DNA from: Pseudorhizobium tarimense
Lineage (GTDB): Bacteria > Pseudomonadota > Alphaproteobacteria > Rhizobiales > Rhizobiaceae
Direction of reading: 5' to 3'
NCBI RefSeq assembly: GCF_022968135.1
Contig: NZ_JALJRA010000014.1
Coordinates: forward strand, 62,001-126,000
DNA: 64,000 nt
The notes under the pieces are model-generated. The model searched no databases. It worked only from the letters and a program-made list of their open reading frames with translations, and was not told the DNA's origin. The stretch's first letter is position 1. Each line of letters starts with the position of its first letter. This document shows positions 1-64,000 of this stretch, piece after piece. A program made the position numbers and the translations under genes.

Positions 1-646
1 GATCGATGTGGCAGTTGCAGACCGTATTGCCTCCGATATCGCCGAGGCAAGAGCCATGGGCGTAGAGGTCGGCGTCGTGGTCGGCGGCGGGAACATCTTC
101 CGCGGCGTAGCGGTCGCCTCCAAGGGCGGTGACCGCGTGACCGGTGATCACATGGGCATGCTGGCGACGGTGATCAACGCGTTGGCGCTCGCAACCTCGT
201 TGCGCAAGCTCGACATCGACACGGTGGTGCTTTCCGCCATCGCCATGCCCGAGATCTGCGAGAGCTTCACCCAGCTCCGCACGCTCCATCACCTGGAGCA
301 GGGCAGGGTGGTGATCTTTGCCGGCGGCACCGGCAATCCGTTCTTCACGACCGATTCGGCCGCAGCGCTGCGCGCCGCCGAGATCGGTGCGGAGGCGATC
401 TTTAAGGGAACGCAGGTCGACGGCATCTATTCCGCGGATCCAAAGAAGGATCCGACCGCTACGCGCTTTGAGCAGCTGACGCATGGCGAGGTGCTGGAAA
501 AGGGTCTTGCAGTGATGGATGTGGCAGCCGTGGCGTTGGCCCGCGAGAACGCCATTCCGATCATCGTGTTCTCGATCCACGAGAAGGGTGGCTTCGCCGA
601 TATCTTGACCGGTGGTGGCCGCAAGACCATCGTTTCCGACAACTGA
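1..646 (+). CDS. pyrH: UMP kinase, 5'-truncated by window edge
   Basis: Phosphorylates UMP to UDP in pyrimidine nucleotide synthesis; cytoplasmic hexamer of the amino-acid-kinase fold. The frame is open from base 2 and the true start lies upstream of the window, so about 25 N-terminal residues are missing. Visible are the glycine-rich GGGNIFRG segment that binds phosphate groups and the GTGNPFFTTDSAA segment of the nucleotide site. The order pyrH-frr-uppS-cdsA is the usual alphaproteobacterial one, with frr 45 bases downstream. A GTG at base 8 is internal and should not be taken as the start. Identification is secure. Confidence 0.95.
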   Translation, partial: IDVAVADRIASDIAEARAMGVEVGVVVGGGNIFRGVAVASKGGDRVTGDHMGMLATVINALALATSLRKLDIDTVVLSAIAMPEICESFTQLRTLHHLEQGRVVIFAGGTGNPFFTTDSAAALRAAEIGAEAIFKGTQVDGIYSADPKKDPTATRFEQLTHGEVLEKGLAVMDVAAVALARENAIPIIVFSIHEKGGFADILTGGGRKTIVSDN

Positions 647-691
647 TACGAGGCCCGCGGGCCTTAATGATGCAAAGACGGGAGTAGAGTG

Positions 692-1252
692 ATGAGTGGA
701 GCAATCGATCTCAACGACATCAAGCGGCGCATGGACGGCGCGATCAACGCCTTCAAGAGCGACATCGCATCGCTGCGGACAGGCCGTGCCTCGGCCAACA
801 TTCTCGATCCTGTGATGGTTGAGGCCTATGGTTCGCGGGTTCCGCTGAACCAGGTTGCCAACATCACGGTTCCAGAACCCCGTATGCTCGGCGTTTCGAT
901 CTGGGACAAGTCCATGGTCGGCGCCGTCGACCGCGCCATCCGGGAATCAAACCTGGGTCTCAACCCGATCGTCGACGGTCAAAACCTGCGCATCCCGCTG
1001 CCGGAGCTGAACGAAGAGCGCCGCAAGTCTTTGGTTAAGGTGGCGCACGACTATGCCGAGAAGGCCAAGGTTGCCATCCGTCACGTTCGTCGCGACGGCA
1101 TGGATGATCTGAAAAAGGCCGAGAAGGATGGCGACATCGGTCAGGATGAAAGCCGCTCGCTCTCCGACCGTGTGCAGAAGATGACGGACGACACAATTTC
1201 CGAGGTCGACCGCTTGCTCGCCGAGAAAGAAAAAGAAATCATGCAGGTGTAG
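692..1252 (+). CDS. frr: Ribosome recycling factor
   Basis: Splits post-termination ribosomes together with EF-G so that subunits can be reused. The product is 186 residues, the normal family length, and nearly all of it is recognisable [17 protein letters not shown] near residue 28, [20 protein letters not shown] in the middle, and the long helical C-terminus ending KEKEIMQV. I chose ATG at 692, with a purine-rich GGGAG about 8 bases upstream, over an adjacent GTG at 689. It sits between pyrH and uppS, probably in the same transcript. Confidence 0.96.
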
Positions 1253-1298
1253 GCTCACCCTGCGCCGGCACGCCTCTCGCCCGATAATCGGATACACG

Positions 1299-2044
<746 letters not shown>

Positions 2045-2045
<1 letters not shown>

Positions 2046-2878
2046 TGAGCCCCGAACTCCAGCAGCGCGTCCTGTCGGGCATCGTCATGGCTGCCGTCGT
2101 CCTTGCGGCAACCTGGTTCGGCGGCTTGCCGTTCCAGATGTTGGCCGCCGCCATCGCTCTTCTCGTCTACTTCGAATGGTCGAGAATCACCCGTCTGACG
2201 GAGCGCAACTTCACCGGAAACCTTGTTGCGTGGGTGGCAGTGATCCTGCTTGCGGCCAATATCGCCTTCGGCGACCCGGACATGAGCATGCCGCTGCTGA
2301 GCGGGTTCGCCATCACCGTCGCACTGATGGTGATGATCGGCGGCGGCACGTGGTGGCTTCCCGGCGGTCTTCTCTACGCCGGCTTGAGCGGCGTGTCGCT
2401 TGCCGCGGTGCGGCAGGGTGGGGCGCCCGGACTGGCCGCCATCCTATTTCTTTTCGCCGTTGTCTGGGCAACCGATATTCTGGCCTATTTCATCGGCCGC
2501 GCCCTGAGAGGGCCAAAGCTTGCGCCGCGGATCTCTCCCGGCAAGACCTGGTCTGGCGCGATCGGCGGCACGGTTTCGGCGGTTATCGCAGGAGCGGCGT
2601 TGACGCTTGCGTTCTTCGGCCGCGTCTCACTCTGGATCGTGGTGCTGGCCTTCATTCTCTCCGTTGCCAGCCAGATCGGCGACCTCTTTGAATCCTTCAT
2701 CAAGCGGCGCTTCGGCGTGAAGGACTCCAGCCACATGATTCCGGGCCACGGCGGCGTCATGGACAGGGTGGACGGCTTGGTGTGCGCAGGCTTCGTCTTG
2801 TTCCTGCTGGCGCTTGTGTCGGGACCGCTCAGGGGCCATGTTGATGTGACGGTGGCCGAGTTCCTGTTCGGCCTTTGA
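2045..2878 (+). CDS. cdsA: Phosphatidate cytidylyltransferase
   Basis: Makes CDP-diacylglycerol from phosphatidic acid and CTP, the branch point for all membrane phospholipids. The 277-residue protein is almost entirely hydrophobic helices, as expected for this integral membrane enzyme. It ends with the CDS signature: a KRRFGVKDSSHMIPGHGG segment followed by MDRVDG, including the metal-binding acidic residues. Its start overlaps the uppS stop and its stop overlaps a possible rseP ATG at 2878, so it lies within a tightly packed operon. Confidence 0.95.
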
Positions 2879-2919
2879 TGCCGGCGCGTGCGGGCGGACT
2901 GAACGACGAAACGGAAAAC

Positions 2920-4047
2920 ATGATGGCTATCATCGGGCTGCTCACGGGCTATATCATCCCCTTCATCATCGTCCTGTCGGTGCTGGTGTTCATCCATGAG
3001 ATGGGCCACTACCTGGTTGGGCGCTGGTGCGGCATTCGCGTGACGGCCTTCTCGGTGGGATTCGGACCCGAGCTGCTTGGCTTCACTGATGGGCACGGGA
3101 CACGCTGGAAGCTATCGGCGATTCCATTGGGCGGTTACGTAAAGTTCTTCGGCGACGAGGATGCCGCAAGCACGCCCGCTTCGGCCAACCTTGCCGGACT
3201 GACGGAAGCCGAGCGCGCTGAAACCCTCGCCGGCGCCAAGCTGTGGAAGCGGGCAGCCACCGTCGCCGCCGGACCGATTGCTAACTTTCTCCTGGCGATC
3301 GCCATCTTCGCGGTGCTGTTTTCAACCTATGGCAGGATGATCGCCGATCCCGTCGTGGCAGAGGTACGCCCGGAAAGCGCGGCCGCCGAGGCCGGTGTCG
3401 AGCCGGGTGATCTCTTGGTTGCGCTTGACGGTGAGAAGATCCGCACCTTCGATGACGTCCGGCGTTATGTGGCGGTTCGGCCGCAGACGCAGATTGTCGT
3501 AACAGTTGAGCGCGATGGTCGCGAACTCGACCTGCCGATGGTGCCGCAACGCACCGAGATCACAGACCAGTTCGGCAATAAGATTGAGCTCGGTCAGATC
3601 GGCATCGTGACGAACGCAGAGAGGGGCAACTTCCGGCTTGAGACCTACTCGCCGCTGGCCGCGATCGGCGAGGGCGTGCGCGAGACCGGCCACATCATCA
3701 CCGGAACGTTCAACTATCTCGGCAATATCTTTACCGGACGGATGAGCGCCGACCAGATTGGCGGGCCGATCCGGATCGCCGAGACCACCGGCCAGATGGC
3801 GACGCTCGGTATTTCTGCGCTCCTCAATTTTGCGGCGGTCATCTCTGTATCCTTGGGCCTGATGAACCTCTTCCCGATTCCCGTTCTTGATGGCGGCCAC
3901 CTGCTGATGTACGCCTTGGAAGCAGTCCGGGGGCGCCCGCTGAGCCCGCGGGTGCAGGAGGTCGTTTTCCGCTTCGGGCTTGCCATGATCCTGACACTCA
4001 TGGTCTTCGCCACGTGGAACGACACCTTTGGCCGGTGGATGGGCTGA
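2920..4047 (+). CDS. rseP: RseP/MmpA-type site-2 intramembrane zinc protease
   Basis: Membrane metalloprotease that cuts transmembrane anchors after a first periplasmic cut; in Caulobacter the homologue is MmpA, in E. coli RseP acts on the sigma-E pathway. Visible: the zinc motif HEMGH in the first membrane helix, GGYVKFFGDEDA, one PDZ domain (residues about 110-200, with AGVEPGDLLVALDG), and the C-terminal NLFPIPVLDGGH motif giving the third zinc ligand. The frame is open further upstream (ATG 2878 overlapping cdsA, TTG 2875). I prefer ATG 2920 or 2923, which puts the first helix right at the N-terminus as in relatives. Neighbouring bamA fits envelope surveillance. Confidence 0.92.
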   Translation: MMAIIGLLTGYIIPFIIVLSVLVFIHEMGHYLVGRWCGIRVTAFSVGFGPELLGFTDGHGTRWKLSAIPLGGYVKFFGDEDAASTPASANLAGLTEAERAETLAGAKLWKRAATVAAGPIANFLLAIAIFAVLFSTYGRMIADPVVAEVRPESAAAEAGVEPGDLLVALDGEKIRTFDDVRRYVAVRPQTQIVVTVERDGRELDLPMVPQRTEITDQFGNKIELGQIGIVTNAERGNFRLETYSPLAAIGEGVRETGHIITGTFNYLGNIFTGRMSADQIGGPIRIAETTGQMATLGISALLNFAAVISVSLGLMNLFPIPVLDGGHLLMYALEAVRGRPLSPRVQEVVFRFGLAMILTLMVFATWNDTFGRWMG

Positions 4048-4085
4048 ATTTGATTAAAACTGTTTATTTACCGTATTTTGAACAT

Positions 4086-4107
4086 GGCGTGGCCTCGCAG
4101 CCACGCC
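4086..4107. repeat. Inverted repeat between rseP and bamA
   Basis: GGCGTGGC and GCCACGCC form a perfect 8-base stem with a 6-base loop, 39 bases after the rseP stop. There is no T-run after it, so it is not a standard intrinsic terminator. It could be an attenuator or mRNA-processing hairpin in the bamA leader (4048-4234). Confidence 0.45.
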
Positions 4108-4234
4108 TCCCTGTGAAGTAAACAGAATTTAACGCGATGCCTTGCTTGTAGGGTAAAAGCAGGTAAAACGACACACGTGTGGCCGGAGTCGGGCTTCACC
4201 CGCCGAGGGACAACGGGAAAAGGTAAGAATTGAA

Positions 4235-6565
4235 ATGAAGGCTGGTTCAAGGTTTTTGAACGCGGTATCGGCGTTTGCGCTGTCTGCTAGTGTTGTTGCC
4301 TCGGGTGCTGGCGTCTCGGTTCTCGCTTCCGCGTCGGTCGCAGAGGCCGCCGTCATCCGCAACGTTCAGGTGCGAGGTGCTCAGCGCGCTGGCGAGGAAG
4401 CCGTTCGAGCCAACCTCACGATCCGTCCGGGCGTAAGCTTCACGAATGCCGATATCGACGAGTCGGTTAAGCGTCTCTACTCCACCGGCTATTTCTCCGA
4501 CGTCCGCATCGCGGTTTCCGGAAGCACGCTAGTAGTCAGCGTCAGCGAAAACCAGCTCGTCAACCAGGTGGTCTTCAACGGCAACCGCAAGATCAAGGAT
4601 GACAAGCTCGCTGCCGTCGTCCAAACCCAGCCCCTTGGTCCGTATAGCCAGGAGCTGGTCAATGCCGACATCGAGCGTTTGCGCGAAGCCTACTCGGCCA
4701 TCGGTCGCAGCGACATCGAAGTCACGACCCAGGTTGTTCCGGTGGGCGAAGGTCGCGTAAACCTTGCCTTCGTTATCAACGAAGGCGACCGCACCAAGAT
4801 CGCGAACATCAATTTCGTCGGCAACCAGGCCTATGGTGATGGCCGTCTTCAGTCGGTGATCCTGACGAAGGAATCCGGTCCGCTGTCCTTCCTGACCCGC
4901 AAGGATGTCTACAACCCGGACAAGCTGCGCGCCGACGAGGATGCGCTGCGCCAGTTCTACTACAATCACGGCTATCCCGACTTCCGCATCATTTCCTCCG
5001 ACGCGGTTCTGGACGAGACGACCAACCAGTACAACATTACGTTCACGGTTGAAGAAGGTGCACGCTACCGCTTCGGTGACGTCGTCGTGGAATCGACGGT
5101 CGAGGGTGTCGACTCGCAGGATCTTCAGGGACTGGTGCGCACCCGGACCGGCGACACCTATGATGCGGCGGAAGTCCAGAAGTCGATGGAAGCCATCTCG
5201 CAGCGCGTCGCTTCGGCGGGCTACCCGTTCGCACGCGTCACGCCGCGCGGCGACCGCAATTTCGGCAACCAGACGATCGGTGTCTCCTATCTCGTCGATC
5301 AGGGCGAGCGCGCCTATGTCGAGCGCATCGAGATCCGCGGTAACACCCGCACGCGTGACTACGTCATCCGCCGCGAGTTTGACTTCAGCGAAGGCGACGC
5401 CTTCAATCAGCAGATGATCTCGCGGGCAAAGCGCCGGCTTGAGGCTCTCGGCTATTTCACCACGGTCAATATCTCGACCTCGCAGGGCTCCGCTCCGGAT
5501 CGCGTCGTGGTCGTGGTTGACGTCGAAGATCAGCCGACCGGCTCCTTCGGTGTTGGTGCCGGCTACTCCGCGGGCGGCGATGGCCTGATCCTCGAAGCGT
5601 CGGTCGAAGAAAAGAACTTCCTCGGCCGCGGCCAGTTCATCCGTGTTGCTGTCGGTGGCGGTCTCGATGACGCGCGCAGCTACTCGCTGTCGTTCACCGA
5701 GCCTTACTTCCTCGGCTACCGCCTTGCCGCCGGCTTCGATGTCTTCAAGAGCCAGACCTCTTCGGAGGATTACTACGACTACGATGAGCAGGGCTTCACG
5801 CTGCGCGTGACCGCGCCGATCACGGAAGATCTGGCGACGACGTTCCGTTACACCTACAAGGATATCGAGTATTCGGGTGACGGCGATTGGCAGACAGGTC
5901 TTTCTGCGCCCTATCGCGCTCTCGTGGAGCAGGGCGACTTCACGCAATCGTCCGTCTCCCAGACGCTGACCTACAACACCCTCGACAGCAATACGCTGGC
6001 GCGCGAAGGCATCTATGCCTCGATCACGCACGAGTACGCTGGTCTCGGTGGTGACTCCGAATTCTACAAGATCTATGGTCGGGCCCGCTATTTCCACCTG
6101 TTGTCTGACGAAGCGGACATCATTGGTTCGGTAGCTGTCGGCGGTGGTCACGTTGTGGGAACTGGCGACAATCTGAACGTCTTCGACCAGTTCATGCTCG
6201 GCGGTCGTTTGGTGCGCGGCTTCGAGAACAACGGCATCGGTCCGCGGATGCCCAATGGCGACCCATTGGGCGGCACGACTTACTTCACGGCCTCGGCTGA
6301 GGCAACGTTCCCGATGCCGGCGTTCCCTGAAGATTTCGGCCTTCGTGGTGCAGTCTTCGCCGATGCCGGAACGCTCTATGGCAACGACGTTGGCAACAGT
6401 GCTGGCGCTGTCGGCACGGACATGTCCTGGCGCGCATCCGTGGGGGCGGGCATCCAGTGGGCGTCGCCGTTCGGCTCAATCCGGGTCGACTATGCGTTCC
6501 CGGTGGTCAAGGAAGACTTCGACGAGGAGCAGCAGTTCCGGTTCAGCATGGCGAACCAGTTCTGA
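4235..6565 (+). CDS. bamA: Outer membrane protein assembly factor BamA
   Basis: Core of the BAM complex that folds and inserts beta-barrel proteins in the outer membrane. The 776-residue product has a signal peptide (cleavage near ASVAEA-AVIRN), then repeated POTRA domains over roughly residues 40-370 (RNVQVRGAQR, NQVVFNGNRK, ANINFVGNQ, RIEIRGNTRTRD), then the surface-antigen barrel with GGRLVRGFENNGIGPR and a C-terminal phenylalanine, the usual outer-membrane signal. The start ATG at 4235 follows AAAGGTAAG. A 187-base leader separates it from rseP, so it may have its own promoter as well. lpxD follows 52 bases after the stop. Confidence 0.96.
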   Translation: MKAGSRFLNAVSAFALSASVVASGAGVSVLASASVAEAAVIRNVQVRGAQRAGEEAVRANLTIRPGVSFTNADIDESVKRLYSTGYFSDVRIAVSGSTLVVSVSENQLVNQVVFNGNRKIKDDKLAAVVQTQPLGPYSQELVNADIERLREAYSAIGRSDIEVTTQVVPVGEGRVNLAFVINEGDRTKIANINFVGNQAYGDGRLQSVILTKESGPLSFLTRKDVYNPDKLRADEDALRQFYYNHGYPDFRIISSDAVLDETTNQYNITFTVEEGARYRFGDVVVESTVEGVDSQDLQGLVRTRTGDTYDAAEVQKSMEAISQRVASAGYPFARVTPRGDRNFGNQTIGVSYLVDQGERAYVERIEIRGNTRTRDYVIRREFDFSEGDAFNQQMISRAKRRLEALGYFTTVNISTSQGSAPDRVVVVVDVEDQPTGSFGVGAGYSAGGDGLILEASVEEKNFLGRGQFIRVAVGGGLDDARSYSLSFTEPYFLGYRLAAGFDVFKSQTSSEDYYDYDEQGFTLRVTAPITEDLATTFRYTYKDIEYSGDGDWQTGLSAPYRALVEQGDFTQSSVSQTLTYNTLDSNTLAREGIYASITHEYAGLGGDSEFYKIYGRARYFHLLSDEADIIGSVAVGGGHVVGTGDNLNVFDQFMLGGRLVRGFENNGIGPRMPNGDPLGGTTYFTASAEATFPMPAFPEDFGLRGAVFADAGTLYGNDVGNSAGAVGTDMSWRASVGAGIQWASPFGSIRVDYAFPVVKEDFDEEQQFRFSMANQF

Positions 6566-6617
6566 TCTTCGCTGACCAGAACTGCGGTCAAATTCTGTTC
6601 TGGAGTTGTTTGACCTG

Positions 6618-7682
6618 ATGGAGTTCAACCAATTCTTTCCGCCCCACGATGGGATAAGTCTGCGCGAGCTGGCATCTCATCTGGGGGCTGAACTGCTTGA
6701 CGATTCGGCGGGCAACCGCCGTATTCGTTCTGTCGCGCCTGTCGCACGGGCAGCGGAAGGCCAAGTCTGCTATTTGCGCTCGCGCAAGGGCCGCGGCGAT
6801 CTTGCCTCCTGTCATGCATCGGCGATCATCTGCGAACCCGCCATTCGTCCGATCATCCCCGACAACATTCCCGTATTGCTGACGGCAAAGCCGGAGACGG
6901 CGTTCGCCATGGCGGGCGCGCTTCTCCATCCGGCTGCCTTGCGGCCGGGCGCTGTCGTTTCTGGTTCAACGGGCGTGCATCCGGCAGCTCATGTTGATCC
7001 GACGGCGCAGCTTGAGCCGGGCGTCGAAATCGAGCCGATGGCTGTGATTGGCGCGCGGGCAGAGATCGGCAGCGGAACACGTATCGGTGCTGGCGCGGTG
7101 ATCGGCGCCGACGTGAAGATCGGACGTGACTGTGCCATTGCCCCAGGGGCGACGGTGATCGCAGCACTGCTCGGCAATGGTGTCATCATCCATAACGGCG
7201 CACGCATCGGCCAGGACGGTTTCGGCTATGCTCCCGGGCCACGCGGCATGCTCAAGATCGTGCAGATCGGCCGCGTGATCGTACAGGACAACGTTGAGAT
7301 AGGTGCCAATACGACAATCGATCGTGGCACGATGGATGACACAGTCGTCGGCGAGGGTACCAAGATCGACAATCTGGTCCAGATTGGACACAACGTGCGC
7401 ATCGGGCGTCACTGCGGCATCGTCAGCGGCGTCGGCATTGCCGGATCAACGACGATCGGCAACGGCGTAATGATCGGCGGCGCGTCCGGCATCAATGGCC
7501 ATATCACCATCGGCGACGGCGCCCAGATTGCCGCAATGAGCGGCGTCATTGCCGACGTTCCGGCAGGCGCGCGCTATGGCGGCGTACCCGCGAGGCCTCT
7601 TAAGGACTTCCTGCGCGATGTGGCAGAGGCGATGGCGCGGTCCGACGAGCGGGCCAAGCTCAAAGGAGACAGGAATGAGTGA
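6618..7682 (+). CDS. lpxD: UDP-3-O-acylglucosamine N-acyltransferase
   Basis: Third step of lipid A synthesis: adds a hydroxyacyl chain to the 2-amino group of UDP-3-O-acyl-glucosamine. 354 residues: an N-terminal uridine-binding domain (about 1-110), then many left-handed beta-helix hexapeptide repeats (for example [20 protein letters not shown]), with the active-site stretch [10 protein letters not shown] and [10 protein letters not shown] start at ATG 6618 ([13 protein letters not shown], matching relatives) rather than the TTG at 6606. The end overlaps the fabZ start by 8 bases. First gene of the lpxD-fabZ-lpxA-lpxI-lpxB cluster. Confidence 0.95.
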
Positions 7683-8142
7683 AGTGACGGGCGCAACCTT
7701 GGGTGCTGCAGACATCCTTGAGATCATGAAGTTGTTGCCGCACCGGTATCCCTTCCTGCTCGTTGACCGGATCATCGAGATCGACGGCGACGATTCCGCG
7801 ATCGGCATCAAGAACGTCACCGCAAACGAGCCGCATTTCACCGGCCACTTTCCCGAGCAGCCGATCATGCCGGGCGTGTTGCTGATCGAGGGCATGGCGC
7901 AGACGGCAGGTGCCATCTGTGCGCGCAAGGAAGGCGAGGCGGGTAATCTGGTTTACTTCATGACCATCGACAACGCGCGGTTCCGCAGACCTGTAGTCCC
8001 GGGAGATCGCGTGGAGTTTCACGTCAAGAAGCAGAAGCAGCGCGGCAATATCTGGAAATTCCACTGCGACGCGATGGTGGACGGTTCGCTCGTGGCCGAG
8101 GCTGATATCGGCGCCATGATCCGCCGCAAGGACGCATCATGA
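7675..8142 (+). CDS. fabZ: 3-hydroxyacyl-[ACP] dehydratase
   Basis: Dehydrates 3-hydroxyacyl-ACP in fatty acid elongation; it draws on the same hydroxyacyl-ACP pool that LpxA and LpxD use, which explains its place among lpx genes. 155 residues, the usual size, with the hot-dog fold core [13 protein letters not shown] (catalytic His) and [20 protein letters not shown] (catalytic Glu). ATG 7675 is preceded by AAAGGAGACAGG. An in-frame upstream extension to 7549 exists but runs inside lpxD and is not coding. The stop overlaps the lpxA ATG by 4 bases. Confidence 0.96.
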
Positions 8143-8954
8143 GCCGTATCGCGTCCAGCGCCCGCATCCACCCGTTGGCGGTTGTCGATGACGGCGCCGT
8201 GATCGGTGAAAATGTCTCGATCGGTCCTTTCTGCACCGTCGGCCCTGAGGTCGTGCTGAAGGACGACGTGCAGCTCGTTTCCCACGCGGTAGTGAATGGC
8301 AAGACCGAGATCGGCCGCGGCTCTAAGATCCACCCGATGGCCGTCATTGGCGGCGTCTCGCAGAGCCTGCACGAGGCGGGTGCGGACTCCACCCTGACCA
8401 TCGGTGAAAACTGCACGATGCGCGAAGGTGTGACCATCAACACCGGCACGGTCGGCGGTGGCGGCAAGACCGTGGTCGGCAACAACTGTCTGCTGCTGGC
8501 AAACTCGCACGTTGCGCATGATTGCATCCTCGGCAGCGGCATCATCATGTCGAACAACGTGATGCTGGCCGGCCATGTGAAGGTCGGCGATCATGCCATC
8601 CTCGGTGGGGGGTGCGCGGTCCATCAGTTCGGTCGCATCGGCCGCAATGCCTTCATTGGGGGCCTGTCTGCAGTCAACTATGACGTTATTCCGTACGGCA
8701 TGCTGAACGGGAATCCCGGCATCCTCGCCGGCTTAAACGTGGTCGGCATGACGCGCGCCGGCATTGAACGCGCCACGATCCACCGGGTCCGCCGCGCCTT
8801 CAAGCAGATCTTTGAAGGCGAGGGCAACATTCGGACGAACGCTGCTGCCATCCGAGACGAATATGCCGACTGCCCGGAAGTGATGGAGATCCTGAATTTC
8901 ATCGCCGCCGACAGCGACCGCGCGCTTTCCTCTCCCTTCCGCGGCAAAGCCTGA
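8139..8954 (+). CDS. lpxA: UDP-N-acetylglucosamine acyltransferase
   Basis: First step of lipid A synthesis: transfers 3-hydroxyacyl from ACP to the 3-OH of UDP-GlcNAc. 271 residues of left-handed beta-helix repeats ([30 protein letters not shown]) with the conserved NSHVAHDC segment containing the catalytic His, then a helical C-terminal domain (about 200-271, [16 protein letters not shown]). ATG overlaps the fabZ stop (ATGA), and lpxI begins 4 bases after the stop. Confidence 0.96.
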
Positions 8955-8958
8955 CGCC

Positions 8959-9840
8959 ATGGCCGACCTGGCGCGGCCGGACGAGAAGGGGCGGCTCGCG
9001 ATTGTCGCCGGCTGGGGACATTTGCCGCTCTATCTCGCGCAGGCTGCGCGGGCTTCCGGCGAGGATCCCGTAATCATCGCGCTCTCCGATGAGGCCGATC
9101 AGGACTTCGCAGACTTTGAGACCCTGCAGGTCGGCGTCGGTGACTTGGCAGGTATCGAGCGCTTTCTCCGCGAGAAACGTGTCGGCCGCGTTGTCATGTC
9201 GGGCGCCGTCCGGCGTCGGCCGGAATGGCGCGACATTCGCCCTACCATCAAGACGCTGATCCGTGTGCCGGCGGTCGTGCGCACGCTTATGTCCGGCGGC
9301 GACGACACGGTGCTGCAGATGGTGATCCGGCTGTTCGAGGGGATGGGCTGCCGTGTGATCGGGGCACATGACATTGCGCCAAACCTCCTTGCCAGAACCG
9401 GAGCCTTGACCGAGGCCAACCCCTCGGCCGACGATCTGCGCGATATCGAGGAAGGCATCAAGGCAGCGCGGGCATTGGGCGAACTCGACATAGGCCAGGG
9501 GGCCGTCAGCGTCGGCGGACGGGTTGTGGCGCTCGAAGGCGTCGAAGGAACCGACCGCATGTTGGATCGCGTGGCAGCACTCCGGGAAGAGGGCCGCATC
9601 TCCCGCCGCCGTCGTGGCGTGCTGGTCAAGTTGTGCAAGCCGCAACAGGATATACGAGCCGATCTTCCCGCCATCGGAATCTCTACAGTGGCTCACGCTG
9701 CGCGTGCAGGCCTTGCCGGGATTGCAGTCGAGGCGGGGCGCGCTCTGGTTCTTGACGAGCAGGCCGTTATCGCCGCCGCTGCGGATGCCGGCGTGTTCGT
9801 CTGCGGGATCGACACCAGGCTGCCGAAGGAAGGATTGTGA
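8959..9840 (+). CDS. lpxI: UDP-2,3-diacylglucosamine pyrophosphatase, LpxI type
   Basis: Hydrolyses UDP-2,3-diacylglucosamine to lipid X and UMP. LpxI is the alphaproteobacterial replacement for LpxH, unrelated in fold. The 293-residue protein starts with a dinucleotide-like GWGHLPLYLAQAAR segment and has the family's conserved DDTVLQMVIRLFE and IGAHDIAPNLLA stretches; the C-terminal half includes VKLCKPQQDIRADLPAIG. Placement between lpxA and lpxB supports the call. Its TGA overlaps the lpxB ATG by one base. Confidence 0.92.
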   Translation: MADLARPDEKGRLAIVAGWGHLPLYLAQAARASGEDPVIIALSDEADQDFADFETLQVGVGDLAGIERFLREKRVGRVVMSGAVRRRPEWRDIRPTIKTLIRVPAVVRTLMSGGDDTVLQMVIRLFEGMGCRVIGAHDIAPNLLARTGALTEANPSADDLRDIEEGIKAARALGELDIGQGAVSVGGRVVALEGVEGTDRMLDRVAALREEGRISRRRRGVLVKLCKPQQDIRADLPAIGISTVAHAARAGLAGIAVEAGRALVLDEQAVIAAAADAGVFVCGIDTRLPKEGL

Positions 9841-11015
9841 TGTCGGACGCTCCGCTGAAGGTCGCCGTGGTCGCCGGTGAGGTTTCTGGAGACTTGCTGG
9901 GAGCCGATCTCGTCGCGGCGTTGAAGGCGGCTCGTTCCGGCCCAATCGAGATCGTCGGCGTCGGCGGCGACGCTCTGCAGGCGGAAGGTCTGCGCTCGCT
10001 CTTCGACTTCTCTGAGCTTTCCATCATGGGGCTCACGCAGGTGCTGCAGCGCCTGCCGCAGCTGATGCGCCGCATCAGCCAGACGGCGGATGCGATCATC
10101 TTAGGCCGGCCGGATGTTCTCGTCATCATCGACAGCCCAGACTTCACCCATAGGGTGGCAAAGCGGGTGAGGGCGGCGCTGCCGGATCTTCCCATCATCG
10201 ACTATGTCTGCCCCAGCGTCTGGGCCTGGAAGGAGTACCGCGCGCGGGCGATGGTGCCCTATATCGATCACGTCCTGGCGGTACTCCCCTTCGAGCCGCC
10301 GGCAATGGAAAGGCTCGGCGGACCGCCAACCACATTTGTTGGACACCGGCTGACGAGCGATCCAGCCGTGCTGAAGGTGCGGGCCCTGCGTTCTCAGATG
10401 CCGGTGAAACAGCCGGACGACCGTCGAACCATTATGCTCCTTCCAGGATCGCGCGCGGCGGAAATCCGGCAGTTGTTGCCGGTCTTCGGACAGACGGCCG
10501 CCGACTTCGAACAACGCAACGGCCCGACCCGCTTCGTGCTGCCAACGGTCCCGCGACAGGAAGCCCTTATACGCGAGATTGCCCGCTCGCTTCCGGTCAC
10601 GCCGGAAATCAGCATTTCGGCGGAAGACAAATGGGCTGCGTTCGCCGATGCGGATGCGGCGCTCGCGGCCTCCGGAACCGTGCTTCTGGAGCTCGCGCTC
10701 TGCGGCATTCCGACAGTCTCCAGCTACAAGGCGGACTGGCTGATCACGCTGATGTCGAAGCGCATCAAGATTTGGTCGGCGGCACTCCCCAACCTGATCG
10801 CCGACTACCCGCTGATCCCTGAGCACTTCAACGAGTTCGTCCGGCGGGGAAGCCTCCTCCGCTGGGCCGAAAGGCTGTCATCCGACACGGCGCAGCGGCG
10901 GGCCATGCTGGAGGGCTATGATCTGACGTGGCTGCGTCTCCAGACGCCCGTTCCCCCAGGCGAGGCGGCCGCCGGCATCGTGCTAAAGACCATTGAACAA
11001 AAAAAGCCCGGCTGA
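9840..11015 (+). CDS. lpxB: Lipid-A-disaccharide synthase
   Basis: Joins lipid X and UDP-2,3-diacylglucosamine to form the beta-1',6-linked lipid A disaccharide. 391 residues, GT-B-like glycosyltransferase family 19. Visible: GEVSGDLLGADL at the N-terminus, DSPDFTHRVAKR, YVCPSVWAWKEYRA, LLPGSRAAEIRQLLP, and the C-terminal SGTVLLELALCGIPTV. ATG 9840 overlaps the lpxI stop. Unusually, its stop codon lies in the loop of the downstream terminator hairpin. Confidence 0.95.
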   Translation: MSDAPLKVAVVAGEVSGDLLGADLVAALKAARSGPIEIVGVGGDALQAEGLRSLFDFSELSIMGLTQVLQRLPQLMRRISQTADAIILGRPDVLVIIDSPDFTHRVAKRVRAALPDLPIIDYVCPSVWAWKEYRARAMVPYIDHVLAVLPFEPPAMERLGGPPTTFVGHRLTSDPAVLKVRALRSQMPVKQPDDRRTIMLLPGSRAAEIRQLLPVFGQTAADFEQRNGPTRFVLPTVPRQEALIREIARSLPVTPEISISAEDKWAAFADADAALAASGTVLLELALCGIPTVSSYKADWLITLMSKRIKIWSAALPNLIADYPLIPEHFNEFVRRGSLLRWAERLSSDTAQRRAMLEGYDLTWLRLQTPVPPGEAAAGIVLKTIEQKKPG

Positions 11016-11026
11016 CCGGGCTTTTT
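11001..11026. terminator. Bidirectional intrinsic terminator between lpxB and gltA
   Basis: AAAAAGCCCGG, a CTGA loop, then CCGGGCTTTTT: a perfect 11-base stem flanked by A-runs on one side and T-runs on the other, so it can work in both directions for the convergent lpxB and gltA. The lpxB TGA (11013-11015) is inside the loop. Confidence 0.9.
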
Positions 11027-11045
11027 CTTGTCGACCTTTTGGACC

Positions 11046-12335
11046 TCAGCGCTTGGAGACCGGAACGTAGTCGCGCTGCGGTGCGCCGGTGTAGAGCTGG
11101 CGCGGACGGCCGATGCGCTGCTGCGGGTCTTCGATCATCTCTGCCCACTGTGCGATCCAGCCGACGGTACGGGCGAGCGCGAAGAGTACGGTGAACATCG
11201 TGGTCGGGAAGCCCATCGCCTTCAGCGTGATGCCCGAATAGAAGTCGATGTTCGGGTAGAGCTTCTTCTCGATGAAGTATTCGTCGGTGAGCGCGATGCG
11301 CTCCAGCTCCATCGCGACCTGCAGCAGCGGGTCATCCTTGTGACCGAGCTCGCCCAGAACCTCGTGCGTGGTCTTCTGCATGATCTTCGCGCGCGGGTCG
11401 TAGTTCTTGTAGACGCGGTGACCGAAGCCCATCAGGCGGAACGGATCGTTCTTGTCCTTGGCGCGGGCGATGTACTCTGGGATACGATCGACCGAGCCGA
11501 TCTCGGAGAGCATGTTGAGTGCCGCTTCGTTGGCGCCGCCGTGTGCGGGGCCCCAGAGGCAGGCGATGCCGGCTGCGATGCAGGCGAACGGGTTTGCACC
11601 CGAGGAACCGGCCAGACGAACCGTCGAGGTGGACGCATTCTGTTCGTGGTCGGCGTGCAGGATGAAGATGCGGTCCATGGCGCGCGCCAGAACCGGGTTT
11701 ACCTGGTACTCCTCGCACGGCACAGCAAAGCACATGCGCAGGAAGTTCGAGGCGTAGTCGAGGTCGTTCTTCGGATAAACGAAGGGCTGACCGATATGGT
11801 ACTTGTAGGCCATCGCGGCGATCGTCGGCATCTTCGCAATCATGCGCAGCGATGCGACCATGCGCTGATGCGGATCAGTGATGTCGGTGGAGTCGTGGTA
11901 GAAGGCTGACAGCGCGCCGACGCAGCCGCACATGACGGCCATCGGATGCGCATCGCGGCGAAAGCCGGTGAAGAACCGGGACATCTGCTCGTGCACCATC
12001 GTGTGGTGCGTGACGCGGTAGTCGAAATCCTTCTTCTGTGCCGCCGTCGGCAGTTCGCCGTAGAGAAGCAGATAGCAGGTTTCGAGGAAATCGCCGTGCT
12101 CGGCAAGCTGCTCGATCGGGTAGCCGCGGTGTAGCAGGATACCTTCGTCGCCGTCGATAAAGGTGATCTTGGATTCGCAAGAGGCGGTCGAGGTGAAACC
12201 TGGATCGTAGGTGAAGGCGCCGGTCTCCTTGTAGAGGCTGCCGATGTCGATCACGTCCGGGCCGAGGGTTCCCGATTTGACAGCGAGGTCGACCTTGTTG
12301 TCACCCACTGCCAAGTTTGCGCTTTTATCCGTCAT
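11046..12335 (-). CDS. gltA: Citrate synthase
   Basis: Condenses oxaloacetate with acetyl-CoA at the entry of the TCA cycle; cytoplasmic. 429 residues, the type II hexameric length. The catalytic His regions are visible as [12 protein letters not shown] and [15 protein letters not shown], and the catalytic Asp in NIDFYSGI. I start at [10 protein letters not shown] (ATG at 12335) because a strong GGAGGATC lies just upstream; the frame continues to 12380 without support. Convergent with lpxB across a shared terminator. Confidence 0.97.
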
Positions 12336-12402
12336 GCTGATCCTCCAACCTGTTGGCGGCGTGGCGTCCCAAAACGCCACAAGAATTTAAGCGTAGGATG
12401 TA

Positions 12403-12430
12403 GCTATATGATCCGGCGGCTGCTGCCAAG
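12403..12430 (-). promoter_or_regulatory. Putative sigma-70 promoter for gltA
   Basis: On the minus strand, CTTGGC is followed after 16 bases by TATAGC, close to the alphaproteobacterial housekeeping consensus (CTTGAC and TATAAT-like). It lies about 70 bases upstream of the gltA ATG. Assigned by eye only. Confidence 0.35.
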
Positions 12431-12448
12431 CACTGCTGATGTCTAATT

Positions 12449-14032
12449 GTGCAACGCGGAAATCACCTTTGCCTCCGGCACTTGAATGCAGTTAAGAAAC
12501 AGTCACAGCGGCGGGACGAAGCTGGATGTTCCCGGCTGGCGACACAGGTTTGGGTTGCGTTTCAAGAGGCTCAGTTGCATGCTCGGGTAGTGGAGCCGGG
12601 GCCGCCGCCGATGCCGCAGGGCAATGTGGTCGTTGAGAAAACAGATCCGGCCGCGGCGTCATCGCTCGGGCTGGAGAAGTTTCCGCTGCCTGCTCCAGAC
12701 GAGGCCGGCCGCTATGTGCTCCAGCATCGTCCGCAGCCGCCCGACCTAGCTCCGTCAGCTTAGCTCGATCCTTGATGCATGGATCTTCCATGTCGGTGGA
12801 TCGGCTCCGGGTTCTTTTCGAGGCCGAGGCGGCCTTTGGGCATACTTCTTGTTGGTGCCGGTTCTGGTCGCCGCCGGTGCCGTCACCTGGTTTTCGCTAC
12901 CCGTCGAGCCTCCGGCGGTCTTCATGCTGATGGTCTTTGGCTTGCTTTCGCTCAGCTGCTTCTCCGCCCACTGGATGAGAGGCTATGCGCCTCCCTTCGG
13001 CGTCGGGGCCGCTCTTTTTCTCGCTGGAGCCGTACTGCGCAGGTTGCGACTTCGCGGGCAGGAACAATCCTCTTGAACGGACCGGTGCCGACGATGATGG
13101 CGGGCGAGGTCGAGCGAAGGGAAGCAGCAGGCGAGGGCCGCTGGCCCTATCCCTAAAATGCGGCACACCTTCGAGCCGCCGCTAAAGCGGCCGCCGGAGC
13201 ATGTCGTACTGCTGGTCCGCTCGGACTGCATACCATTTGATGCAGGGACACCCTCCGCGGCCGGGCGAGATTGTCGCCGCCATCCGGTCCCGCACTTCCC
13301 GGGCTGAATGACTTTGCCTTCAGCGCATTTTTCGACAGGATCGGTGCGGTCGGCTTCCTCTACGGAGCCCCGGCGCAAATAGAGGCGCCGGAACTGAGTT
13401 GGTACGAGCAGAAAAAGCCACCGCCCGACATCCTCATATCGGATGACGGTGCGCTGGTTGCCCTCGTTGGACCAGCCGCGGCCACCAACCGCGCCCGCCC
13501 GCCTTCCTTCATCTGCGATCAGTGGCAGCGCGCTCATTGGCTCGCTACGCCGCTTCCTTCAGCTGTGTCGCCGGGTGGTGACGGTCCGCTCCTGCCGAAA
13601 GATCGGTGACAGGTACTCGAACCGCAGCAATTGACGGCACTAAGAAAGGCGATGGCGCAAGACCTCGCGGCGGCAGGGGAACCTCCGGGTGGTTTCACCT
13701 GTCGCAAGAGCTTGTGGTGCGTCGCCAAAACGAAGGAGGGGGTGAAGCCCGCGAGCGTCGAAGACAGTCGCATCACGGGCCTCGGCTGCGACCTTGCCGG
13801 TCTCCTTGTTACATGGCGTGCTCGGTTCGAGGAGTGCCGCTCCGGCGCTCTGCTGGTCTCCGGCAACGCGTTGCGCAAGACCGGTGCCCTTGAGATCAGC
13901 CTCGGCGGCAGCACAAACCCTTCACGATGGAACGCCAACGCGGCCATTGCCGGAGCGAGACGGCCTTGGACCGAACATCGCCTCTATGACTGGCGCAGCG
14001 ACCGCGCCGAAGAGCGATCCCTATGTCGCTGA
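12449..14032 (+). pseudogene. comEC: comEC/rec2 DNA-uptake channel gene, decayed and internally deleted
   Basis: ComEC is the inner-membrane channel for DNA uptake, normally 700-800 residues. Here recognisable pieces lie in several frames. A proline-rich N-terminus (LEKFPLPAPDEAGRY) is in frame 2. Then come the first membrane helices in frame 3 (AYFLLVPVLVAAGAVTWFSL, 12840 on), a GEVERREAAGEGRW piece near 13105, and KRPPEHVVLLVRS near 13190. The OB-fold segment LSPPSGPALPGLNDFAFSAF starts at 13271. This passes directly into C-terminal sequence (KPPPDILISDDGALVALVG, 13415 on), an in-frame TGA at 13607, and the tail to WTEHRLYDWRS. The competence membrane domain and the metallo-lactamase metal motifs are absent. 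Several frameshifts plus an internal deletion make it non-functional. Confidence 0.82.
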
Positions 14033-14041
14033 CGCGCCTGA

Positions 14042-14761
14042 TCAGTGGTAGCGGCGAATGAGGCCGACCAGCTTGCCCTGGACCTTCACGCGGTCCGCCG
14101 GCAGGATGCGTGTTTCATAGGCGGGGTTTGCGGCTTCCAACGCAATCGAGGCGCCACGGCGACGGAAGCGTTTCAAGGTCGCCTCTTCGTCGTCCACCAG
14201 TGCCACGATGATGTCGCCCGGGCCGGCCGTCTGCCCGTTGCGAATGATGACCGTATCGCCGTCGAGGATCCCGGCTTCGATCATCGAATCGCCCTTCACC
14301 TCCAGCGCATAATGCTCGCCGGCACCCAGCATTTCCGTAGGAACGGCAATGTCATGCGTGTTGTTTTGGATAGCCGAGATCGGCACGCCGGCCGCGATAC
14401 GACCCATGACGGGAACCGTGGTGCTGGTGCCCTCGTCGTTGGCGGCAGCCTTCACCGGCGCGGCCGGTGCGGGCTTCGGCTTGCCCAGGCTGCCTTCGAT
14501 GACGCTCGGGGAAAATCCGCGGCGCGGTTGCAGGCTGCTCGTATAGGCCTCGGGGAGCTTGATGACTTCCAGCGCACGCGCCCGGTTCGGAAGGCGACGG
14601 ATGAATCCGCGCTCCTCCAGTGCCGTGATCAGCCGGTGAATGCCCGACTTGGAGGCGAGGTCAAGCGCGTCCTTCATCTCGTCGAAGGAGGGCGGCACGC
14701 CCGATTCCTTCATCCGCTCGTGAATGAAGAGAAGCAGTTCCTGCTGTTTGCGCGTGAGCAT
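14042..14761 (-). CDS. lexA: LexA SOS repressor
   Basis: Represses DNA-damage genes and self-cleaves when RecA is activated. 239 residues: N-terminal winged helix (1-65, [17 protein letters not shown]), linker, and S24-peptidase domain. The cleavage bond is Ala124-Gly125 in RIAAGVPI; the catalytic dyad is Ser159 (KGDSM) and Lys197 (EATLKRF). The length is typical of the long alphaproteobacterial form. ATG 14761 matches the family start; an 18-codon upstream extension overlaps the operator region. Its 3' end meets the comEC remnant. Confidence 0.96.
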
Positions 14762-14791
14762 CCGGGCCCCTTTTGAGGTGAAACAAATACG

Positions 14792-14821
14792 GAACAGAAT
14801 GTATCTGTTCCACATGTGTTC
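14792..14821. promoter_or_regulatory. LexA operator (SOS box) upstream of lexA
   Basis: GTTC-N7-GTTC at 14807-14821 (GAAC-N7-GAAC on the lexA strand) is the alphaproteobacterial LexA site. Just beside it, GAAC at 14792 and GTTC at 14807 form a palindrome with an 11-base spacer, giving three half-sites in 30 bases. It lies 31-60 bases upstream of the lexA ATG and implies autoregulation. The divergent VOC gene starts about 90 bases away and could also be affected. Confidence 0.75.
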
Positions 14822-14913
14822 CGCAAGGGTTAAAATTTTCGTGCAACGGCGTGAATGCTCGGCCAGAAAGGCAGCCTCAGGCGCTCCCGCTAGCCTGCCG
14901 TGGAGGAATGTCT

Positions 14914-15783
14914 ATGAACATGCGCATCATCGATCACCTGGTCATGCCCGTGGAGGGGCTGTCGCAGGCGCGCGCCGCGCTCCAGCGACTGGGGTTCATG
15001 GTCGCCGCGGATGCACGCCATCCGTTCGGTAGTGAGAATGCATGCGTTTTCCTGGAAGATGGCGCCTATCTTGAGCCACTCGCGATCGGCGACCCCGATG
15101 CCTATGCCCGATCAGCGGACGCCGGCAACGTCTTCACCGGCCGCGACCGGCAATTGCGTGGCATCTTCCCGAAAGGCGGTTTGTCCGCCGTAGTGTTGGC
15201 GACAGATGATGCCTTCGCGGAAGACGCCGCCTATCGCGCAAGAGGCGTGTCTGCCGGAGAGATCTTAGAGTTTTCACGAAAGCTGGCGCTGCCGGCCGGC
15301 GGCGAGGTCACGGCCAGTTTCCGGCTGGCATTCGCCGCAGATCACGCTTCGCCGGCGTTCTTCATGTTTTCCTGTCAGCGGATCAACGTGCTTCCCCGCG
15401 AGATTGGCGCGCTGGCCCAACATGCAAACAGCGTGTCTGGTCTGCGTGAGGTCGTTCTGTCTGCAGACCGTCTTGCTGAAGCATGTCACTTGCTGGAGAC
15501 GGTGTTGGCAACGGAGGGAAGGCGCGAGGGCAACTCTGTCGTGTATGATACCCGCAGCGGCATTGTTCGGGTCATCGAGGATCCGATGTCGACTGGGCCG
15601 GCAACGGCGAAGCGGGGTGCCATGCAGGACCTCCGTGGTCGTTCCGTGGTCTTTTCCGTCACCGATCTCGCCGTGACAGCGAGTGTGCTTGCTGCTAATG
15701 ACGTGCCGTTCTTGCGCCAGGACAATCGCCTGGTCGTGGCGAATGCCACTGGGCAAGACGTGTTGTTTGCCTTCGAGGAGTGA
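14914..15783 (+). CDS. VOC/glyoxalase-fold protein of unknown substrate
   Basis: 289 residues with two halves that resemble vicinal-oxygen-chelate modules ([20 protein letters not shown] at the N-terminus; a second unit from about residue 165, [19 protein letters not shown]). It is like the glyoxalase-like domain (Glyoxalase_3) proteins common in rhizobia; none of these clues fixes a substrate. ATG 14914 is chosen because GGAGGA lies 7 bases upstream; ATG 14908 touches that site. It is divergent from lexA and ends 4 bases before kdsA, so it is probably cotranscribed with kdsA. Confidence 0.75.
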
Positions 15784-15787
15784 AGCG

Positions 15788-16636
15788 ATGAGCATGAGCC
15801 CCAATTCCGAAGTCCACGTCGGCGAGGGCGAGGGCCGTGTGCTCTTTTCGCAGAAAGGCCGCTTCTCCCTGATTGCAGGCCCCTGCCAGATGGAGAGCCG
15901 CGACCACGCCTTCATGATCGCCGGCACCATGAAGGAGCTCTGCGCGAAGCTCGGCATCGGGCTCGTCTACAAATCTTCCTTCGACAAGGCCAACAGAACT
16001 TCGATTGCCGGCAAGCGCGGTATCGGGCTCGAGAAGGCGATGGAGGTTTTCACCGACCTCAAGAAGGAGTTCGGCTTCCCGGTGCTGACGGACATCCACA
16101 CGGAAGAGCAGTGTGCGCTGGTGGCGCCCACCGTCGACATCCTACAGATTCCGGCCTTCCTAAGCCGCCAGACAGATCTGTTGGTCGCAGCCGCCAGGAC
16201 GGGGCGCGCCATCAACGTCAAGAAGGGCCAGTTCCTCGCACCCTGGGACATGAAGAACGTCCTGGCGAAGATTACCGAGAGCGGCAACCCGAACGTGCTC
16301 CTCTGCGAGCGCGGCGCCTCCTTCGGCTACAATACGCTTGTCTCCGACATGCGCTCTCTGCCGATCATGGCCGCGATGGGTTCGCCCGTCGTCTTCGATG
16401 CGACTCACTCGGTGCAGCAGCCGGGCGGGCAGGGCGGCTCCACCGGCGGACAGCGCGAGTTCGTCGAGACGCTCGCGCGTGCCGCCGTCGCCGTCGGCGT
16501 TGCCGGCCTCTTCATCGAGACGCATGAGGACCCGGATAACGCGCCGTCCGACGGGCCGAATATGGTGCATCTGAAGGACATGCCGCGGCTTATGGAGAAG
16601 CTGCTCGCTTACGATGCCGTGACCAAGGGCGCTTAA
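15788..16636 (+). CDS. kdsA: 3-deoxy-8-phosphooctulonate synthase (Kdo-8-P synthase)
   Basis: Condenses arabinose 5-phosphate with phosphoenolpyruvate to Kdo-8-phosphate for the LPS inner core. 282 residues, TIM barrel. Conserved stretches: [13 protein letters not shown] (residues about 27-39), [36 protein letters not shown] and [15 protein letters not shown] 15788 begins [10 protein letters not shown]; an apparent upstream extension belongs to another frame of the VOC gene. eno follows after 85 bases. Confidence 0.95.
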
Positions 16637-16652
16637 GGCGCCGCATTTGTAA

Positions 16653-17996
<1,344 letters not shown>

Positions 17997-18022
17997 GGCA
18001 ACTCTTTCAGCGATTGGTTTGG

Positions 18023-18047
18023 AAAGCCCGGTTCTGCCGGGCTTTTT
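18023..18047 (+). terminator. Intrinsic terminator after eno
   Basis: AAAGCCCGG, loop TTCTG, CCGGGCTTT followed by further T residues; 27 bases after the eno stop. A good stem with a T-tract. Confidence 0.88.
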
Positions 18048-18129
18048 CATATCCGGTCTGGTCAACCATTGCTTAAGCAAGTTCTGCGAGTTTGAAGCGT
18101 CGTAATGGGTTACAGGGATGTCGCTGGGC

Positions 18130-18447
18130 ATGTGGACCAAGCATCACAAGGAAAGAAAACTCGGTCGCTTCGTTCTACCGCTCATCACTGTCGCCTTCCT
18201 CTCCTATTTCGGCTACCATTCGCTGCATGGCGAGCTTGGTCTCGTGGCGACGGAGAAATTCGAGCGCCAGCGGCTCGATCGGCTGGCGGAGCTTGAGGTG
18301 CTGACTGAGAAGCGCGAGGCGCTCGAGCGCCAGGTTCAGCTGCTAAGCGACGGATCCCTCGAAAAGGACATGCTGGACGAGATCGCCCGCTACCAGCTGA
18401 ACGTCTCCCGCGAAGACGAAATCGTCATATTCAACAACTACTTCTAG
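18130..18447 (+). CDS. ftsB: FtsB/DivIC-like septum formation initiator
   Basis: Small bitopic divisome protein that bridges FtsQ/FtsL. 105 residues: short basic cytoplasmic N-terminus (MWTKHHKERKLGR), one membrane helix (about 13-30, FVLPLITVAFLSYFGYHSL), then a long charged coiled coil (ERQRLDRLAELEVLTEKREA) and an acidic end typical of DivIC (DEIARYQLNVSREDE). ATG 18130 matches relatives starting MWT; ATG 18118 in frame would add four residues. It lies between eno and pdhA, as in Sinorhizobium. Confidence 0.85.
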   Translation: MWTKHHKERKLGRFVLPLITVAFLSYFGYHSLHGELGLVATEKFERQRLDRLAELEVLTEKREALERQVQLLSDGSLEKDMLDEIARYQLNVSREDEIVIFNNYF

Positions 18448-18598
18448 ATTAACTGGATTCGAGTTAAACTAACTTTCGTTAACGATATCATAGGCTTGAG
18501 CGGAATGCGTGCCATGCATTTATGGCATTGCTGGGGTGCTGTTTCTTCCCTATGGTGGCGCTCACAAATGACACAATGCAGCACAAAGGGAGGGATGA

Positions 18599-19645
18599 AT
18601 GGCGCCGACCAAGACCGCGTCTGTATCCGGCCGCAAATCCGCGGCAAAGCCTGCAAAGAAGGACTTCAACGGCGGAACGATCGCCGAATTTGACAAGCAG
18701 CAGGAGCTCCAGGCTTACCGCGACATGCTGCTTATCCGTCGTTTCGAGGAAAAGGCCGGTCAGCTTTACGGCATGGGCTTCATCGGCGGCTTCTGTCACC
18801 TCTATATCGGCCAGGAAGCGGTCGTCGTCGGCATGCAGATGTCGCTGAAGGAAGGTGATCAGGTTATTACCGGCTATCGCGACCACGGCCATATGCTGGC
18901 AACCGGCATGAGCGCCCGTGGTGTCATGGCCGAGTTGACGGGGCGCAGGGGCGGCTATTCCAAGGGGAAGGGCGGTTCCATGCACATGTTCTCCAAGGAA
19001 AAGCAGTTCTACGGCGGCCACGGCATCGTCGGCGCCCAGGTTTCTCTCGGAACCGGCCTCGCCTTTGCCAACAAGTACCGCGGCAATGACAGCATCTCGA
19101 CCGCCTATTTCGGCGACGGCGCTGCCAATCAGGGCCAGGTCTATGAAAGCTTCAACATGGCGCAGCTCTGGAAGTTGCCGATCGTCTACGTGATCGAGAA
19201 CAACCGCTACGCCATGGGCACCTCCGTCTCGCGCGCCTCCGCCCAGACCGATTTCTCCCAGCGCGGCGCCTCCTTTGGTATTCCTGGCTTCCAGGTCGAC
19301 GGCATGGATGTCCGCGCCGTCAAGGCCGCGGGCGACGAGGCGGCAGAGCATTGCCGCTCCGGCAAAGGGCCGATCATTCTAGAAATGCTGACCTACCGCT
19401 ATCGCGGTCACTCCATGTCCGACCCGGCGAAGTACCGCTCCAAGGACGAAGTGCAAAAGATGCGTTCGGAGCACGACCCGATCGAGCAGGTGAAGAATCG
19501 CCTGTTGGAAAAGCATTGGGCCACGGAAGAAGAGCTGAAGGCAATCGACAAGGACGTCCGCGACGTCGTCTCCGACTCGGCAGATTTTGCCCAGTCCGAT
19601 CCGGAGCCGGATACCTCCGAGCTCTACACCGATATTCTGCTCTGA
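18599..19645 (+). CDS. pdhA: Pyruvate dehydrogenase E1 component, alpha subunit
   Basis: Thiamine-diphosphate half of E1, decarboxylating pyruvate and passing the acetyl group to the lipoyl arm of E2. 348 residues. Visible: [32 protein letters not shown], the TPP motif [30 protein letters not shown] and [15 protein letters not shown] (phosphorylation-loop region in homologues). The start ATG 18599 follows AAAGGGAGGG. First gene of pdhA-pdhB-pdhC, with pdhB 19 bases downstream. Confidence 0.96.
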
Positions 19646-19664
19646 TCCGGGGAGGGACACTAGA

Positions 19665-21095
19665 ATGCCAATTGATATCCTTATGCCCGCCCTTTCCCCG
19701 ACCATGGAGGAGGGCACCCTCAGCAAGTGGCTGAAGAAGGAAGGTGACCAGGTCACCTCCGGTGACGTCATTGCCGAAATCGAAACCGACAAGGCGACGA
19801 TGGAAGTCGAAGCCGTCGACGAAGGCGTGATCGGCAAGCTGCTGATCGATGCCGGTACCGAAAACGTCAAGGTCAACACGCCGATTGCCGTCCTTCTGCA
19901 GGAGGGCGAACACGCCGATTCCATTTCGGCGGAAAAGCCCGCTCAGCCTGAGGCGGCGAAGGCCGATGCCGATACGCCGGCCGCGACCTCGGACGCCGCA
20001 GGCGGCAAGGCACGCGAAGCCAAGGACGAACCGGCTTCCTCCGCCGACAACAAGGTCCCGGCCCAGCCGAAGATCGACGTCGCTGCCGATCCGGACATTC
20101 CAGAAGGCACGGAAATGGTGTCTACCACCGTCCGCGAAGCGTTGCGTGACGCGATGGCTGAAGAAATGCGCCGCGACGAGACCGTCTTCGTCATGGGCGA
20201 GGAAGTTGCCGAATACCAGGGCGCCTACAAGGTCACTCAGGGTCTGCTGCAGGAGTTTGGCGCCCGCCGTGTAGTCGATACCCCGATCACCGAGCACGGC
20301 TTTGCCGGGGTCGGCGTTGGTGCCGCAATGGCGGGCCTCCGTCCGATCGTCGAGTTCATGACTTTCAACTTCGCCATGCAGGCGATCGACCAGATCATCA
20401 ATTCGGCGGCCAAGACGCTCTACATGTCCGGCGGCCAAATGGGCGCGCCCATGGTCTTCCGCGGCCCGAATGGTGCCGCCGCCCGCGTGGCTGCTCAGCA
20501 CAGCCAGGATTATGCTGCCTGGTATTCCAGCATTCCCGGCCTCAAGGTCGTCATGCCTTACACGGCAGCCGATGCGAAGGGCCTGCTAAAGGCCGCGATC
20601 CGCGACCCGAACCCGGTGATCTTCCTCGAAAACGAGATCCTCTACGGTCAGTCGTTCGACGTGCCGAAGCTGGATGATTTTGTCTTGCCAATCGGCAAGG
20701 CCCGCATCCACAAGCAGGGCAAGGATGCGACCATCGTCTCCTTCGGCATCGGCATGACCTATGCCACCAAGGCGGTCGCGGAGCTGGAGAAGGAAGGCAT
20801 CGACGTCGAACTGATCGATCTTCGTACGATCCGCCCAATGGACCTGCCGACCGTCATTGAATCGGTCAAGAAGACCGGCCGTCTGGTCACCGTCGAGGAA
20901 GGATACCCGCAGAACTCGGTCGGCACCGAAATCGCCACCCGCGTCATGCAGCAGGCCTTCGACTATCTCGATGCGCCGATCCTGACGATCGCAGGCAAGG
21001 ACGTGCCGATGCCTTACGCCGCCAACCTCGAGAAGCTGGCCCTGCCGAATGTCGGCGAGGTCGTTCAGGCGGTGAAGACCGTCTGCTACAAGTAA
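19665..21095 (+). CDS. pdhB: Pyruvate dehydrogenase E1 component, beta subunit with N-terminal lipoyl domain
   Basis: Partner of PdhA. The 476-residue protein has an N-terminal lipoyl domain (1-80, lipoyl lysine 43 in IETDKATME), an Ala/Pro/Glu-rich swinging linker (80-145), then the transketolase-like domain ([55 protein letters not shown]) and its C-terminal domain. The extra lipoyl domain on E1beta is a known alphaproteobacterial trait. ATG 19665 follows GGGGAGGG. 12 bases separate it from pdhC. Confidence 0.96.
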
Positions 21096-21107
21096 GGGAG
21101 GGCGCAG

Positions 21108-22484
21108 ATGCCGATCAACATCACCATGCCCGCCCTCTCGCCGACGATGGAAGAGGGCAACCTGGCGAAGTGGCTGGTCAAGGAGGGCGACAAGGTCGCT
21201 CCCGGCGACGTCATTGCCGAGATCGAAACAGACAAGGCGACCATGGAAGTGGAAGCCGTCGATGAAGGCACGGTGGCGAAGATCGTCGTTGCGGCCGGCA
21301 CCGAAGCCGTCAAGGTCAATGCACTGATTGCCATTCTCGCCGGTGAAGGCGAGGACGTGAAGGAGGCCGCTGCCTCCGGCGGCGCATCTGCAGACGCAAC
21401 CGAGCCTGCCGCCGCTCCGGCGGAAGCCAAGCAGGACGCGCCGAAAGTCGAGCCTGCCAGGCCGCAAGCCGAGCAGCCGGTGGCCGATACGCCGCCTGCA
21501 CCCTCGACGCCTGCACCGAAATCCTCCTCGGGCGATCGGATCTTCGCGTCGCCGCTGGCACGTCGCCTCGCCAAGGAGGCTGGTCTCGACCTTTCCGCTG
21601 TCACGGGCTCTGGCCCGCGTGGTCGCGTGGTGAAGGCGGACGTGGAAAAGGCAACCGCCTCCGGCACCGGCAAGGCAGCGCCGGCGGCAGCCACCGCAGC
21701 ACCCCAGGCCACCGCGCCCGCGATGGCCAAGGGTGCGGGCGACGACGCGGTACTGCGCCTCTTCCAAGAGGGGTCCTACGAGCTTCTGCCGCATGACGGC
21801 ATGCGCAAGACGATCGCCTCGCGCCTGCTTGAATCGCACCAGACGGTGCCGTCCTATTTCGTCTCGATGGATTGTGAGCTCGACGCGTTGCTGAAGCTGC
21901 GCTCCGAGATCAACAAGTCGGCGCCGATGCGCAACACGGAGAAGGGCGAAGTCCCGGTATTCAAGCTCTCGGTCAACGACTTCATCATCAAGGCGATGGC
22001 TCTGGCCCTGCGCGACGTTCCGGCAGCGAACGCCTCCTGGACCTCGACGGCCCGGCTGATGCACAAGCACTCCGATGTTGGCGTTGCCGTCGCCATTCCC
22101 GATGGCCTGATCACACCGATCATCAAGAAGGCGGAAACGAAGACGCTGTCCACCATCTCCAACGAGATGAAGGACCTCGCGCGCCGCGCGCGTGACAAGA
22201 AGCTGAAGCCGGAAGAATACCAGGGCGGCACGACCGCCGTGTCTAACCTGGGCATGTTCGGCGTCGCCAACTTCACATCGATCATCAACCCGCCGCATGC
22301 CTCGATCGTCTCGATCGGTGCCGGCGTCGAGAAGCCGGTGGTTAAGAACGGCGAGATCAAGGTGGCAACGGTGATGACGGCAACGTTCGCCTTCGACCAC
22401 CGCGTCATCGATGGAGCGCTCGGTGCCGAACTCGCCGCAGCCTTCAAGCGCCACGTCGAGAACCCGATGGGCATGCTTGTTTAG
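21108..22484 (+). CDS. pdhC: Pyruvate dehydrogenase E2 (dihydrolipoamide acetyltransferase)
   Basis: Core of the complex, moving acetyl groups to CoA. 458 residues: lipoyl domain (1-80, lipoyl Lys43), Ala/Pro linker, peripheral subunit-binding domain (about 142-178, IFASPLARRLAKEAG), second linker, and the catalytic domain (about 225-458) ending with FDHRVIDGALGAELA, which holds the catalytic His and Asp. The first 45 residues are nearly identical to those of PdhB, pointing to domain duplication or gene conversion. A hairpin follows the stop. Confidence 0.96.
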   Translation: MPINITMPALSPTMEEGNLAKWLVKEGDKVAPGDVIAEIETDKATMEVEAVDEGTVAKIVVAAGTEAVKVNALIAILAGEGEDVKEAAASGGASADATEPAAAPAEAKQDAPKVEPARPQAEQPVADTPPAPSTPAPKSSSGDRIFASPLARRLAKEAGLDLSAVTGSGPRGRVVKADVEKATASGTGKAAPAAATAAPQATAPAMAKGAGDDAVLRLFQEGSYELLPHDGMRKTIASRLLESHQTVPSYFVSMDCELDALLKLRSEINKSAPMRNTEKGEVPVFKLSVNDFIIKAMALALRDVPAANASWTSTARLMHKHSDVGVAVAIPDGLITPIIKKAETKTLSTISNEMKDLARRARDKKLKPEEYQGGTTAVSNLGMFGVANFTSIINPPHASIVSIGAGVEKPVVKNGEIKVATVMTATFAFDHRVIDGALGAELAAAFKRHVENPMGMLV

Positions 22485-22492
22485 CGATCTTT

Positions 22493-22513
22493 CCCTCCCC
22501 TTCACGGGGAGGG
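22493..22513 (+). terminator. GC-rich hairpin after pdhC
   Basis: CCCTCCCC, loop TTCAC, GGGGAGGG: perfect 8-base stem 8 bases after the pdhC stop. There is no clear T-run, so it could equally be one copy of a palindromic intergenic repeat acting as an mRNA 3' end. Confidence 0.55.
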
Positions 22514-22618
22514 TCTACCGCTTCACGCCGGAGTGGTCTGATCGTGACTTTTGATGCGATGATCTCCATATCGCGCGTGAGTTGAAGACAGAGCTCCTCA
22601 AGGAGCGTCAGATGGACG

Positions 22619-22826
22619 ATGATCATGCCAATGCTGCGGGAAATCCGTGGCAAGATGCGTGAGATGCGCGGTGACATTCGGGTGCAGTTCGATGAGGTCC
22701 GGCAACGGTTGGACAAACTGAAAGCGGTACAATTCGCACGGCTCTGACGGCCGACACGATGATGTCGAAGTTCGTCACCGGCAATTACTGGAGCGCAAGG
22801 TCGAAGCGCTGATGAAGGCGAAGTAG
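22619..22826 (+). pseudogene. Remnant of a small coiled-coil protein gene
   Basis: An open frame 22619-22747 encodes 42 residues (MIMPMLREIRGKMREMRGDI, then VQFDEVRQRLDKLKA). After a stop, another frame continues with HRQLLERKVEALMKAK up to 22826. This resembles the short, charged, coiled-coil proteins common in rhizobia (LREIRxxMxxMRxDIxxxFxEVRxRLDxLE), but with the middle and end broken. No function is known. It fills part of the 398-base gap between pdhC and the SGNH hydrolase gene. Confidence 0.45.
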
Positions 22827-22882
22827 GTTCAAGACGAAAGCAGATTGCGCGGGGTCGCTGGAATGATTGGTACACGGCAGGC

Positions 22883-23521
22883 ATGAAGACCATCCTCTGC
22901 TTCGGCGATTCCCTCACCTGGGGCTACGACCCTGAAGGGCCCGGACGCCACCGGTTCGAGGACCGGTGGCCGACCGTACTTTCTGCCGCACTCGGTCCCG
23001 AAGTGAACGTCATTGCCGAGGGTCTGAATGGCCGCACCACCGGCTACGACGACCATCTGGCGGATTGCGACCGTAACGGTGTGAAGAACCTGCCGACGGT
23101 TCTCCACACCCAGATGCCGCTCGACCTCGTCATCATCATGCTCGGCACCAACGACATGAAGCCGGGGATTGCGGGCACTGCAATCGCCGCACGCCAGGGC
23201 ATCCAGCGTCTGGTCGCGCTGGTCCGCCACCACGAGTGGTCGTTCGACTATGATGCGCCAGACGTTTTGATCGTCTCGCCACCGCCACTCTGCGAGACGG
23301 CAGATCCGCTGTTTGCTGCCATGTTTGCCGGCGGCGTCGAACAGTCTCGGATGCTGGCGTCGCTCTACCGCGACCTTGCCGACGAGATGGGCTGCGGCTT
23401 CTATGATGCCGCGTCGGTAGCCACCACGACGCCGCTCGACGGGGTGCATCTTGATGCAGAGAATACGCGCGCACTGGGCCGCGGCCTGGAGCCGATCGTG
23501 CGCGTGATGCTCGGGGTGTAG
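22883..23521 (+). CDS. SGNH/GDSL-family hydrolase (arylesterase-like)
   Basis: 212-residue serine esterase/lipase fold. Block I is ILCFGDSLTWGYDP with nucleophile Ser10; block III is IMLGTNDMKPG; block V is DGVHLDAENTRALG with the catalytic Asp and His. There is no signal peptide, so it is probably cytoplasmic. It sits between pdhC and lpdA, as the lipolytic-enzyme gene does in Sinorhizobium. The natural substrate cannot be told from sequence; relatives act on short acyl esters. Confidence 0.85.
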   Translation: MKTILCFGDSLTWGYDPEGPGRHRFEDRWPTVLSAALGPEVNVIAEGLNGRTTGYDDHLADCDRNGVKNLPTVLHTQMPLDLVIIMLGTNDMKPGIAGTAIAARQGIQRLVALVRHHEWSFDYDAPDVLIVSPPPLCETADPLFAAMFAGGVEQSRMLASLYRDLADEMGCGFYDAASVATTTPLDGVHLDAENTRALGRGLEPIVRVMLGV

Positions 23522-23615
23522 CACGGTTCGAAACGGAGTTGAGCACGATCAAGGAATAAGAAGGCGGGTTCTTTAGGCCTCATCCTCATCAGTCCAGTGA
23601 CAAGAGGAGAAGACC

Positions 23616-23855
23616 ATGTCGAACACGCCGCACGAAATTCAGGAGGAATTTCCGGAATATATGGACAAGATGCACACGCTGAAGGTCAGCGATGAGCGTT
23701 TCGCCCAAGTGCTCGAGGATTACCGCGACGTCAATCGCGCCATCCATCGGGCCGAAACTGAAGTGGAGCCGGTCGCCGACCCGTATATCGAAGATATGCG
23801 CAAGCGGCGAATGGTTCTGAAGGACGAGATTTACGGGATGCTGACGCGCGCCTAA
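23616..23855 (+). CDS. DUF465 small coiled-coil protein
   Basis: 79 residues, highly charged and helical, matching the DUF465 (YdcH-like) pattern: a phenylalanine- and histidine-containing first helix (EEFPEYMDKMHTLK) followed by ERFAQVLEDYRDVNRAIHRAE and a C-terminal RRMVLKDEIYGML. ATG 23616 follows AAGAGGAGAAG. It lies between the SGNH gene and lpdA; function is unknown. Confidence 0.8.
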   Translation: MSNTPHEIQEEFPEYMDKMHTLKVSDERFAQVLEDYRDVNRAIHRAETEVEPVADPYIEDMRKRRMVLKDEIYGMLTRA

Positions 23856-23934
23856 TAGGACCGTGCCTTATCCCGCGGGAAATGGGACGGACCGCCGGTC
23901 CGTCCCGACCCGATGAAGAAGGAGATGAAGGCCC

Positions 23935-25380
23935 GTGTCCAACGCTTATGACGTCATCATCATCGGCTCCGGCCCCGGCGGCTATATCGCCGCCATTCGC
24001 GCAGCACAGCTTGGCATGAAGGTTGCCGTGGTCGAGCGCGAGCACCTTGCCGGCATCTGCTCCAACTGGGGCTGTATCCCCACCAAGGCGCTGCTCCGAA
24101 CCGCTGACGTCATGCACAGCGCCAGCCACGCGAAGGATTACGGCCTGACGCTCGAAGGCTCCATCAAGCCTGACATCAAGGCAATCGTCGCCCGCTCGCG
24201 CGGCATCGCTGCCCGCATGAACAACGGCGTCGGCTTCCTGTTCAAGAAGAACAAGGTTGATATCATCTGGGGCGAAGCGAAGATCACTAAGCCCGGCGAG
24301 ATCGTCGTCGGCAAGATTTCCAAGCCCATCGTCCAGCCGCAGGGCCCCGTGCCGAAGAACACGCTGGGGGAAGGCACCTATACCGCCAAGCACATCATCC
24401 TCGCCACCGGCGCGCGTCCTCGCGCTCTGCCCGGTATGGAGCCCGACGGCAAGCTGATCTGGACCTATTTCGAGGCGATGAAGCCGGAGGAAATGCCGAA
24501 GTCGCTGCTCGTCATGGGCTCGGGCGCGATCGGCATCGAGTTCGCCTCCTTCTACAGCACCATGGGCGTCGACGTGACCGTCGTCGAGATCATGAAGCAG
24601 GTCATGCCGGTGGAGGACGAGGAGATCTCGGCGCTGGCAAAGAAGCAATTCGACAAGCAGGGCATGAAGATCCTGCTCGAAGCCAAGGTTACGAAGGTGG
24701 AGAAGGGGGCAAACTCCGTCACCGCCCATGTCGAGACAAAGGACGGCAAGACGCAGGCAATCACCGCAGAGCGTATGATCTCCGCCGTCGGCGTCCAGGC
24801 CAATATCGAGAACATCGGGCTTGAGGCCGCCGGCGTGAAGACGGATCGCGGCTTCATCGTCATCGACGGCTACGGTAAGACGAACGTCCCCGGCATCTAT
24901 GCGATCGGTGACGTGGCCGGTCCGCCGCTGCTTGCCCACAAGGCGGAGCACGAGGCGGTCATCTGCGTCGAAAAGATCGCCGGCCTGCCGAACGTTCATC
25001 CGATGGACAAGCTGAAGATCCCGGGCTGCACCTACTGCCATCCGCAGGTTGCCTCCGTCGGCCTCACGGAAGCCAAGGCGAAGGAGCAGGGCAGGGATAT
25101 TCGCGTCGGTCGTTTCTCGTTTGCTGCCAACGGCAAGGCCGTGGCGCTTGGCGAGGACCAAGGGATGGTGAAGACCATCTTCGACAAGAAGACCGGCGAG
25201 CTCCTCGGTGCCCACATGGTCGGCGCCGAAGTCACCGAACTCATCCAGGGCTTCGTCGTCGCGATGAACCTGGAAACGACGGAAGAGGACCTGATCCACA
25301 CGATCTTCCCGCATCCGACCATTTCGGAGACGATGAAGGAAAGCGTGCTCGACGCTTATGGCCGTGTCCTCAACGCCTGA
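23935..25380 (+). CDS. lpdA: Dihydrolipoamide dehydrogenase (E3)
   Basis: Reoxidises the lipoyl groups of 2-oxoacid dehydrogenases with NAD+. 481 residues: FAD-binding GSGPGGYIAAIRAAQLG at the N-terminus, the redox disulfide CSNWGC (residues about 42-47), NAD-binding GSGAIGIEFASFY, second FAD contact IYAIGDVAG, and the C-terminal dimer domain with the active-site HPHPT-like segment (FPHPTISE). GTG start at 23935 preceded by AGGAGATG. Its location beside pdhABC suggests it serves pyruvate dehydrogenase. Confidence 0.95.
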   Translation: MSNAYDVIIIGSGPGGYIAAIRAAQLGMKVAVVEREHLAGICSNWGCIPTKALLRTADVMHSASHAKDYGLTLEGSIKPDIKAIVARSRGIAARMNNGVGFLFKKNKVDIIWGEAKITKPGEIVVGKISKPIVQPQGPVPKNTLGEGTYTAKHIILATGARPRALPGMEPDGKLIWTYFEAMKPEEMPKSLLVMGSGAIGIEFASFYSTMGVDVTVVEIMKQVMPVEDEEISALAKKQFDKQGMKILLEAKVTKVEKGANSVTAHVETKDGKTQAITAERMISAVGVQANIENIGLEAAGVKTDRGFIVIDGYGKTNVPGIYAIGDVAGPPLLAHKAEHEAVICVEKIAGLPNVHPMDKLKIPGCTYCHPQVASVGLTEAKAKEQGRDIRVGRFSFAANGKAVALGEDQGMVKTIFDKKTGELLGAHMVGAEVTELIQGFVVAMNLETTEEDLIHTIFPHPTISETMKESVLDAYGRVLNA

Positions 25381-25455
25381 TGTTCCGGTGGCGATGCGGG
25401 CTTGTTCCACGGCCCAGCATCGCCCACATGTGAAACTCGACCGGAGGGATGACGA

Positions 25456-25704
25456 ATGGAAGGCGTGGGTTGGTTTGCCGCAATCATCATCGGTGGCTTT
25501 GCGGGTTGGCTCGCAGGCAAGTTCATGGACATGCGCTACGGCCTGTTCATGGACATCTTCATCGGCATCGTGGGGGCGATCGTCGCAAGTGCCGCCTTCG
25601 AGAGCGCCGACATCCATGTCGCAGGCGGGTGGCTGGGTTTCCTGGTGACAGGTTTCATCGGCTCCTGCGTTCTGTTATTCCTCGCGAAAATCATCCGTCG
25701 TTGA
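25456..25704 (+). CDS. GlsB/YeaQ/YmgE-family small membrane protein
   Basis: 82 residues with three hydrophobic helices rich in glycine: IGGFAGWLAGKFMD, IFIGIVGAIVASAAF and GFLVTGFIGSCVLLFLAK. This is the pattern of the stress-associated small membrane family often labelled transglycosylase-associated protein; an enzymatic activity has not been established. ATG 25456 follows CGGAGGGATG. Lies between lpdA and lipA. Confidence 0.8.
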   Translation: MEGVGWFAAIIIGGFAGWLAGKFMDMRYGLFMDIFIGIVGAIVASAAFESADIHVAGGWLGFLVTGFIGSCVLLFLAKIIRR

Positions 25705-25739
25705 CGGAAAGCCGCCTCCGCGGCGAAGGCAGGTAATTG

Positions 25740-26714
25740 ATGGTCACCATCCTCGACAGAACGGCAACGGAAGAAGTCAAGCGCGTGCGGCATCCGGAAA
25801 AGGCGCACCGGCCGGACACCGAAGTGCTGCGCAAGCCGGAATGGATCCGCGTCAAGGCGCCCGTCTCGAAGGGCTACATGGAAACGCGCGAACTTGTGCG
25901 CTCGCACAAGCTCGTGACCGTCTGCGAGGAGGCCGGCTGCCCGAACATCGGCGAGTGCTGGGACAAGAAGCACGCAACCTTCATGATCATGGGCGAGATC
26001 TGCACCCGCGCCTGTGCCTTCTGCAACGTCACGACCGGACGGCCCAATGCGCTTGATCCGCTGGAGCCGGAGAATGTCGCAAAGGCGGTCCGGCAGATGG
26101 GCCTGTCGCACGTCGTCATCACCTCCGTCGATCGCGACGACCTCGACGATGGCGGCGCGGAGCACTTCGAGAAGGTCATCTGGGCGATCCGCGAAGCCTC
26201 GCCGACCACGACGATCGAGATCCTGACGCCGGACTTCCTAAAGAAGCCGGGCGCTCTCGAACGCGTCGTGGCCGCCAAGCCGGACGTCTTCAACCACAAT
26301 CTGGAAACTGTCCCCGGCAATTATCTCACGGTGCGTCCCGGCGCCCGCTACTTCCACTCCATCCGCCTCCTGCAGCGGGTGAAGGAACTCGATCCCACCA
26401 TGTTCACCAAGTCCGGCATCATGGTGGGCCTCGGCGAGGAGCGCAACGAGGTCTTGCAGCTGATGGACGACCTGCGCACCGCAGACGTCGACTTCCTGAC
26501 CATCGGCCAATACCTACAGCCGACCCGCAAGCACCACGCGGTGATGAAGTTCGTCACGCCAGAGGAGTTCAAATCCTACGAGACGGTCGCCTATACCAAG
26601 GGCTTCTTGATGGTGTCCTCCAGCCCGCTCACCCGCTCTTCCCACCACGCCGGCGACGACTTCGAGCGTCTGCGCGCAGCGCGGGAGCGGAAGGTTCTTC
26701 AGGCAGCAGAGTAG
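25740..26714 (+). CDS. lipA: Lipoyl synthase
   Basis: Radical-SAM enzyme inserting two sulfurs into protein-bound octanoyl groups to make the lipoyl cofactor used by PdhB, PdhC and GcvH in this window. 324 residues with the auxiliary cluster motif C-x4-C-x5-C ([12 protein letters not shown]), the radical-SAM motif C-x3-C-x2-C (CTRACAFC) and the C-terminal [12 protein letters not shown] serine motif. ATG 25740 is preferred over the adjoining TTG. Its place next to pdh/lpd genes fits its function. Confidence 0.96.
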
Positions 26715-26767
26715 TCAGACCAGCTTTCTTGCGCTACATCTGGAATTTCGAGTAGGATCACGCGCCG

Positions 26768-26875
26768 ATGATCATCGAAGCGCTTGCTGCCTACGAGTCG
26801 GCTATGCCTCTCCTCGAGCTTAAATCGCGGCGACAGATGCGCGAACTTCTTGATTCTCTTGGGCGGCAGGCTTAA
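26768..26875 (+). CDS. Possible 35-residue small protein, unrecognised
   Basis: ATG 26768 to TAA 26875 encodes a short helical peptide with a basic middle (LLELKSRRQMRELLDSL). No clear ribosome-binding site is seen and I recognise no family. It sits alone in the 170-base gap between lipA and the coq10-type gene. It could be a remnant or chance. Confidence 0.25.
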   Translation: MIIEALAAYESAMPLLELKSRRQMRELLDSLGRQA

Positions 26876-26884
26876 CTCCGCTCT

Positions 26885-27334
26885 ATGCCCAAGTTCGAGA
26901 CTCACCGCCCCGTCAAGCACTCTCCCGAGCAGATGTACGCCTTGGTTGCCGACGTGGAGAAGTATCCGCAATTCCTGCCGCTCTGCGAGGCGCTGACAAT
27001 CCGTTCCAGCAAGGAGCGCGACGGCAAGACGCTGCTGATCGCCGACATGACCGTAGGCTACAAGGCAATCCGCGAGACGTTTACCACGCAGGTGCTGCTG
27101 AACCCTGCAGAACTTGCCATCGACGTGAAGTACATCGAAGGCCCGTTCAAGTATCTAGACAATCGCTGGCGCTTCCGTCCCACGAGCGACGGCTCCGTCG
27201 TCGACTTTTTCATCGAATACGAGTTCAAGAGCCGGATCCTCGGCGCGTTAATGGGCTCTATGTTCGACCGCGCCTTCCGCACCTTTGCCGATGCCTTCGA
27301 AGCGCGCGCCGACAAGATCTACGCGCCGGCCTGA
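26885..27334 (+). CDS. Coq10/RatA-type START-domain protein
   Basis: 149 residues of the polyketide-cyclase/START-like fold: PEQMYALVADVEKYPQFLPLCEA at the N-terminus, a KYIEGPFKYLDNRWRF core, and a C-terminal helix (FDRAFRTFADAFEARA). The mitochondrial relative Coq10 binds ubiquinone for respiration, while E. coli RatA was reported to affect ribosome association; a ubiquinone role is the better guess here. The 3' end overlaps the convergent cinA-type gene by 16 bases. Confidence 0.82.
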   Translation: MPKFETHRPVKHSPEQMYALVADVEKYPQFLPLCEALTIRSSKERDGKTLLIADMTVGYKAIRETFTTQVLLNPAELAIDVKYIEGPFKYLDNRWRFRPTSDGSVVDFFIEYEFKSRILGALMGSMFDRAFRTFADAFEARADKIYAPA

Positions 27335-27825
27335 GACGCTTCCGCCAAGATCTCCAGTGCCGTGGCAACAGTCGCAAGTCGAACTTCGCTGCGGCCGATG
27401 TCGCCGTAGCGCATTTCGCGGTGACTGATCTCTCCCGCCCTGGACTTTACCGCCAGGTGCACGAGTCCTACCGGCTTCTCGGCGGAGCCTCCGGTCGGCC
27501 CGGCAATGCCGGTAACCGCCACCGCGACATTGGCCCGCGATCGGTAGAGCGCCGCATGCGCCATCTGCAGCGCCGTCTCCTTCGAAACGGCGCCGAATTC
27601 CGCCAACGTCGCCTTGGAAACGCCCAGCAGTTCCACCTTCGCCTCGTTCGTATAGGTGACGAAGCCACGGTCGACGACGGCGGAGGAACCGGAAATCTCC
27701 GTCAGCGCGCCTGCGATCAGTCCGCCCGTACAGGATTCGGCGGTGGAGAGCATCAGCCGTCGCGCCTTGTAGAGGGCGATGATCTTTGCCGCCTGCTCTT
27801 CGATTTCCGCCGGAAAGAGAGTCAT
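27319..27825 (-). CDS. CinA C-terminal-type nicotinamide-nucleotide amidohydrolase
   Basis: 168-residue stand-alone CinA C-terminal domain (PncC-like), which hydrolyses NMN to nicotinate mononucleotide in pyridine-nucleotide recycling. Diagnostic stretches: [33 protein letters not shown] and [12 protein letters not shown]. Its ATG overlaps the ispDF stop by 4 bases, so it is translated in the same minus-strand transcript. Overlaps the end of the convergent START-domain gene. Confidence 0.88.
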
Positions 27826-29009
27826 TCCACGTCGCCTTGGTAGCCGACGGTGGCGGTGGCGATGGCGGCAATGCCTTCGCGTCGGCCGACAAAGCCGATC
27901 GTCTCGTTGGTCGTCGCCTTGACCGAACAGCGGTCGAGGCTGATGCCGAGGATCTCGGCCATCCGCTCTCGCATTTCCTGCCGGTGCGGACCGACCTTTG
28001 GGGCCTCTGCGATCAGCGACACGTCAGCATTCATGATGGTCCCGCCGTGCGAGCGGACGATCTCTGCCGCCCGGGCGAGGAAGATCTTGGAGGGCGCGCC
28101 CTTCCACTGCGGATCGGACGGCGGAAAGTGGTCGCCGATATCTCCGGCCCCGCAGGTGGCAAGCAAAGCGTCGGTCAGCGCATGCAAGGCCACATCGGCG
28201 TCCGAATGCCCCTTCAGCTTCTGGTCGTGCGCGATGAAGACGCCGCACAGCGTCACGCCGTCGCCCGGCTCTAGCTGGTGCACGTCGTAGCCATTGCCGG
28301 TCCTGACATCCGGAAGGGCTGCCGCCGAAAGCTTCTGGTTCGCCATGATTAAATCTCGCTTCACTGTCAGTTTTACGTTGTCCGGTGACCCTTCCACCAG
28401 CGCCACCGCTATCCCCGCCCACTCCGCGATCGAACAGTCATCGGTGAAGTCATGACGGCCAGACGCAGCCGCTTTCTCATGAGCCTCCAGGATCGTTGCC
28501 AGGCGAAAGCTCTGCGGCGTCTGCGCCGCATAGAGGTCTTGGCGGGAAACCGTCTCCTGCACCTGGCCATGGCTGCCACGCTTCAGCGTGTCGGTAACGG
28601 GCAGGGCAGGCAGCACCGCATTTCTGCCGGCGCTTAGCTGTGAGGCGATTCGTTCCATAAGCGCTTGGTCAACGAAAGGCCGTGCGCCATCATGGATCAT
28701 GACATGCGTGGCGTCCGTCTGCGACAGGGCTCTCAAGCCGGATAGCACCGACTGCTGCCGGGTGCTTCCTCCCAAAGCCGTGGTGACGCGGTCCGCCGCA
28801 GCCACGCCTTCGATGGCCGCGGAAAACAGGCCCTGATCGTCCGGATGGATGACTACCACCACCCGCCCGCTCTTCTCCCAGTTCAGGAAGGCAGCAAGCG
28901 TGTGCGCAATCACCGGCTTCCCGCCGATCAGGCGATATTGCTTCGGCCCTTCCCTCGTGCCCGCGCGCTCGCCGCGGCCGGCAGCGACGATGACGATTCC
29001 GATGTTCAT
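27822..29009 (-). CDS. ispDF: Bifunctional IspD-IspF isoprenoid synthesis enzyme
   Basis: Fusion catalysing the third step (CTP to CDP-methylerythritol) and fifth step (cyclodiphosphate formation) of the MEP pathway. 395 residues. The IspD part (about 1-230) begins [13 protein letters not shown] and contains [13 protein letters not shown] and [11 protein letters not shown]. The IspF part (about 235-395) has [14 protein letters not shown] (metal Asp and His), [16 protein letters not shown] and [12 protein letters not shown]. The fusion is a known alphaproteobacterial arrangement. ATG 29009 is preferred to upstream frame extension. Confidence 0.95.
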
Positions 29010-29189
29010 GAATGAGCCACGACCCAAAGCTGTTGCTGACACAAAGAGTTGACAGTCGAGCACTATAGACTCACAACGCGTTTTGCCAGCCGCGCCCGGT
29101 CATCTTGTTTCGTTGCGATTGCTCTTGTGATCCACGAAAAGAGTGGCTAAAAATAGTGCAGTAACTGTACGTGCCCGAAAGATCACCAT

Positions 29190-30188
29190 TTGCTTATTCC
29201 GCATCTTGCCGAGCCGTTTAGCATCGGGCCGGTTGCCATCAGAAACAGAGTGATCCTGGCGCCGATGTCGGGAGTGACCGACTTGCCCTTCCGGGAGATT
29301 GCCTGGAAATGGGGCGCAGGTCTCGTCGTAACCGAAATGATCGCAAGCCGCGAGCTCGCGATGAGCCGGGGCGAATCCTGGGCACGGCTCAAGCGGGCAG
29401 GGTTGGGGCCGCACATGGTCCAGCTCGCGGGCCGCGAGCCGCACTGGATGGCTGAAGCAGCGCGGATCGCTGCCGACAACGGTGCGGATATCATCGATAT
29501 CAACATGGGCTGTCCTGCAAAAAAGGTTACCGGCGGCTATTCCGGCTCCGCCCTGATGCGCGATCCGGATCTGGCACTCTCCTTGATCGACGCGACGGTG
29601 AAGGCGGTGGGTGTCCCGGTGACGCTGAAGATGCGCCTGGGCTGGGACGAGAATTCGATCAACGCGCCGGAGATTGCGCGGCAAGCCGAGGAAGCTGGCA
29701 TCCAGCTCGTGACGATCCACGGTCGCACCCGCATGCAGTTCTATGAAGGCAGGGCGGACTGGGAGGCCATCCGGCAGGTGCGGGAGGCTGTTGCCATTCC
29801 ACTGATCGCCAACGGCGATGTTCAGTCGGAACGCGATGCGCAGGAGATCCTGATTCGCTCCGGCGCCGACGCCGTTATGATCGGCCGCGGTGCGCAGGGC
29901 AGGCCGTGGCACATCGGCACGATTGCTGGTCATCCCGCGCCGTCGCGGGGGATGCAGGTCCATATCGCCATCGAGCATTACGAAGCTATGCTCAGCTTCT
30001 ACGGCCTTGAGGCGGGGCTGCGTCACGCTCGCAAGCACCTTGGCTGGTATCTCGACCGTCTGGCGCCCGGCGTCTCGGGCGAGGCGAAGGCTGCGATCTA
30101 CCGCTCGGTTGAACCAGAAGACGTCATCCGCCTGATGGTGGAGGTGCTCGGCAGCGCGAGCGATGCTCCCGAAAGGAGGGCGGCATGA
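29190..30188 (+). CDS. dusB: tRNA-dihydrouridine synthase (NifR3 family)
   Basis: FMN enzyme reducing uridine to dihydrouridine in tRNA. 332 residues: TIM barrel with [28 protein letters not shown] (catalytic Cys), [11 protein letters not shown] and [13 protein letters not shown]. The first possible start is TTG 29190 with no clear ribosome-binding site. A GTG at 29171 in another frame encodes VPERSPF, which looks like the family's N-terminus, so the real start may be there with a frame problem. It overlaps ntrB by 4 bases; nifR3-ntrB-ntrC is the classic rhizobial operon. Confidence 0.9.
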
Positions 30189-31330
30189 GCAAGTCGCAAT
30201 CCACGCACTCGGATGCCTTGGCGCTCGCAGTTCTCAACTCCGTTCAGAACCCGGTGATCCTTGTCGATCCGACAGGACATGTCGCCTTCGCCAACTGGGA
30301 GGCTGAGTCCTTCTTCGGGGCGAGTGCCGCGCAGCTTGCCCGTCACGAGATCTCGACACTGATCCCCTTCGGCAGCCCGCTTCTCGCGCTGATCGACCAG
30401 GTGCGGGAACGCAAGGCGCCGGTCAACGAATATCGCGTCGACTTGTCCTCGCCGCGTCTTGGTCAGGACAAGCTGGTTGATCTTTACGTCGCACCGGTGG
30501 CAAGCGAGCCAGGCTCCGTGGTCGTCGTCTTCCAGGAACGTTCGATGGCCGACAAGATCGACCGGCAGCTGACGCACCGCGCCGCCGCCCGCTCGGTCAC
30601 GGGCCTTGCCTCCATGCTGGCCCATGAGATCAAGAACCCGCTTTCGGGCATCCGCGGCGCCGCACAGCTGCTGGAGACGTCCGTGCCGGATGAGGATCGT
30701 GCCCTGACGCGCCTGATCTGCGATGAGACGGACCGGATTGTCTCCCTGGTTGACCGCATGGAGGTCTTTTCCGACGAGCGTCCGGTGGCCCGCCAGCCGA
30801 TCAACATCCATTCGGTCCTCGATCACGTGAAGGCGATCGCCAAAGCAGGCTTTGGCCGCGACATCAAGGTATCAGAAAACTACGACCCGTCGCTGCCGCC
30901 GGTGCATGCCAACCGTGACCAGCTGGTCCAGGTCTTCCTGAACCTGGTGAAGAACGCTGCCGAAGCGATCGCAGACCAGCCCGACGGCGAGATCATGCTG
31001 ACGACCGCCTATCGACCTGGCATCCGGCTGTCGGTGGCAGGCTCGCGCGAAAAGATCTCGCTGCCGCTGGAGTTCTGCGTCATCGACAACGGACCCGGCG
31101 TGCCTGCCGATCTGCTGCCGAACCTCTTTGACCCCTTCATCACCACAAAGACCAACGGGTCCGGACTCGGGTTGGCGCTGGTCGCCAAGATTATCGGCGC
31201 TCATGGCGGCATCGTCGAATGCGACAGCCAGAACCGCCGCACGATCTTCCGTGTCCTTATGCCGATGCACAAGGAGGCGCCCGCGGTCGAACCCGGTGCT
31301 GCCCATACCATCACAGGGAAAGCCAAATGA
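30185..31330 (+). CDS. ntrB: Nitrogen regulation sensor kinase NtrB
   Basis: Kinase/phosphatase controlling NtrC in response to PII proteins; cytoplasmic, no membrane segments. 381 residues: PAS domain (about 10-110, [20 protein letters not shown]), dimerisation domain with phospho-acceptor His147 ([15 protein letters not shown]), and ATPase domain with N-box [11 protein letters not shown]1 DNGPGVP and G2 [13 protein letters not shown] overlap with dusB upstream and with ntrC downstream shows tight coupling. Confidence 0.95.
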
Positions 31331-32778
31331 CTGCCACGATCCTTGTCGCCGACGACGACGCGGCCATCCGCACTGTGCTGAACCAGGCGCTCACGCGCGC
31401 CGGCTACGACGTCCGCATCACCTCCAACGCCGCCACACTGTGGCGCTGGGTGTCGGCGGGCGAGGGCGATCTCGTGGTCACCGACGTGGTGATGCCGGAC
31501 GAAAACGCCTTCGATCTTCTGCCACGGATCAAGAAGGCTCGGCCCGATCTGCCGGTTCTAGTCATGAGCGCGCAGAACACCTTCATGACTGCCATCAAGG
31601 CATCGGAAAAGGGCGCCTACGATTATCTTCCGAAGCCGTTCGATCTGACGGAGCTGATCGCCATCATCGGCCGTGCGCTGGCCGAACCGAAGAAGAAGCC
31701 CGCGCGCCTCGACGACGACACGCAGGATGGCATGCCACTGGTCGGCCGTTCCGCCGCCATGCAGGAGATCTACCGCGTTCTCGCCCGCCTGATGCAGACG
31801 GACCTGACCCTGATGATCACCGGCGAGTCCGGCACCGGCAAGGAACTCGTCGCCCGCGCGCTGCACGATTACGGCAAGCGCCGCAACGGGCCCTTCGTCG
31901 CCATCAACATGGCCGCGATCCCGCGTGACCTGATCGAGTCGGAGCTTTTCGGCCACGAGAAGGGCGCCTTCACCGGTGCGCAGTCGCGTTCCACCGGTCG
32001 TTTCGAGCAGGCGGAAGGCGGAACGCTCTTCCTCGACGAAATCGGCGACATGCCGATGGACGCCCAGACGCGGCTTCTGCGCGTCTTGCAGCAGGGTGAG
32101 TACACCACCGTCGGCGGACGCACCCCGATCCGCACCGATGTCCGCATCGTCGCCGCGACCAACAAGGACCTGAAGCAGCTCATCAACCAGGGCCTCTTCC
32201 GCGAGGACCTCTATTACCGCCTGAACGTCGTGCCGCTGCGTCTGCCGCCGCTGCGCGATCGCGCCGAAGACATTCCGGATCTCGTCCGTCACTTCATGCA
32301 GATGGGCGAGAAGGAAGGCCTCGACGTCAAGCGATTTGACAACGAGGCGCTGGACGCGATGAAGGCCTATGCCTGGCCGGGCAACGTCCGCGAACTGGAG
32401 AACCTCATGCGCCGTCTGATGGCGCTCTACCCGCAGGACGTCATCACCCGCGAGATCGTCGAAGCCGAACTGCGCTCCGACACACCCGATAGCCCGATCG
32501 ACAAGATGACACCGCGCAACGGTTCGCTCACGATCGCCCAGGCAGTTGAGGAAAACATGCGCAGCTATTTTGCCGGTTTCGGCGAGGGGCTGCCGCCGTC
32601 CGGGCTCTACGACCGGGTACTCCGCGAAATGGAGTACCCGCTGATCCTTGCCGCCCTGACGGCGACCCGCGGCAACCAGATCAAGGCAGCCGACCTCCTT
32701 GGCCTCAACCGCAACACCCTTCGCAAGAAGATCCGCGAGTTAGGCGTCTCCGTTTACCGCAGTTCGCGCAGCGCCTGA
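31327..32778 (+). CDS. ntrC: Nitrogen regulation response regulator NtrC
   Basis: Sigma-54-dependent activator of nitrogen assimilation genes. 483 residues: receiver domain (phospho-acceptor Asp53 in [10 protein letters not shown], Lys in YLPKPFD), AAA+ domain with Walker A GESGTGKE (166-173), the sigma-54 loop GAFTGA (213-218) and Walker [13 protein letters not shown], and a Fis-type helix-turn-helix at the C-terminus ([17 protein letters not shown]). ATG 31327 overlaps the ntrB stop. Confidence 0.96.
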
Positions 32779-32870
32779 TCGCGTTCCACCCGGTCGTCTC
32801 TTCTTTCGGAAAAGGGGAAGAGGAACATCCTGGCTTCTGTCGCCGTTCTGCGTGGCGAAGGAGACAGGCC

Positions 32871-33119
32871 ATGCCGACGAGGGAACAGGATTTCTACGGC
32901 GCCAAGCAGACCACGACCGAGTATGAAGGGCAGGAGCGCCCTGGCTCCCGCAGGGGCCGTTCACGATCACAGTGGGCGGTGACCGGCCTGGCGATCTTCC
33001 TCATCTGCATCTTCGTATGGGTCGCGCTGCGCCCTCCGGGAAGCACGGATCCCGCGCCGGCCGGAACGCCGGCAACGGGCATTGTTCGGGAGTCGGGCCC
33101 AACCAGCAACAACCCCTAG
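32871..33119 (+). CDS. Hypothetical small single-pass membrane protein
   Basis: 82 residues: a polar basic N-terminal segment (ERPGSRRGRSRSQW, about 22-35), one membrane helix (about 36-54, VTGLAIFLICIFVWVALR) and a Pro/Gly/Thr-rich tail. ATG 32871 follows GGAGACAGGCC. No family recognised. Located between ntrC and ntrY in plus orientation. Confidence 0.5.
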   Translation: MPTREQDFYGAKQTTTEYEGQERPGSRRGRSRSQWAVTGLAIFLICIFVWVALRPPGSTDPAPAGTPATGIVRESGPTSNNP

Positions 33120-33231
33120 GGATGCGGGCTCCCTGGCGCCATAGTCTTGCCACTGCCGCCCAAGAATCGAGAAGCCTAGATGGGAACCATTCCTGCCCTC
33201 TCGCCTTGGATAAGGCAAAAGGAGACCAGTG

Positions 33232-33546
33232 ATGTCAGACGATAGCGCAAAGACGATCAAAGCAACCTTCCCGACACGAGAAGCTGCGGACCTCGCGGTC
33301 GAGCATCTGACCCAGGAGCACGGAATCGATCGCGCCGACGTCTTTATCGGGGCTGCCGGCGGCGCTAATACCAGCGGCACCAGACCCTCTGGTGGTGATG
33401 CACCCTCCACGCGAAGCGACCATTCGCGCGGCGACGCGCAGCTTGACGGTGAGGTCGAAGTCTCGGTAGACGTGACGGATCAAAAGCTTGCAGCTGCCCG
33501 GCGCGTCTTCGAGAACGGTGGAGGCCACAACATCTCCGCGGCCTGA
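33232..33546 (+). CDS. Hypothetical protein, ferredoxin-fold-like halves
   Basis: 104 residues. The first part (KATFPTREAADLAVEHLTQE, then DVFIGAAGG) and the last part (DGEVEVSVDVTDQKLAAARR, then VFENGGGHNISAA) look like beta-alpha-beta units separated by a Gly/Ser/Thr-rich linker. AAAGGAGACC precedes ATG 33232, so translation is likely. Some stress-associated small proteins have a similar pattern, but no function can be assigned. Confidence 0.6.
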   Translation: MSDDSAKTIKATFPTREAADLAVEHLTQEHGIDRADVFIGAAGGANTSGTRPSGGDAPSTRSDHSRGDAQLDGEVEVSVDVTDQKLAAARRVFENGGGHNISAA

Positions 33547-33751
33547 GGACTAGCCAACGAAATTTTGTCTCGCGCGGCCGCTCAGGTCGCGCTTGCGTTG
33601 CTTGACACGACACCCGCGGTCGTTGCATTTTCGCCACAAAACGTTGCTCAATAGCAACGCAGGTATCTGCCGTTTGAGGACTGCTCCGAAAGAGCCTGCG
33701 GCCATCAAGCGAGGCGGGGACGCCACCGGTGTCGGGGCAAGGAGTAATGCA

Positions 33752-36025
33752 ATGATCGAGGGCGTTGTCTCGCCCAAGGCTGAAGCCGAGCCCGATGGCA
33801 TGGTTCAGGATCGGCGAGCGTCCTTCGCGCTGCCGGGCCTGTTGCTGGCCGGTGGCGCGCTTGTCTGCGCCATCCTAACGCTCTTCGTTCTCGTCGGGCT
33901 GACGCCGATTGCGCCGACCACTCAGGTCGTCATCGCATCGGCGATCCTCAACGGGGTCTTTGTCGTCGGCCTCATCTATTTGATCGCGCGCGAGGTTTTG
34001 CGCCTTTCGAAAGCTCGGCGTCGCGGGCGCGCTGCGGCGAGGCTCCACATCCGCGTCGTGGTGCTGTTTTCCCTGGTCGCTATCACGCCAGCAGTCCTGG
34101 TTGCCATCTTTGCCAGCATCACATTGAGCGCCGGTCTCGACCGGTGGTTCTCCATCCGCACCCAGTCGATCGTCCGCTCCTCCACGGATGTGGCGCAGGC
34201 CTACATGATGGAGAATGCCAGCTATCTCCAGGGCCAAACCGTTTCCATGGCCAATGACTTGGAGCGCAACCGGGCGATGTTCTACCTGGACCGCACCGGC
34301 TTCGTCGACATGATGACCCGCCAGGCGCGCGGTCGTGGCATGCTCGGCGCCTTCCTGGTGCGCGAGGACGGGCAGGCGATTGCCCAGGCCGACATCAGCA
34401 CCGAGCGGCCGCTCCCGGCGATTCCTCAGGATGCCCTGCAGAAGGCCGCCGCCGGCCAGCCGACGCTTATTCCGCCGGGGGTGACGAACCTCGTCGGCGC
34501 CATCATCAAGCTAGACGGTATCCCGGGCTCCTTCCTCTATACCATCCGCGCCGTCGACCCGAAGGTCATGGGCGCGATGCGGCTGATGGAGGATAACACC
34601 GCCGAATATCAGGCGATGGAAGCCGGCCGCACCTCGCTGCAGATTGCCTTCGCCATCCTCTATCTCGGCTTTGCCTTGATCGTGCTGCTTGCAGCGATAT
34701 GGACGGCGATCGCCGTCGCCGACCGCATCGTCCGGCCGATCCGGCTGCTGATCAGCGCCGCAGACAGCGTCGCCCAGGGCGATCTCAATGTCGTCGTGCC
34801 GGTTCGGGCCGCCGATGGCGATGTCGGCAACCTGTCGCGCACCTTCAACAAGATGATCTCCGAGATCCGCAGCCAGCGTGATGAGATTCTTGAGGCAAAG
34901 GACGAGGTGGACGACCGCCGGCGCTTCATCGAGGCGGTGCTATCCGGCGTAACGGCTGCCGTGATCGGCGTCGAGGATGATCGCCACATCACCATCGTCA
35001 ACCCGTCCGCCGAAGCCTTCCTCGGTCTTCCGGCGGAGCGGCTGATGGGGCGCAAGCTTTCGGAAGTAGTGCCCGAGATAGACCAGGTTCTTTCCGAAGC
35101 CGCCTCCCGCGCACGCAACGACTTCCGCAAGCAGGTCAACCTGATGCGCGGTGGCAAGGAACGAACGCTGAGCGTCCAGGTGACCCGCGAGGAGCAGAGC
35201 TCCACTCGAGATTCCTACGTGGTCACTCTCGATGACATCACTGATCTCGTGATCGCCCAACGCTCGACGGCTTGGGCCGACGTCGCCCGCCGCATTGCGC
35301 ATGAAATCAAGAACCCGCTGACGCCGATCCAGCTCTCTGCCGAACGGCTGAAGCGTCGCTATGGCAAGCAGATCGCGGACGACGATCGGGCGGTTTTCGA
35401 CCAGTGCACGGATACGATCGTGCGCCAGGTAGGAGATATCGGACGCATGGTCGACGAGTTCTCCTCCTTCGCCCGAATGCCGAAGCCGGCTAAGGAGGAG
35501 ACGGATCTGCGAGACATCCTCCGCGACGCCGTCTTCCTGCGCGAGATGGGCACAAGCCACGTCGAGTTCGTCCGCGACCTTGGAGATGCGTCGCTGACCG
35601 GGATGTTCGACGCCCGCATGCTCGGCCAAGCCTTCGGAAACCTCGTCAAGAACGCCGTGGAGGCCATTGAATCGGTTCCGAGCGATCAGGAACGGGATGG
35701 CCGCAAGGTCTGGGTGCGGTCCCGCTTCGACCATGGCCGCGATACCTTTGTGGTAGACATCATCGACAATGGCAGCGGCCTTCCCGCGGAAAACCGTCAT
35801 CGCATTCTCGAGCCCTACATGACCATGCGCGAAAAGGGCACGGGCCTCGGGCTCGCCATCGTCAAGAAGATCATCGAGGAGCACGGGGGGCAGCTCGAAC
35901 TTCATGACGCACCTCCCGAATTCGATCATGGCCGCGGCGCCATGATCAGGGTGCTGCTGCCGCACGTCGTGCAGGCAGGCGGCGCCGGAACTGGAACCGA
36001 CAAGGAATTCGCATATGGCGTCTGA
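33752..36025 (+). CDS. ntrY: Nitrogen regulation sensor kinase NtrY
   Basis: Membrane sensor of the NtrYX system, linked to nitrogen and redox regulation. 757 residues: two N-terminal membrane helices (about 27-80), another near 100, a periplasmic loop, a membrane helix near 300, HAMP (RIVRPIRLLISAADSVAQGD), PAS (NPSAEAFLGLPAERLMG), HisKA with His517 ([21 protein letters not shown]) and ATPase (NLVKNAVEAIES, DNGSGLP, GTGLGLAIVKK). ATG 33752 follows AAGGAG. ntrX starts 11 bases before its stop. Confidence 0.94.
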   Translation: MIEGVVSPKAEAEPDGMVQDRRASFALPGLLLAGGALVCAILTLFVLVGLTPIAPTTQVVIASAILNGVFVVGLIYLIAREVLRLSKARRRGRAAARLHIRVVVLFSLVAITPAVLVAIFASITLSAGLDRWFSIRTQSIVRSSTDVAQAYMMENASYLQGQTVSMANDLERNRAMFYLDRTGFVDMMTRQARGRGMLGAFLVREDGQAIAQADISTERPLPAIPQDALQKAAAGQPTLIPPGVTNLVGAIIKLDGIPGSFLYTIRAVDPKVMGAMRLMEDNTAEYQAMEAGRTSLQIAFAILYLGFALIVLLAAIWTAIAVADRIVRPIRLLISAADSVAQGDLNVVVPVRAADGDVGNLSRTFNKMISEIRSQRDEILEAKDEVDDRRRFIEAVLSGVTAAVIGVEDDRHITIVNPSAEAFLGLPAERLMGRKLSEVVPEIDQVLSEAASRARNDFRKQVNLMRGGKERTLSVQVTREEQSSTRDSYVVTLDDITDLVIAQRSTAWADVARRIAHEIKNPLTPIQLSAERLKRRYGKQIADDDRAVFDQCTDTIVRQVGDIGRMVDEFSSFARMPKPAKEETDLRDILRDAVFLREMGTSHVEFVRDLGDASLTGMFDARMLGQAFGNLVKNAVEAIESVPSDQERDGRKVWVRSRFDHGRDTFVVDIIDNGSGLPAENRHRILEPYMTMREKGTGLGLAIVKKIIEEHGGQLELHDAPPEFDHGRGAMIRVLLPHVVQAGGAGTGTDKEFAYGV

Positions 36026-37379
36026 TATTCTGGTCGTTGACGACGAGGCCGACATCCGCGAGATCGTCTCCGGCATCCTGTCCGACGAAGGGCATGAGAC
36101 ACGCACCGCACACGACAGCGACAGCGCACTGGCCGCAATCTCCGACCGGGTCCCGCGCCTGGTCTTCCTCGACATTTGGATGCAGGGCTCAAAGCTCGAC
36201 GGCTTGGCACTGCTGGACGAGGTGAAGAGCCGTCACCCGGACCTGCCGGTGGTGATGATCTCGGGCCACGGTAACATCGAGACGGCCGTGTCCGCTATCA
36301 AGCGCGGCGCCTTTGATTTCATCGAAAAACCGTTCAAGGCGGATCGTCTCATCCTGATTGCAGAGCGGGCTTTGGAAAACTCCAACCTCAAGCGCGAGGT
36401 GAGCGAGCTGAAGAAGCGCACGGGCGATGCGGTCGAGCTAGTCGGCACGTCCGTCGCCGTCTCGCAGCTGCGCCAGACCATCGACAAGGTGGCGCCGACC
36501 AACAGCCGCATCATGATCCTCGGCCCCTCCGGCTCCGGCAAGGAGCTGGTGGCGCGCATGATCCACAAGAGGTCCGCCCGCGCCAACGGCCCCTTCGTCG
36601 CCCTGAATGCGGCAACGATCACGCCCGACCGAATGGAGATCGCACTCTTCGGCACCGAAGGCGGACCGGGGCAGCAGCGTAAGATCGGTGCGCTGGAAGA
36701 AGCTCACCGTGGCATCCTCTACCTCGACGAAGTCGGCGAGATGCCGCGCGAGACGCAGAACAAGATCCTGCGCGTGCTCGTCGACCAGCAGTTCGAGCGC
36801 GTCGGCGGCTCCAAGCGGGTCAAGGTAGATGTGCGGATCATCTCGTCTACGGCCTATAATCTGGAAAGCCTGATCGCCGAAGGCATCTTCCGCGAAGACC
36901 TCTATCACCGGCTGGCGGTCGTACCGGTCAAGGTGCCGGCGCTGGCCGAGCGCCGCGAGGACATTCCCTTTCTCGTCGACATGTTCATGCGCCAGATCTC
37001 CGAGCAGGCGGGTATCCGTCCGCGCAGGATCGGCGAGGACGCCATGGCCGTCCTGCAGGCGCATGACTGGCCGGGCAACATCCGCCAGCTGCGCAACAAC
37101 GTCGAGCGACTGATGATCCTGGCGCGTTCGGACGGTCCGGATACCGCGATTTCTGCGGACATGCTGCCGACCGACCTTGGCGACATGCTGCCGAAGGTCT
37201 CCTCGAAGGGGGACCATCACATCATGACGCTGCCGCTGCGTGAGGCTCGCGAAATGTTCGAGCGCGATTATCTGATTGCGCAGATCAACCGCTTCGGCGG
37301 CAATATCTCGCGTACCGCGGAATTCGTCGGCATGGAGCGCTCGGCGCTTCACCGCAAACTGAAGTCGCTCGGCGTCTGA
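36015..37379 (+). CDS. ntrX: Nitrogen regulation response regulator NtrX
   Basis: Partner of NtrY. 454 residues: receiver domain (Asp53 in VFLDIWMQG, Lys in FIEKPFKADR), AAA+ domain with Walker A GPSGSGKE and Walker B GILYLDEVGEMP, and a Fis-like C-terminus (SRTAEFVGMERSALHRKL). The position of the sigma-54 contact loop reads GTEGGPGQQRKIGA rather than GAFTGA, so it may not activate sigma-54 polymerase in the usual way; the same loss is known in other alphaproteobacterial NtrX. Overlaps ntrY by 11 bases. Confidence 0.94.
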   Translation: MASDILVVDDEADIREIVSGILSDEGHETRTAHDSDSALAAISDRVPRLVFLDIWMQGSKLDGLALLDEVKSRHPDLPVVMISGHGNIETAVSAIKRGAFDFIEKPFKADRLILIAERALENSNLKREVSELKKRTGDAVELVGTSVAVSQLRQTIDKVAPTNSRIMILGPSGSGKELVARMIHKRSARANGPFVALNAATITPDRMEIALFGTEGGPGQQRKIGALEEAHRGILYLDEVGEMPRETQNKILRVLVDQQFERVGGSKRVKVDVRIISSTAYNLESLIAEGIFREDLYHRLAVVPVKVPALAERREDIPFLVDMFMRQISEQAGIRPRRIGEDAMAVLQAHDWPGNIRQLRNNVERLMILARSDGPDTAISADMLPTDLGDMLPKVSSKGDHHIMTLPLREAREMFERDYLIAQINRFGGNISRTAEFVGMERSALHRKLKSLGV

Positions 37380-37428
37380 CGTCGGGTGAAACAGCCAGAA
37401 CCGGTCTCTTGCCGGTGAAAGAGCAGGT

Positions 37429-38805
37429 ATGAAAGTCATCATATGTGGCGCAGGGCAGGTGGGCTACGGTATCGCCGAGCGCCTGTCGCAGGAGGATAAC
37501 GACGTTTCGGTGATCGATACGTCCGCTTCGCTCGTCAACGCCATCACGGAAACCCTCGATGTCCGCGGCTACGTCGGTCACGGTGCCCACCCCGACGTGC
37601 TGGCCAAGGCTGGCGCCGAGCAAGCGGACATGATCATCGCGGTGACGCTCTACGACGAGGTCAACATTGTCGCCTGCGAAGTTGCGCACGCCCTCTTCAA
37701 CGTGCCGACCAAGATCGCCCGCATCCGCGCCCAGAGTTACCTGAAGCCGGAATATTCCGACCTTTTCAGCCGCCAGCACATGTCCATCGATGTGACGATC
37801 TCGCCCGAGATCGAGGTGGGCAAGATGGTGCTGCGGCGCATTTCCTTCCCCGGTGCCACCGACATCGTGCGCTTTGCCGAGGATTCGATTGCGATGGTGG
37901 CCATCGAGTGCATGGAGGACTGCCCGGTTCTCAACACGCCGCTGCAGCAGCTGAGCGAGCTCTTCCCCGATCTCATGGCGACGGTGGTCGGCATCTTCCG
38001 CGGCGGGCGGCTCTCCATCGCACATTCCGGCGATCAGCTGCATGCGGGTGACCTTGCCTACGTCATTTGCCAGCGCGAGCACGTGCGCCGCACGCTCGGA
38101 CTCTTCGGTCACGAGGAGCAGGAGGCGCGCCGTATCATCATCGCAGGCGGCGGTAATATCGGCCACTACGTCGCGCGCACCATCGAAGACCTGCAGCCGA
38201 AGACCCGCCTCAAGATCATCGAAACGGATCGGGAAAAAGCGGCCGCGGTATCGGAACAGCTGCGCCACACGGTCGTCCTGCATGGCTCGGCGCTCGACCA
38301 GAACATCCTCCAGCAGGCCGACGTCCAGGACGCCGACCTGATGGTGACGCTGACCAACAGCGACCAGATCAACATCCTGGGCGCCGTCATGGCAAAGTCA
38401 CTCGGCTGTAAGTCGAACCTCGTTCTCGTTAACAGCTCGTCGCTCAACAACGTCACCAAGACCGTCGGCATCGACGCCCAAATCAACCCGCGCGCCGTCA
38501 CGATCTCGCGCGTGCTCCAGCATGTCCGCAAGGGCCGCATCCGCTCCGTTTATGCCGTTCAGCAGGGGTCTGCGGAAGTTATCGAGGCCGAGGCGCTGGA
38601 AACATCGCCGCTCGTCGGCAGACCCTTTCGCGAGCTCGACCTGCCCGACGGCATCCGCATCGGCGCGATCTACCGCGGCGGCACGGTTTTGCGACCAAGC
38701 GGCGACACGAAGATCAAGGCCAAGGACCGCGTGGTGCTATTTTCAACTGCCGAGGCGGTCAAGAATGTCGAGCAGATGTTCCGCGTTTCCATTCAGTATT
38801 TTTGA
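37429..38805 (+). CDS. trkA: Trk potassium uptake regulator TrkA
   Basis: Peripheral NAD-binding subunit that gates the TrkH potassium channel. 458 residues with two tandem RCK units: first Rossmann motif ICGAGQVGYGIAERLS (4-19), first TrkA-C domain (about 140-220), second Rossmann motif IAGGGNIGHYVAR (about 234) and a second TrkA-C domain at the end. ATG 37429 follows AGAGCAGGT. It follows ntrYX directly, a conserved rhizobial order. Confidence 0.94.
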   Translation: MKVIICGAGQVGYGIAERLSQEDNDVSVIDTSASLVNAITETLDVRGYVGHGAHPDVLAKAGAEQADMIIAVTLYDEVNIVACEVAHALFNVPTKIARIRAQSYLKPEYSDLFSRQHMSIDVTISPEIEVGKMVLRRISFPGATDIVRFAEDSIAMVAIECMEDCPVLNTPLQQLSELFPDLMATVVGIFRGGRLSIAHSGDQLHAGDLAYVICQREHVRRTLGLFGHEEQEARRIIIAGGGNIGHYVARTIEDLQPKTRLKIIETDREKAAAVSEQLRHTVVLHGSALDQNILQQADVQDADLMVTLTNSDQINILGAVMAKSLGCKSNLVLVNSSSLNNVTKTVGIDAQINPRAVTISRVLQHVRKGRIRSVYAVQQGSAEVIEAEALETSPLVGRPFRELDLPDGIRIGAIYRGGTVLRPSGDTKIKAKDRVVLFSTAEAVKNVEQMFRVSIQYF

Positions 38806-38828
38806 GCAGCGACCGGAAAGAGCCGTCC

Positions 38829-39739
38829 ATGTCCAGAATTGCCGATGTCAACGGACGCTACGTCCCGCATGCTGATGCGGCAATCCAGATCGAGGACCGC
38901 GGCTTCCAGTTTGCCGACGGCGTCTACGAGGTCTGAGAAGTCCGGGCCGGCTTCATCATTGATCTGACCCGCCATCTCGACCGGCTCGACCGTTCGCTGC
39001 GCAAATTGCGGATCGCCCCTCCGATGGCACGGGCACCGCTGATCGCCGTCATCCGCGAGGTTCTGCGCCGCAACCGGGTGACAAACGGCATCTTCTATCT
39101 GCAGGTGACCCGCGAGACAGCCCGCCGCGACCATTTCTTCCCCTCTTCCGACACGCCGCCGACCCTGACGATCACCGCCAAGTCTGTGGACCCGGCGCCG
39201 ATGCAGCGCAAGTGTCGCGACGGCATCCACCTAATCATCGTCCCCGAAAATCGTTGGGACCGGGTTGATATCAAGACGGTCGGCCTGCTCCCGAATGTTC
39301 TGGCGAAGCAGCAGGCGCGCGACTCCGGCGCCCAGGATGCGATCTTCATCGACCGCCATGGCAATGTCACCGAGTCGGCTTCTCGAACGTCTGGATCGTC
39401 AGCCGGGATGGGGCACTCGTCACTCGCCCTGCCGAGCACGGCATCCTGCAAGGCGTCACCCGTACCACGGTCCTGGACGTGGCGGCCAAGCTCGGCGTGG
39501 CGATGGAGGAGCGTGAGTTTTCGAAAGACGAGATGCTCGGTGCGCGCGAAGTTTTTTTGACGTCCGCCACGGGCAGCTGCGTTCCCGTTGTTGCCGTCGA
39601 CGGGCAGCCGATCGCCAACACCCTGGATCCATGGGCTCAATATGAGGGGCGCCTTTTTGCACATTGCGGAAAAGACGACGATTTGATAACGAGGTTTTTG
39701 GGGGAGGGAAGCACGAGGGCGCTTCCCGGTCATCTCTGA
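38829..39739 (+). pseudogene. D-amino-acid aminotransferase-like gene (class IV), broken
   Basis: Reads as a class IV PLP aminotransferase (D-alanine/branched-chain type). ATG 38829 opens with SRIADVNGRYVPHADAAIQI and GVYEV, then an in-frame TGA at 38934-38936 where relatives have Cys. The same frame continues (DLTRHLDRLDRSLRKL, GIFYLQVTRETARRDHFFP, TVGLLPNVLAKQQARDSG) to VTES near 39377. There it shifts to frame 2: GFSNVWIVSRDGALVTRP, HGILQGVTRTTVLDVAAKLG, up to VVAVDGQPIAN. The last 40 or so residues no longer resemble the family. One nonsense change, one frameshift and a lost C-terminus make a working enzyme unlikely. It lies between trkA and hfq. Confidence 0.88.
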
Positions 39740-39793
39740 CAGCGTGATCATGATCCGGCGCCTTACGCCGGCAATATAGAAAGAAGCGGCGCT

Positions 39794-40036
39794 ATGGCGG
39801 AACGTTCTCAGAACCTGCAGGACTTATTTCTCAATACGGTTCGCAAACAGAAGATTTCTCTGACTATCTTCCTGATCAACGGGGTGAAGCTGACGGGGGT
39901 CGTGACCTCCTTCGACAATTTCTGTGTGCTTCTACGCCGTGACGGCCATTCCCAACTGGTGTATAAGCACGCGATCTCGACCATCATGCCGGGCCAGCCG
40001 ATGCAGATGTTCGAGAGCGAGGAAAACGCCGCTTAA
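39794..40036 (+). CDS. hfq: RNA chaperone Hfq
   Basis: Hexameric Sm-like protein that pairs small RNAs with mRNAs; in rhizobia it also affects nif gene expression. 80 residues: Sm1 motif ([20 protein letters not shown]-like region, residues about 29-49) and Sm2 motif [11 protein letters not shown]-terminus [19 protein letters not shown] contains the rim and proximal-face residues. ATG 39794 follows AAGAAGCGGC. hflX is 44 bases downstream, the usual pairing. Confidence 0.96.
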
Positions 40037-40080
40037 CAGGACAACTGCAGATTACAAATCGCGATACTTCGAATGAATCG

Positions 40081-41454
40081 ATGATCCCTGAGACCGAGCG
40101 TCGACGGGACGATATGCGTGCCTTGGTGATCGTGCCGGTGCTCAAGCAGGCGCGCGCCCAGCGGGCTGCAGGGGCGGATGCCGCAGTGCCCGCGCCGCAT
40201 CGCTCCGACGAGGCACGCTTGGAAGAGGCGACCGGGCTTGCCCGCGCGATCGACCTGACGATCGCTCAGGGGCTGATCGTCACCGTCTCCCAGCCGCGGC
40301 CTGCGACGCTGATCGGAACCGGCAAGATCGAGGAGATAAAGGCTCTGCTCGACGAGCACGATGCCGGCCTCGTCATCGTCGATCACCCGCTCACCCCGGT
40401 GCAGCAGCGCAACCTCGAGAAGGAATGGAACGCCAAGGTCATCGACCGCACGGGCCTCATTCTGGAAATCTTCGGCCGCCGCGCTTCTACCAAGGAGGGC
40501 ACGCTGCAGGTCGATCTGGCGCATCTAAATTACCAGAAGGGCCGCCTCGTCCGCTCCTGGACCCACCTTGAACGCCAGCGCGGTGGCGCGGGATTCATGG
40601 GCGGTCCCGGCGAAACCCAGATCGAGGCCGACCGCCGGCTCCTACAGGAGCGCATCGTCAAGCTGGAGCGCGAACTCGAACAGGTCGTGCGCACCCGCCA
40701 GCTCCACCGCGCCAAGCGCCGCAAGGTCCCGCATCCGATCGTCGCCCTCGTCGGCTATACCAATGCCGGAAAATCGACGCTCTTCAACCGCATCACCGGC
40801 GCCGGCGTGCTGGCGGAAAACATGCTGTTTGCGACGCTCGACCCGACGCTGCGCCGCATGAAGCTGCCGCACGGCCGCACCGTCATCCTCTCTGATACGG
40901 TCGGCTTCATCTCCGACCTGCCGACGCACCTCGTCGCCGCCTTCCGCGCGACGCTCGAAGAGGTGCTCGAAGCGGACCTCATCCTGCACGTGCGCGACAT
41001 GTCGGACCCGGACAATGGCGCCCAGTCCGCAGACGTCATGCGCATCCTCTCCGATCTGGGCATCGACGAGAAGGAGCGCGAGGAGCGCATCATCGAGGTC
41101 TGGAATAAGATTGACCGTCTGCCGCCCGAGCAGCATGATGCTCTGACCGAGCGCGCCGAGGGCCGCGACAACGTCATGGCCGTCTCCGCCGTAACGGGCG
41201 AGGGCATCGACCCACTGATGGTGGAGATTGCTAGACGGCTCTCCGGCGTTCTGACGGAAACCACGGTGACGATCCCCACCGAAAGGCTCTCGCTCGTCTC
41301 CTGGGTCTATGAAAATGCCGTCGTCGATGAGCGTCGGGATCTCGAGGACGGCTCGGTAGAACTCGATGTTCGCCTGTCGGAAAGCCAGGCGGCGGAACTG
41401 GAGCGCAAGCTCGGCAACGGCGCCAAGCCGGAAAAGGAAGACTGGGAGCGGTAG
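40081..41454 (+). CDS. hflX: Ribosome-associated GTPase HflX
   Basis: Splits stalled or hibernating 70S ribosomes. 457 residues: N-terminal nucleotide-binding domain ([19 protein letters not shown]), glycine-rich linker with [21 protein letters not shown] split by family norm, a coiled helix, then the G domain: G1 [10 protein letters not shown]3 DTVGF, G4 NKID, G5-like VSAVTGEG. Start may be ATG 40081 or in-frame ATG 40114 (MRALVIVPV); relatives often begin at the latter. Follows hfq in the same orientation. Confidence 0.94.
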
Positions 41455-41481
41455 CGGGTCATTGGTTCGGAGGAGGCGGGG

Positions 41482-42069
41482 ATGCAGCACGGCAGTGACG
41501 AGATCGAAGCCTTCTTCTCCGGGGCTGGATCTTGGCAGGCGGAACTCGGCGCCCTCCGCCGCATCCTGCTCCACTGCGGTCTGACCGAGGAGTTCAAGTG
41601 GAGCTCGCCCTGCTACACCGTTGACGGCGGCAATGTCGCGCTCCTCTGGGGCTTCAAGGACAGCGCCACACTCGGCTTCTTCAAGGGCATCCTGCTCAAG
41701 GATCCCGCAGGGCTTCTTGTCGCTCCCGGCGAGAATACGCGCTCCTCGCGAGTGATGCGATTCACGACGCTCGACCAGATCATCGAAGTCGAGCCGTCGA
41801 TCCGGGACTATGTGCGCGAGGCGATCGAACTTGAGAGGGCGGGGGCCAAAGTGGACCTGCCGAAGGACGATCTGGCCTATCCCGAGGAACTCCTTGCGGC
41901 TCTGGAGGACGATCCCGAACTGCAGAGTGCTTTCGAAGCACTGACGCCCGGCCGCCGACGCGGTTACGTGCTCCACTTCTCACGGCCCAAGCAGCCGGCG
42001 ACGCGCCAATCGCGCATCGCCCGCAGCCGCGACCGGATCCTGGCCGGCAAGGGGATGCACGACCGGTAG
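41482..42069 (+). CDS. YdeI-family protein (DUF1801 plus OmdA-like C-terminus)
   Basis: 195 residues. The N-terminal DUF1801 domain shows LRRILLHCGLTEEFKWSSPC and VALLWGFKDSATLGFFKG; the C-terminal part has LPEDL-like LLAALEDDPELQSAFEALTP and GYVLHFSRPKQPATRQSRI, the OmdA-type motif. In Bacillus YdeI this family was linked to peptide resistance, but the biochemical function is unknown. Start ATG 41482 follows GGAGGCGGGG. Downstream of hflX. Confidence 0.8.
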   Translation: MQHGSDEIEAFFSGAGSWQAELGALRRILLHCGLTEEFKWSSPCYTVDGGNVALLWGFKDSATLGFFKGILLKDPAGLLVAPGENTRSSRVMRFTTLDQIIEVEPSIRDYVREAIELERAGAKVDLPKDDLAYPEELLAALEDDPELQSAFEALTPGRRRGYVLHFSRPKQPATRQSRIARSRDRILAGKGMHDR

Positions 42070-42102
42070 GCAAGGCAGCCCGCCCTGCCGCCATAAGATG
42101 CC

Positions 42103-42852
42103 TTACCCGGAAAGCGCCACCGCATCGGCGCCCGCCGGAATTCGCATGGGCGAGGCCGGATCGGTCGCGGCCTGCCAGACCGCCGCTACCACATCGGCCG
42201 GATGTGTAACCGGTGCATCCGCTTGCTGCTCTCGGGCGCGGAAGATACCGGCGACGAAGTCGGAATATGGCTCGGGAAAGCCGCCTTGCCCCTGCAATCG
42301 CGTCCGCGCTGTGTCACCAAAGCTTGTTTGCGGTGCACGGCCCGGCAAGACCAGCCGCACCCTGACGTTGAACGGCTCAAGCTCCAGTGCTGCCGATTCG
42401 GTCAGCGCGTTTACGGCCGCCTTGCTTGCAGTATAGGCCGGCAGGAGCGGCAGCGGCTTTAGCGTCACGCTGGACGAGACGTTGACGATCACGCCCTCGC
42501 GGCGCTCGCGAAACTGCGGCAGCACCGCCTGCATCATGGCGATGGTGCCGAAGATGTTGGTTTCGAAAAGATCCCGCACGGTCTCCATCGGCGTGCCTTC
42601 CAGGACGTTCATCCAGCCGATGCCGGCATTGTTGACGAGGACATCGATCGGGCCCGCCGCTTCGACGGCCGCACGGATGTTCTCGGCATCGCGAACGTCG
42701 AGCGCCAGAACCGTAAGATTGCTGGAGGAGGGGAGGATGTCACTGCGCGGCGAGCGCATCGTCGCCACCGCGCGCCAGCCCTTGTCGAGGAAGAACTTCG
42801 CGATTTCCAAACCGAAGCCGGATGAGCAGCCGGTTATAAGAACGGTTTTCAT
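42103..42852 (-). CDS. Short-chain dehydrogenase/reductase
   Basis: 249 residues, classical SDR: cofactor motif TGCSSGFGLEIA (TGxxxGxG) with Arg following the second strand (NADP preference likely), VNNAGIGWMNV, catalytic Ser in NVSSSVTLKPL and YTASK with the catalytic Tyr and Lys. ATG 42852 is preceded by GGAGACAGGT. Divergent from an AraC-family regulator 92 bases away, which suggests that this gene is its target. Substrate unknown. Confidence 0.85.
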   Translation of the reverse strand: MKTVLITGCSSGFGLEIAKFFLDKGWRAVATMRSPRSDILPSSSNLTVLALDVRDAENIRAAVEAAGPIDVLVNNAGIGWMNVLEGTPMETVRDLFETNIFGTIAMMQAVLPQFRERREGVIVNVSSSVTLKPLPLLPAYTASKAAVNALTESAALELEPFNVRVRLVLPGRAPQTSFGDTARTRLQGQGGFPEPYSDFVAGIFRAREQQADAPVTHPADVVAAVWQAATDPASPMRIPAGADAVALSG

Positions 42853-42944
42853 ACCTGTCTCCATGTTTACGTCATGGGATTATGGACCTGCTTTTAGGGA
42901 TCATCTATAATAGCAAGTCGCAATAGCGTTATCACGAGTATCGT

Positions 42945-43871
42945 TTGACGGATCCTCTCGCCCAGATCGTCGAAGTTCTTGCTCCCGTCGCCCCGCTGTC
43001 GAAAGTCGTCAGCGGCTCTGGCCCCTGGCGCGTCGATCGCTTCGAGCGCGGCGATCCCTTCTATTGCGTGGTGCTGGAAGGCGGCGCGCGCCTGTCCGTG
43101 CACGATCGTCCGTCGATCGTCTTGGAGGAGGGAGACTTCGTCCTGATCCCTGCTGCCTTCGCCTTCAGCACGACAAGCGTGGCCGAGCCCCACCCCAGCG
43201 ATGAGACGCAGTGGGCCATCACCATGCTCGAAGGAGAAACGCGGCACGGCGATCCGCACGGTCCTGCGGATGTCCGCATGCTGATCGGCCACTTCGTCTT
43301 CGGCTCCCCGGACAGGGAACCGCTCGTCTCGCTCCTGCCGCAGCTCCTGCACATCCGCGGAGAAAGGCGGCTATCGATGCTGGTGCGACTGATCACAGAG
43401 GAAGCGCGGACGGGCCGACCGGCGCGGGAGATGATCCTGGCCCGCCTGCTCGAGGTCCTGCTTGTGGAAGCGCTGCGCTCGGCGACAGCGGAAGCCGCAC
43501 CACAAGGCATCATGCGGGCGCTTACCGATCCGCGGCTGGCACTCGCCATCCGGCGCTTGCATCAGGATCCGGCCCGGCCCTGGACCGTCGAACAGATGGC
43601 CGAGGAAGCAGCCCTTTCTCGCTCCGCCTTCTTCAACCGCTTCCGGCAGAAGCTGGGTGTTACGCCGATGGAATATCTGACTTCCTGGCGCATGGCGCTG
43701 GCGAAGAACCTGCTGCGCTCAAGGCAGGCTGGCCTGCAGGAGATTGCCGAGCAAATCGGCTACGGCTCCGCCAGCGCCTTCAGCACGGCCTTCACCAGGC
43801 TGGTCGGCATACCGCCATCCCGCTATGCAGAGCAGGCGGCCGCAATCGGTCAACCCCTGGTAGCCGCCTGA
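42945..43871 (+). CDS. AraC-family transcriptional regulator with cupin N-terminus
   Basis: 308 residues. The N-terminal half is a cupin-like sensor domain (GPWRVDRFERGDPFYCVVLEG, LEEGDFVLIPA), as in the cupin_6/AraC group. The C-terminal 100 residues hold two helix-turn-helix units: WTVEQMAEEAALSRSAFFNRF and LQEIAEQIGYGSASAFSTAF followed by GIPPSRY. The start appears to be TTG 42945, without a strong ribosome-binding site. Probably controls the divergent SDR gene, as is common for this group. Confidence 0.85.
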   Translation: MTDPLAQIVEVLAPVAPLSKVVSGSGPWRVDRFERGDPFYCVVLEGGARLSVHDRPSIVLEEGDFVLIPAAFAFSTTSVAEPHPSDETQWAITMLEGETRHGDPHGPADVRMLIGHFVFGSPDREPLVSLLPQLLHIRGERRLSMLVRLITEEARTGRPAREMILARLLEVLLVEALRSATAEAAPQGIMRALTDPRLALAIRRLHQDPARPWTVEQMAEEAALSRSAFFNRFRQKLGVTPMEYLTSWRMALAKNLLRSRQAGLQEIAEQIGYGSASAFSTAFTRLVGIPPSRYAEQAAAIGQPLVAA

Positions 43872-43945
43872 GCTTTGGACGGCGATGGCGCGGATCTGCG
43901 GGTGATGCCGCGCAAACAGTCGAAACACTCATGGAGGCAGCTTAC

Positions 43946-44482
43946 GTGACGAAGAGGTTGATCCGCCTCGCCCAATCCGAAGAGGCCGAACGACTTTCCG
44001 CCGTCGAGCGATCGGCGGCGCAGGCCTTTCTGCACTGGCCGCCTTTTGCCTGGCTTGCCCAATTTGAAGGGCAGGCCATTGAACGGCATCTGGAACTGAT
44101 GCGTGCCGGGACCAACTGGCTTGCGACCGATGATGATGAAATCGTCGGTTTCCTCAGCGCCGAAGCAATCGACCGTGAGCTTCACATCTGGGAGCTGTCT
44201 GTTGCATTGGATCATCAGCGCCTCGGGTGGGGAAGCGCCCTGCTGCGCCATGCGTTGCAGGCGGCTCAGGCCCGCGGCCTAGAGGCGGTGACTTTGACCA
44301 CTTTCCGTAATGTCCCATGGAATGGGCCGTTCTACGAGCGCTTCGGGTTCCGCTACCTGACGCCGGAGGATGTTGGCAGGCGGTTGATCGAGATCCTCCT
44401 CAACGAGGCCGAACATGGCCTGCCTCCTGGGGAGCGCTGCGCCATGCGGCTTTCGCTAGGGGAGCCGGCATCTGCGCGATAG
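43946..44482 (+). CDS. GNAT-family N-acetyltransferase
   Basis: 178 residues with the GNAT core: IWELSVALDHQRLGWGSALLRHAL (acetyl-CoA binding, R/Q-x-x-G-x-G/A type) and LTTFRNVPWNGPFYERFGFRYL. Start chosen as GTG 43946 because GGAGG lies 8 bases upstream; ATG 43931 overlaps that site. A long in-frame extension to 43211 runs through the AraC gene and is not coding. Substrate unknown. Confidence 0.82.
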   Translation: MTKRLIRLAQSEEAERLSAVERSAAQAFLHWPPFAWLAQFEGQAIERHLELMRAGTNWLATDDDEIVGFLSAEAIDRELHIWELSVALDHQRLGWGSALLRHALQAAQARGLEAVTLTTFRNVPWNGPFYERFGFRYLTPEDVGRRLIEILLNEAEHGLPPGERCAMRLSLGEPASAR

Positions 44483-44570
44483 CGCTCCCCGGCCGGCGAG
44501 GGGTCGCGGCAGGATTTGCAGGTCGGAGATCATGCTTCGGCCTCTCTCGCGGTTTCTGCCTCGGTCGATC

Positions 44571-45027
44571 TTACACCCGCGCCTGCGTTGCAAGGCGCAT
44601 CAACTCCGACTGCCCCCCGTGTCCCCGTCTTGACAAAGATGTTGCCGAGGTGGGTTTTCGCAGTTGTCAACGCGACACGCTGGGACTGCGCCGCTTCTGC
44701 GCGCGTCTTTCCCGCCAGTAACTCCCGCAGCATCCGGCTTTCCGCATCCGTCAGGCCAAAGGCGGAGGCGAGGGAATCGCTGCGCTGCGCCTCGTCATTG
44801 GCCGCGCCGAGAAAGACCGCCGCAACGGCGCCGGGATAGGGCAATTTGCGAATCCCTGAGGGAGACAGCGGCAACACATGTGCGAGTATGGGTGCGGCGG
44901 CGGCGTGGTGCAGGGCTGTCGCGATCCCCGCCGAAGAGGCGACGAAACCGTCGCTGCGTGCCTTCCTGATGGCCTCTCGCAGATCGCGCCTTGCTGATGC
45001 CGCGGTCGCTGCGGATCCTGTCGGCCG
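44571..45027 (-). pseudogene. Truncated LuxR-family regulator, 3' part only
   Basis: On the minus strand an open stretch without a convincing start runs from a stop at 45030. It shows REAIRKARSDGFVASSAGIA and ILAHVLPLSPSGIRKLPYPG, then the LuxR helix-turn-helix: FGLTDAESRMLRELLAGKTR and TTAKTHLGNIFVKTGT. At a run of six C's (about 44613-44618, plus strand) the frame breaks; one base over, it continues QSELMRLATQARV to a natural TAA at 44571. Both the missing N-terminal domain and the frameshift indicate a relic of a regulator of about 350 residues. Confidence 0.72.
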
Positions 45028-45121
45028 CTACCCTAGGCGTCCTCGCTGTGGCAAATCTTTATCCTTGGAGCTGGGCCGCGAGCGCGCCAGTCTTCGCCCC
45101 TTCATCCTGAAAGGCGCGATT

Positions 45122-45949
45122 TCAGCGGCGCTCCCCCAGCTTCGCCGCCTGCCAAAGCTCCTCCATCCGCTCCAGCGTCGCAGCTTCGAGCGTCTCGCCC
45201 GATTTCTGAAGTTCCGTCTCGATGTGCCTGAACCGACGCCGGAACTTCGTGTTCGTGCCGCGCAGGGCATCCTCCGGATCGGCATCGACATGGCGGCCGA
45301 TGTTGACGAGGGCGAAGATGAGGTCGCCGAGCTCGTCCTTCATTTTGTCCTTCTGTCCACCGCGCAGCGCCTCGCGCAATTCGCCGATCTCCTCCTCGAT
45401 CTTGTCGAGGATGGGCTCTGCTTCCGACCAGTCGAAGCCGACCTTGGCCGCCCGCTGCTGCAGCTTCAGCGCCTCCGTCAGCGCCGGTTGGCTGCGCTGC
45501 ACGCTGCCGAGGAAGCCCGCCTTGAAGTCTCCGGTGATCCCGCGTCGCGCCCGTCGCTCTGCGCGCTCCCGCTTTTCCTCCGCCTTGATCTCGTCCCACT
45601 GGATCTTGACCGCATCGGGCGTGTCGGCGTCGGAGACGGCGAAGACATGCGGGTGGCGGCGGATCATCTTCCGCGTCACCGCATGAACGACATCCCCAAA
45701 GGAAAACTCACCGGCTTCGTCGGCCATCTGCGCGTGATAGACCACCTGCAGAAGCAGGTCGCCTAATTCCTCGCACAGATCATCGAGATCGTTTCGCTCG
45801 ATAGCATCGGCCACCTCGTAGGCCTCTTCGATCGTGTAGGGCTTGATGGTCTCGAAGTTCTGAACGATGTCCCAGGGGCAGCCCGTCTTCGGGTCGCGCA
45901 GCGCCTTCATGATCTCGATCAGGCGGGAAATGTCTTGTGAAGCTTCCAT
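45122..45949 (-). CDS. mazG: Nucleoside triphosphate pyrophosphohydrolase MazG
   Basis: Hydrolyses (d)NTPs to NMP and pyrophosphate; thought to clear aberrant nucleotides. 275 residues with two MazG units: N-terminal GCPWDIVQNFETIKPYTIEE and EELGDLLLQVVYHAQMADE, then a second GFDWSEAEPILDKIEEEIGE and KDKMKDELGDLIFALVNIGR, each with the metal-binding Glu/Asp pattern. On the minus strand, 23 bases downstream of the deaminase gene. Confidence 0.93.
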   Translation of the reverse strand: MEASQDISRLIEIMKALRDPKTGCPWDIVQNFETIKPYTIEEAYEVADAIERNDLDDLCEELGDLLLQVVYHAQMADEAGEFSFGDVVHAVTRKMIRRHPHVFAVSDADTPDAVKIQWDEIKAEEKRERAERRARRGITGDFKAGFLGSVQRSQPALTEALKLQQRAAKVGFDWSEAEPILDKIEEEIGELREALRGGQKDKMKDELGDLIFALVNIGRHVDADPEDALRGTNTKFRRRFRHIETELQKSGETLEAATLERMEELWQAAKLGERR

Positions 45950-45972
45950 GGGGTTTTTCGTCCTGACGGGAT

Positions 45973-46551
45973 TTAGCGGAGCGGGATCGCGTTGCCGGAT
46001 TTGCCGGCCTGATAGGTGCCGGAGAGCCGGTCATAGGCGGCGCGGATCTTTACCGACTGCTCCAGCAGGGCCGTGCGCTTCGGCTCCTCCTCCACCGCGA
46101 CGAGCTCCGCGATCGAATGGGAATGCCAGAAGGTGTTCTGCCGACGGTAGCCACCCGGCGGGAGCCCGAAGACCTCGTTGAGGATCTTCAGGTCATGCGG
46201 AATGGCGAAGGCGTCGCGGGAATCCTCGTGGCTGAAGAAGTAGTAGAAGTTGTCGAAGCCCGCCCAGGTGATCGCCGACATGCACATGGTGCAGGGTTCG
46301 TGGGTGGAGAGGAAGATCAGCTCCTTCGTGTCCGGCTTCTCGCCGAGCTCGTAAAAGCGCTTCAGCGCATGCACTTCACCGTGCCAGAGCGGGTTCTCCA
46401 GCTCGTTGTTGGTCTCGGCAATGACCAGCGACAGGTCCGGCTTGCGCAGGATCGCCGCCCCGAACACCTTGTTGCCGGCCGTAACGCCCGCTTCCGTCAG
46501 CGGCAGGATGTCGTGTTCGATCACGTCGAGCAGGCGAGGGGCAAGCGTCAT
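45973..46551 (-). CDS. Cytidine/deoxycytidylate-type nucleoside deaminase
   Basis: 192 residues of the CDA fold. Zinc and proton-shuttle motif WHGEVHALKRF (His and Glu) and HEPCTMCMSAI (PCxxC) are intact. The C-terminal part (FFSHEDSRDAFAIPHDL, YRRQNTFWHSHS) is not that of TadA or guanine deaminase as I know them, so the substrate is open. ATG 46551 is chosen, with AAAGGA about 10 bases upstream; the frame stays open to 46590. Precedes mazG. Confidence 0.8.
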   Translation of the reverse strand: MTLAPRLLDVIEHDILPLTEAGVTAGNKVFGAAILRKPDLSLVIAETNNELENPLWHGEVHALKRFYELGEKPDTKELIFLSTHEPCTMCMSAITWAGFDNFYYFFSHEDSRDAFAIPHDLKILNEVFGLPPGGYRRQNTFWHSHSIAELVAVEEEPKRTALLEQSVKIRAAYDRLSGTYQAGKSGNAIPLR

Positions 46552-46744
46552 GAGGCGGAAGTCCTTTGGGAGTTGCTGCCGGACCGGCAATGGTCGCGGG
46601 CGGAGGGTTGCTCCGGTCGCTTTTACTCAAGAATGCCGGCCGACGAGAACAGAAATGTTCGCCTTCCGACGAACTCGCATAACAGTTTCTTCTGTCGGAT
46701 GGACTGATGCATGATATTGGGCAGCCAAGCTCGGAAAGGCCTCC

Positions 46745-48181
46745 ATGACCACCAACCGCCTGACAACCTTCCCCGCCTTCTTCCGCGTCAGCGGCAAGAG
46801 CGTTGCCGTCTTCGGCAATGGCGACGAAGCGTTCGCCAAGGTCCGGTTGCTGCGCAACACGGATGCGATGATCATCGCCTATGCCGATGAACCGGAGCCT
46901 GGCTACCGCGACTATCTGGCGGCAAACGAGATCGAGGTCGTCGCCGCTTCGTTTTCGGCGGAACAGGTCGAAGGTGCAGCGCTCGTCTTCGCCGCGACCG
47001 GCGACGAACATCAGGATCAGACGATCGTTGCTGCGGCTCGTGCCGCTCGAATCCCGGCCAATGCCGTCGATCAGCCGGACTATTGCGACTTCCTCACTCC
47101 CGCGCTGGTGAACCGTGCGCCAGTGGCGGTTGCCATCGGCACGGAGGGTGCTAGTCCCGTGCTGGCGCAGATGATCCGTGCCCGAGTCGACCAGATGCTG
47201 TCGCCGTCGCTTGGGCGGCTTGCTTCGCTTGCCGTCAACTACCGGATCGCCGTCGAACACCTGATCCCCAAGGGCGTGTCGCGTCGCATCTTCTGGCGTC
47301 GTTTCTTTACCGGCGCCGTTGCCGACAGCGTCGAGGCGGGGGATTTGTCCGCTGCCCGTTGTGCGGCGAAGGTTCTTTTGTCCGCCTCCGGCCGGGCCGC
47401 AGGCCATGTCTGGCTGGTCGGCGCTGGGCCGGGCGCGGAAGATCTTCTCACGCTGCGGGCCCAGCGCGTGCTGATGGAAGCCGACGTAATCGTCTATGAT
47501 GCGCTGGTGCCGCAGGCGATCGTCGACATGGGACGTCGTGACGCTGAGCGCCTTTCCGTCGGCAAGCGCAAGAACTGTCACTCCAAGTCGCAAGGCGAGA
47601 TCAATCGTCTGCTGGTGCGGCTCGGGCAGGAAGGCAAGCGCGTGGTGCGCCTGAAATCCGGCGATCCGCTGGTCTATGGCCGGGCGGGCGAGGAAATGGC
47701 GGCGCTGCGCGAAGCCGGGATCTCCTACGAGATCGTGCCGGGCATCACCTCGGCCTTTGCCGCCGCCGCCGACTTCGACCTGCCGCTGACGCTGCGCGGT
47801 GTCGCCTCCTCGCTGATCTTTACCACCGGGCACGACCTGACGGGCGACGTTCTGCCGGATTGGGCAAGGCTTGCCGTTTCCGGCGCCACCATCGCCGTCT
47901 ATATGGGCCGCACGGTTGCGGCTTCGGTTTCCGGTCGCCTGATGGATGCCGGCCTTTCGCCGGACACCACCGTGGCCGTGGTGGAAAATGCCAGCCGCGC
48001 CGACCGCCGTCTCTTTCACGGCATCCTCAGCGAGCTGCCGGATCTGGAAGGGCGCGCGGATCTAGCGGGGCCCGTGATGGTGATCATCGGCGAGGCTGTC
48101 GCCGGCGCAAATTTCGAACGATCCGAGCCGCTGTCCGCGAAGGGTGCCTTGGCTCGGCAGGGAGTGGGAATTGAACGATGA
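46745..48181 (+). CDS. cysG: Siroheme synthase (trifunctional)
   Basis: Makes siroheme from uroporphyrinogen III for the downstream sulfite reductase. 478 residues: N-terminal precorrin-2 dehydrogenase/ferrochelatase (1-210; NAD site SVAVFGNGDEAFAKVRLL, where the usual GGG is GNG) and C-terminal methyltransferase SUMT (about 220-478; VWLVGAGPGAEDLLTLRA, VVRLKSGDPLVYGRAGEE, VPGITSAFAAAA). The ATG 46745 has AAAGGCCTCC upstream. It overlaps the DUF2849 gene by 4 bases; the order is the rhizobial cysG-DUF2849-cysI-DUF934. Confidence 0.94.
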   Translation: MTTNRLTTFPAFFRVSGKSVAVFGNGDEAFAKVRLLRNTDAMIIAYADEPEPGYRDYLAANEIEVVAASFSAEQVEGAALVFAATGDEHQDQTIVAAARAARIPANAVDQPDYCDFLTPALVNRAPVAVAIGTEGASPVLAQMIRARVDQMLSPSLGRLASLAVNYRIAVEHLIPKGVSRRIFWRRFFTGAVADSVEAGDLSAARCAAKVLLSASGRAAGHVWLVGAGPGAEDLLTLRAQRVLMEADVIVYDALVPQAIVDMGRRDAERLSVGKRKNCHSKSQGEINRLLVRLGQEGKRVVRLKSGDPLVYGRAGEEMAALREAGISYEIVPGITSAFAAAADFDLPLTLRGVASSLIFTTGHDLTGDVLPDWARLAVSGATIAVYMGRTVAASVSGRLMDAGLSPDTTVAVVENASRADRRLFHGILSELPDLEGRADLAGPVMVIIGEAVAGANFERSEPLSAKGALARQGVGIER

Positions 48182-48492
48182 CTGACAAGGTGCTGACCGC
48201 CAACCGCCTGAGCGACGGCATTGCCGTGTGGCTGGACGCCAACGGCCAATGGGTGGAGAGCCTGCAGGACGCGCTCGTTGCGCGCCATGCCGAGGCTGTC
48301 GCCTCGCTGGAAGCGATCGGCAAGCGAGACTTCGCCGCCAATCGCGTCGTGGACGTCAACGTCATCGACGTTCAGGAGGTCGAGGGCAAGCTTTGGCCGA
48401 TCCGCTTGCGCGAGCGCATCCGCGCCGCCGGCCCCACTATGGAATACGCCGCCGGCTACCGGCCGGCCGATGCCGCCTTTATCGCAGTCTGA
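48178..48492 (+). CDS. DUF2849 protein of the sulfite reduction operon
   Basis: 104 residues, small and soluble: TANRLSDGIAVWLDANGQWV at the start and LWPIRLRERIRAAGPTMEY near the end, the DUF2849 pattern. Its start overlaps cysG and cysI starts 9 bases after its stop. The family occurs next to cysI/sir genes in alphaproteobacteria, suggesting a role with siroheme or the reductase (for example maturation or electron transfer), but this is inference. Confidence 0.82.
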   Translation: MTDKVLTANRLSDGIAVWLDANGQWVESLQDALVARHAEAVASLEAIGKRDFAANRVVDVNVIDVQEVEGKLWPIRLRERIRAAGPTMEYAAGYRPADAAFIAV

Positions 48493-48501
48493 GGAAGTCT
48501 C

Positions 48502-50172
48502 ATGTACCGCTATGACGAATTCGACCATGCCTTCGTGTCGAGCCGCGTGGAGCAATTCCGCAATCAGGTCGAGCGACGCCTGTCCGGCGAACTCGCCGAG
48601 GATGTCTTCAAGCCGCTCAGGCTAATGAACGGCGTTTATCTGCAGCTGCACGCCTACATGCTGCGGATCGCCATTCCCTATGGCACGCTGAACGGGCGGC
48701 AGATGCGAATGCTGGCCCACATCGCCCGCAAGTACGACCGCGGCTACGGGCACTTCACCACGCGCCAGAACATCCAGTTCAACTGGCCGAAGCTCTCCGA
48801 CACGCCGGACATTCTGGCCGAACTTGCGACCGTCGAGATGCATGCGCTGCAGACCTCCGGCAACTGCATCCGCAACGTCACCGCAGACCACTTTGCCGGT
48901 GCTGCCGCCGACGAGGTGGCCGATCCGCGACCTTACGCGGAGATCCTGCGCCAGTGGTCGTCGGTCCACCCCGAGTTTTCCTACCTGCCGCGCAAATTCA
49001 AGATTGCCGTGACCGGCGCCGAGCGCGACCGGGCTGCGATCCAGGTCCACGACATCGGCCTGCATCTGAAGAAGGACGAACAAGGTCGTCTCGGCTTTGC
49101 CGTCTATGTCGGCGGCGGGCAGGGGCGTACTCCGCTGGTGGCGAAGAAGATCCGCGACTTCCTGCCGGAAGAGGATCTCTTGACCTACACTACCGCAATC
49201 ATGCGCGTGTATAACCTCCATGGCCGGCGCGACAACAAGTTCAAGGCGCGCATCAAGATCCTCGTCCACGAGACGGGCGTCGAGGAATTGACCCGCCAGG
49301 TGGAGGAAGAGTTCTCCCACCTCAAGGGCACGGAGCTGACGCTGCCGCAGGCCGACATCGATGCGATCACCCGATACTTCGCCCCGCCGGCCCTGCCGGA
49401 GCGGGCGGAAGGCTGGGCACAGCTCGCCGGCTGGAAGAAGCAGGATGCGGACTTCGCCCGCTGGGTGGACCAGAATGTGCAGCCGCACAAGCATCCCGAC
49501 TACGGCATGGTGACGATCTCGTTGAAGCCGATCGGCGGCATTCCCGGGGATGCGAACCACGAGCAGATGGATGCGGTCGCCGACATCGCCGAGGAATATG
49601 CTTTCGACGAGATCCGCATCAGCCACGAGCAGAACGTCGTGCTGCCGCATGTGGCGCTGGCCGACCTCGAGCCGCTGTACCGGGCGCTGGTGGCGCAGAA
49701 CCTTGCGACCGCCAATGCCGGCCTGATCACCGACATCATTGCCTGTCCTGGGCTCGACTATTGCGCACTGGCGAACGCCCGCTCGATCCCTGTAGCGCAA
49801 GAGATCTCCACCCGCTTCGGCTCGCCCGAGCGGCAGGCGGAAATCGGTGAGTTGAAGATCAAGATCTCCGGCTGCATAAACGCTTGCGGCCACCACCATG
49901 TCGGCCATATCGGCCTGCTCGGCGTCGAGAAGAAGGGCGCGGAGCTCTACCAGATCACGCTCGGTGGTTCGGCGGACGAGAACACCTCGATCGGCGAGAT
50001 CATCGGCCGCGGCTTCGAGCCGGAAAAGGTAACGGACGCGGTGGAAAAGATCGTCGACATCTATCTTAGCCTTCGCCTCTCCAAGGAGGAGATCTTCCTC
50101 GAAACCTATCGTCGCGTCGGGCCGCAGCCGTTCAAGGACGCGCTCTACGGTTCGGCGGCGGAAGCCGCATAG
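48502..50172 (+). CDS. cysI: Sulfite (or nitrite) reductase, siroheme-[4Fe-4S] hemoprotein
   Basis: Six-electron reduction of sulfite to sulfide for cysteine synthesis. 556 residues, one-chain form with duplicated ferredoxin-like halves. The siroheme/4Fe-4S cysteines are Cys415 and Cys421 (CPGLDYC) and Cys458 and Cys462 (CINAC). N-terminal RTRQNIQF-like motif appears as GHFTTRQNIQFNWPKL. Electrons may come from the ferredoxin-NADP system, as fpr follows. Sulfite rather than nitrite is favoured by cysG and DUF934 neighbours. ATG 48502. Confidence 0.93.
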   Translation: MYRYDEFDHAFVSSRVEQFRNQVERRLSGELAEDVFKPLRLMNGVYLQLHAYMLRIAIPYGTLNGRQMRMLAHIARKYDRGYGHFTTRQNIQFNWPKLSDTPDILAELATVEMHALQTSGNCIRNVTADHFAGAAADEVADPRPYAEILRQWSSVHPEFSYLPRKFKIAVTGAERDRAAIQVHDIGLHLKKDEQGRLGFAVYVGGGQGRTPLVAKKIRDFLPEEDLLTYTTAIMRVYNLHGRRDNKFKARIKILVHETGVEELTRQVEEEFSHLKGTELTLPQADIDAITRYFAPPALPERAEGWAQLAGWKKQDADFARWVDQNVQPHKHPDYGMVTISLKPIGGIPGDANHEQMDAVADIAEEYAFDEIRISHEQNVVLPHVALADLEPLYRALVAQNLATANAGLITDIIACPGLDYCALANARSIPVAQEISTRFGSPERQAEIGELKIKISGCINACGHHHVGHIGLLGVEKKGAELYQITLGGSADENTSIGEIIGRGFEPEKVTDAVEKIVDIYLSLRLSKEEIFLETYRRVGPQPFKDALYGSAAEAA

Positions 50173-50183
50173 GGGAGGGTGCA

Positions 50184-50702
50184 ATGACAAGGATCTGGAG
50201 AGAAACCGGCTTCGTCGAGAACGACCCATGGGTGATCGAGACGGAGGACGCACCGGCGACGGGCGAGCAGAAGCCGCTGCTGACCCTCGACCAGCTGATC
50301 GAGAAGGCCGATGCCAGCAATGATGTCGGGCTTGGCGTGCTGGTGCGGCCCGCCGACGACGTGCGGCGGCTCGAACCCTACCTCTACCGCCTGGAGATCG
50401 TGGCGCTGCAGTTCCCCGCCTTCAACGACGGCCGGGCCTTCAGCCACGCCTCGCTCCTGCGTGAACGTCTCAACTACAGACAAGAGCTGCGCGCCGTCGG
50501 CGATGTGCTGATCGACCAGATCCCGCTGATGCTGCGGGTCGGGATCGACAGCTTCGCGGTCACCAATGAGACGGCGCTGAAGCGTCTGGCGGAAGGCCGG
50601 CTGCCGGGGATCGCCGAGCATTACCAGCCGGCGGCGCGCGACGCGGCCAAGGGCCCTGCCTACAGCTGGCGGCGCCGTTCGCTCGCCCCGAGCGAGGTGT
50701 AA
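50184..50702 (+). CDS. DUF934 protein of the sulfite reduction operon
   Basis: 172 residues. DUF934 core: LGVLVRPADDVRRLEPYLYR, ALQFPAFNDGRAFSHASLLRE and GEL/VGDVLIDQIPLMLRVG. Members sit after cysI in many proteobacteria and are often called oxidoreductase-like without proof. ATG 50184 is preceded by GGGGAGGG and lies 11 bases after cysI. The conserved Arg-rich C-terminus (YSWRRRSL) is typical of rhizobial members. Confidence 0.85.
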   Translation: MTRIWRETGFVENDPWVIETEDAPATGEQKPLLTLDQLIEKADASNDVGLGVLVRPADDVRRLEPYLYRLEIVALQFPAFNDGRAFSHASLLRERLNYRQELRAVGDVLIDQIPLMLRVGIDSFAVTNETALKRLAEGRLPGIAEHYQPAARDAAKGPAYSWRRRSLAPSEV

Positions 50703-50827
50703 GCGGACTCTGCCGCACATATTTTCCCCGGCCACCCGCGGCATATGCACGCGGATGCCTTCAAATGCGGGTACGGATGGTATATTTCGCTCCGCAGGAC
50801 AAAAGACGCAAGCGAAACGGAAGTCGC

Positions 50828-51661
50828 ATGAACGCTCCAGCCAAGACGGATGACTTTGCCCCCCAGGCCGCCACCAAGCCGGCGATCCCGGATGGCGTCT
50901 ATGGCGAGACGGTGCTGGCGGTCGAGCATTACACCGATCACCTGTTCCGCTTCCGCATGACGCGCCCGGCCGGCTTCCGCTTCCGCTCCGGCGAGTTCGC
51001 CATGATCGGCTTGATGGTCGGAGAAAAGCCGATCTACCGCGCCTATTCGATCGCCAGCCCGTCTTGGGACGAGGAGCTGGAATTCTTCTCGATCAAGGTG
51101 CCGGACGGCCCGCTCACCTCGCATCTGCAGAAGATCAAGGTCGGCGACACCGTGCTGATGCGCAAGAAGCCGACCGGAACGCTGGTGCTCGATGCGCTGA
51201 CGCCGGCTAAACGTCTCTACATGTTCTCCACCGGCACCGGGATCGCGCCCTTTGCCGGCCTGATTCGCGACCCGGAGACCTATGAGAAGTTTGACGAGGT
51301 CATCCTCACCCATACCTGCCGCGAGGTAGCGGAGCTAAAATACGGCTTCGACCTCATGGAAGAGATCCGCGAGCACGAGCTCCTCTCGGAGATCATCGGC
51401 ACCAAGCTGAAGCATTACCCGACCGTGACCCGCGACCCGTCCTATCCCAACCAAGGGCGCATCACTGACCTGATCGAGACCGGCAAGCTCTTCACCGACC
51501 TCGGCGTGCCGCCGCTCGATGCAACGACCGACCGCGGCATGATCTGCGGCTCGACGGCCATGCTGAAGGACACCAAGGCGCTGCTCGAAGCCGCCGGCCT
51601 CACCGAGGGCGCCAACAACAAACCCGCCGAATTCGTTATCGAACGGGCATTTGTAGGGTGA
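50828..51661 (+). CDS. fpr: Ferredoxin-NADP(+) reductase
   Basis: FAD enzyme exchanging electrons between NADPH and ferredoxin/flavodoxin; here it may supply the sulfite reductase. 277 residues: FAD motif RAYSIASPSWDEELEFFSIK, NADP-binding FSTGTGIAPFAGLIRDPE and the family C-terminus VIERAFVG typical of the bacterial subclass I enzymes. ATG 50828 (MNAPAKTDDF) is preferred; upstream in-frame residues to 50765 lack support. Followed by a strong hairpin. Confidence 0.93.
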   Translation: MNAPAKTDDFAPQAATKPAIPDGVYGETVLAVEHYTDHLFRFRMTRPAGFRFRSGEFAMIGLMVGEKPIYRAYSIASPSWDEELEFFSIKVPDGPLTSHLQKIKVGDTVLMRKKPTGTLVLDALTPAKRLYMFSTGTGIAPFAGLIRDPETYEKFDEVILTHTCREVAELKYGFDLMEEIREHELLSEIIGTKLKHYPTVTRDPSYPNQGRITDLIETGKLFTDLGVPPLDATTDRGMICGSTAMLKDTKALLEAAGLTEGANNKPAEFVIERAFVG

Positions 51662-51665
51662 GGCG

Positions 51666-51690
51666 TTGTCGGGCGAAATGCGCCCGACAA
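51666..51690 (+). terminator. Hairpin after fpr
   Basis: TTGTCGGGCG, loop AAATG, CGCCCGACAA: a perfect 10-base stem only 4 bases after the fpr stop. There is no T-run, so it is a likely but atypical terminator or a palindromic repeat. Confidence 0.6.
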
Positions 51691-52013
51691 AACGCTCCAG
51701 TGCCATGATGCCGTTGATCTTCAGCGGCAGCGTCCAATCTGGCGGCTGGCTCAGCCGGTGCAGCCACCGCCGGCCGGCGACGCCCGTGGCGGATCCCGCA
51801 ACAGCAGACAGACCGCAAGACACACTCCTCCCTTGGCGACCCAAGGTTTTGGCTCCTCGGGGCAAGGGCGAGGATGACGGCCGGGTTGGGCAGGCCGTAT
51901 AGCCTCCTTGCAGATGGACGCGTACCACCCTGTCTAATCCGCCGATTTCAGATGCTGTTTTTGTAGACGGATTTTTCGCCGTCACCTCGTGCCGCCGATT
52001 ACCGGGCGGAAAG
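51691..52013. other. Intergenic stretch without a recognisable gene
   Basis: No ORF here has a convincing start, ribosome-binding site or family resemblance on either strand. Open frames on the minus strand run through into fpr and look like shadows. It precedes the first histidine-kinase pseudogene and may hold worn-out sequence. Confidence 0.5.
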
Positions 52014-53093
52014 ATGCGGGACGGCACTATCGCAGAGGAGAGCTCGCAAGTTCGCGGCCGAAGCGAGGCCGGCGGCGCCCTTCCGTTCGCGCGAACCCGT
52101 CTGCTGTCACGTCTTCCCGACTTTCATGGTCCCACCGCGTCGGGTGTCGTTGGTTCAGGCGGCGGCCGTGGCGGTCCGGGGACTGGCGCTCTTGGCGCGC
52201 TTCGCCGCCGATCCCTATCTGCCGCCCGGCTTTCCTTATCTGACCTTCTTCCCAGCCATCATCATCACCGGCTTCGTATTCGGCATCTATCCGGCGCTCA
52301 CCTGCGCGATTCTGTGCGGCACGTCGGCCTGGTACTGGTTCATCCCGCCCTTCAACAGTTTCGTCGTCGATGGTCAGACCGTAACGGCGCTCCTCTTCTT
52401 CCTGGTGGTGGTGGGGATCAATCTCGGGCTGCCGCAACTGGCGCTTTCCGCCTATGCTTCCCAGGTTCGGGCCCGTGACGAACTTACGCGGGCGCATGAG
52501 ATGCAGCAGGTGGTGTCGCAGGAGTTCGATCACCGGATCAAGAACCTGCTGGCAACGGTTTCCGGCCTGATCTCACTGTCGCAGTAATATCGAGACGCCG
52601 GCGGAACTGGCGGGGCAGCTGCGGCAGCGGATCGGGGCGATGGGCAATTCGATCGTCATGCTGCGCGACAGCCTGCATGCGGCGAAGCGCACATGCAGGC
52701 AACCGTTTTCGCCGCGCTGGAGCCACTTGGTGTGTTGAACGGCGGGCGCGTTGACGCGAACGGGCAGAAGGTGGTGCTCAATTCCTCGGCGCTGATGGCG
52801 ATCAACCTCATTCTCCACGAGGTTGGCACGAATGCGGTGAAGTACGGCGCTCTGTCGAAGGAGCGTGGCCGGATCACCATCCAGTGGGCGCTCCTGGCGG
52901 ACGAAGGAAGCGACATGCTGCATCTGGACTGGCGGGAAGAGGGCGGGCCCTAGGTGGCGGCACCGTCGCGCACTGGCTTCGGCACCGAACTTGCGGGGCG
53001 GATGAGTGCGAGCCTGGGCGGCGTCTGCGAGTTCGTCGCGCCGGAAGGGCTTGCCGTGCGGGTGGCGATGAAAACGGATCAGGCGACGGTCTG
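52014..53093 (+). pseudogene. HWE/HisKA_2-type sensor histidine kinase with DUF4118 domain, broken
   Basis: Four frame pieces join into one kinase. From ATG 52014 frame 3 reads LPFARTRLLSRLPDFHGPTA. Near 52140 it shifts to frame 1 with DUF4118 membrane helices (PYLPPGFPYLTFFPAIIITG) and the phospho-acceptor segment QEFDHRIKNLLATVSGLISL, ending at TAA 52585-52587. Frame 2 carries ETPAELAGQLRQRIGAMGNS to about 52680. Frame 1 resumes with MQATVFAALEPLGVLNGGRV and NLILHEVGTNAVKYGALSK, meets TAG at 52951-52953 and ends TGFGTELAGRMSASLGG. At least two frameshifts and one extra stop rule out a full-length product. Confidence 0.78.
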
Positions 53094-53110
53094 AGGTCTT
53101 GCGGGCAAGA

Positions 53111-53245
53111 TCAGGACAAGATCCAGGAAATGCCACCGCCGAGAATGGCGAACACGGCCACGAGAGCCACAAATCGGCCGGTGCCGGACTGGGAATCGGT
53201 GTCGAAGAGCTTGTCCCAGAGCCCGTTCCTGTCGTGGTTGTCCAT
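53111..53245 (-). CDS. Small 44-residue membrane protein
   Basis: ATG at 53245 on the minus strand is preceded by AGGAGATGCAGG. The product starts MDNHDRNGLWDKLFDTDSQS, then has one hydrophobic helix (about 23-44, GRFVALVAVFAILGGGISWI) and ends LS. The layout (polar N-terminus, C-terminal membrane anchor) looks like a true small tail-anchored protein. I know no family name for it. Lies between the kinase remnant and rpsU region. Confidence 0.5.
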   Translation of the reverse strand: MDNHDRNGLWDKLFDTDSQSGTGRFVALVAVFAILGGGISWILS

Positions 53246-53404
53246 CCTGCATCTCCTGGCGTTCCTGCTGTCTCCCGAATAACCGGTTGAAGGGAGGAGT
53301 CAATGGCTGTCGCCCGGAGAGGCGGGTCTGGTGGCAGATGAGTTCAGCGAGGTTCAGGAAGCGCAACACAGGGTGACGAGACGTTCTTCGCCCATCTGCC
53401 GCAC

Positions 53405-53602
53405 TCAGCGCTTGGTCTTGCGCGTCTTCACCGGCTCGGGCGCCGGCTGAGCGAGGCGAAGAGCCTTCAACCGCTCCGTCTTCTTTTCACGTGCGATCGT
53501 TTCGGCATCCAGGATGTCGCGGACGACGGTATTGGTTTGCTCCGCCTTGGCCTGTGCGGACATCTTTGCCGGCTTGAAGAATTCTTCCTTGGTGGCGGTC
53601 AT
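53405..53602 (-). CDS. Hypothetical small charged protein downstream of rpsU
   Basis: 65 residues, basic and helical: TATKEEFFKPAKMSAQAKAE, a central DAETIAREKKTERLKALR and a proline/lysine-rich end (EPVKTRKTKR). ATG 53602 has AAAGGAG 8 bases upstream, clearly better than the upstream start at 53620. Separated from rpsU by a terminator, but some read-through is possible. Function unknown. Confidence 0.65.
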   Translation of the reverse strand: MTATKEEFFKPAKMSAQAKAEQTNTVVRDILDAETIAREKKTERLKALRLAQPAPEPVKTRKTKR

Positions 53603-53625
53603 GACATGCTCCTTTGGCATGAAAC

Positions 53626-53652
53626 AAAAAACGCGGCCGCCAGGGCCGCGTT
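53626..53652 (-). terminator. Intrinsic terminator after rpsU
   Basis: On the minus strand AACGCGGCC, loop CTGGC, GGCCGCGTT then a T-run: a 9-base perfect stem with T-tract, 12 bases after the rpsU stop. Confidence 0.88.
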
Positions 53653-53664
53653 GAAACTTTGGCG

Positions 53665-53907
53665 TCAGCGGCTGCGGCCGACAACCTTCTTCTTGGGGGC
53701 GGGCAACAAGCCTTCGCGCTGCATCTTCTTGCGGGCGAGCTTACGTGCGCGCCGAATGCCCTCGGCCTTTTCACGGGCGCGCTTTTCAGAGGGCTTCTCG
53801 TATGCAGTACGAGAACGGATTTCGCGGAAGAGACCTTCGCGCTGCATCTTCTTCTTCAAGACGCGAAGCGCCTGGTCGACATTGTTGTCCCTAACGAGTA
53901 CCTGCAA
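53665..53907 (-). CDS. rpsU: 30S ribosomal protein S21
   Basis: Small-subunit protein near the anti-Shine-Dalgarno end of 16S rRNA. 80 residues, very basic: [40 protein letters not shown] and [20 protein letters not shown]. The start is a TTG at 53907, supported by AAAGGAG about 8 bases upstream and by the family N-terminus ([10 protein letters not shown]). The frame stays open for 24 more codons upstream, which I treat as non-coding leader. Rhizobia have several rpsU paralogues; this one has a longer C-terminal tail. Confidence 0.92.
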
Positions 53908-54266
53908 AAATAACTCCTTTCCGGCCAAAGGCCGTACAGACTGGGTGATCGCCTCCAGATCGATGAAGGGTCGTGACATAAATCCGCTGCCGCGACCCGG
54001 CTGCGGCCGAATGAAATCGGCTCAAGTGATGCGACGTTCCGTGCCACGGCAAACCGTCGCGGTGCGACTCGTGCGGTCGTGCTCCTGAAGGAAGACCAAA
54101 AAGCCTGGGGCTGGCGGCAGGAGTCACGGGCGACGCTTACATCCCTAACATAGAGCAATTGGCTGCGAGGGCAAGGCTAAGCAGCCAAACGGGGGACACG
54201 TAAACCCGCCTTTCCGAAGAACAACTCGGCAATCCACCGGAAATGCTGGATGCCTGCACGACCGTC

Positions 54267-54822
54267 TCAGACCGAGGCCTGCTGTTCTGCGGCGGAATGA
54301 GCATGCAAGGATCCCGACAGACGGAATGTCACCCCCTCCGGAGCGTATTCCGGTTCGGCCTCCCGTCGAAACAGGAGGCAACGAATCGAGGCGGAAACCA
54401 CGGCATTGGTGACCGCCATCGTGTTCTTGACACGGTGCAGGAGTTCCCGCCGCAGAATCTCTTCCGTCTCCTTCGCCCGCACCGTCTCGGTGGTTTCGAC
54501 GACCGTGTTGAACATGCCCGCGACCTTGCCCTCGTCATCACGCAGCGGGCTATAGCAGAAGGTAAAATACGCCTGCTCGTCATAGCCGTTGCGGTTAATC
54601 ACAAGCGGGTAGTTCTCGATGAAGGTGGATTCGCCGGCATAGGCGGAGTTGGCGATCGGTCCGATCTTGCCCCACGCTTCGGCCCAGACCTCGGCGAAGG
54701 AACGGCCGATCACCGACGGCTTTCCGCCGAGGATTCGATTATGGCCTTCAGAGAGATCGGCCATGCGGACTGCGGCCCAAGGATGTCCGGGACCAGTCAA
54801 AGGTGTCTACGATGTGGCTCAC
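54267..54822 (-). pseudogene. PAS/HWE histidine kinase, truncated and frameshifted
   Basis: From GTG 54822 the minus strand reads VSHIVDTFDWSRTSLG, the usual start of PAS-containing HWE kinases, then loses the frame within 20 codons. Another frame picks up at RILGGKPSVIGRSFAEVWAE and gives a good PAS domain (NGYDEQAYFTFCYSPLRDDE, GMFNTVVETTETV). It goes on to the kinase start ILRRELLHRVKNTMAVTNAV, but the sequence then changes (CLLFRREAEPEYAPEG) and stops with no ATPase domain. Truncation at both ends of the kinase plus a frameshift indicates a relic. Confidence 0.7.
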
Positions 54823-55086
54823 CTGGCCGCTGCCCCGTGGAAGGCTTGATACTTGCACTTAGCCCCCTAGCAGATCCGTCGCCAGTTCCGTCTCGACGGC
54901 AACCTCATGACCCGTCGGTTTCATTGACAGGGAAACTTCCTTACAGAAAAGTCTGAATATGAGAATTATTAGAAGTTACGTCGCGCAACGTCTGCCAGAT
55001 GAATGGTCGCAACGTGACGAAGGCAGCCATGTCGGAGGAGACGGGGCCGGCCAGCTCATTTCGCTTCCGGCAGGCCCCGCTCAGTG

Positions 55087-57951
55087 TCATTCGGCGGCTT
55101 CGGCGTATTCGCTCATCGGCGGGCAGGTGCAGACGAGGTTGCGGTCGCCATAGACGTTGTCGATGCGGTTGACCGGCGACCAGTATTTGTCGACGCGGAA
55201 GGAGCCAGGCGGGAAGCACGCCTGTTCGCGGCTATAAGGGCGGTCCCAGTCTCCGACGAGGTCTTCCACCGTATGCGGGGCGTTCTTCAGCGGGTTGTTC
55301 GCCTTGTCCATTCGACCGTCCTCGATGGCACGGGCTTCCTCGCGGATGGTCAGCATGGCATCGCAGAAGCGGTCGATTTCCGCCTTCGTCTCTGATTCCG
55401 TCGGCTCGATCATCAGAGTGCCGGCGACCGGCCAGCTCATGGTCGGGGCGTGGAAACCGCAGTCGATGAGACGCTTGGCGACGTCATCAACCGTGACGCC
55501 CGCCGAGACATTGAGCGGCCGGGTGTCGATGATGCATTCATGCGCCACGCGACCGTTCGCCGACTTGTAGAGCACGTCATACGCGCCCTTTAGCCGTGCC
55601 GCGATGTAGTTGGCGTTGAGGATCGCCACCTTGGTCGCCTGGGTGAGGCCTTCGCCGCCCATCATCAGGCAGTAGGACCAGGAGATCGGCAGGATCGACG
55701 GCGAGCCAAAAGGAGCGGCCGACACCGCACCCTCACGCCCGTCCTGCTCCGGATGACCAGGCAGGTAAGGGGCGAGATGCGTCTTGACGCCGATCGGCCC
55801 CATGCCCGGACCGCCGCCGCCGTGTGGGATGCAGAAGGTCTTGTGCAGGTTGAGGTGGGAGACGTCCGAGCCGATGTCGCCGGGCCGTGACAGGCCGACC
55901 ATGGCGTTCATGTTGGCACCATCGAGATAAACCTGGCCGCCGTGACGGTGGGTGATCTCGCAGATCTCCTTGACCGTTTCCTCAAAGACCCCGTGGGTCG
56001 AGGGATAGGTGATCATGCAGGCCGACAGGTTTGCGGCGTGCTGTTCGGCCTTTGCGCGGAAGTCGTCGAGGTCGACGTCGCCGTTTTCCTTGGCCTTCAC
56101 CGGCACGACCTTCATGCCGACCATCTGCGCCGACGCCGGATTGGTGCCATGCGCGGAAGTCGGGATGAGGCAGACGTCGCGATGCGTGTCACCATGGGCA
56201 ATGTGGTAGTTGCGGATCGTCAGGAGCCCCGCATATTCACCCTGCGCACCGGAATTCGGTTGCATGGAGAAGGCGTCATAGCCGGTGATCTGGCAGAGCT
56301 TGGCGGACAGGTCGTCGATCATCTCTCGGTAGCCCTGCGCCTGGTCGGCCGGCACAAAGGGATGGATGTCGGAGAATTCCGGCCAGGTGATCGGCAGCAT
56401 TTCCGCCGTCGCATTGAGCTTCATCGTGCAGGAGCCGAGCGGGATCATCGCCCGGTCGAGCGCCAGATCGCGATCCGACAGGCGGCGGATGTAGCGGGTC
56501 ATCTCGCTTTCCGCGCGGTTCATGTGGAAGATCGGATGCGTCATGTAGGCCGACTTGCGCAGCAGCTCCTGCGGCAGGCGGTAGTCGACGTCGAAGTCAG
56601 AGACCTTGAAGCTGCCGCCGAAGGCGCGCCAGACGGCTTCCAGCGTTGCGGGCCGCGTGCGCTCGTCGAGCGATATGCCGATCTTCGTCGCGCCAACCTT
56701 GCGCAGATTGACGCCTTCCGCGACGGCGGCCCGCAGGATCAGCGCCTGCATGTGCCCGACCTCGACGGTGATGGTGTCGAAGAAGCTGTCGGGCTCGATG
56801 GCGTAGCCGAGCTTCTCCAGACCCTTGGCCATCAGCACGGCCTTCTTGTGGACCTGCTGGGCGATCGCCTTCAACCCGTCTGGTCCATGGAAGACGCCGT
56901 ACATGGAGGCCATCACGGCGAGCAGGACCTGCGCGGTGCAGATGTTCGACGTCGCCTTTTCGCGGCGGATGTGCTGCTCGCGGGTCTGGAGCGAAAGACG
57001 ATAAGCGCGGTTGCCGCGTGCGTCGACGGAAACGCCGACGAGGCGACCGGGCATGGCGCGCTTATGGGCATCCTTGACCGCCATATAGGCAGCGTGCGGG
57101 CCGCCATAGCCGACCGGAACACCGAAGCGCTGTGAAGAGCCGATGGCGATATCCGCACCCATTTCGCCGGGGGACTTGAGGAGCGTGAGTGCAAAAAGGT
57201 CGGCGGCGACGGCCGCAACGGCACCGGTCTGGTGCAGGCGGGCGATCAGGCCAGTGAAGTCAAGCACATGGCCATGGGTGCCCGGATACTGGAAGATCGC
57301 GCCGAACACGTCGAGCGGATCGAGATCGGTCATCGGATCGCCGACAATCACGCTCCACCCGAGTGGTGCGGCTCGCGTCTCGATCAGCGCGATCGTCTGC
57401 GGGTGGCATTCCCTGTCGACGAAGAAGGCGGTCGCCTTCGACTTCGCCTGGCGCTGGCAGAGCGCCATGGCTTCGGCGGCGGCGGTTGCCTCGTCGAGCA
57501 GCGAGGCATTGGCGACGTCGAGGCCGGTGAGGTCCGAGATCATCGTCTGAAAGTTGAGGAGGGCCTCGAGGCGGCCCTGGGAGATCTCCGGCTGGTAGGG
57601 CGTGTAGGCCGTGTACCAGGCCGGGTTCTCCAGGATGTTGCGCTGGATCACCGGCGGCGTGATGGTGCCGTAGTAGCCCTGGCCGATCAGCGAGGTCAGC
57701 ACCTGGTTCTTGTTTGCCGTTTCACGCAGTTTGTCGAGCGCTTCCCGCTCGGTCAGCGCCGCGCCCCAGGCAAGCGGCTCCGTCTGACGAATGGAGACAG
57801 GCACCGTGGCGTCGATCATTGCATCGAGCGAGGGATAGCCGATGACCTTCAGCATCTCCGCCATTTCAGAGGGCGAGGGACCGATATGGCGCCGGTTGGC
57901 GAAGTCGTAGGGCTGGTAGTCGGTGAAGTGGAAATCGGTGCTGTCGTTCAT
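55087..57951 (-). CDS. gcvP: Glycine dehydrogenase (decarboxylating), P-protein
   Basis: PLP enzyme of the glycine cleavage system; removes CO2 from glycine and loads the aminomethyl group on GcvH. 954 residues, one-chain form with two homologous halves: N-terminal [19 protein letters not shown], and C-terminal half with [11 protein letters not shown] and the PLP lysine in [16 protein letters not shown]. Ends with [14 protein letters not shown]. Its ATG overlaps the gcvH stop by 4 bases. Last gene of gcvT-gcvH-gcvP under the riboswitch. Confidence 0.97.
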
Positions 57952-58310
57952 CCGATCAGGTCCTTGTAGGCCGATTCATCAAGCAGGGCATCCGCATCGG
58001 ACGGGTTCTTGAGCTTCAGCTTGAAGAACCAGGCAGCGCCCTGGGGATCTGAGTTCACGAGCGAGGGGTCGTCTACGATCGCCTGGTTGACCTCGGTCAC
58101 CTCGCCATCCAGCGGCGCGTAGACGTCGGATGCGGCCTTGACCGATTCAACGGTAGCGGCATTGCCGTCCTTGGTCAGCTCGGCGCCGACTTCCGGCAGT
58201 TCGATGAAAACGAGATCGCCCAACTGCTCGGCGGCATGGGTGGTGATGCCGACGGTTGCGACATCGCCCTCGAGCTTCAGCCATTCGTGTTCGGCGGTGA
58301 ATTTCAGCAT
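57948..58310 (-). CDS. gcvH: Glycine cleavage system H protein
   Basis: Lipoyl carrier shuttling the aminomethyl group between GcvP and GcvT. 120 residues with the lipoyl lysine Lys58 in [23 protein letters not shown] 58310 follows CCGGAGAGAACC. The gap to gcvT is 20 bases, to gcvP a 4-base overlap. Lipoate is made by LipA, also in this window. Confidence 0.97.
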
Positions 58311-58330
58311 GGTTCTCTCCGGAGAATTTT

Positions 58331-59461
58331 TTAGCGTTTGTAGGTGGGCTTGATGAAGGGCAGTGCGGTCACGGTGAGCGGCAGGTACTTGCCGCGCAAC
58401 TCGGCGAAGACGCGGGTGCCGGGCTCGGCGAGCGAGGCGGGGACATAGCCCATGGCGACCGGACCCTCGACCGTCGGACCAAAGGTACCGGAGGTGACTT
58501 CACCGATCGGTGACTCGGGCGAATCCTCGGCATAGAGTACTGCGTGGGCACGCACCGGCGCCTTGCCTTCCGGCTTCAGCCCGATGCGGCGGCGAACCGG
58601 ACCTGTGGCGAAATCCTCCGCGATGCGGCCTGCACCGGGATAGCCGCCGGCGCGCTCGCCGCCCGGGCGCCGCACCTTTTGCATGGCCCATTCCAACGAG
58701 GCCTCGACCGGCGTGGTGGTGGTGTCGATGTCGTTGCCATAGAGGCAGAGGCCGGCCTCCAGCCGGAGGGAGTCGCGCGCGCCGAGACCGATCGGCTCGC
58801 ACTCCGGATGCGCCAGCAGCACCTTTGCGAGTTCTTCCGCCTTGTCCGCAGGGACGGAAATCTCGAAGCCGTCCTCGCCCGAATAGCCGGAGCGGGAAAT
58901 GATGCAGTCGGCGCCGCGGATGAAGGCGTCGCGCACGTCCATGAACTTCATCTCGGCAGCGGCGGCCCAGAGGGAGGCGAGAACACGTTCGGCCGCCGGG
59001 CCCTGGAGGGCGAGAAGCGCCCGGTCTTCGAGCAGCGTCACCTCGCAGCCAGCAAGATGCGCCTTCATATGCGCGACGTCCTGCTCCTTGCAGGCAGCAT
59101 TGACGACGACCAGCAGGTGACCGCCGCGGTTGGTGATCATCAGGTCGTCGAGAATGCCGCCGTTCTCGGCAGTAAAGAAGCCGTAGCGCTGGCGGCCGGG
59201 CTTGAGTCCAAGGACGTCGACCGGGACCAGCGTCTCCAGCGCCCGAGCTGCGTCCTCGTAGGATGCACCGAGAACGATGACCTGGCCCATGTGGGAGACG
59301 TCGAAGAGACCGGCGGCAGCGCGTGTCTGCAGGTGCTCCTTCATCACGCCCATCGGATACTGCACGGGCATGTCGTAGCCGGCGAAGGGAACCATTTTTG
59401 CGCCAAGCGACAGGTGCAGAGCGTGCAACGGGGTCTGCTTGAGGGTGGGGGAGTGGTCCAA
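58331..59461 (-). CDS. gcvT: Aminomethyltransferase, T-protein
   Basis: Moves the one-carbon unit from GcvH to tetrahydrofolate, releasing ammonia. 376 residues: [29 protein letters not shown]-type N-terminus (split here to show [17 protein letters not shown]), [23 protein letters not shown] and [20 protein letters not shown]. Start TTG 59461 is chosen because CTGGAGG lies 6 bases upstream and the following residues match relatives; the frame continues to 59494. First gene after the riboswitch. Confidence 0.93.
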
Positions 59462-59531
59462 GAATAACCTCCAGGCTGCGCAATAGAGACGCATAAGCTC
59501 ATTTGACGGCGCAATTGCGCCCGGTTCATGA

Positions 59532-59698
59532 GCCCCCTCTGTCCTTGTCGCCTGAGATTGTTATCCCTTCGGCGTGCATCGCCCTTGTCGGCAATGCCTC
59601 TCTCCAGAGTCCTGTTAGGCCGTGCGCTGGTCCTTTTGCCTGAGAGTTTCCGGGGCGGTTGCTCCTTCGGCACCGCAATGACGCGGCTTCTCCCAACG
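59532..59698 (-). promoter_or_regulatory. Tandem glycine riboswitch upstream of gcvT
   Basis: On the minus strand two glycine aptamers follow each other. The first (about 59696-59622) has GGAGAAGC, GCCGAAGGAGCAA, CTCAGGCAAAAGGACCAG. The second (about 59612-59532) has CTCTGGAGAGAGGC, CGCCGAAGGGATAACAATCT, CAGGCGACAAGGACAGAGG. These are the conserved cores. About 70 bases then lead to the gcvT TTG. Glycine binding is expected to switch on gcvTHP. Confidence 0.93.
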
Positions 59699-59872
59699 AA
59701 CGTGCCGCCCATTATCCGTGGGACCCATTCCTTGGCAAGGGTCAAATGTCGCTGCCAGCAAGAATCTTATCGCTCACTCCAAGTGCTTGATGCGGCGCAA
59801 GGAAGCAGCCGAGGAGAATTGCTCTTTGCATGGCCGTGGGATAAGCCACGCAGACGCTTTTGGAACCCGACA

Positions 59873-60247
59873 ATGATCACCAGACCGTGGACATGGAGAA
59901 AGATGCTGCACACCCTGTGTGCACTGATGATCCTGTCGCTCGGCCTCGGCCATCAGCCGGTTCAGGCGGCGGTACCGCTTGAAGCCTTCAGCGAGCAGTA
60001 TCGGCTGCCGGACGGCACCTTTGCCGACATCTGCGCGGTCGGGCACGACGATCACGACCATGGCATCCATCCCACCTGCGAAGTCTGCAGGCTCGCGGCC
60101 TCCGTCGCGCTGCCGACGCCGGCGGGCGATGTCGGCCTGCCCCTCGACCGTGTCTTCCTGAACAATCCGCTCCGCATTGCATCGCTTACGCTCGGTTTCA
60201 CGGCGCTTGCACGGCCGACGTCACGCGGCCCGCCCCAGACGATCTGA
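59873..60247 (+). CDS. DUF2946-type secreted protein, probable metal handling
   Basis: 124 residues. A basic start (TRPWTWRKMLHTLCALM) and hydrophobic helix form a signal peptide with cleavage near VQAAVP. The mature part has a metal-like cluster HDDHDHGIHPTCEVCRL, typical of the DUF2946 proteins found near copper genes. A long in-frame run upstream overlaps the gcv riboswitch on the other strand, so ATG 59873 is used. It precedes the YcnI-PCuAC fusion by 69 bases, probably in one transcript. Confidence 0.65.
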   Translation: MITRPWTWRKMLHTLCALMILSLGLGHQPVQAAVPLEAFSEQYRLPDGTFADICAVGHDDHDHGIHPTCEVCRLAASVALPTPAGDVGLPLDRVFLNNPLRIASLTLGFTALARPTSRGPPQTI

Positions 60248-60316
60248 TTCTGGTCATCCAATCAGCAATTGATCCCGGCGCAGGCGAAAGGCCACGACCG
60301 GATGGGGATAAACATT

Positions 60317-61285
60317 ATGAAGACGACCAAGATTCTTGCGCTTTCCGCCGCGATGACGACCTCTGCCGCGAGCTCAGCCTTTGCGCATGCCACCTTCACC
60401 GAATCGACCGTCACCGCCGACAGCTATGTAGTGATGTCGCTGCAGGTGCCGCACGGCTGCGACGGCAAGGCCACCACCGAAGTCCGCATGGAGCTGCCGG
60501 AAGGCTTCGTTTTCGCCAAGCCGCAGCCAAAGCCCGGCTGGGAGCTCGAGATCGTCAAGGGCGAATACAAGAACTCCTACGACAATAACGGCACGACGGT
60601 CACCAGCGGGCCGATCGAAATCCGCTGGAAGGGCGGCGAACTGCCTGACGAGTACTACGACACCTTTGGGGTGCGCGGAAAGATTTCTGGCATCGCCGAC
60701 GGTACGGTGCTGGCTTTCCCCGCAACGCAAATGTGTGGAGCAGACGCCAGCGTCGCATGGACAGACATCGCAGCACCGGGGACCAATCCTCATTCGCTGG
60801 TAAGCCCGGCCCCGACGGTGACGGTTGTCGCACAGGAGGCTTCAGGACACGACGCGATGCACGCGCATGATGCCGCCGCGACACCCTCTAAGGTTGGCTA
60901 TCTTGAACTGGACGGCGCCTATGTTCGCGCCATGCTGCCGGGCCAGCCGGTTGGTGGCGGCTTCGTCACCATCAAGAACACCGGGGGCGAGGATGATCGA
61001 TTGGTCTCTGCCGCGTCGCCCGCTGCCGGTGCCGTGGAGCTGCACGAGATGGCGATGCAGGGCGAGGTGATGCGGATGCGCAAGCTGGAAGACGGCATCC
61101 CGGTCCCGGCAGGCGAGACCGTAGAGCTGACGTCCGGCGGCCTGCACATGATGTTCATGCAGGTGAAGACGCCGTTCAAGGAGGGCGACAGCGTGCCCGT
61201 CACGCTGACGTTCGAGAAGGCAGGCAGCGTCGACCTGACGCTGCCGGTCAAGAGTGCTGCACCGAGCGGGCACTCGCACAACTGA
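60317..61285 (+). CDS. YcnI-PCuAC fusion, periplasmic copper chaperone
   Basis: 322 residues. Signal peptide (1 to about 24, cleavage after SSAFA). The mature protein starts with His (HATFTEST), as in YcnI proteins where the N-terminal His binds copper, followed by the conserved PGWELEIVKG. DUF1775 spans about 25-165. A His/Met-rich linker (GHDAMHAHDA) leads to a PCuAC domain (about 195-315) with ELHEMAMQGEVMRMR and GGLHMMFMQ, the H-x-M copper ligands. A His-containing tail ends it. Start ATG 60317 has GGGGAT upstream; ATG 60302 is possible. A hairpin terminator follows. Confidence 0.88.
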   Translation: MKTTKILALSAAMTTSAASSAFAHATFTESTVTADSYVVMSLQVPHGCDGKATTEVRMELPEGFVFAKPQPKPGWELEIVKGEYKNSYDNNGTTVTSGPIEIRWKGGELPDEYYDTFGVRGKISGIADGTVLAFPATQMCGADASVAWTDIAAPGTNPHSLVSPAPTVTVVAQEASGHDAMHAHDAAATPSKVGYLELDGAYVRAMLPGQPVGGGFVTIKNTGGEDDRLVSAASPAAGAVELHEMAMQGEVMRMRKLEDGIPVPAGETVELTSGGLHMMFMQVKTPFKEGDSVPVTLTFEKAGSVDLTLPVKSAAPSGHSHN

Positions 61286-61302
61286 TCGCGGGCCGCGGCA
61301 TG

Positions 61303-61328
61303 CCGCCCGCCGCAATCGCAGCGGGCGG
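61303..61328 (+). terminator. Intrinsic terminator after the copper-chaperone gene
   Basis: CCGCCCGC, 10-base loop, GCGGGCGG, then TCTTCTC. The stem is strong, the T-tract weak. 17 bases after the stop. Confidence 0.6.
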
Positions 61329-61563
61329 TCTTCTCGGAGCCCGATTGGAGCGCATCACCCCTCGGAGTGCCGCCGCATCCGGCACGAGTTCTGGCGAGCG
61401 ATCGTAAGGTCTTGTTTAAGGCCACGCGCTAACGTGGCCGCCATCCGGTTCTGCTGACGATGGTGAGGCTCCCATTCGCACCGAAGACAAAGACGTTGAA
61501 CTTTCCGTACGGCGGCTGAGCAGCCTTGGCGAGATCGACGCCGTCGCATCGGCATGGAAGGCG

Positions 61564-62655
61564 TTGGAAATGCGGTGCGGCGACCGACTGACCTATTTCC
61601 AGAGTTTCGATTGGTGCCGCAGCTGGGTGGCGGCCTTCGCCGGCGAGGCTGCACCGGCGCGATTCCGCATCGAGACGGTCTGGTGCGAGGGAAGCATGGT
61701 GGCGGTCTGGCCACTGATGGTCCAGACGGTCAGCGGCATCCGCGTGCTGCAGAACCTCGGCGCACCCCATTCGCAATACTGCAATCTCCTCTGCGACGAT
61801 GCTCTTCTGGCGGACAAGATCGCCCGAACATTGCTGAGCCGCATTGAGGCCGACCCGGACTGCGATGTTGCGGTCTTTCATCCGGTGCCGCAGCGGTCGA
61901 AGCTTGCGAAGCTGCTGGCCAGCCAGCCGACGATCAGCGGCTATCAGGGCAAGAGCGCGCTTCTTGACCTGGCGGCTTTCACCGATGCGGAAGACTACCG
62001 CTCCCAGGGTGGCAAGCTGAAGAAGCGCAACCGCAATCGGCGACGCAACCATCTTGCGAGGCTGGGCGAGTTGAGCTTCGAGGTGGTGTGGCCGAACGAT
62101 GCCCGCTTCGTCTCCCTCGTGCGGCAGTGCGCGGGGATGAAGCGGCAATGGCTGAACGAGACGGGCCGCACAAGCAGCGGCTTCTCGTTCTGCGGCTTCG
62201 AGTATTTTCTGACGACGCTTGCCGGGGATCCGGACACCTTTAGCGGCGCCTGCCTTTCCGTCCTGAAGGCTGGTGATGCGGTGGTGGCGACGGAACTCGG
62301 CTTCCTCCAGGACGGCCACTATTACTCCTATATCGGCAGCTTCGACTGGAGCATCAGGCATCTGTCCCCCGGCAAGGTGCAGATGGAAATGACCGTCTGC
62401 TGGTTGATCGAGAATGGTGCCAGCACCTACGATCTCCTTGGCGGCGAAGGCGACTATAAGCAGTCGTGGAGCGACCGGACGATGGCGCTCGATGGTTATA
62501 GGCTTTGCTTCTCCTGGAAAGGGCGTTTCTACGCAGACGCTTGGCTGCCTGTCATCCGGCCGTTCGCCAAGCGGCTCTACCAGGCCGCGCCCGAGGGTCT
62601 TCGCCGGCTCGTTCCCGGCGTGCAGAGTTTCGGGTTGGTTATCCTGGGTGTATGA
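61564..62655 (+). CDS. CelD/BcsL-type GNAT acetyltransferase (5' end uncertain)
   Basis: 363 residues with the FemAB/CelD-like GNAT fold: RLTYFQSFDWCRSWV near the start, GGKLKKRNRNRRRNHLARLG, KVQMEMTVCWLIENGASTYD and LLGGEGDYKQSWSDRT, the family's C-terminal signature. Such proteins are often linked to polysaccharide or cell-wall modification, substrate unknown. The first start codon in frame is TTG 61564, but coding-like residues (VELSVRRLSSLGEIDAVASA) run about 100 bases upstream without ATG, GTG or TTG. The gene may therefore have lost its true start. Confidence 0.68.
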   Translation: MEMRCGDRLTYFQSFDWCRSWVAAFAGEAAPARFRIETVWCEGSMVAVWPLMVQTVSGIRVLQNLGAPHSQYCNLLCDDALLADKIARTLLSRIEADPDCDVAVFHPVPQRSKLAKLLASQPTISGYQGKSALLDLAAFTDAEDYRSQGGKLKKRNRNRRRNHLARLGELSFEVVWPNDARFVSLVRQCAGMKRQWLNETGRTSSGFSFCGFEYFLTTLAGDPDTFSGACLSVLKAGDAVVATELGFLQDGHYYSYIGSFDWSIRHLSPGKVQMEMTVCWLIENGASTYDLLGGEGDYKQSWSDRTMALDGYRLCFSWKGRFYADAWLPVIRPFAKRLYQAAPEGLRRLVPGVQSFGLVILGV

Positions 62656-62669
62656 AGGATCGTCTGCGC

Positions 62670-62942
62670 CTAATCGGCGATGTCACGATAGGCGGCTTGG
62701 ACCTGCGCCAATGTTGCCCGCTGATGCGGCTGCTGTTCGGGCGATAAGAGATCCAGGTTCACGGCGGCGGCAGGAATGAGCTGATCGACCGTCGCATCAC
62801 CGGTCTCGGCACGAAGGGCGCCGCGGTCTGCGGTGAGGCGGATGTCTTCAGCCTGCGCCTTGGCAGACAGCCGCCGCGCAGGCTTCAAAGCCTCCGCTGC
62901 ATAGGCCGCCGTATTGGCGGAAACTGAAAGAACCAAGGTCAT
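62670..62942 (-). CDS. Hypothetical 90-residue protein
   Basis: Minus-strand frame with ATG at 62942. An alanine-rich N-terminus (TLVLSVSANTAAYAAEAL) is followed by charged, mainly helical sequence (AKAQAEDIRLTADRG, LLSPEQQPHQRATLAQVQAA). Hydrophobicity is too low for a clear signal peptide. No ribosome-binding site is obvious, and I recognise no family. Convergent with the acetyltransferase gene. Confidence 0.42.
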   Translation of the reverse strand: MTLVLSVSANTAAYAAEALKPARRLSAKAQAEDIRLTADRGALRAETGDATVDQLIPAAAVNLDLLSPEQQPHQRATLAQVQAAYRDIAD

Positions 62943-63062
62943 GCGACTTTATCCACTGCTCCAGCCTAGAAGCTACTGGGGCCGGGCTTGGTTCCCTGTT
63001 AAGGATTTTGCCGGCATTTTAATCGTTGGTCATTTTTCTGTCTTTCTTCGGATCACTTGCTG

Positions 63063-63440
63063 ATGCTGCCTATCTTTCTCGTCGCCGCAGGCGGCGCCAC
63101 CGGCTCTGTGCTGCGCTACCTGGTCGGGCTTTGGAGCCTACGTTCGCTGGGGCCCACGTTCCCCTGGGGAACCATGATCGTCAACGTGGTTGGGTCGTTC
63201 GCCATCGGGCTGCTGGCGGAGCTGGTCGCGCGCAGGCTGAATGCTTCGGCTGAGATGCGGCTGCTGCTGGTCACCGGCTTCCTCGGCGGGTTCACGACCT
63301 TTTCCGCCTTCTCGCTCGATGCGCTGACCCTCTTCGAGCGGGGCGCGGCGGGGACGGCCGTGGCTTATGTCCTCGGCAGCGTGGTGATCTCGTTGATGGC
63401 GGTGGTGGGCGGGCTGGCGCTCGGTCGGTCGATGTTCTAA
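63063..63440 (+). CDS. crcB: Fluoride channel CrcB/Fluc
   Basis: Exports fluoride as a dual-topology dimer. 125 residues, four membrane helices: FLVAAGGATGSVLRYLVGLW, GTMIVNVVGSFAIGLLAELV, LLVTGFLGGFTTFSAFSLDA and AYVLGSVVISLMAVVGGLAL. The signature GGATGSVLRY and GFLGGFTTFS with the polar pore Phe/Asn positions is intact. ATG 63063 chosen over TTG 63057. The rluC-type gene follows after 35 bases. Confidence 0.93.
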   Translation: MLPIFLVAAGGATGSVLRYLVGLWSLRSLGPTFPWGTMIVNVVGSFAIGLLAELVARRLNASAEMRLLLVTGFLGGFTTFSAFSLDALTLFERGAAGTAVAYVLGSVVISLMAVVGGLALGRSMF

Positions 63441-63475
63441 AGACCGGTCAAACTGAAAAAGAACGAAAGAACATC

Positions 63476-64000
63476 ATGGCAGGCATCGAGCACATCCGCG
63501 TCGAGGCGGACGAAGCGGGCATGCGCCTGGATCGCTGGTTCAAGGTCCATTACCCGGGCCTCGGCTTCGGCGCGCTGCAGAAACTGCTGCGCTCCGGCCA
63601 GGTGCGCGTCGATGGCGGACGGGTGAAGTCGGACGCACGCGTGCAGCCCGGGCAAACGGTGCGGGTGCCGCCGCTTGACGTTGACGCCAAGAAGGGCGGC
63701 CCGATCGCCGGCAAGGACCTCAAGCATTCGAGCGACTACGAGCTTTTGCAGCGCATGGTGCTGCACGAGGACGACAAGGTGATCGTGCTGAACAAGCCGG
63801 CGGGGCTTGCGGTGCAGGGTGGCTCCGGGGTGACGCGCCATATCGACCAGATGCTCGATGCCTGGGTGAGCCCGAAGGGCGAGAAGCCGCGGCTGGTGCA
63901 CCGTCTCGACCGCGACACCACCGGCGTGCTGGTCATTGCCCGCACCCGCGGCGCTGCACAGAAGCTGACGGCGGCGTTTCGCGAGCGCGACACCAAGAAG
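63476..64000 (+). CDS. RluC/RluD-family 23S rRNA pseudouridine synthase, 3'-truncated by window edge
   Basis: Starts at ATG 63476 and stays open to the last base. The N-terminal S4 RNA-binding domain is visible (AGMRLDRWFKVHYPGLGFGA, QKLLRSGQVRVDGGRVK), then the catalytic domain: EDDKVIVLNKPAGLAVQGGS and HRLDRDTTGVLVIAR with catalytic Asp145. RluC is the best guess because of the GAxQKLTAxFRER-type continuation. It follows crcB, as in other rhizobia. The C-terminus lies outside the window. Confidence 0.9.
   Translation, partial: MAGIEHIRVEADEAGMRLDRWFKVHYPGLGFGALQKLLRSGQVRVDGGRVKSDARVQPGQTVRVPPLDVDAKKGGPIAGKDLKHSSDYELLQRMVLHEDDKVIVLNKPAGLAVQGGSGVTRHIDQMLDAWVSPKGEKPRLVHRLDRDTTGVLVIARTRGAAQKLTAAFRERDTKK

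Follow-up and report, generated by a model that had tools for sequence, protein, structure and literature searches.

The interval between gltA and lexA in Pseudorhizobium tarimense raises the question whether a single gene, comEC, has died there or whether a whole route of DNA uptake has been given up. ComEC is the membrane channel for bacterial DNA import, DprA loads RecA, and ComM is a helicase. A preliminary description of a window of 64,000 nucleotides (the whole stretch of DNA analyzed) had assigned positions 12449-14032 to a comEC relic and had proposed that this uptake route was lost. Our analysis points, with a probability of roughly 0.87, to a recently dead comEC in a lineage that would have lost ComEC-dependent DNA import, its dprA, comM and comF being broken as well. 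In the reception of gene transfer agents (GTAs) by Rhodobacter, ComEC, ComF and ComM are reported to import the DNA and DprA together with RecA to integrate it (PMC10883770), and mutation of comEC is reported to abolish transformation in Liberibacter crescens (PMC8513845).

The interval between gltA and lexA

The two neighbors of the interval are intact. On the left, gltA (citrate synthase; 11046..12335, minus strand) has an open reading frame that is listed from a GTG at 12380, the likely start being the ATG at 12335, and its DNA identity to same-genus genomes and named rhizobia is 79.8-89.5% (34 of 39 loci measured). Its conserved upstream region (12381..12470, no strand assigned) is retained, as seen in a MAFFT alignment with the genomes G064, G068, G029 and G009. 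On the right, lexA (14042..14758, minus strand) begins with the ATG at 14758, its frame being listed also from an ATG at 14815, and the LexA protein is 90% identical to those of the best named relatives. With both frames open, the retention of gltA and lexA on the two sides stands as first described. The distance between them is 1661 bp; in the four nearest relatives it amounts to 2703-2724 bp.

The relic DNA was aligned with the gltA-lexA interval of G064, G068, G029 and G009. Its 5' end (12611..12763, plus strand) comprises a conserved ATG and 50 codons, followed by a stop; the relatives align with ATG-CCG-CAG at 12611 (MAFFT), and the listed open reading frame 12449..12763 terminates at this first stop. 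An N-terminal membrane/OB-fold (DUF4131) region (12845..13382, plus strand) was delimited by tblastn, alignment and a codon trace, and is followed by a deletion junction (13383..13397, plus strand) and a C-terminal domain (13395..14030, plus strand). The intact ComEC of G064 matched the C-terminal piece (window 13358-14002) with 58% identity (E 9e-82) and the N-terminal piece (from 13037) with 46% identity (E 2e-34) in tblastn, far above chance, which bears out the ComEC-like character given to these pieces before. The relic is thus confirmed, but it starts at the conserved ATG at 12611 and ends near 14030.

As had been proposed, the OB-fold segment runs straight into the C-terminal segment. 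The junction maps to ~13394/13395, where bases 1026-2057 of the G064 interval (1032 bp, 344 codons) are absent together with the entire Competence domain; both sides are in the same frame, and the alignment with G064 has an extra 12-base gap immediately upstream. No Competence domain is left at the locus, in agreement with the reported lack of the competence membrane domain. Besides this large deletion, the relic is disrupted by three stops and by no fewer than four small frameshifts. The codon trace against G064 changes frame at ~12845, 13037, 13166, 13247 and 14013, and the list of open reading frames places stops at 12761, 13154 (13154-13156) and 13607, the last being the TGA (13607-13609) already noticed in the C-terminal domain. 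Since the alignment is poor before ~12845, frame changes in that part were left uncounted. The pieces had been said to occupy at least three frames: all three phases are indeed traversed, but the well-supported matches alternate between two only, and the third phase is seen in the poorly aligned stretch 12721-12844 and the final 28 bases. The lesions are deletions and small indels, with no large insertion in the alignment. A single ComEC frame (~700-930 codons) is absent; in most members of the genus, this frame has 698-944 codons.

Neither PF03772 nor PF13567 had a match anywhere in the genome (50 contigs with 4,860,135 bases; completeness 99.93), and no second comEC was found in this draft. 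PF03772 was present in 56 of the 57 genomes of the genus, the window genome being the sole miss, in 56 of 60 relatives in a second sample, and in 382 of 393 genomes of a family sample with a completeness of at least 95%, where partial matches (such as the relics of G266 and G377) were counted. The 11 misses in the family are the window genome, four genomes of 1.0-1.5 Mb from one genus, one genome of 0.9 Mb, G110, G173, and G196, G418 and G455, all of one genus. G110 is without comEC and also without a good lexA match, and an assembly gap may explain this. The possibility that the relic region has a plasmid copy was considered and dropped; one record was retrieved, covering 6% of the query. With an orthologous site and sequence, disabling lesions and no second copy, window positions 12611-14030 between gltA and lexA are, judged from the sequence, a comEC pseudogene.

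The deleted domain and the age of the decay

The frame of G064 has 864 codons, with DUF4131 at residues 138-291 and Competence at residues 345-634 (Pfam). The deletion spans approximately residues 305-648 of this frame and accordingly removes the whole channel domain and little besides. The OB-fold domain DUF4131 is usual in ComEC, although not universal; its region at the locus is spread over several frames, the best fragment matching PF13567 with an E of 0.86.

The metallo-lactamase motifs had also been counted among the losses. They are indeed absent from the locus, but their loss as part of the lesion was rejected, since the intact rhizobial ComECs examined are likewise without these motifs or Lactamase_B. 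The latter was absent from all three intact ComECs of the group searched with Pfam, and the HxHxDH metal motif from all 34 loci scanned (the longest frame of each, three of the 34 being relics themselves), with only an HRHYD near the C-terminus in five of the 34 rows, two of which are the same genome. The combination of DUF4131 with Competence is reported to be common among Alphaproteobacteria (PMC8513845), and parts of the beta-, gamma- and deltaproteobacteria are described as having acquired Lactamase_B in ComEC secondarily (PMC6299819).

The C-terminal tail of ComEC from a relative (L042) was modeled with a mean pLDDT of 79 (7 sequences). Its sequence profile found nothing relevant among solved structures (two antibody chains, E 0.33 and 0.52), and Foldseek returned no match at E <= 0.001. 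The top match in a second look (VIA) was 9ic4, the ComEC beta-lactamase-like domain of Moorella glycerini (Z 5.7, rmsd 4.3, 138 aligned), followed by ELAC2 (Z 4.4). Since a Z below 8 is middling, this match is suggestive only. As 9ic4 was the best second-look match and the relatives have neither Lactamase_B nor the metal motif, the C-terminal piece left in the relic probably derives from a metallo-beta-lactamase-like domain, in a metal-less form. The C-terminal domain of rhizobial ComECs (L042:5722-6369 and its equivalents, alignment A1) contains invariant cysteines and a conserved RPW...R.YDWR ending; it would appear to be metallo-beta-lactamase-folded without the metal motif.

The relic was then compared with G064 by codon position, giving identities of 0.671, 0.757 and 0.427, as against 0.644, 0.711 and 0.432 between the intact comEC genes of G064 and G068. 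Polarized changes at positions 1/2/3 were 21/21/15 on the branch of the relic and 19/18/18 on that of G064 (p 0.75). The values for dprA at positions 1/2/3 were 27-31/17-21/83-86, compared with 17-21/10-13/80-90 between intact genes, a slight excess of changes at positions 1 and 2; the pattern of comEC and dprA is still coding-like. Because the relic has kept this codon-position signature, its decay looks recent relative to the split from the congeners. The branch test gives no sign of long neutral drift, and the loss would therefore be young, or comEC was weakly constrained beforehand. Long neutral evolution of an ancient relic was discarded as unsupported, the branch counts being not different.

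A persisting coding signature would also suit a relic that yields a small product with a new role, be it a fusion of the OB-fold with the C-terminal domain or a short membrane peptide (12849-13076). The large deletion is in frame and directly joins two non-membrane domains, and similar OB-to-C-terminal relics exist in G196 and G173. However, the joined frame is interrupted by frameshifts and stops, its longest open reading frames on the comEC strand are 112 and 133 aa long and have no match in Pfam, and the relics of G196 and G173, with the same N-piece-to-C-piece arrangement, likewise lie in several frames. Such a product is very improbable, and a dead comEC remains the preferred reading.

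Partner genes and the background of broken genes

The genes dprA, comF and comM were profiled in twenty genomes, namely that of the window, six congeners (G064, G068, G029, G009, G061 and G066) and thirteen others picked for a damaged or interrupted comEC (G455 and G465 are apparently the same genome). In the window genome, where comEC, dprA, comF and comM lie on four draft contigs (C5, C47, C3 and C4), all four members of this competence or GTA-recipient set are broken at the sequence level. The dprA locus is in two frames, matches PF02481 at positions 3-113 of 212 only and lacks 561 bp internally compared with G068 and G064; the six congeners have a full-length match. The comF match covers positions 78-189 of 190 in a frame of 146 codons, and the frame is split, with three frame-breaking indels in the alignment, compared with a match of 1-189 in the six congeners. 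For comM, the best match (3e-4) is not specific. On contig C4, bases matching G064 up to 3247 directly abut bases matching 4420 onward, and the remnant consists of ~17 first codons fused to ~11 last codons, with 1172 bp missing compared with G064.

Damage among the six congeners is limited to G064 and G061. While comM is full length in five of the six, it is damaged in G064 (profile positions 177-499, frame change), whose comEC, dprA and comF frames are open despite this; the damage may mark the onset of a decay like that in the window genome. From the interior of the comM of G064 (C34:270.6-272.0 kb; L157 3015-4458), ~90 codons are missing, and the reading frame changes. In G061 (R. deserti), in-frame stops interrupt comEC in its N-terminal part, and dprA, comF and comM are kept. 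Since each of these two genomes is damaged in a single gene, the genes need not fall together; G064 would suggest that comM goes first, and G061 that comEC does. G061 also carries an additional DprA-like gene at C3:212 kb.

The lesion calls rest on one assembly of the species, a draft in 50 contigs, and errors of assembly or sequencing might have made intact genes appear broken. Yet three deletions (0.56, 1.03 and 1.17 kb) whose flanks match well, together with indels in comEC, comF and dprA, are distributed over four contigs and are atypical of base-calling errors, which makes this explanation highly unlikely.

A further explanation is that comEC alone decayed by chance and that the damage to dprA, comF and comM belongs to an unrelated background of pseudogenes. 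The genomes G173 and G377 have a broken comEC and keep dprA, comF and comM, and the window genome has other pseudogenes, among them a dat-like relic and further flagged genes. As a control, genes of G064 were compared with the retrieved sections of the window genome, the regions being chosen around the competence genes. With a filter of at least 120 aa and a coding-like substitution pattern, in which dprA itself was excluded by the codon filter, 15 of the 271 genes of the control set were not intact in their core, three of the 15 being competence genes; three more genes were skipped at sequence ends. A looser first pass had flagged 34 of 286, many through start-site differences. All four pathway genes are thus broken, as against at most 12 of the 268 others (Fisher 8e-6, in a post hoc test), and some of these 12 are probably annotation artefacts. 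Moreover, full dprA and comM are missing alongside comEC in members of two other lineages, with R. mesoamericanum retaining full-length dprA-like matches. An isolated decay of comEC is accordingly improbable compared with a loss of the route.

The dat-like relic, which resembles a D-amino-acid aminotransferase gene, lies at window positions 38815-39640 between genes that we take to be trkA and hfq, and presumably is what its name implies; it has an in-frame stop and a frameshift. The contig of G064 has a match for the last part of this interval only.

Taken together, what was recently lost appears to be the uptake route as a whole, rather than one gene. The lost route proposed in the preliminary description is now the more credible, since not only the channel but also dprA, comF and comM are broken. 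As it would have no ComEC, ComF, DprA or ComM, the cell is expected to be incapable of natural transformation and of receiving GTA DNA by the ComEC route; in the ancestor, the four genes presumably formed one working route. The lineage would have ceased to need, or would have faced selection against, ssDNA import via ComEC. Once the constraint was gone, comEC, dprA and comM would each have lost their interior by a deletion sparing both ends, and comF would have been frameshifted; interior deletions would be expected if deletions into neighboring genes were purged. In most rhizobia, another use, or the uptake of free DNA, would presumably maintain comEC, and in this lineage that use would have ended. 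The reason for presuming such a use is that GTA genes may have disappeared from each of the four major nodulating lineages (PMC7363004), whereas comEC persists in most rhizobia.

Losses elsewhere in rhizobia and their meaning

The gltA-lexA interval was measurable in 34 of 39 loci, and its outliers among the named rhizobia were R. mesoamericanum STM3625 (L048, 582 bp), R. mongolense subsp. loessense (L067, 718 bp) and Rhizobium sp. R711 (L052, 2156 bp, frames broken). PF03772 had no match in the first two and a partial match in R711. Multi-lesion comEC relics were found at the same site in G196, G418, G173, G377 and G266. On a tree of GltA and LexA with 46 taxa, from which five of 51 loci were left out for lack of gltA, comEC relics occupy at least five places: the window, R. 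mongolense, a group of G418, G196, R. mesoamericanum and R711, G173, and G377 with G266. Several relics are separated by intact relatives, and the tree is weak at some of its inner nodes.

G196, G418 and R. mongolense are without full dprA and without full comM, and their comF is in two frames (G196) or weakly matched (G418 and R. mongolense). In R711, dprA is in multiple frames, comM is absent and comF is in one frame, and R. mesoamericanum lacks comM, has a weakly matched comF and keeps two full-length dprA-like matches. G266 is without comM only. Given this graded co-loss, which at its lower end includes G173 and G377, some of these genomes have lost comEC only and others most of the set or all of it. 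In R. mesoamericanum (G463, C7:526.7-530.0 kb), there are extra DprA-like genes, two of which adjoin a weak match to a ComF-like phosphoribosyltransferase; this group is perhaps a mobile or defence cluster.

In R. deserti (L041/L125, G061), comEC is in one frame with in-frame stops at reference residues 58 and 165, and in R. rhizogenes NBRC 13257 (L058) it is in one frame with an in-frame stop at reference residue 286. These stops may possibly be an early stage of comEC loss or a sequencing error, and both genes, which are short by longest frame, were not counted as relics. Single comEC frameshifts, which may be real or sequencing errors, are present in G457, G158 and G215 (L177 ~4300, L178 ~4210 and L180 ~4490), which were also left out of the relic count. 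Since each of these genomes has one frameshift, a programmed or phase-variable comEC frameshift was considered, and it was dropped as the three sites differ in sequence and have no tract in common.

With the intact rhizobial ComEC (DUF4131 and Competence, without Lactamase_B), the relic of the window shares the gltA-lexA locus, the start and the N- and C-terminal sequence, whereas its channel domain is deleted and its frame broken. The relics of L048, L067, L052, G196, G418, G173, G377 and G266 lie in the same interval and have wholly or partly lost the channel part, with a C-terminal remnant in most, but they have different junctions and separate tree positions. In the related group 'Candidatus Liberibacter', comEC is reported as truncated or cryptic, and that of two strains as non-functional in complementation; the remaining components of competence are described there as conserved (PMC8513845), unlike in the window genome, which has 4.86 Mb and broken dprA, comF and comM. 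In Piscirickettsia salmonis, comEC is reported to be dead across the lineage through transposable elements, with the other transformation genes kept intact (PMC12955456), in contrast to the deletions and small indels of the window relic. ComEC-like proteins are described as nearly universal, the loss of the whole protein in Proteobacteria being reported for endosymbionts and intracellular pathogens (PMC6299819). Among the matches listed in the open-licence literature, there was no account of a concerted loss of comEC, dprA, comF and comM in rhizobia. The loss of comEC is thus of a known kind, and what is added here is its concerted loss with the partners in a rhizobial genome of normal size.

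We tentatively propose, as a possibility that is less probable than its opposite, that comEC, comF, dprA and comM of rhizobia are one unit serving a scarcely described DNA-import route, which single lineages discard in its entirety, repeatedly and recently, sometimes perhaps with comM first. That the channel was lost along with its three partners, each at its own site, supports viewing the four genes as one rhizobial pathway. If this is true, the species and G064 would be a natural before-and-after experiment on the purpose of DNA import, and such pairs would be informative in a group thought to have lost gene transfer agents. Closely related intact and broken lineages would allow transformation, GTA reception and the use of DNA as food to be tested against one another.
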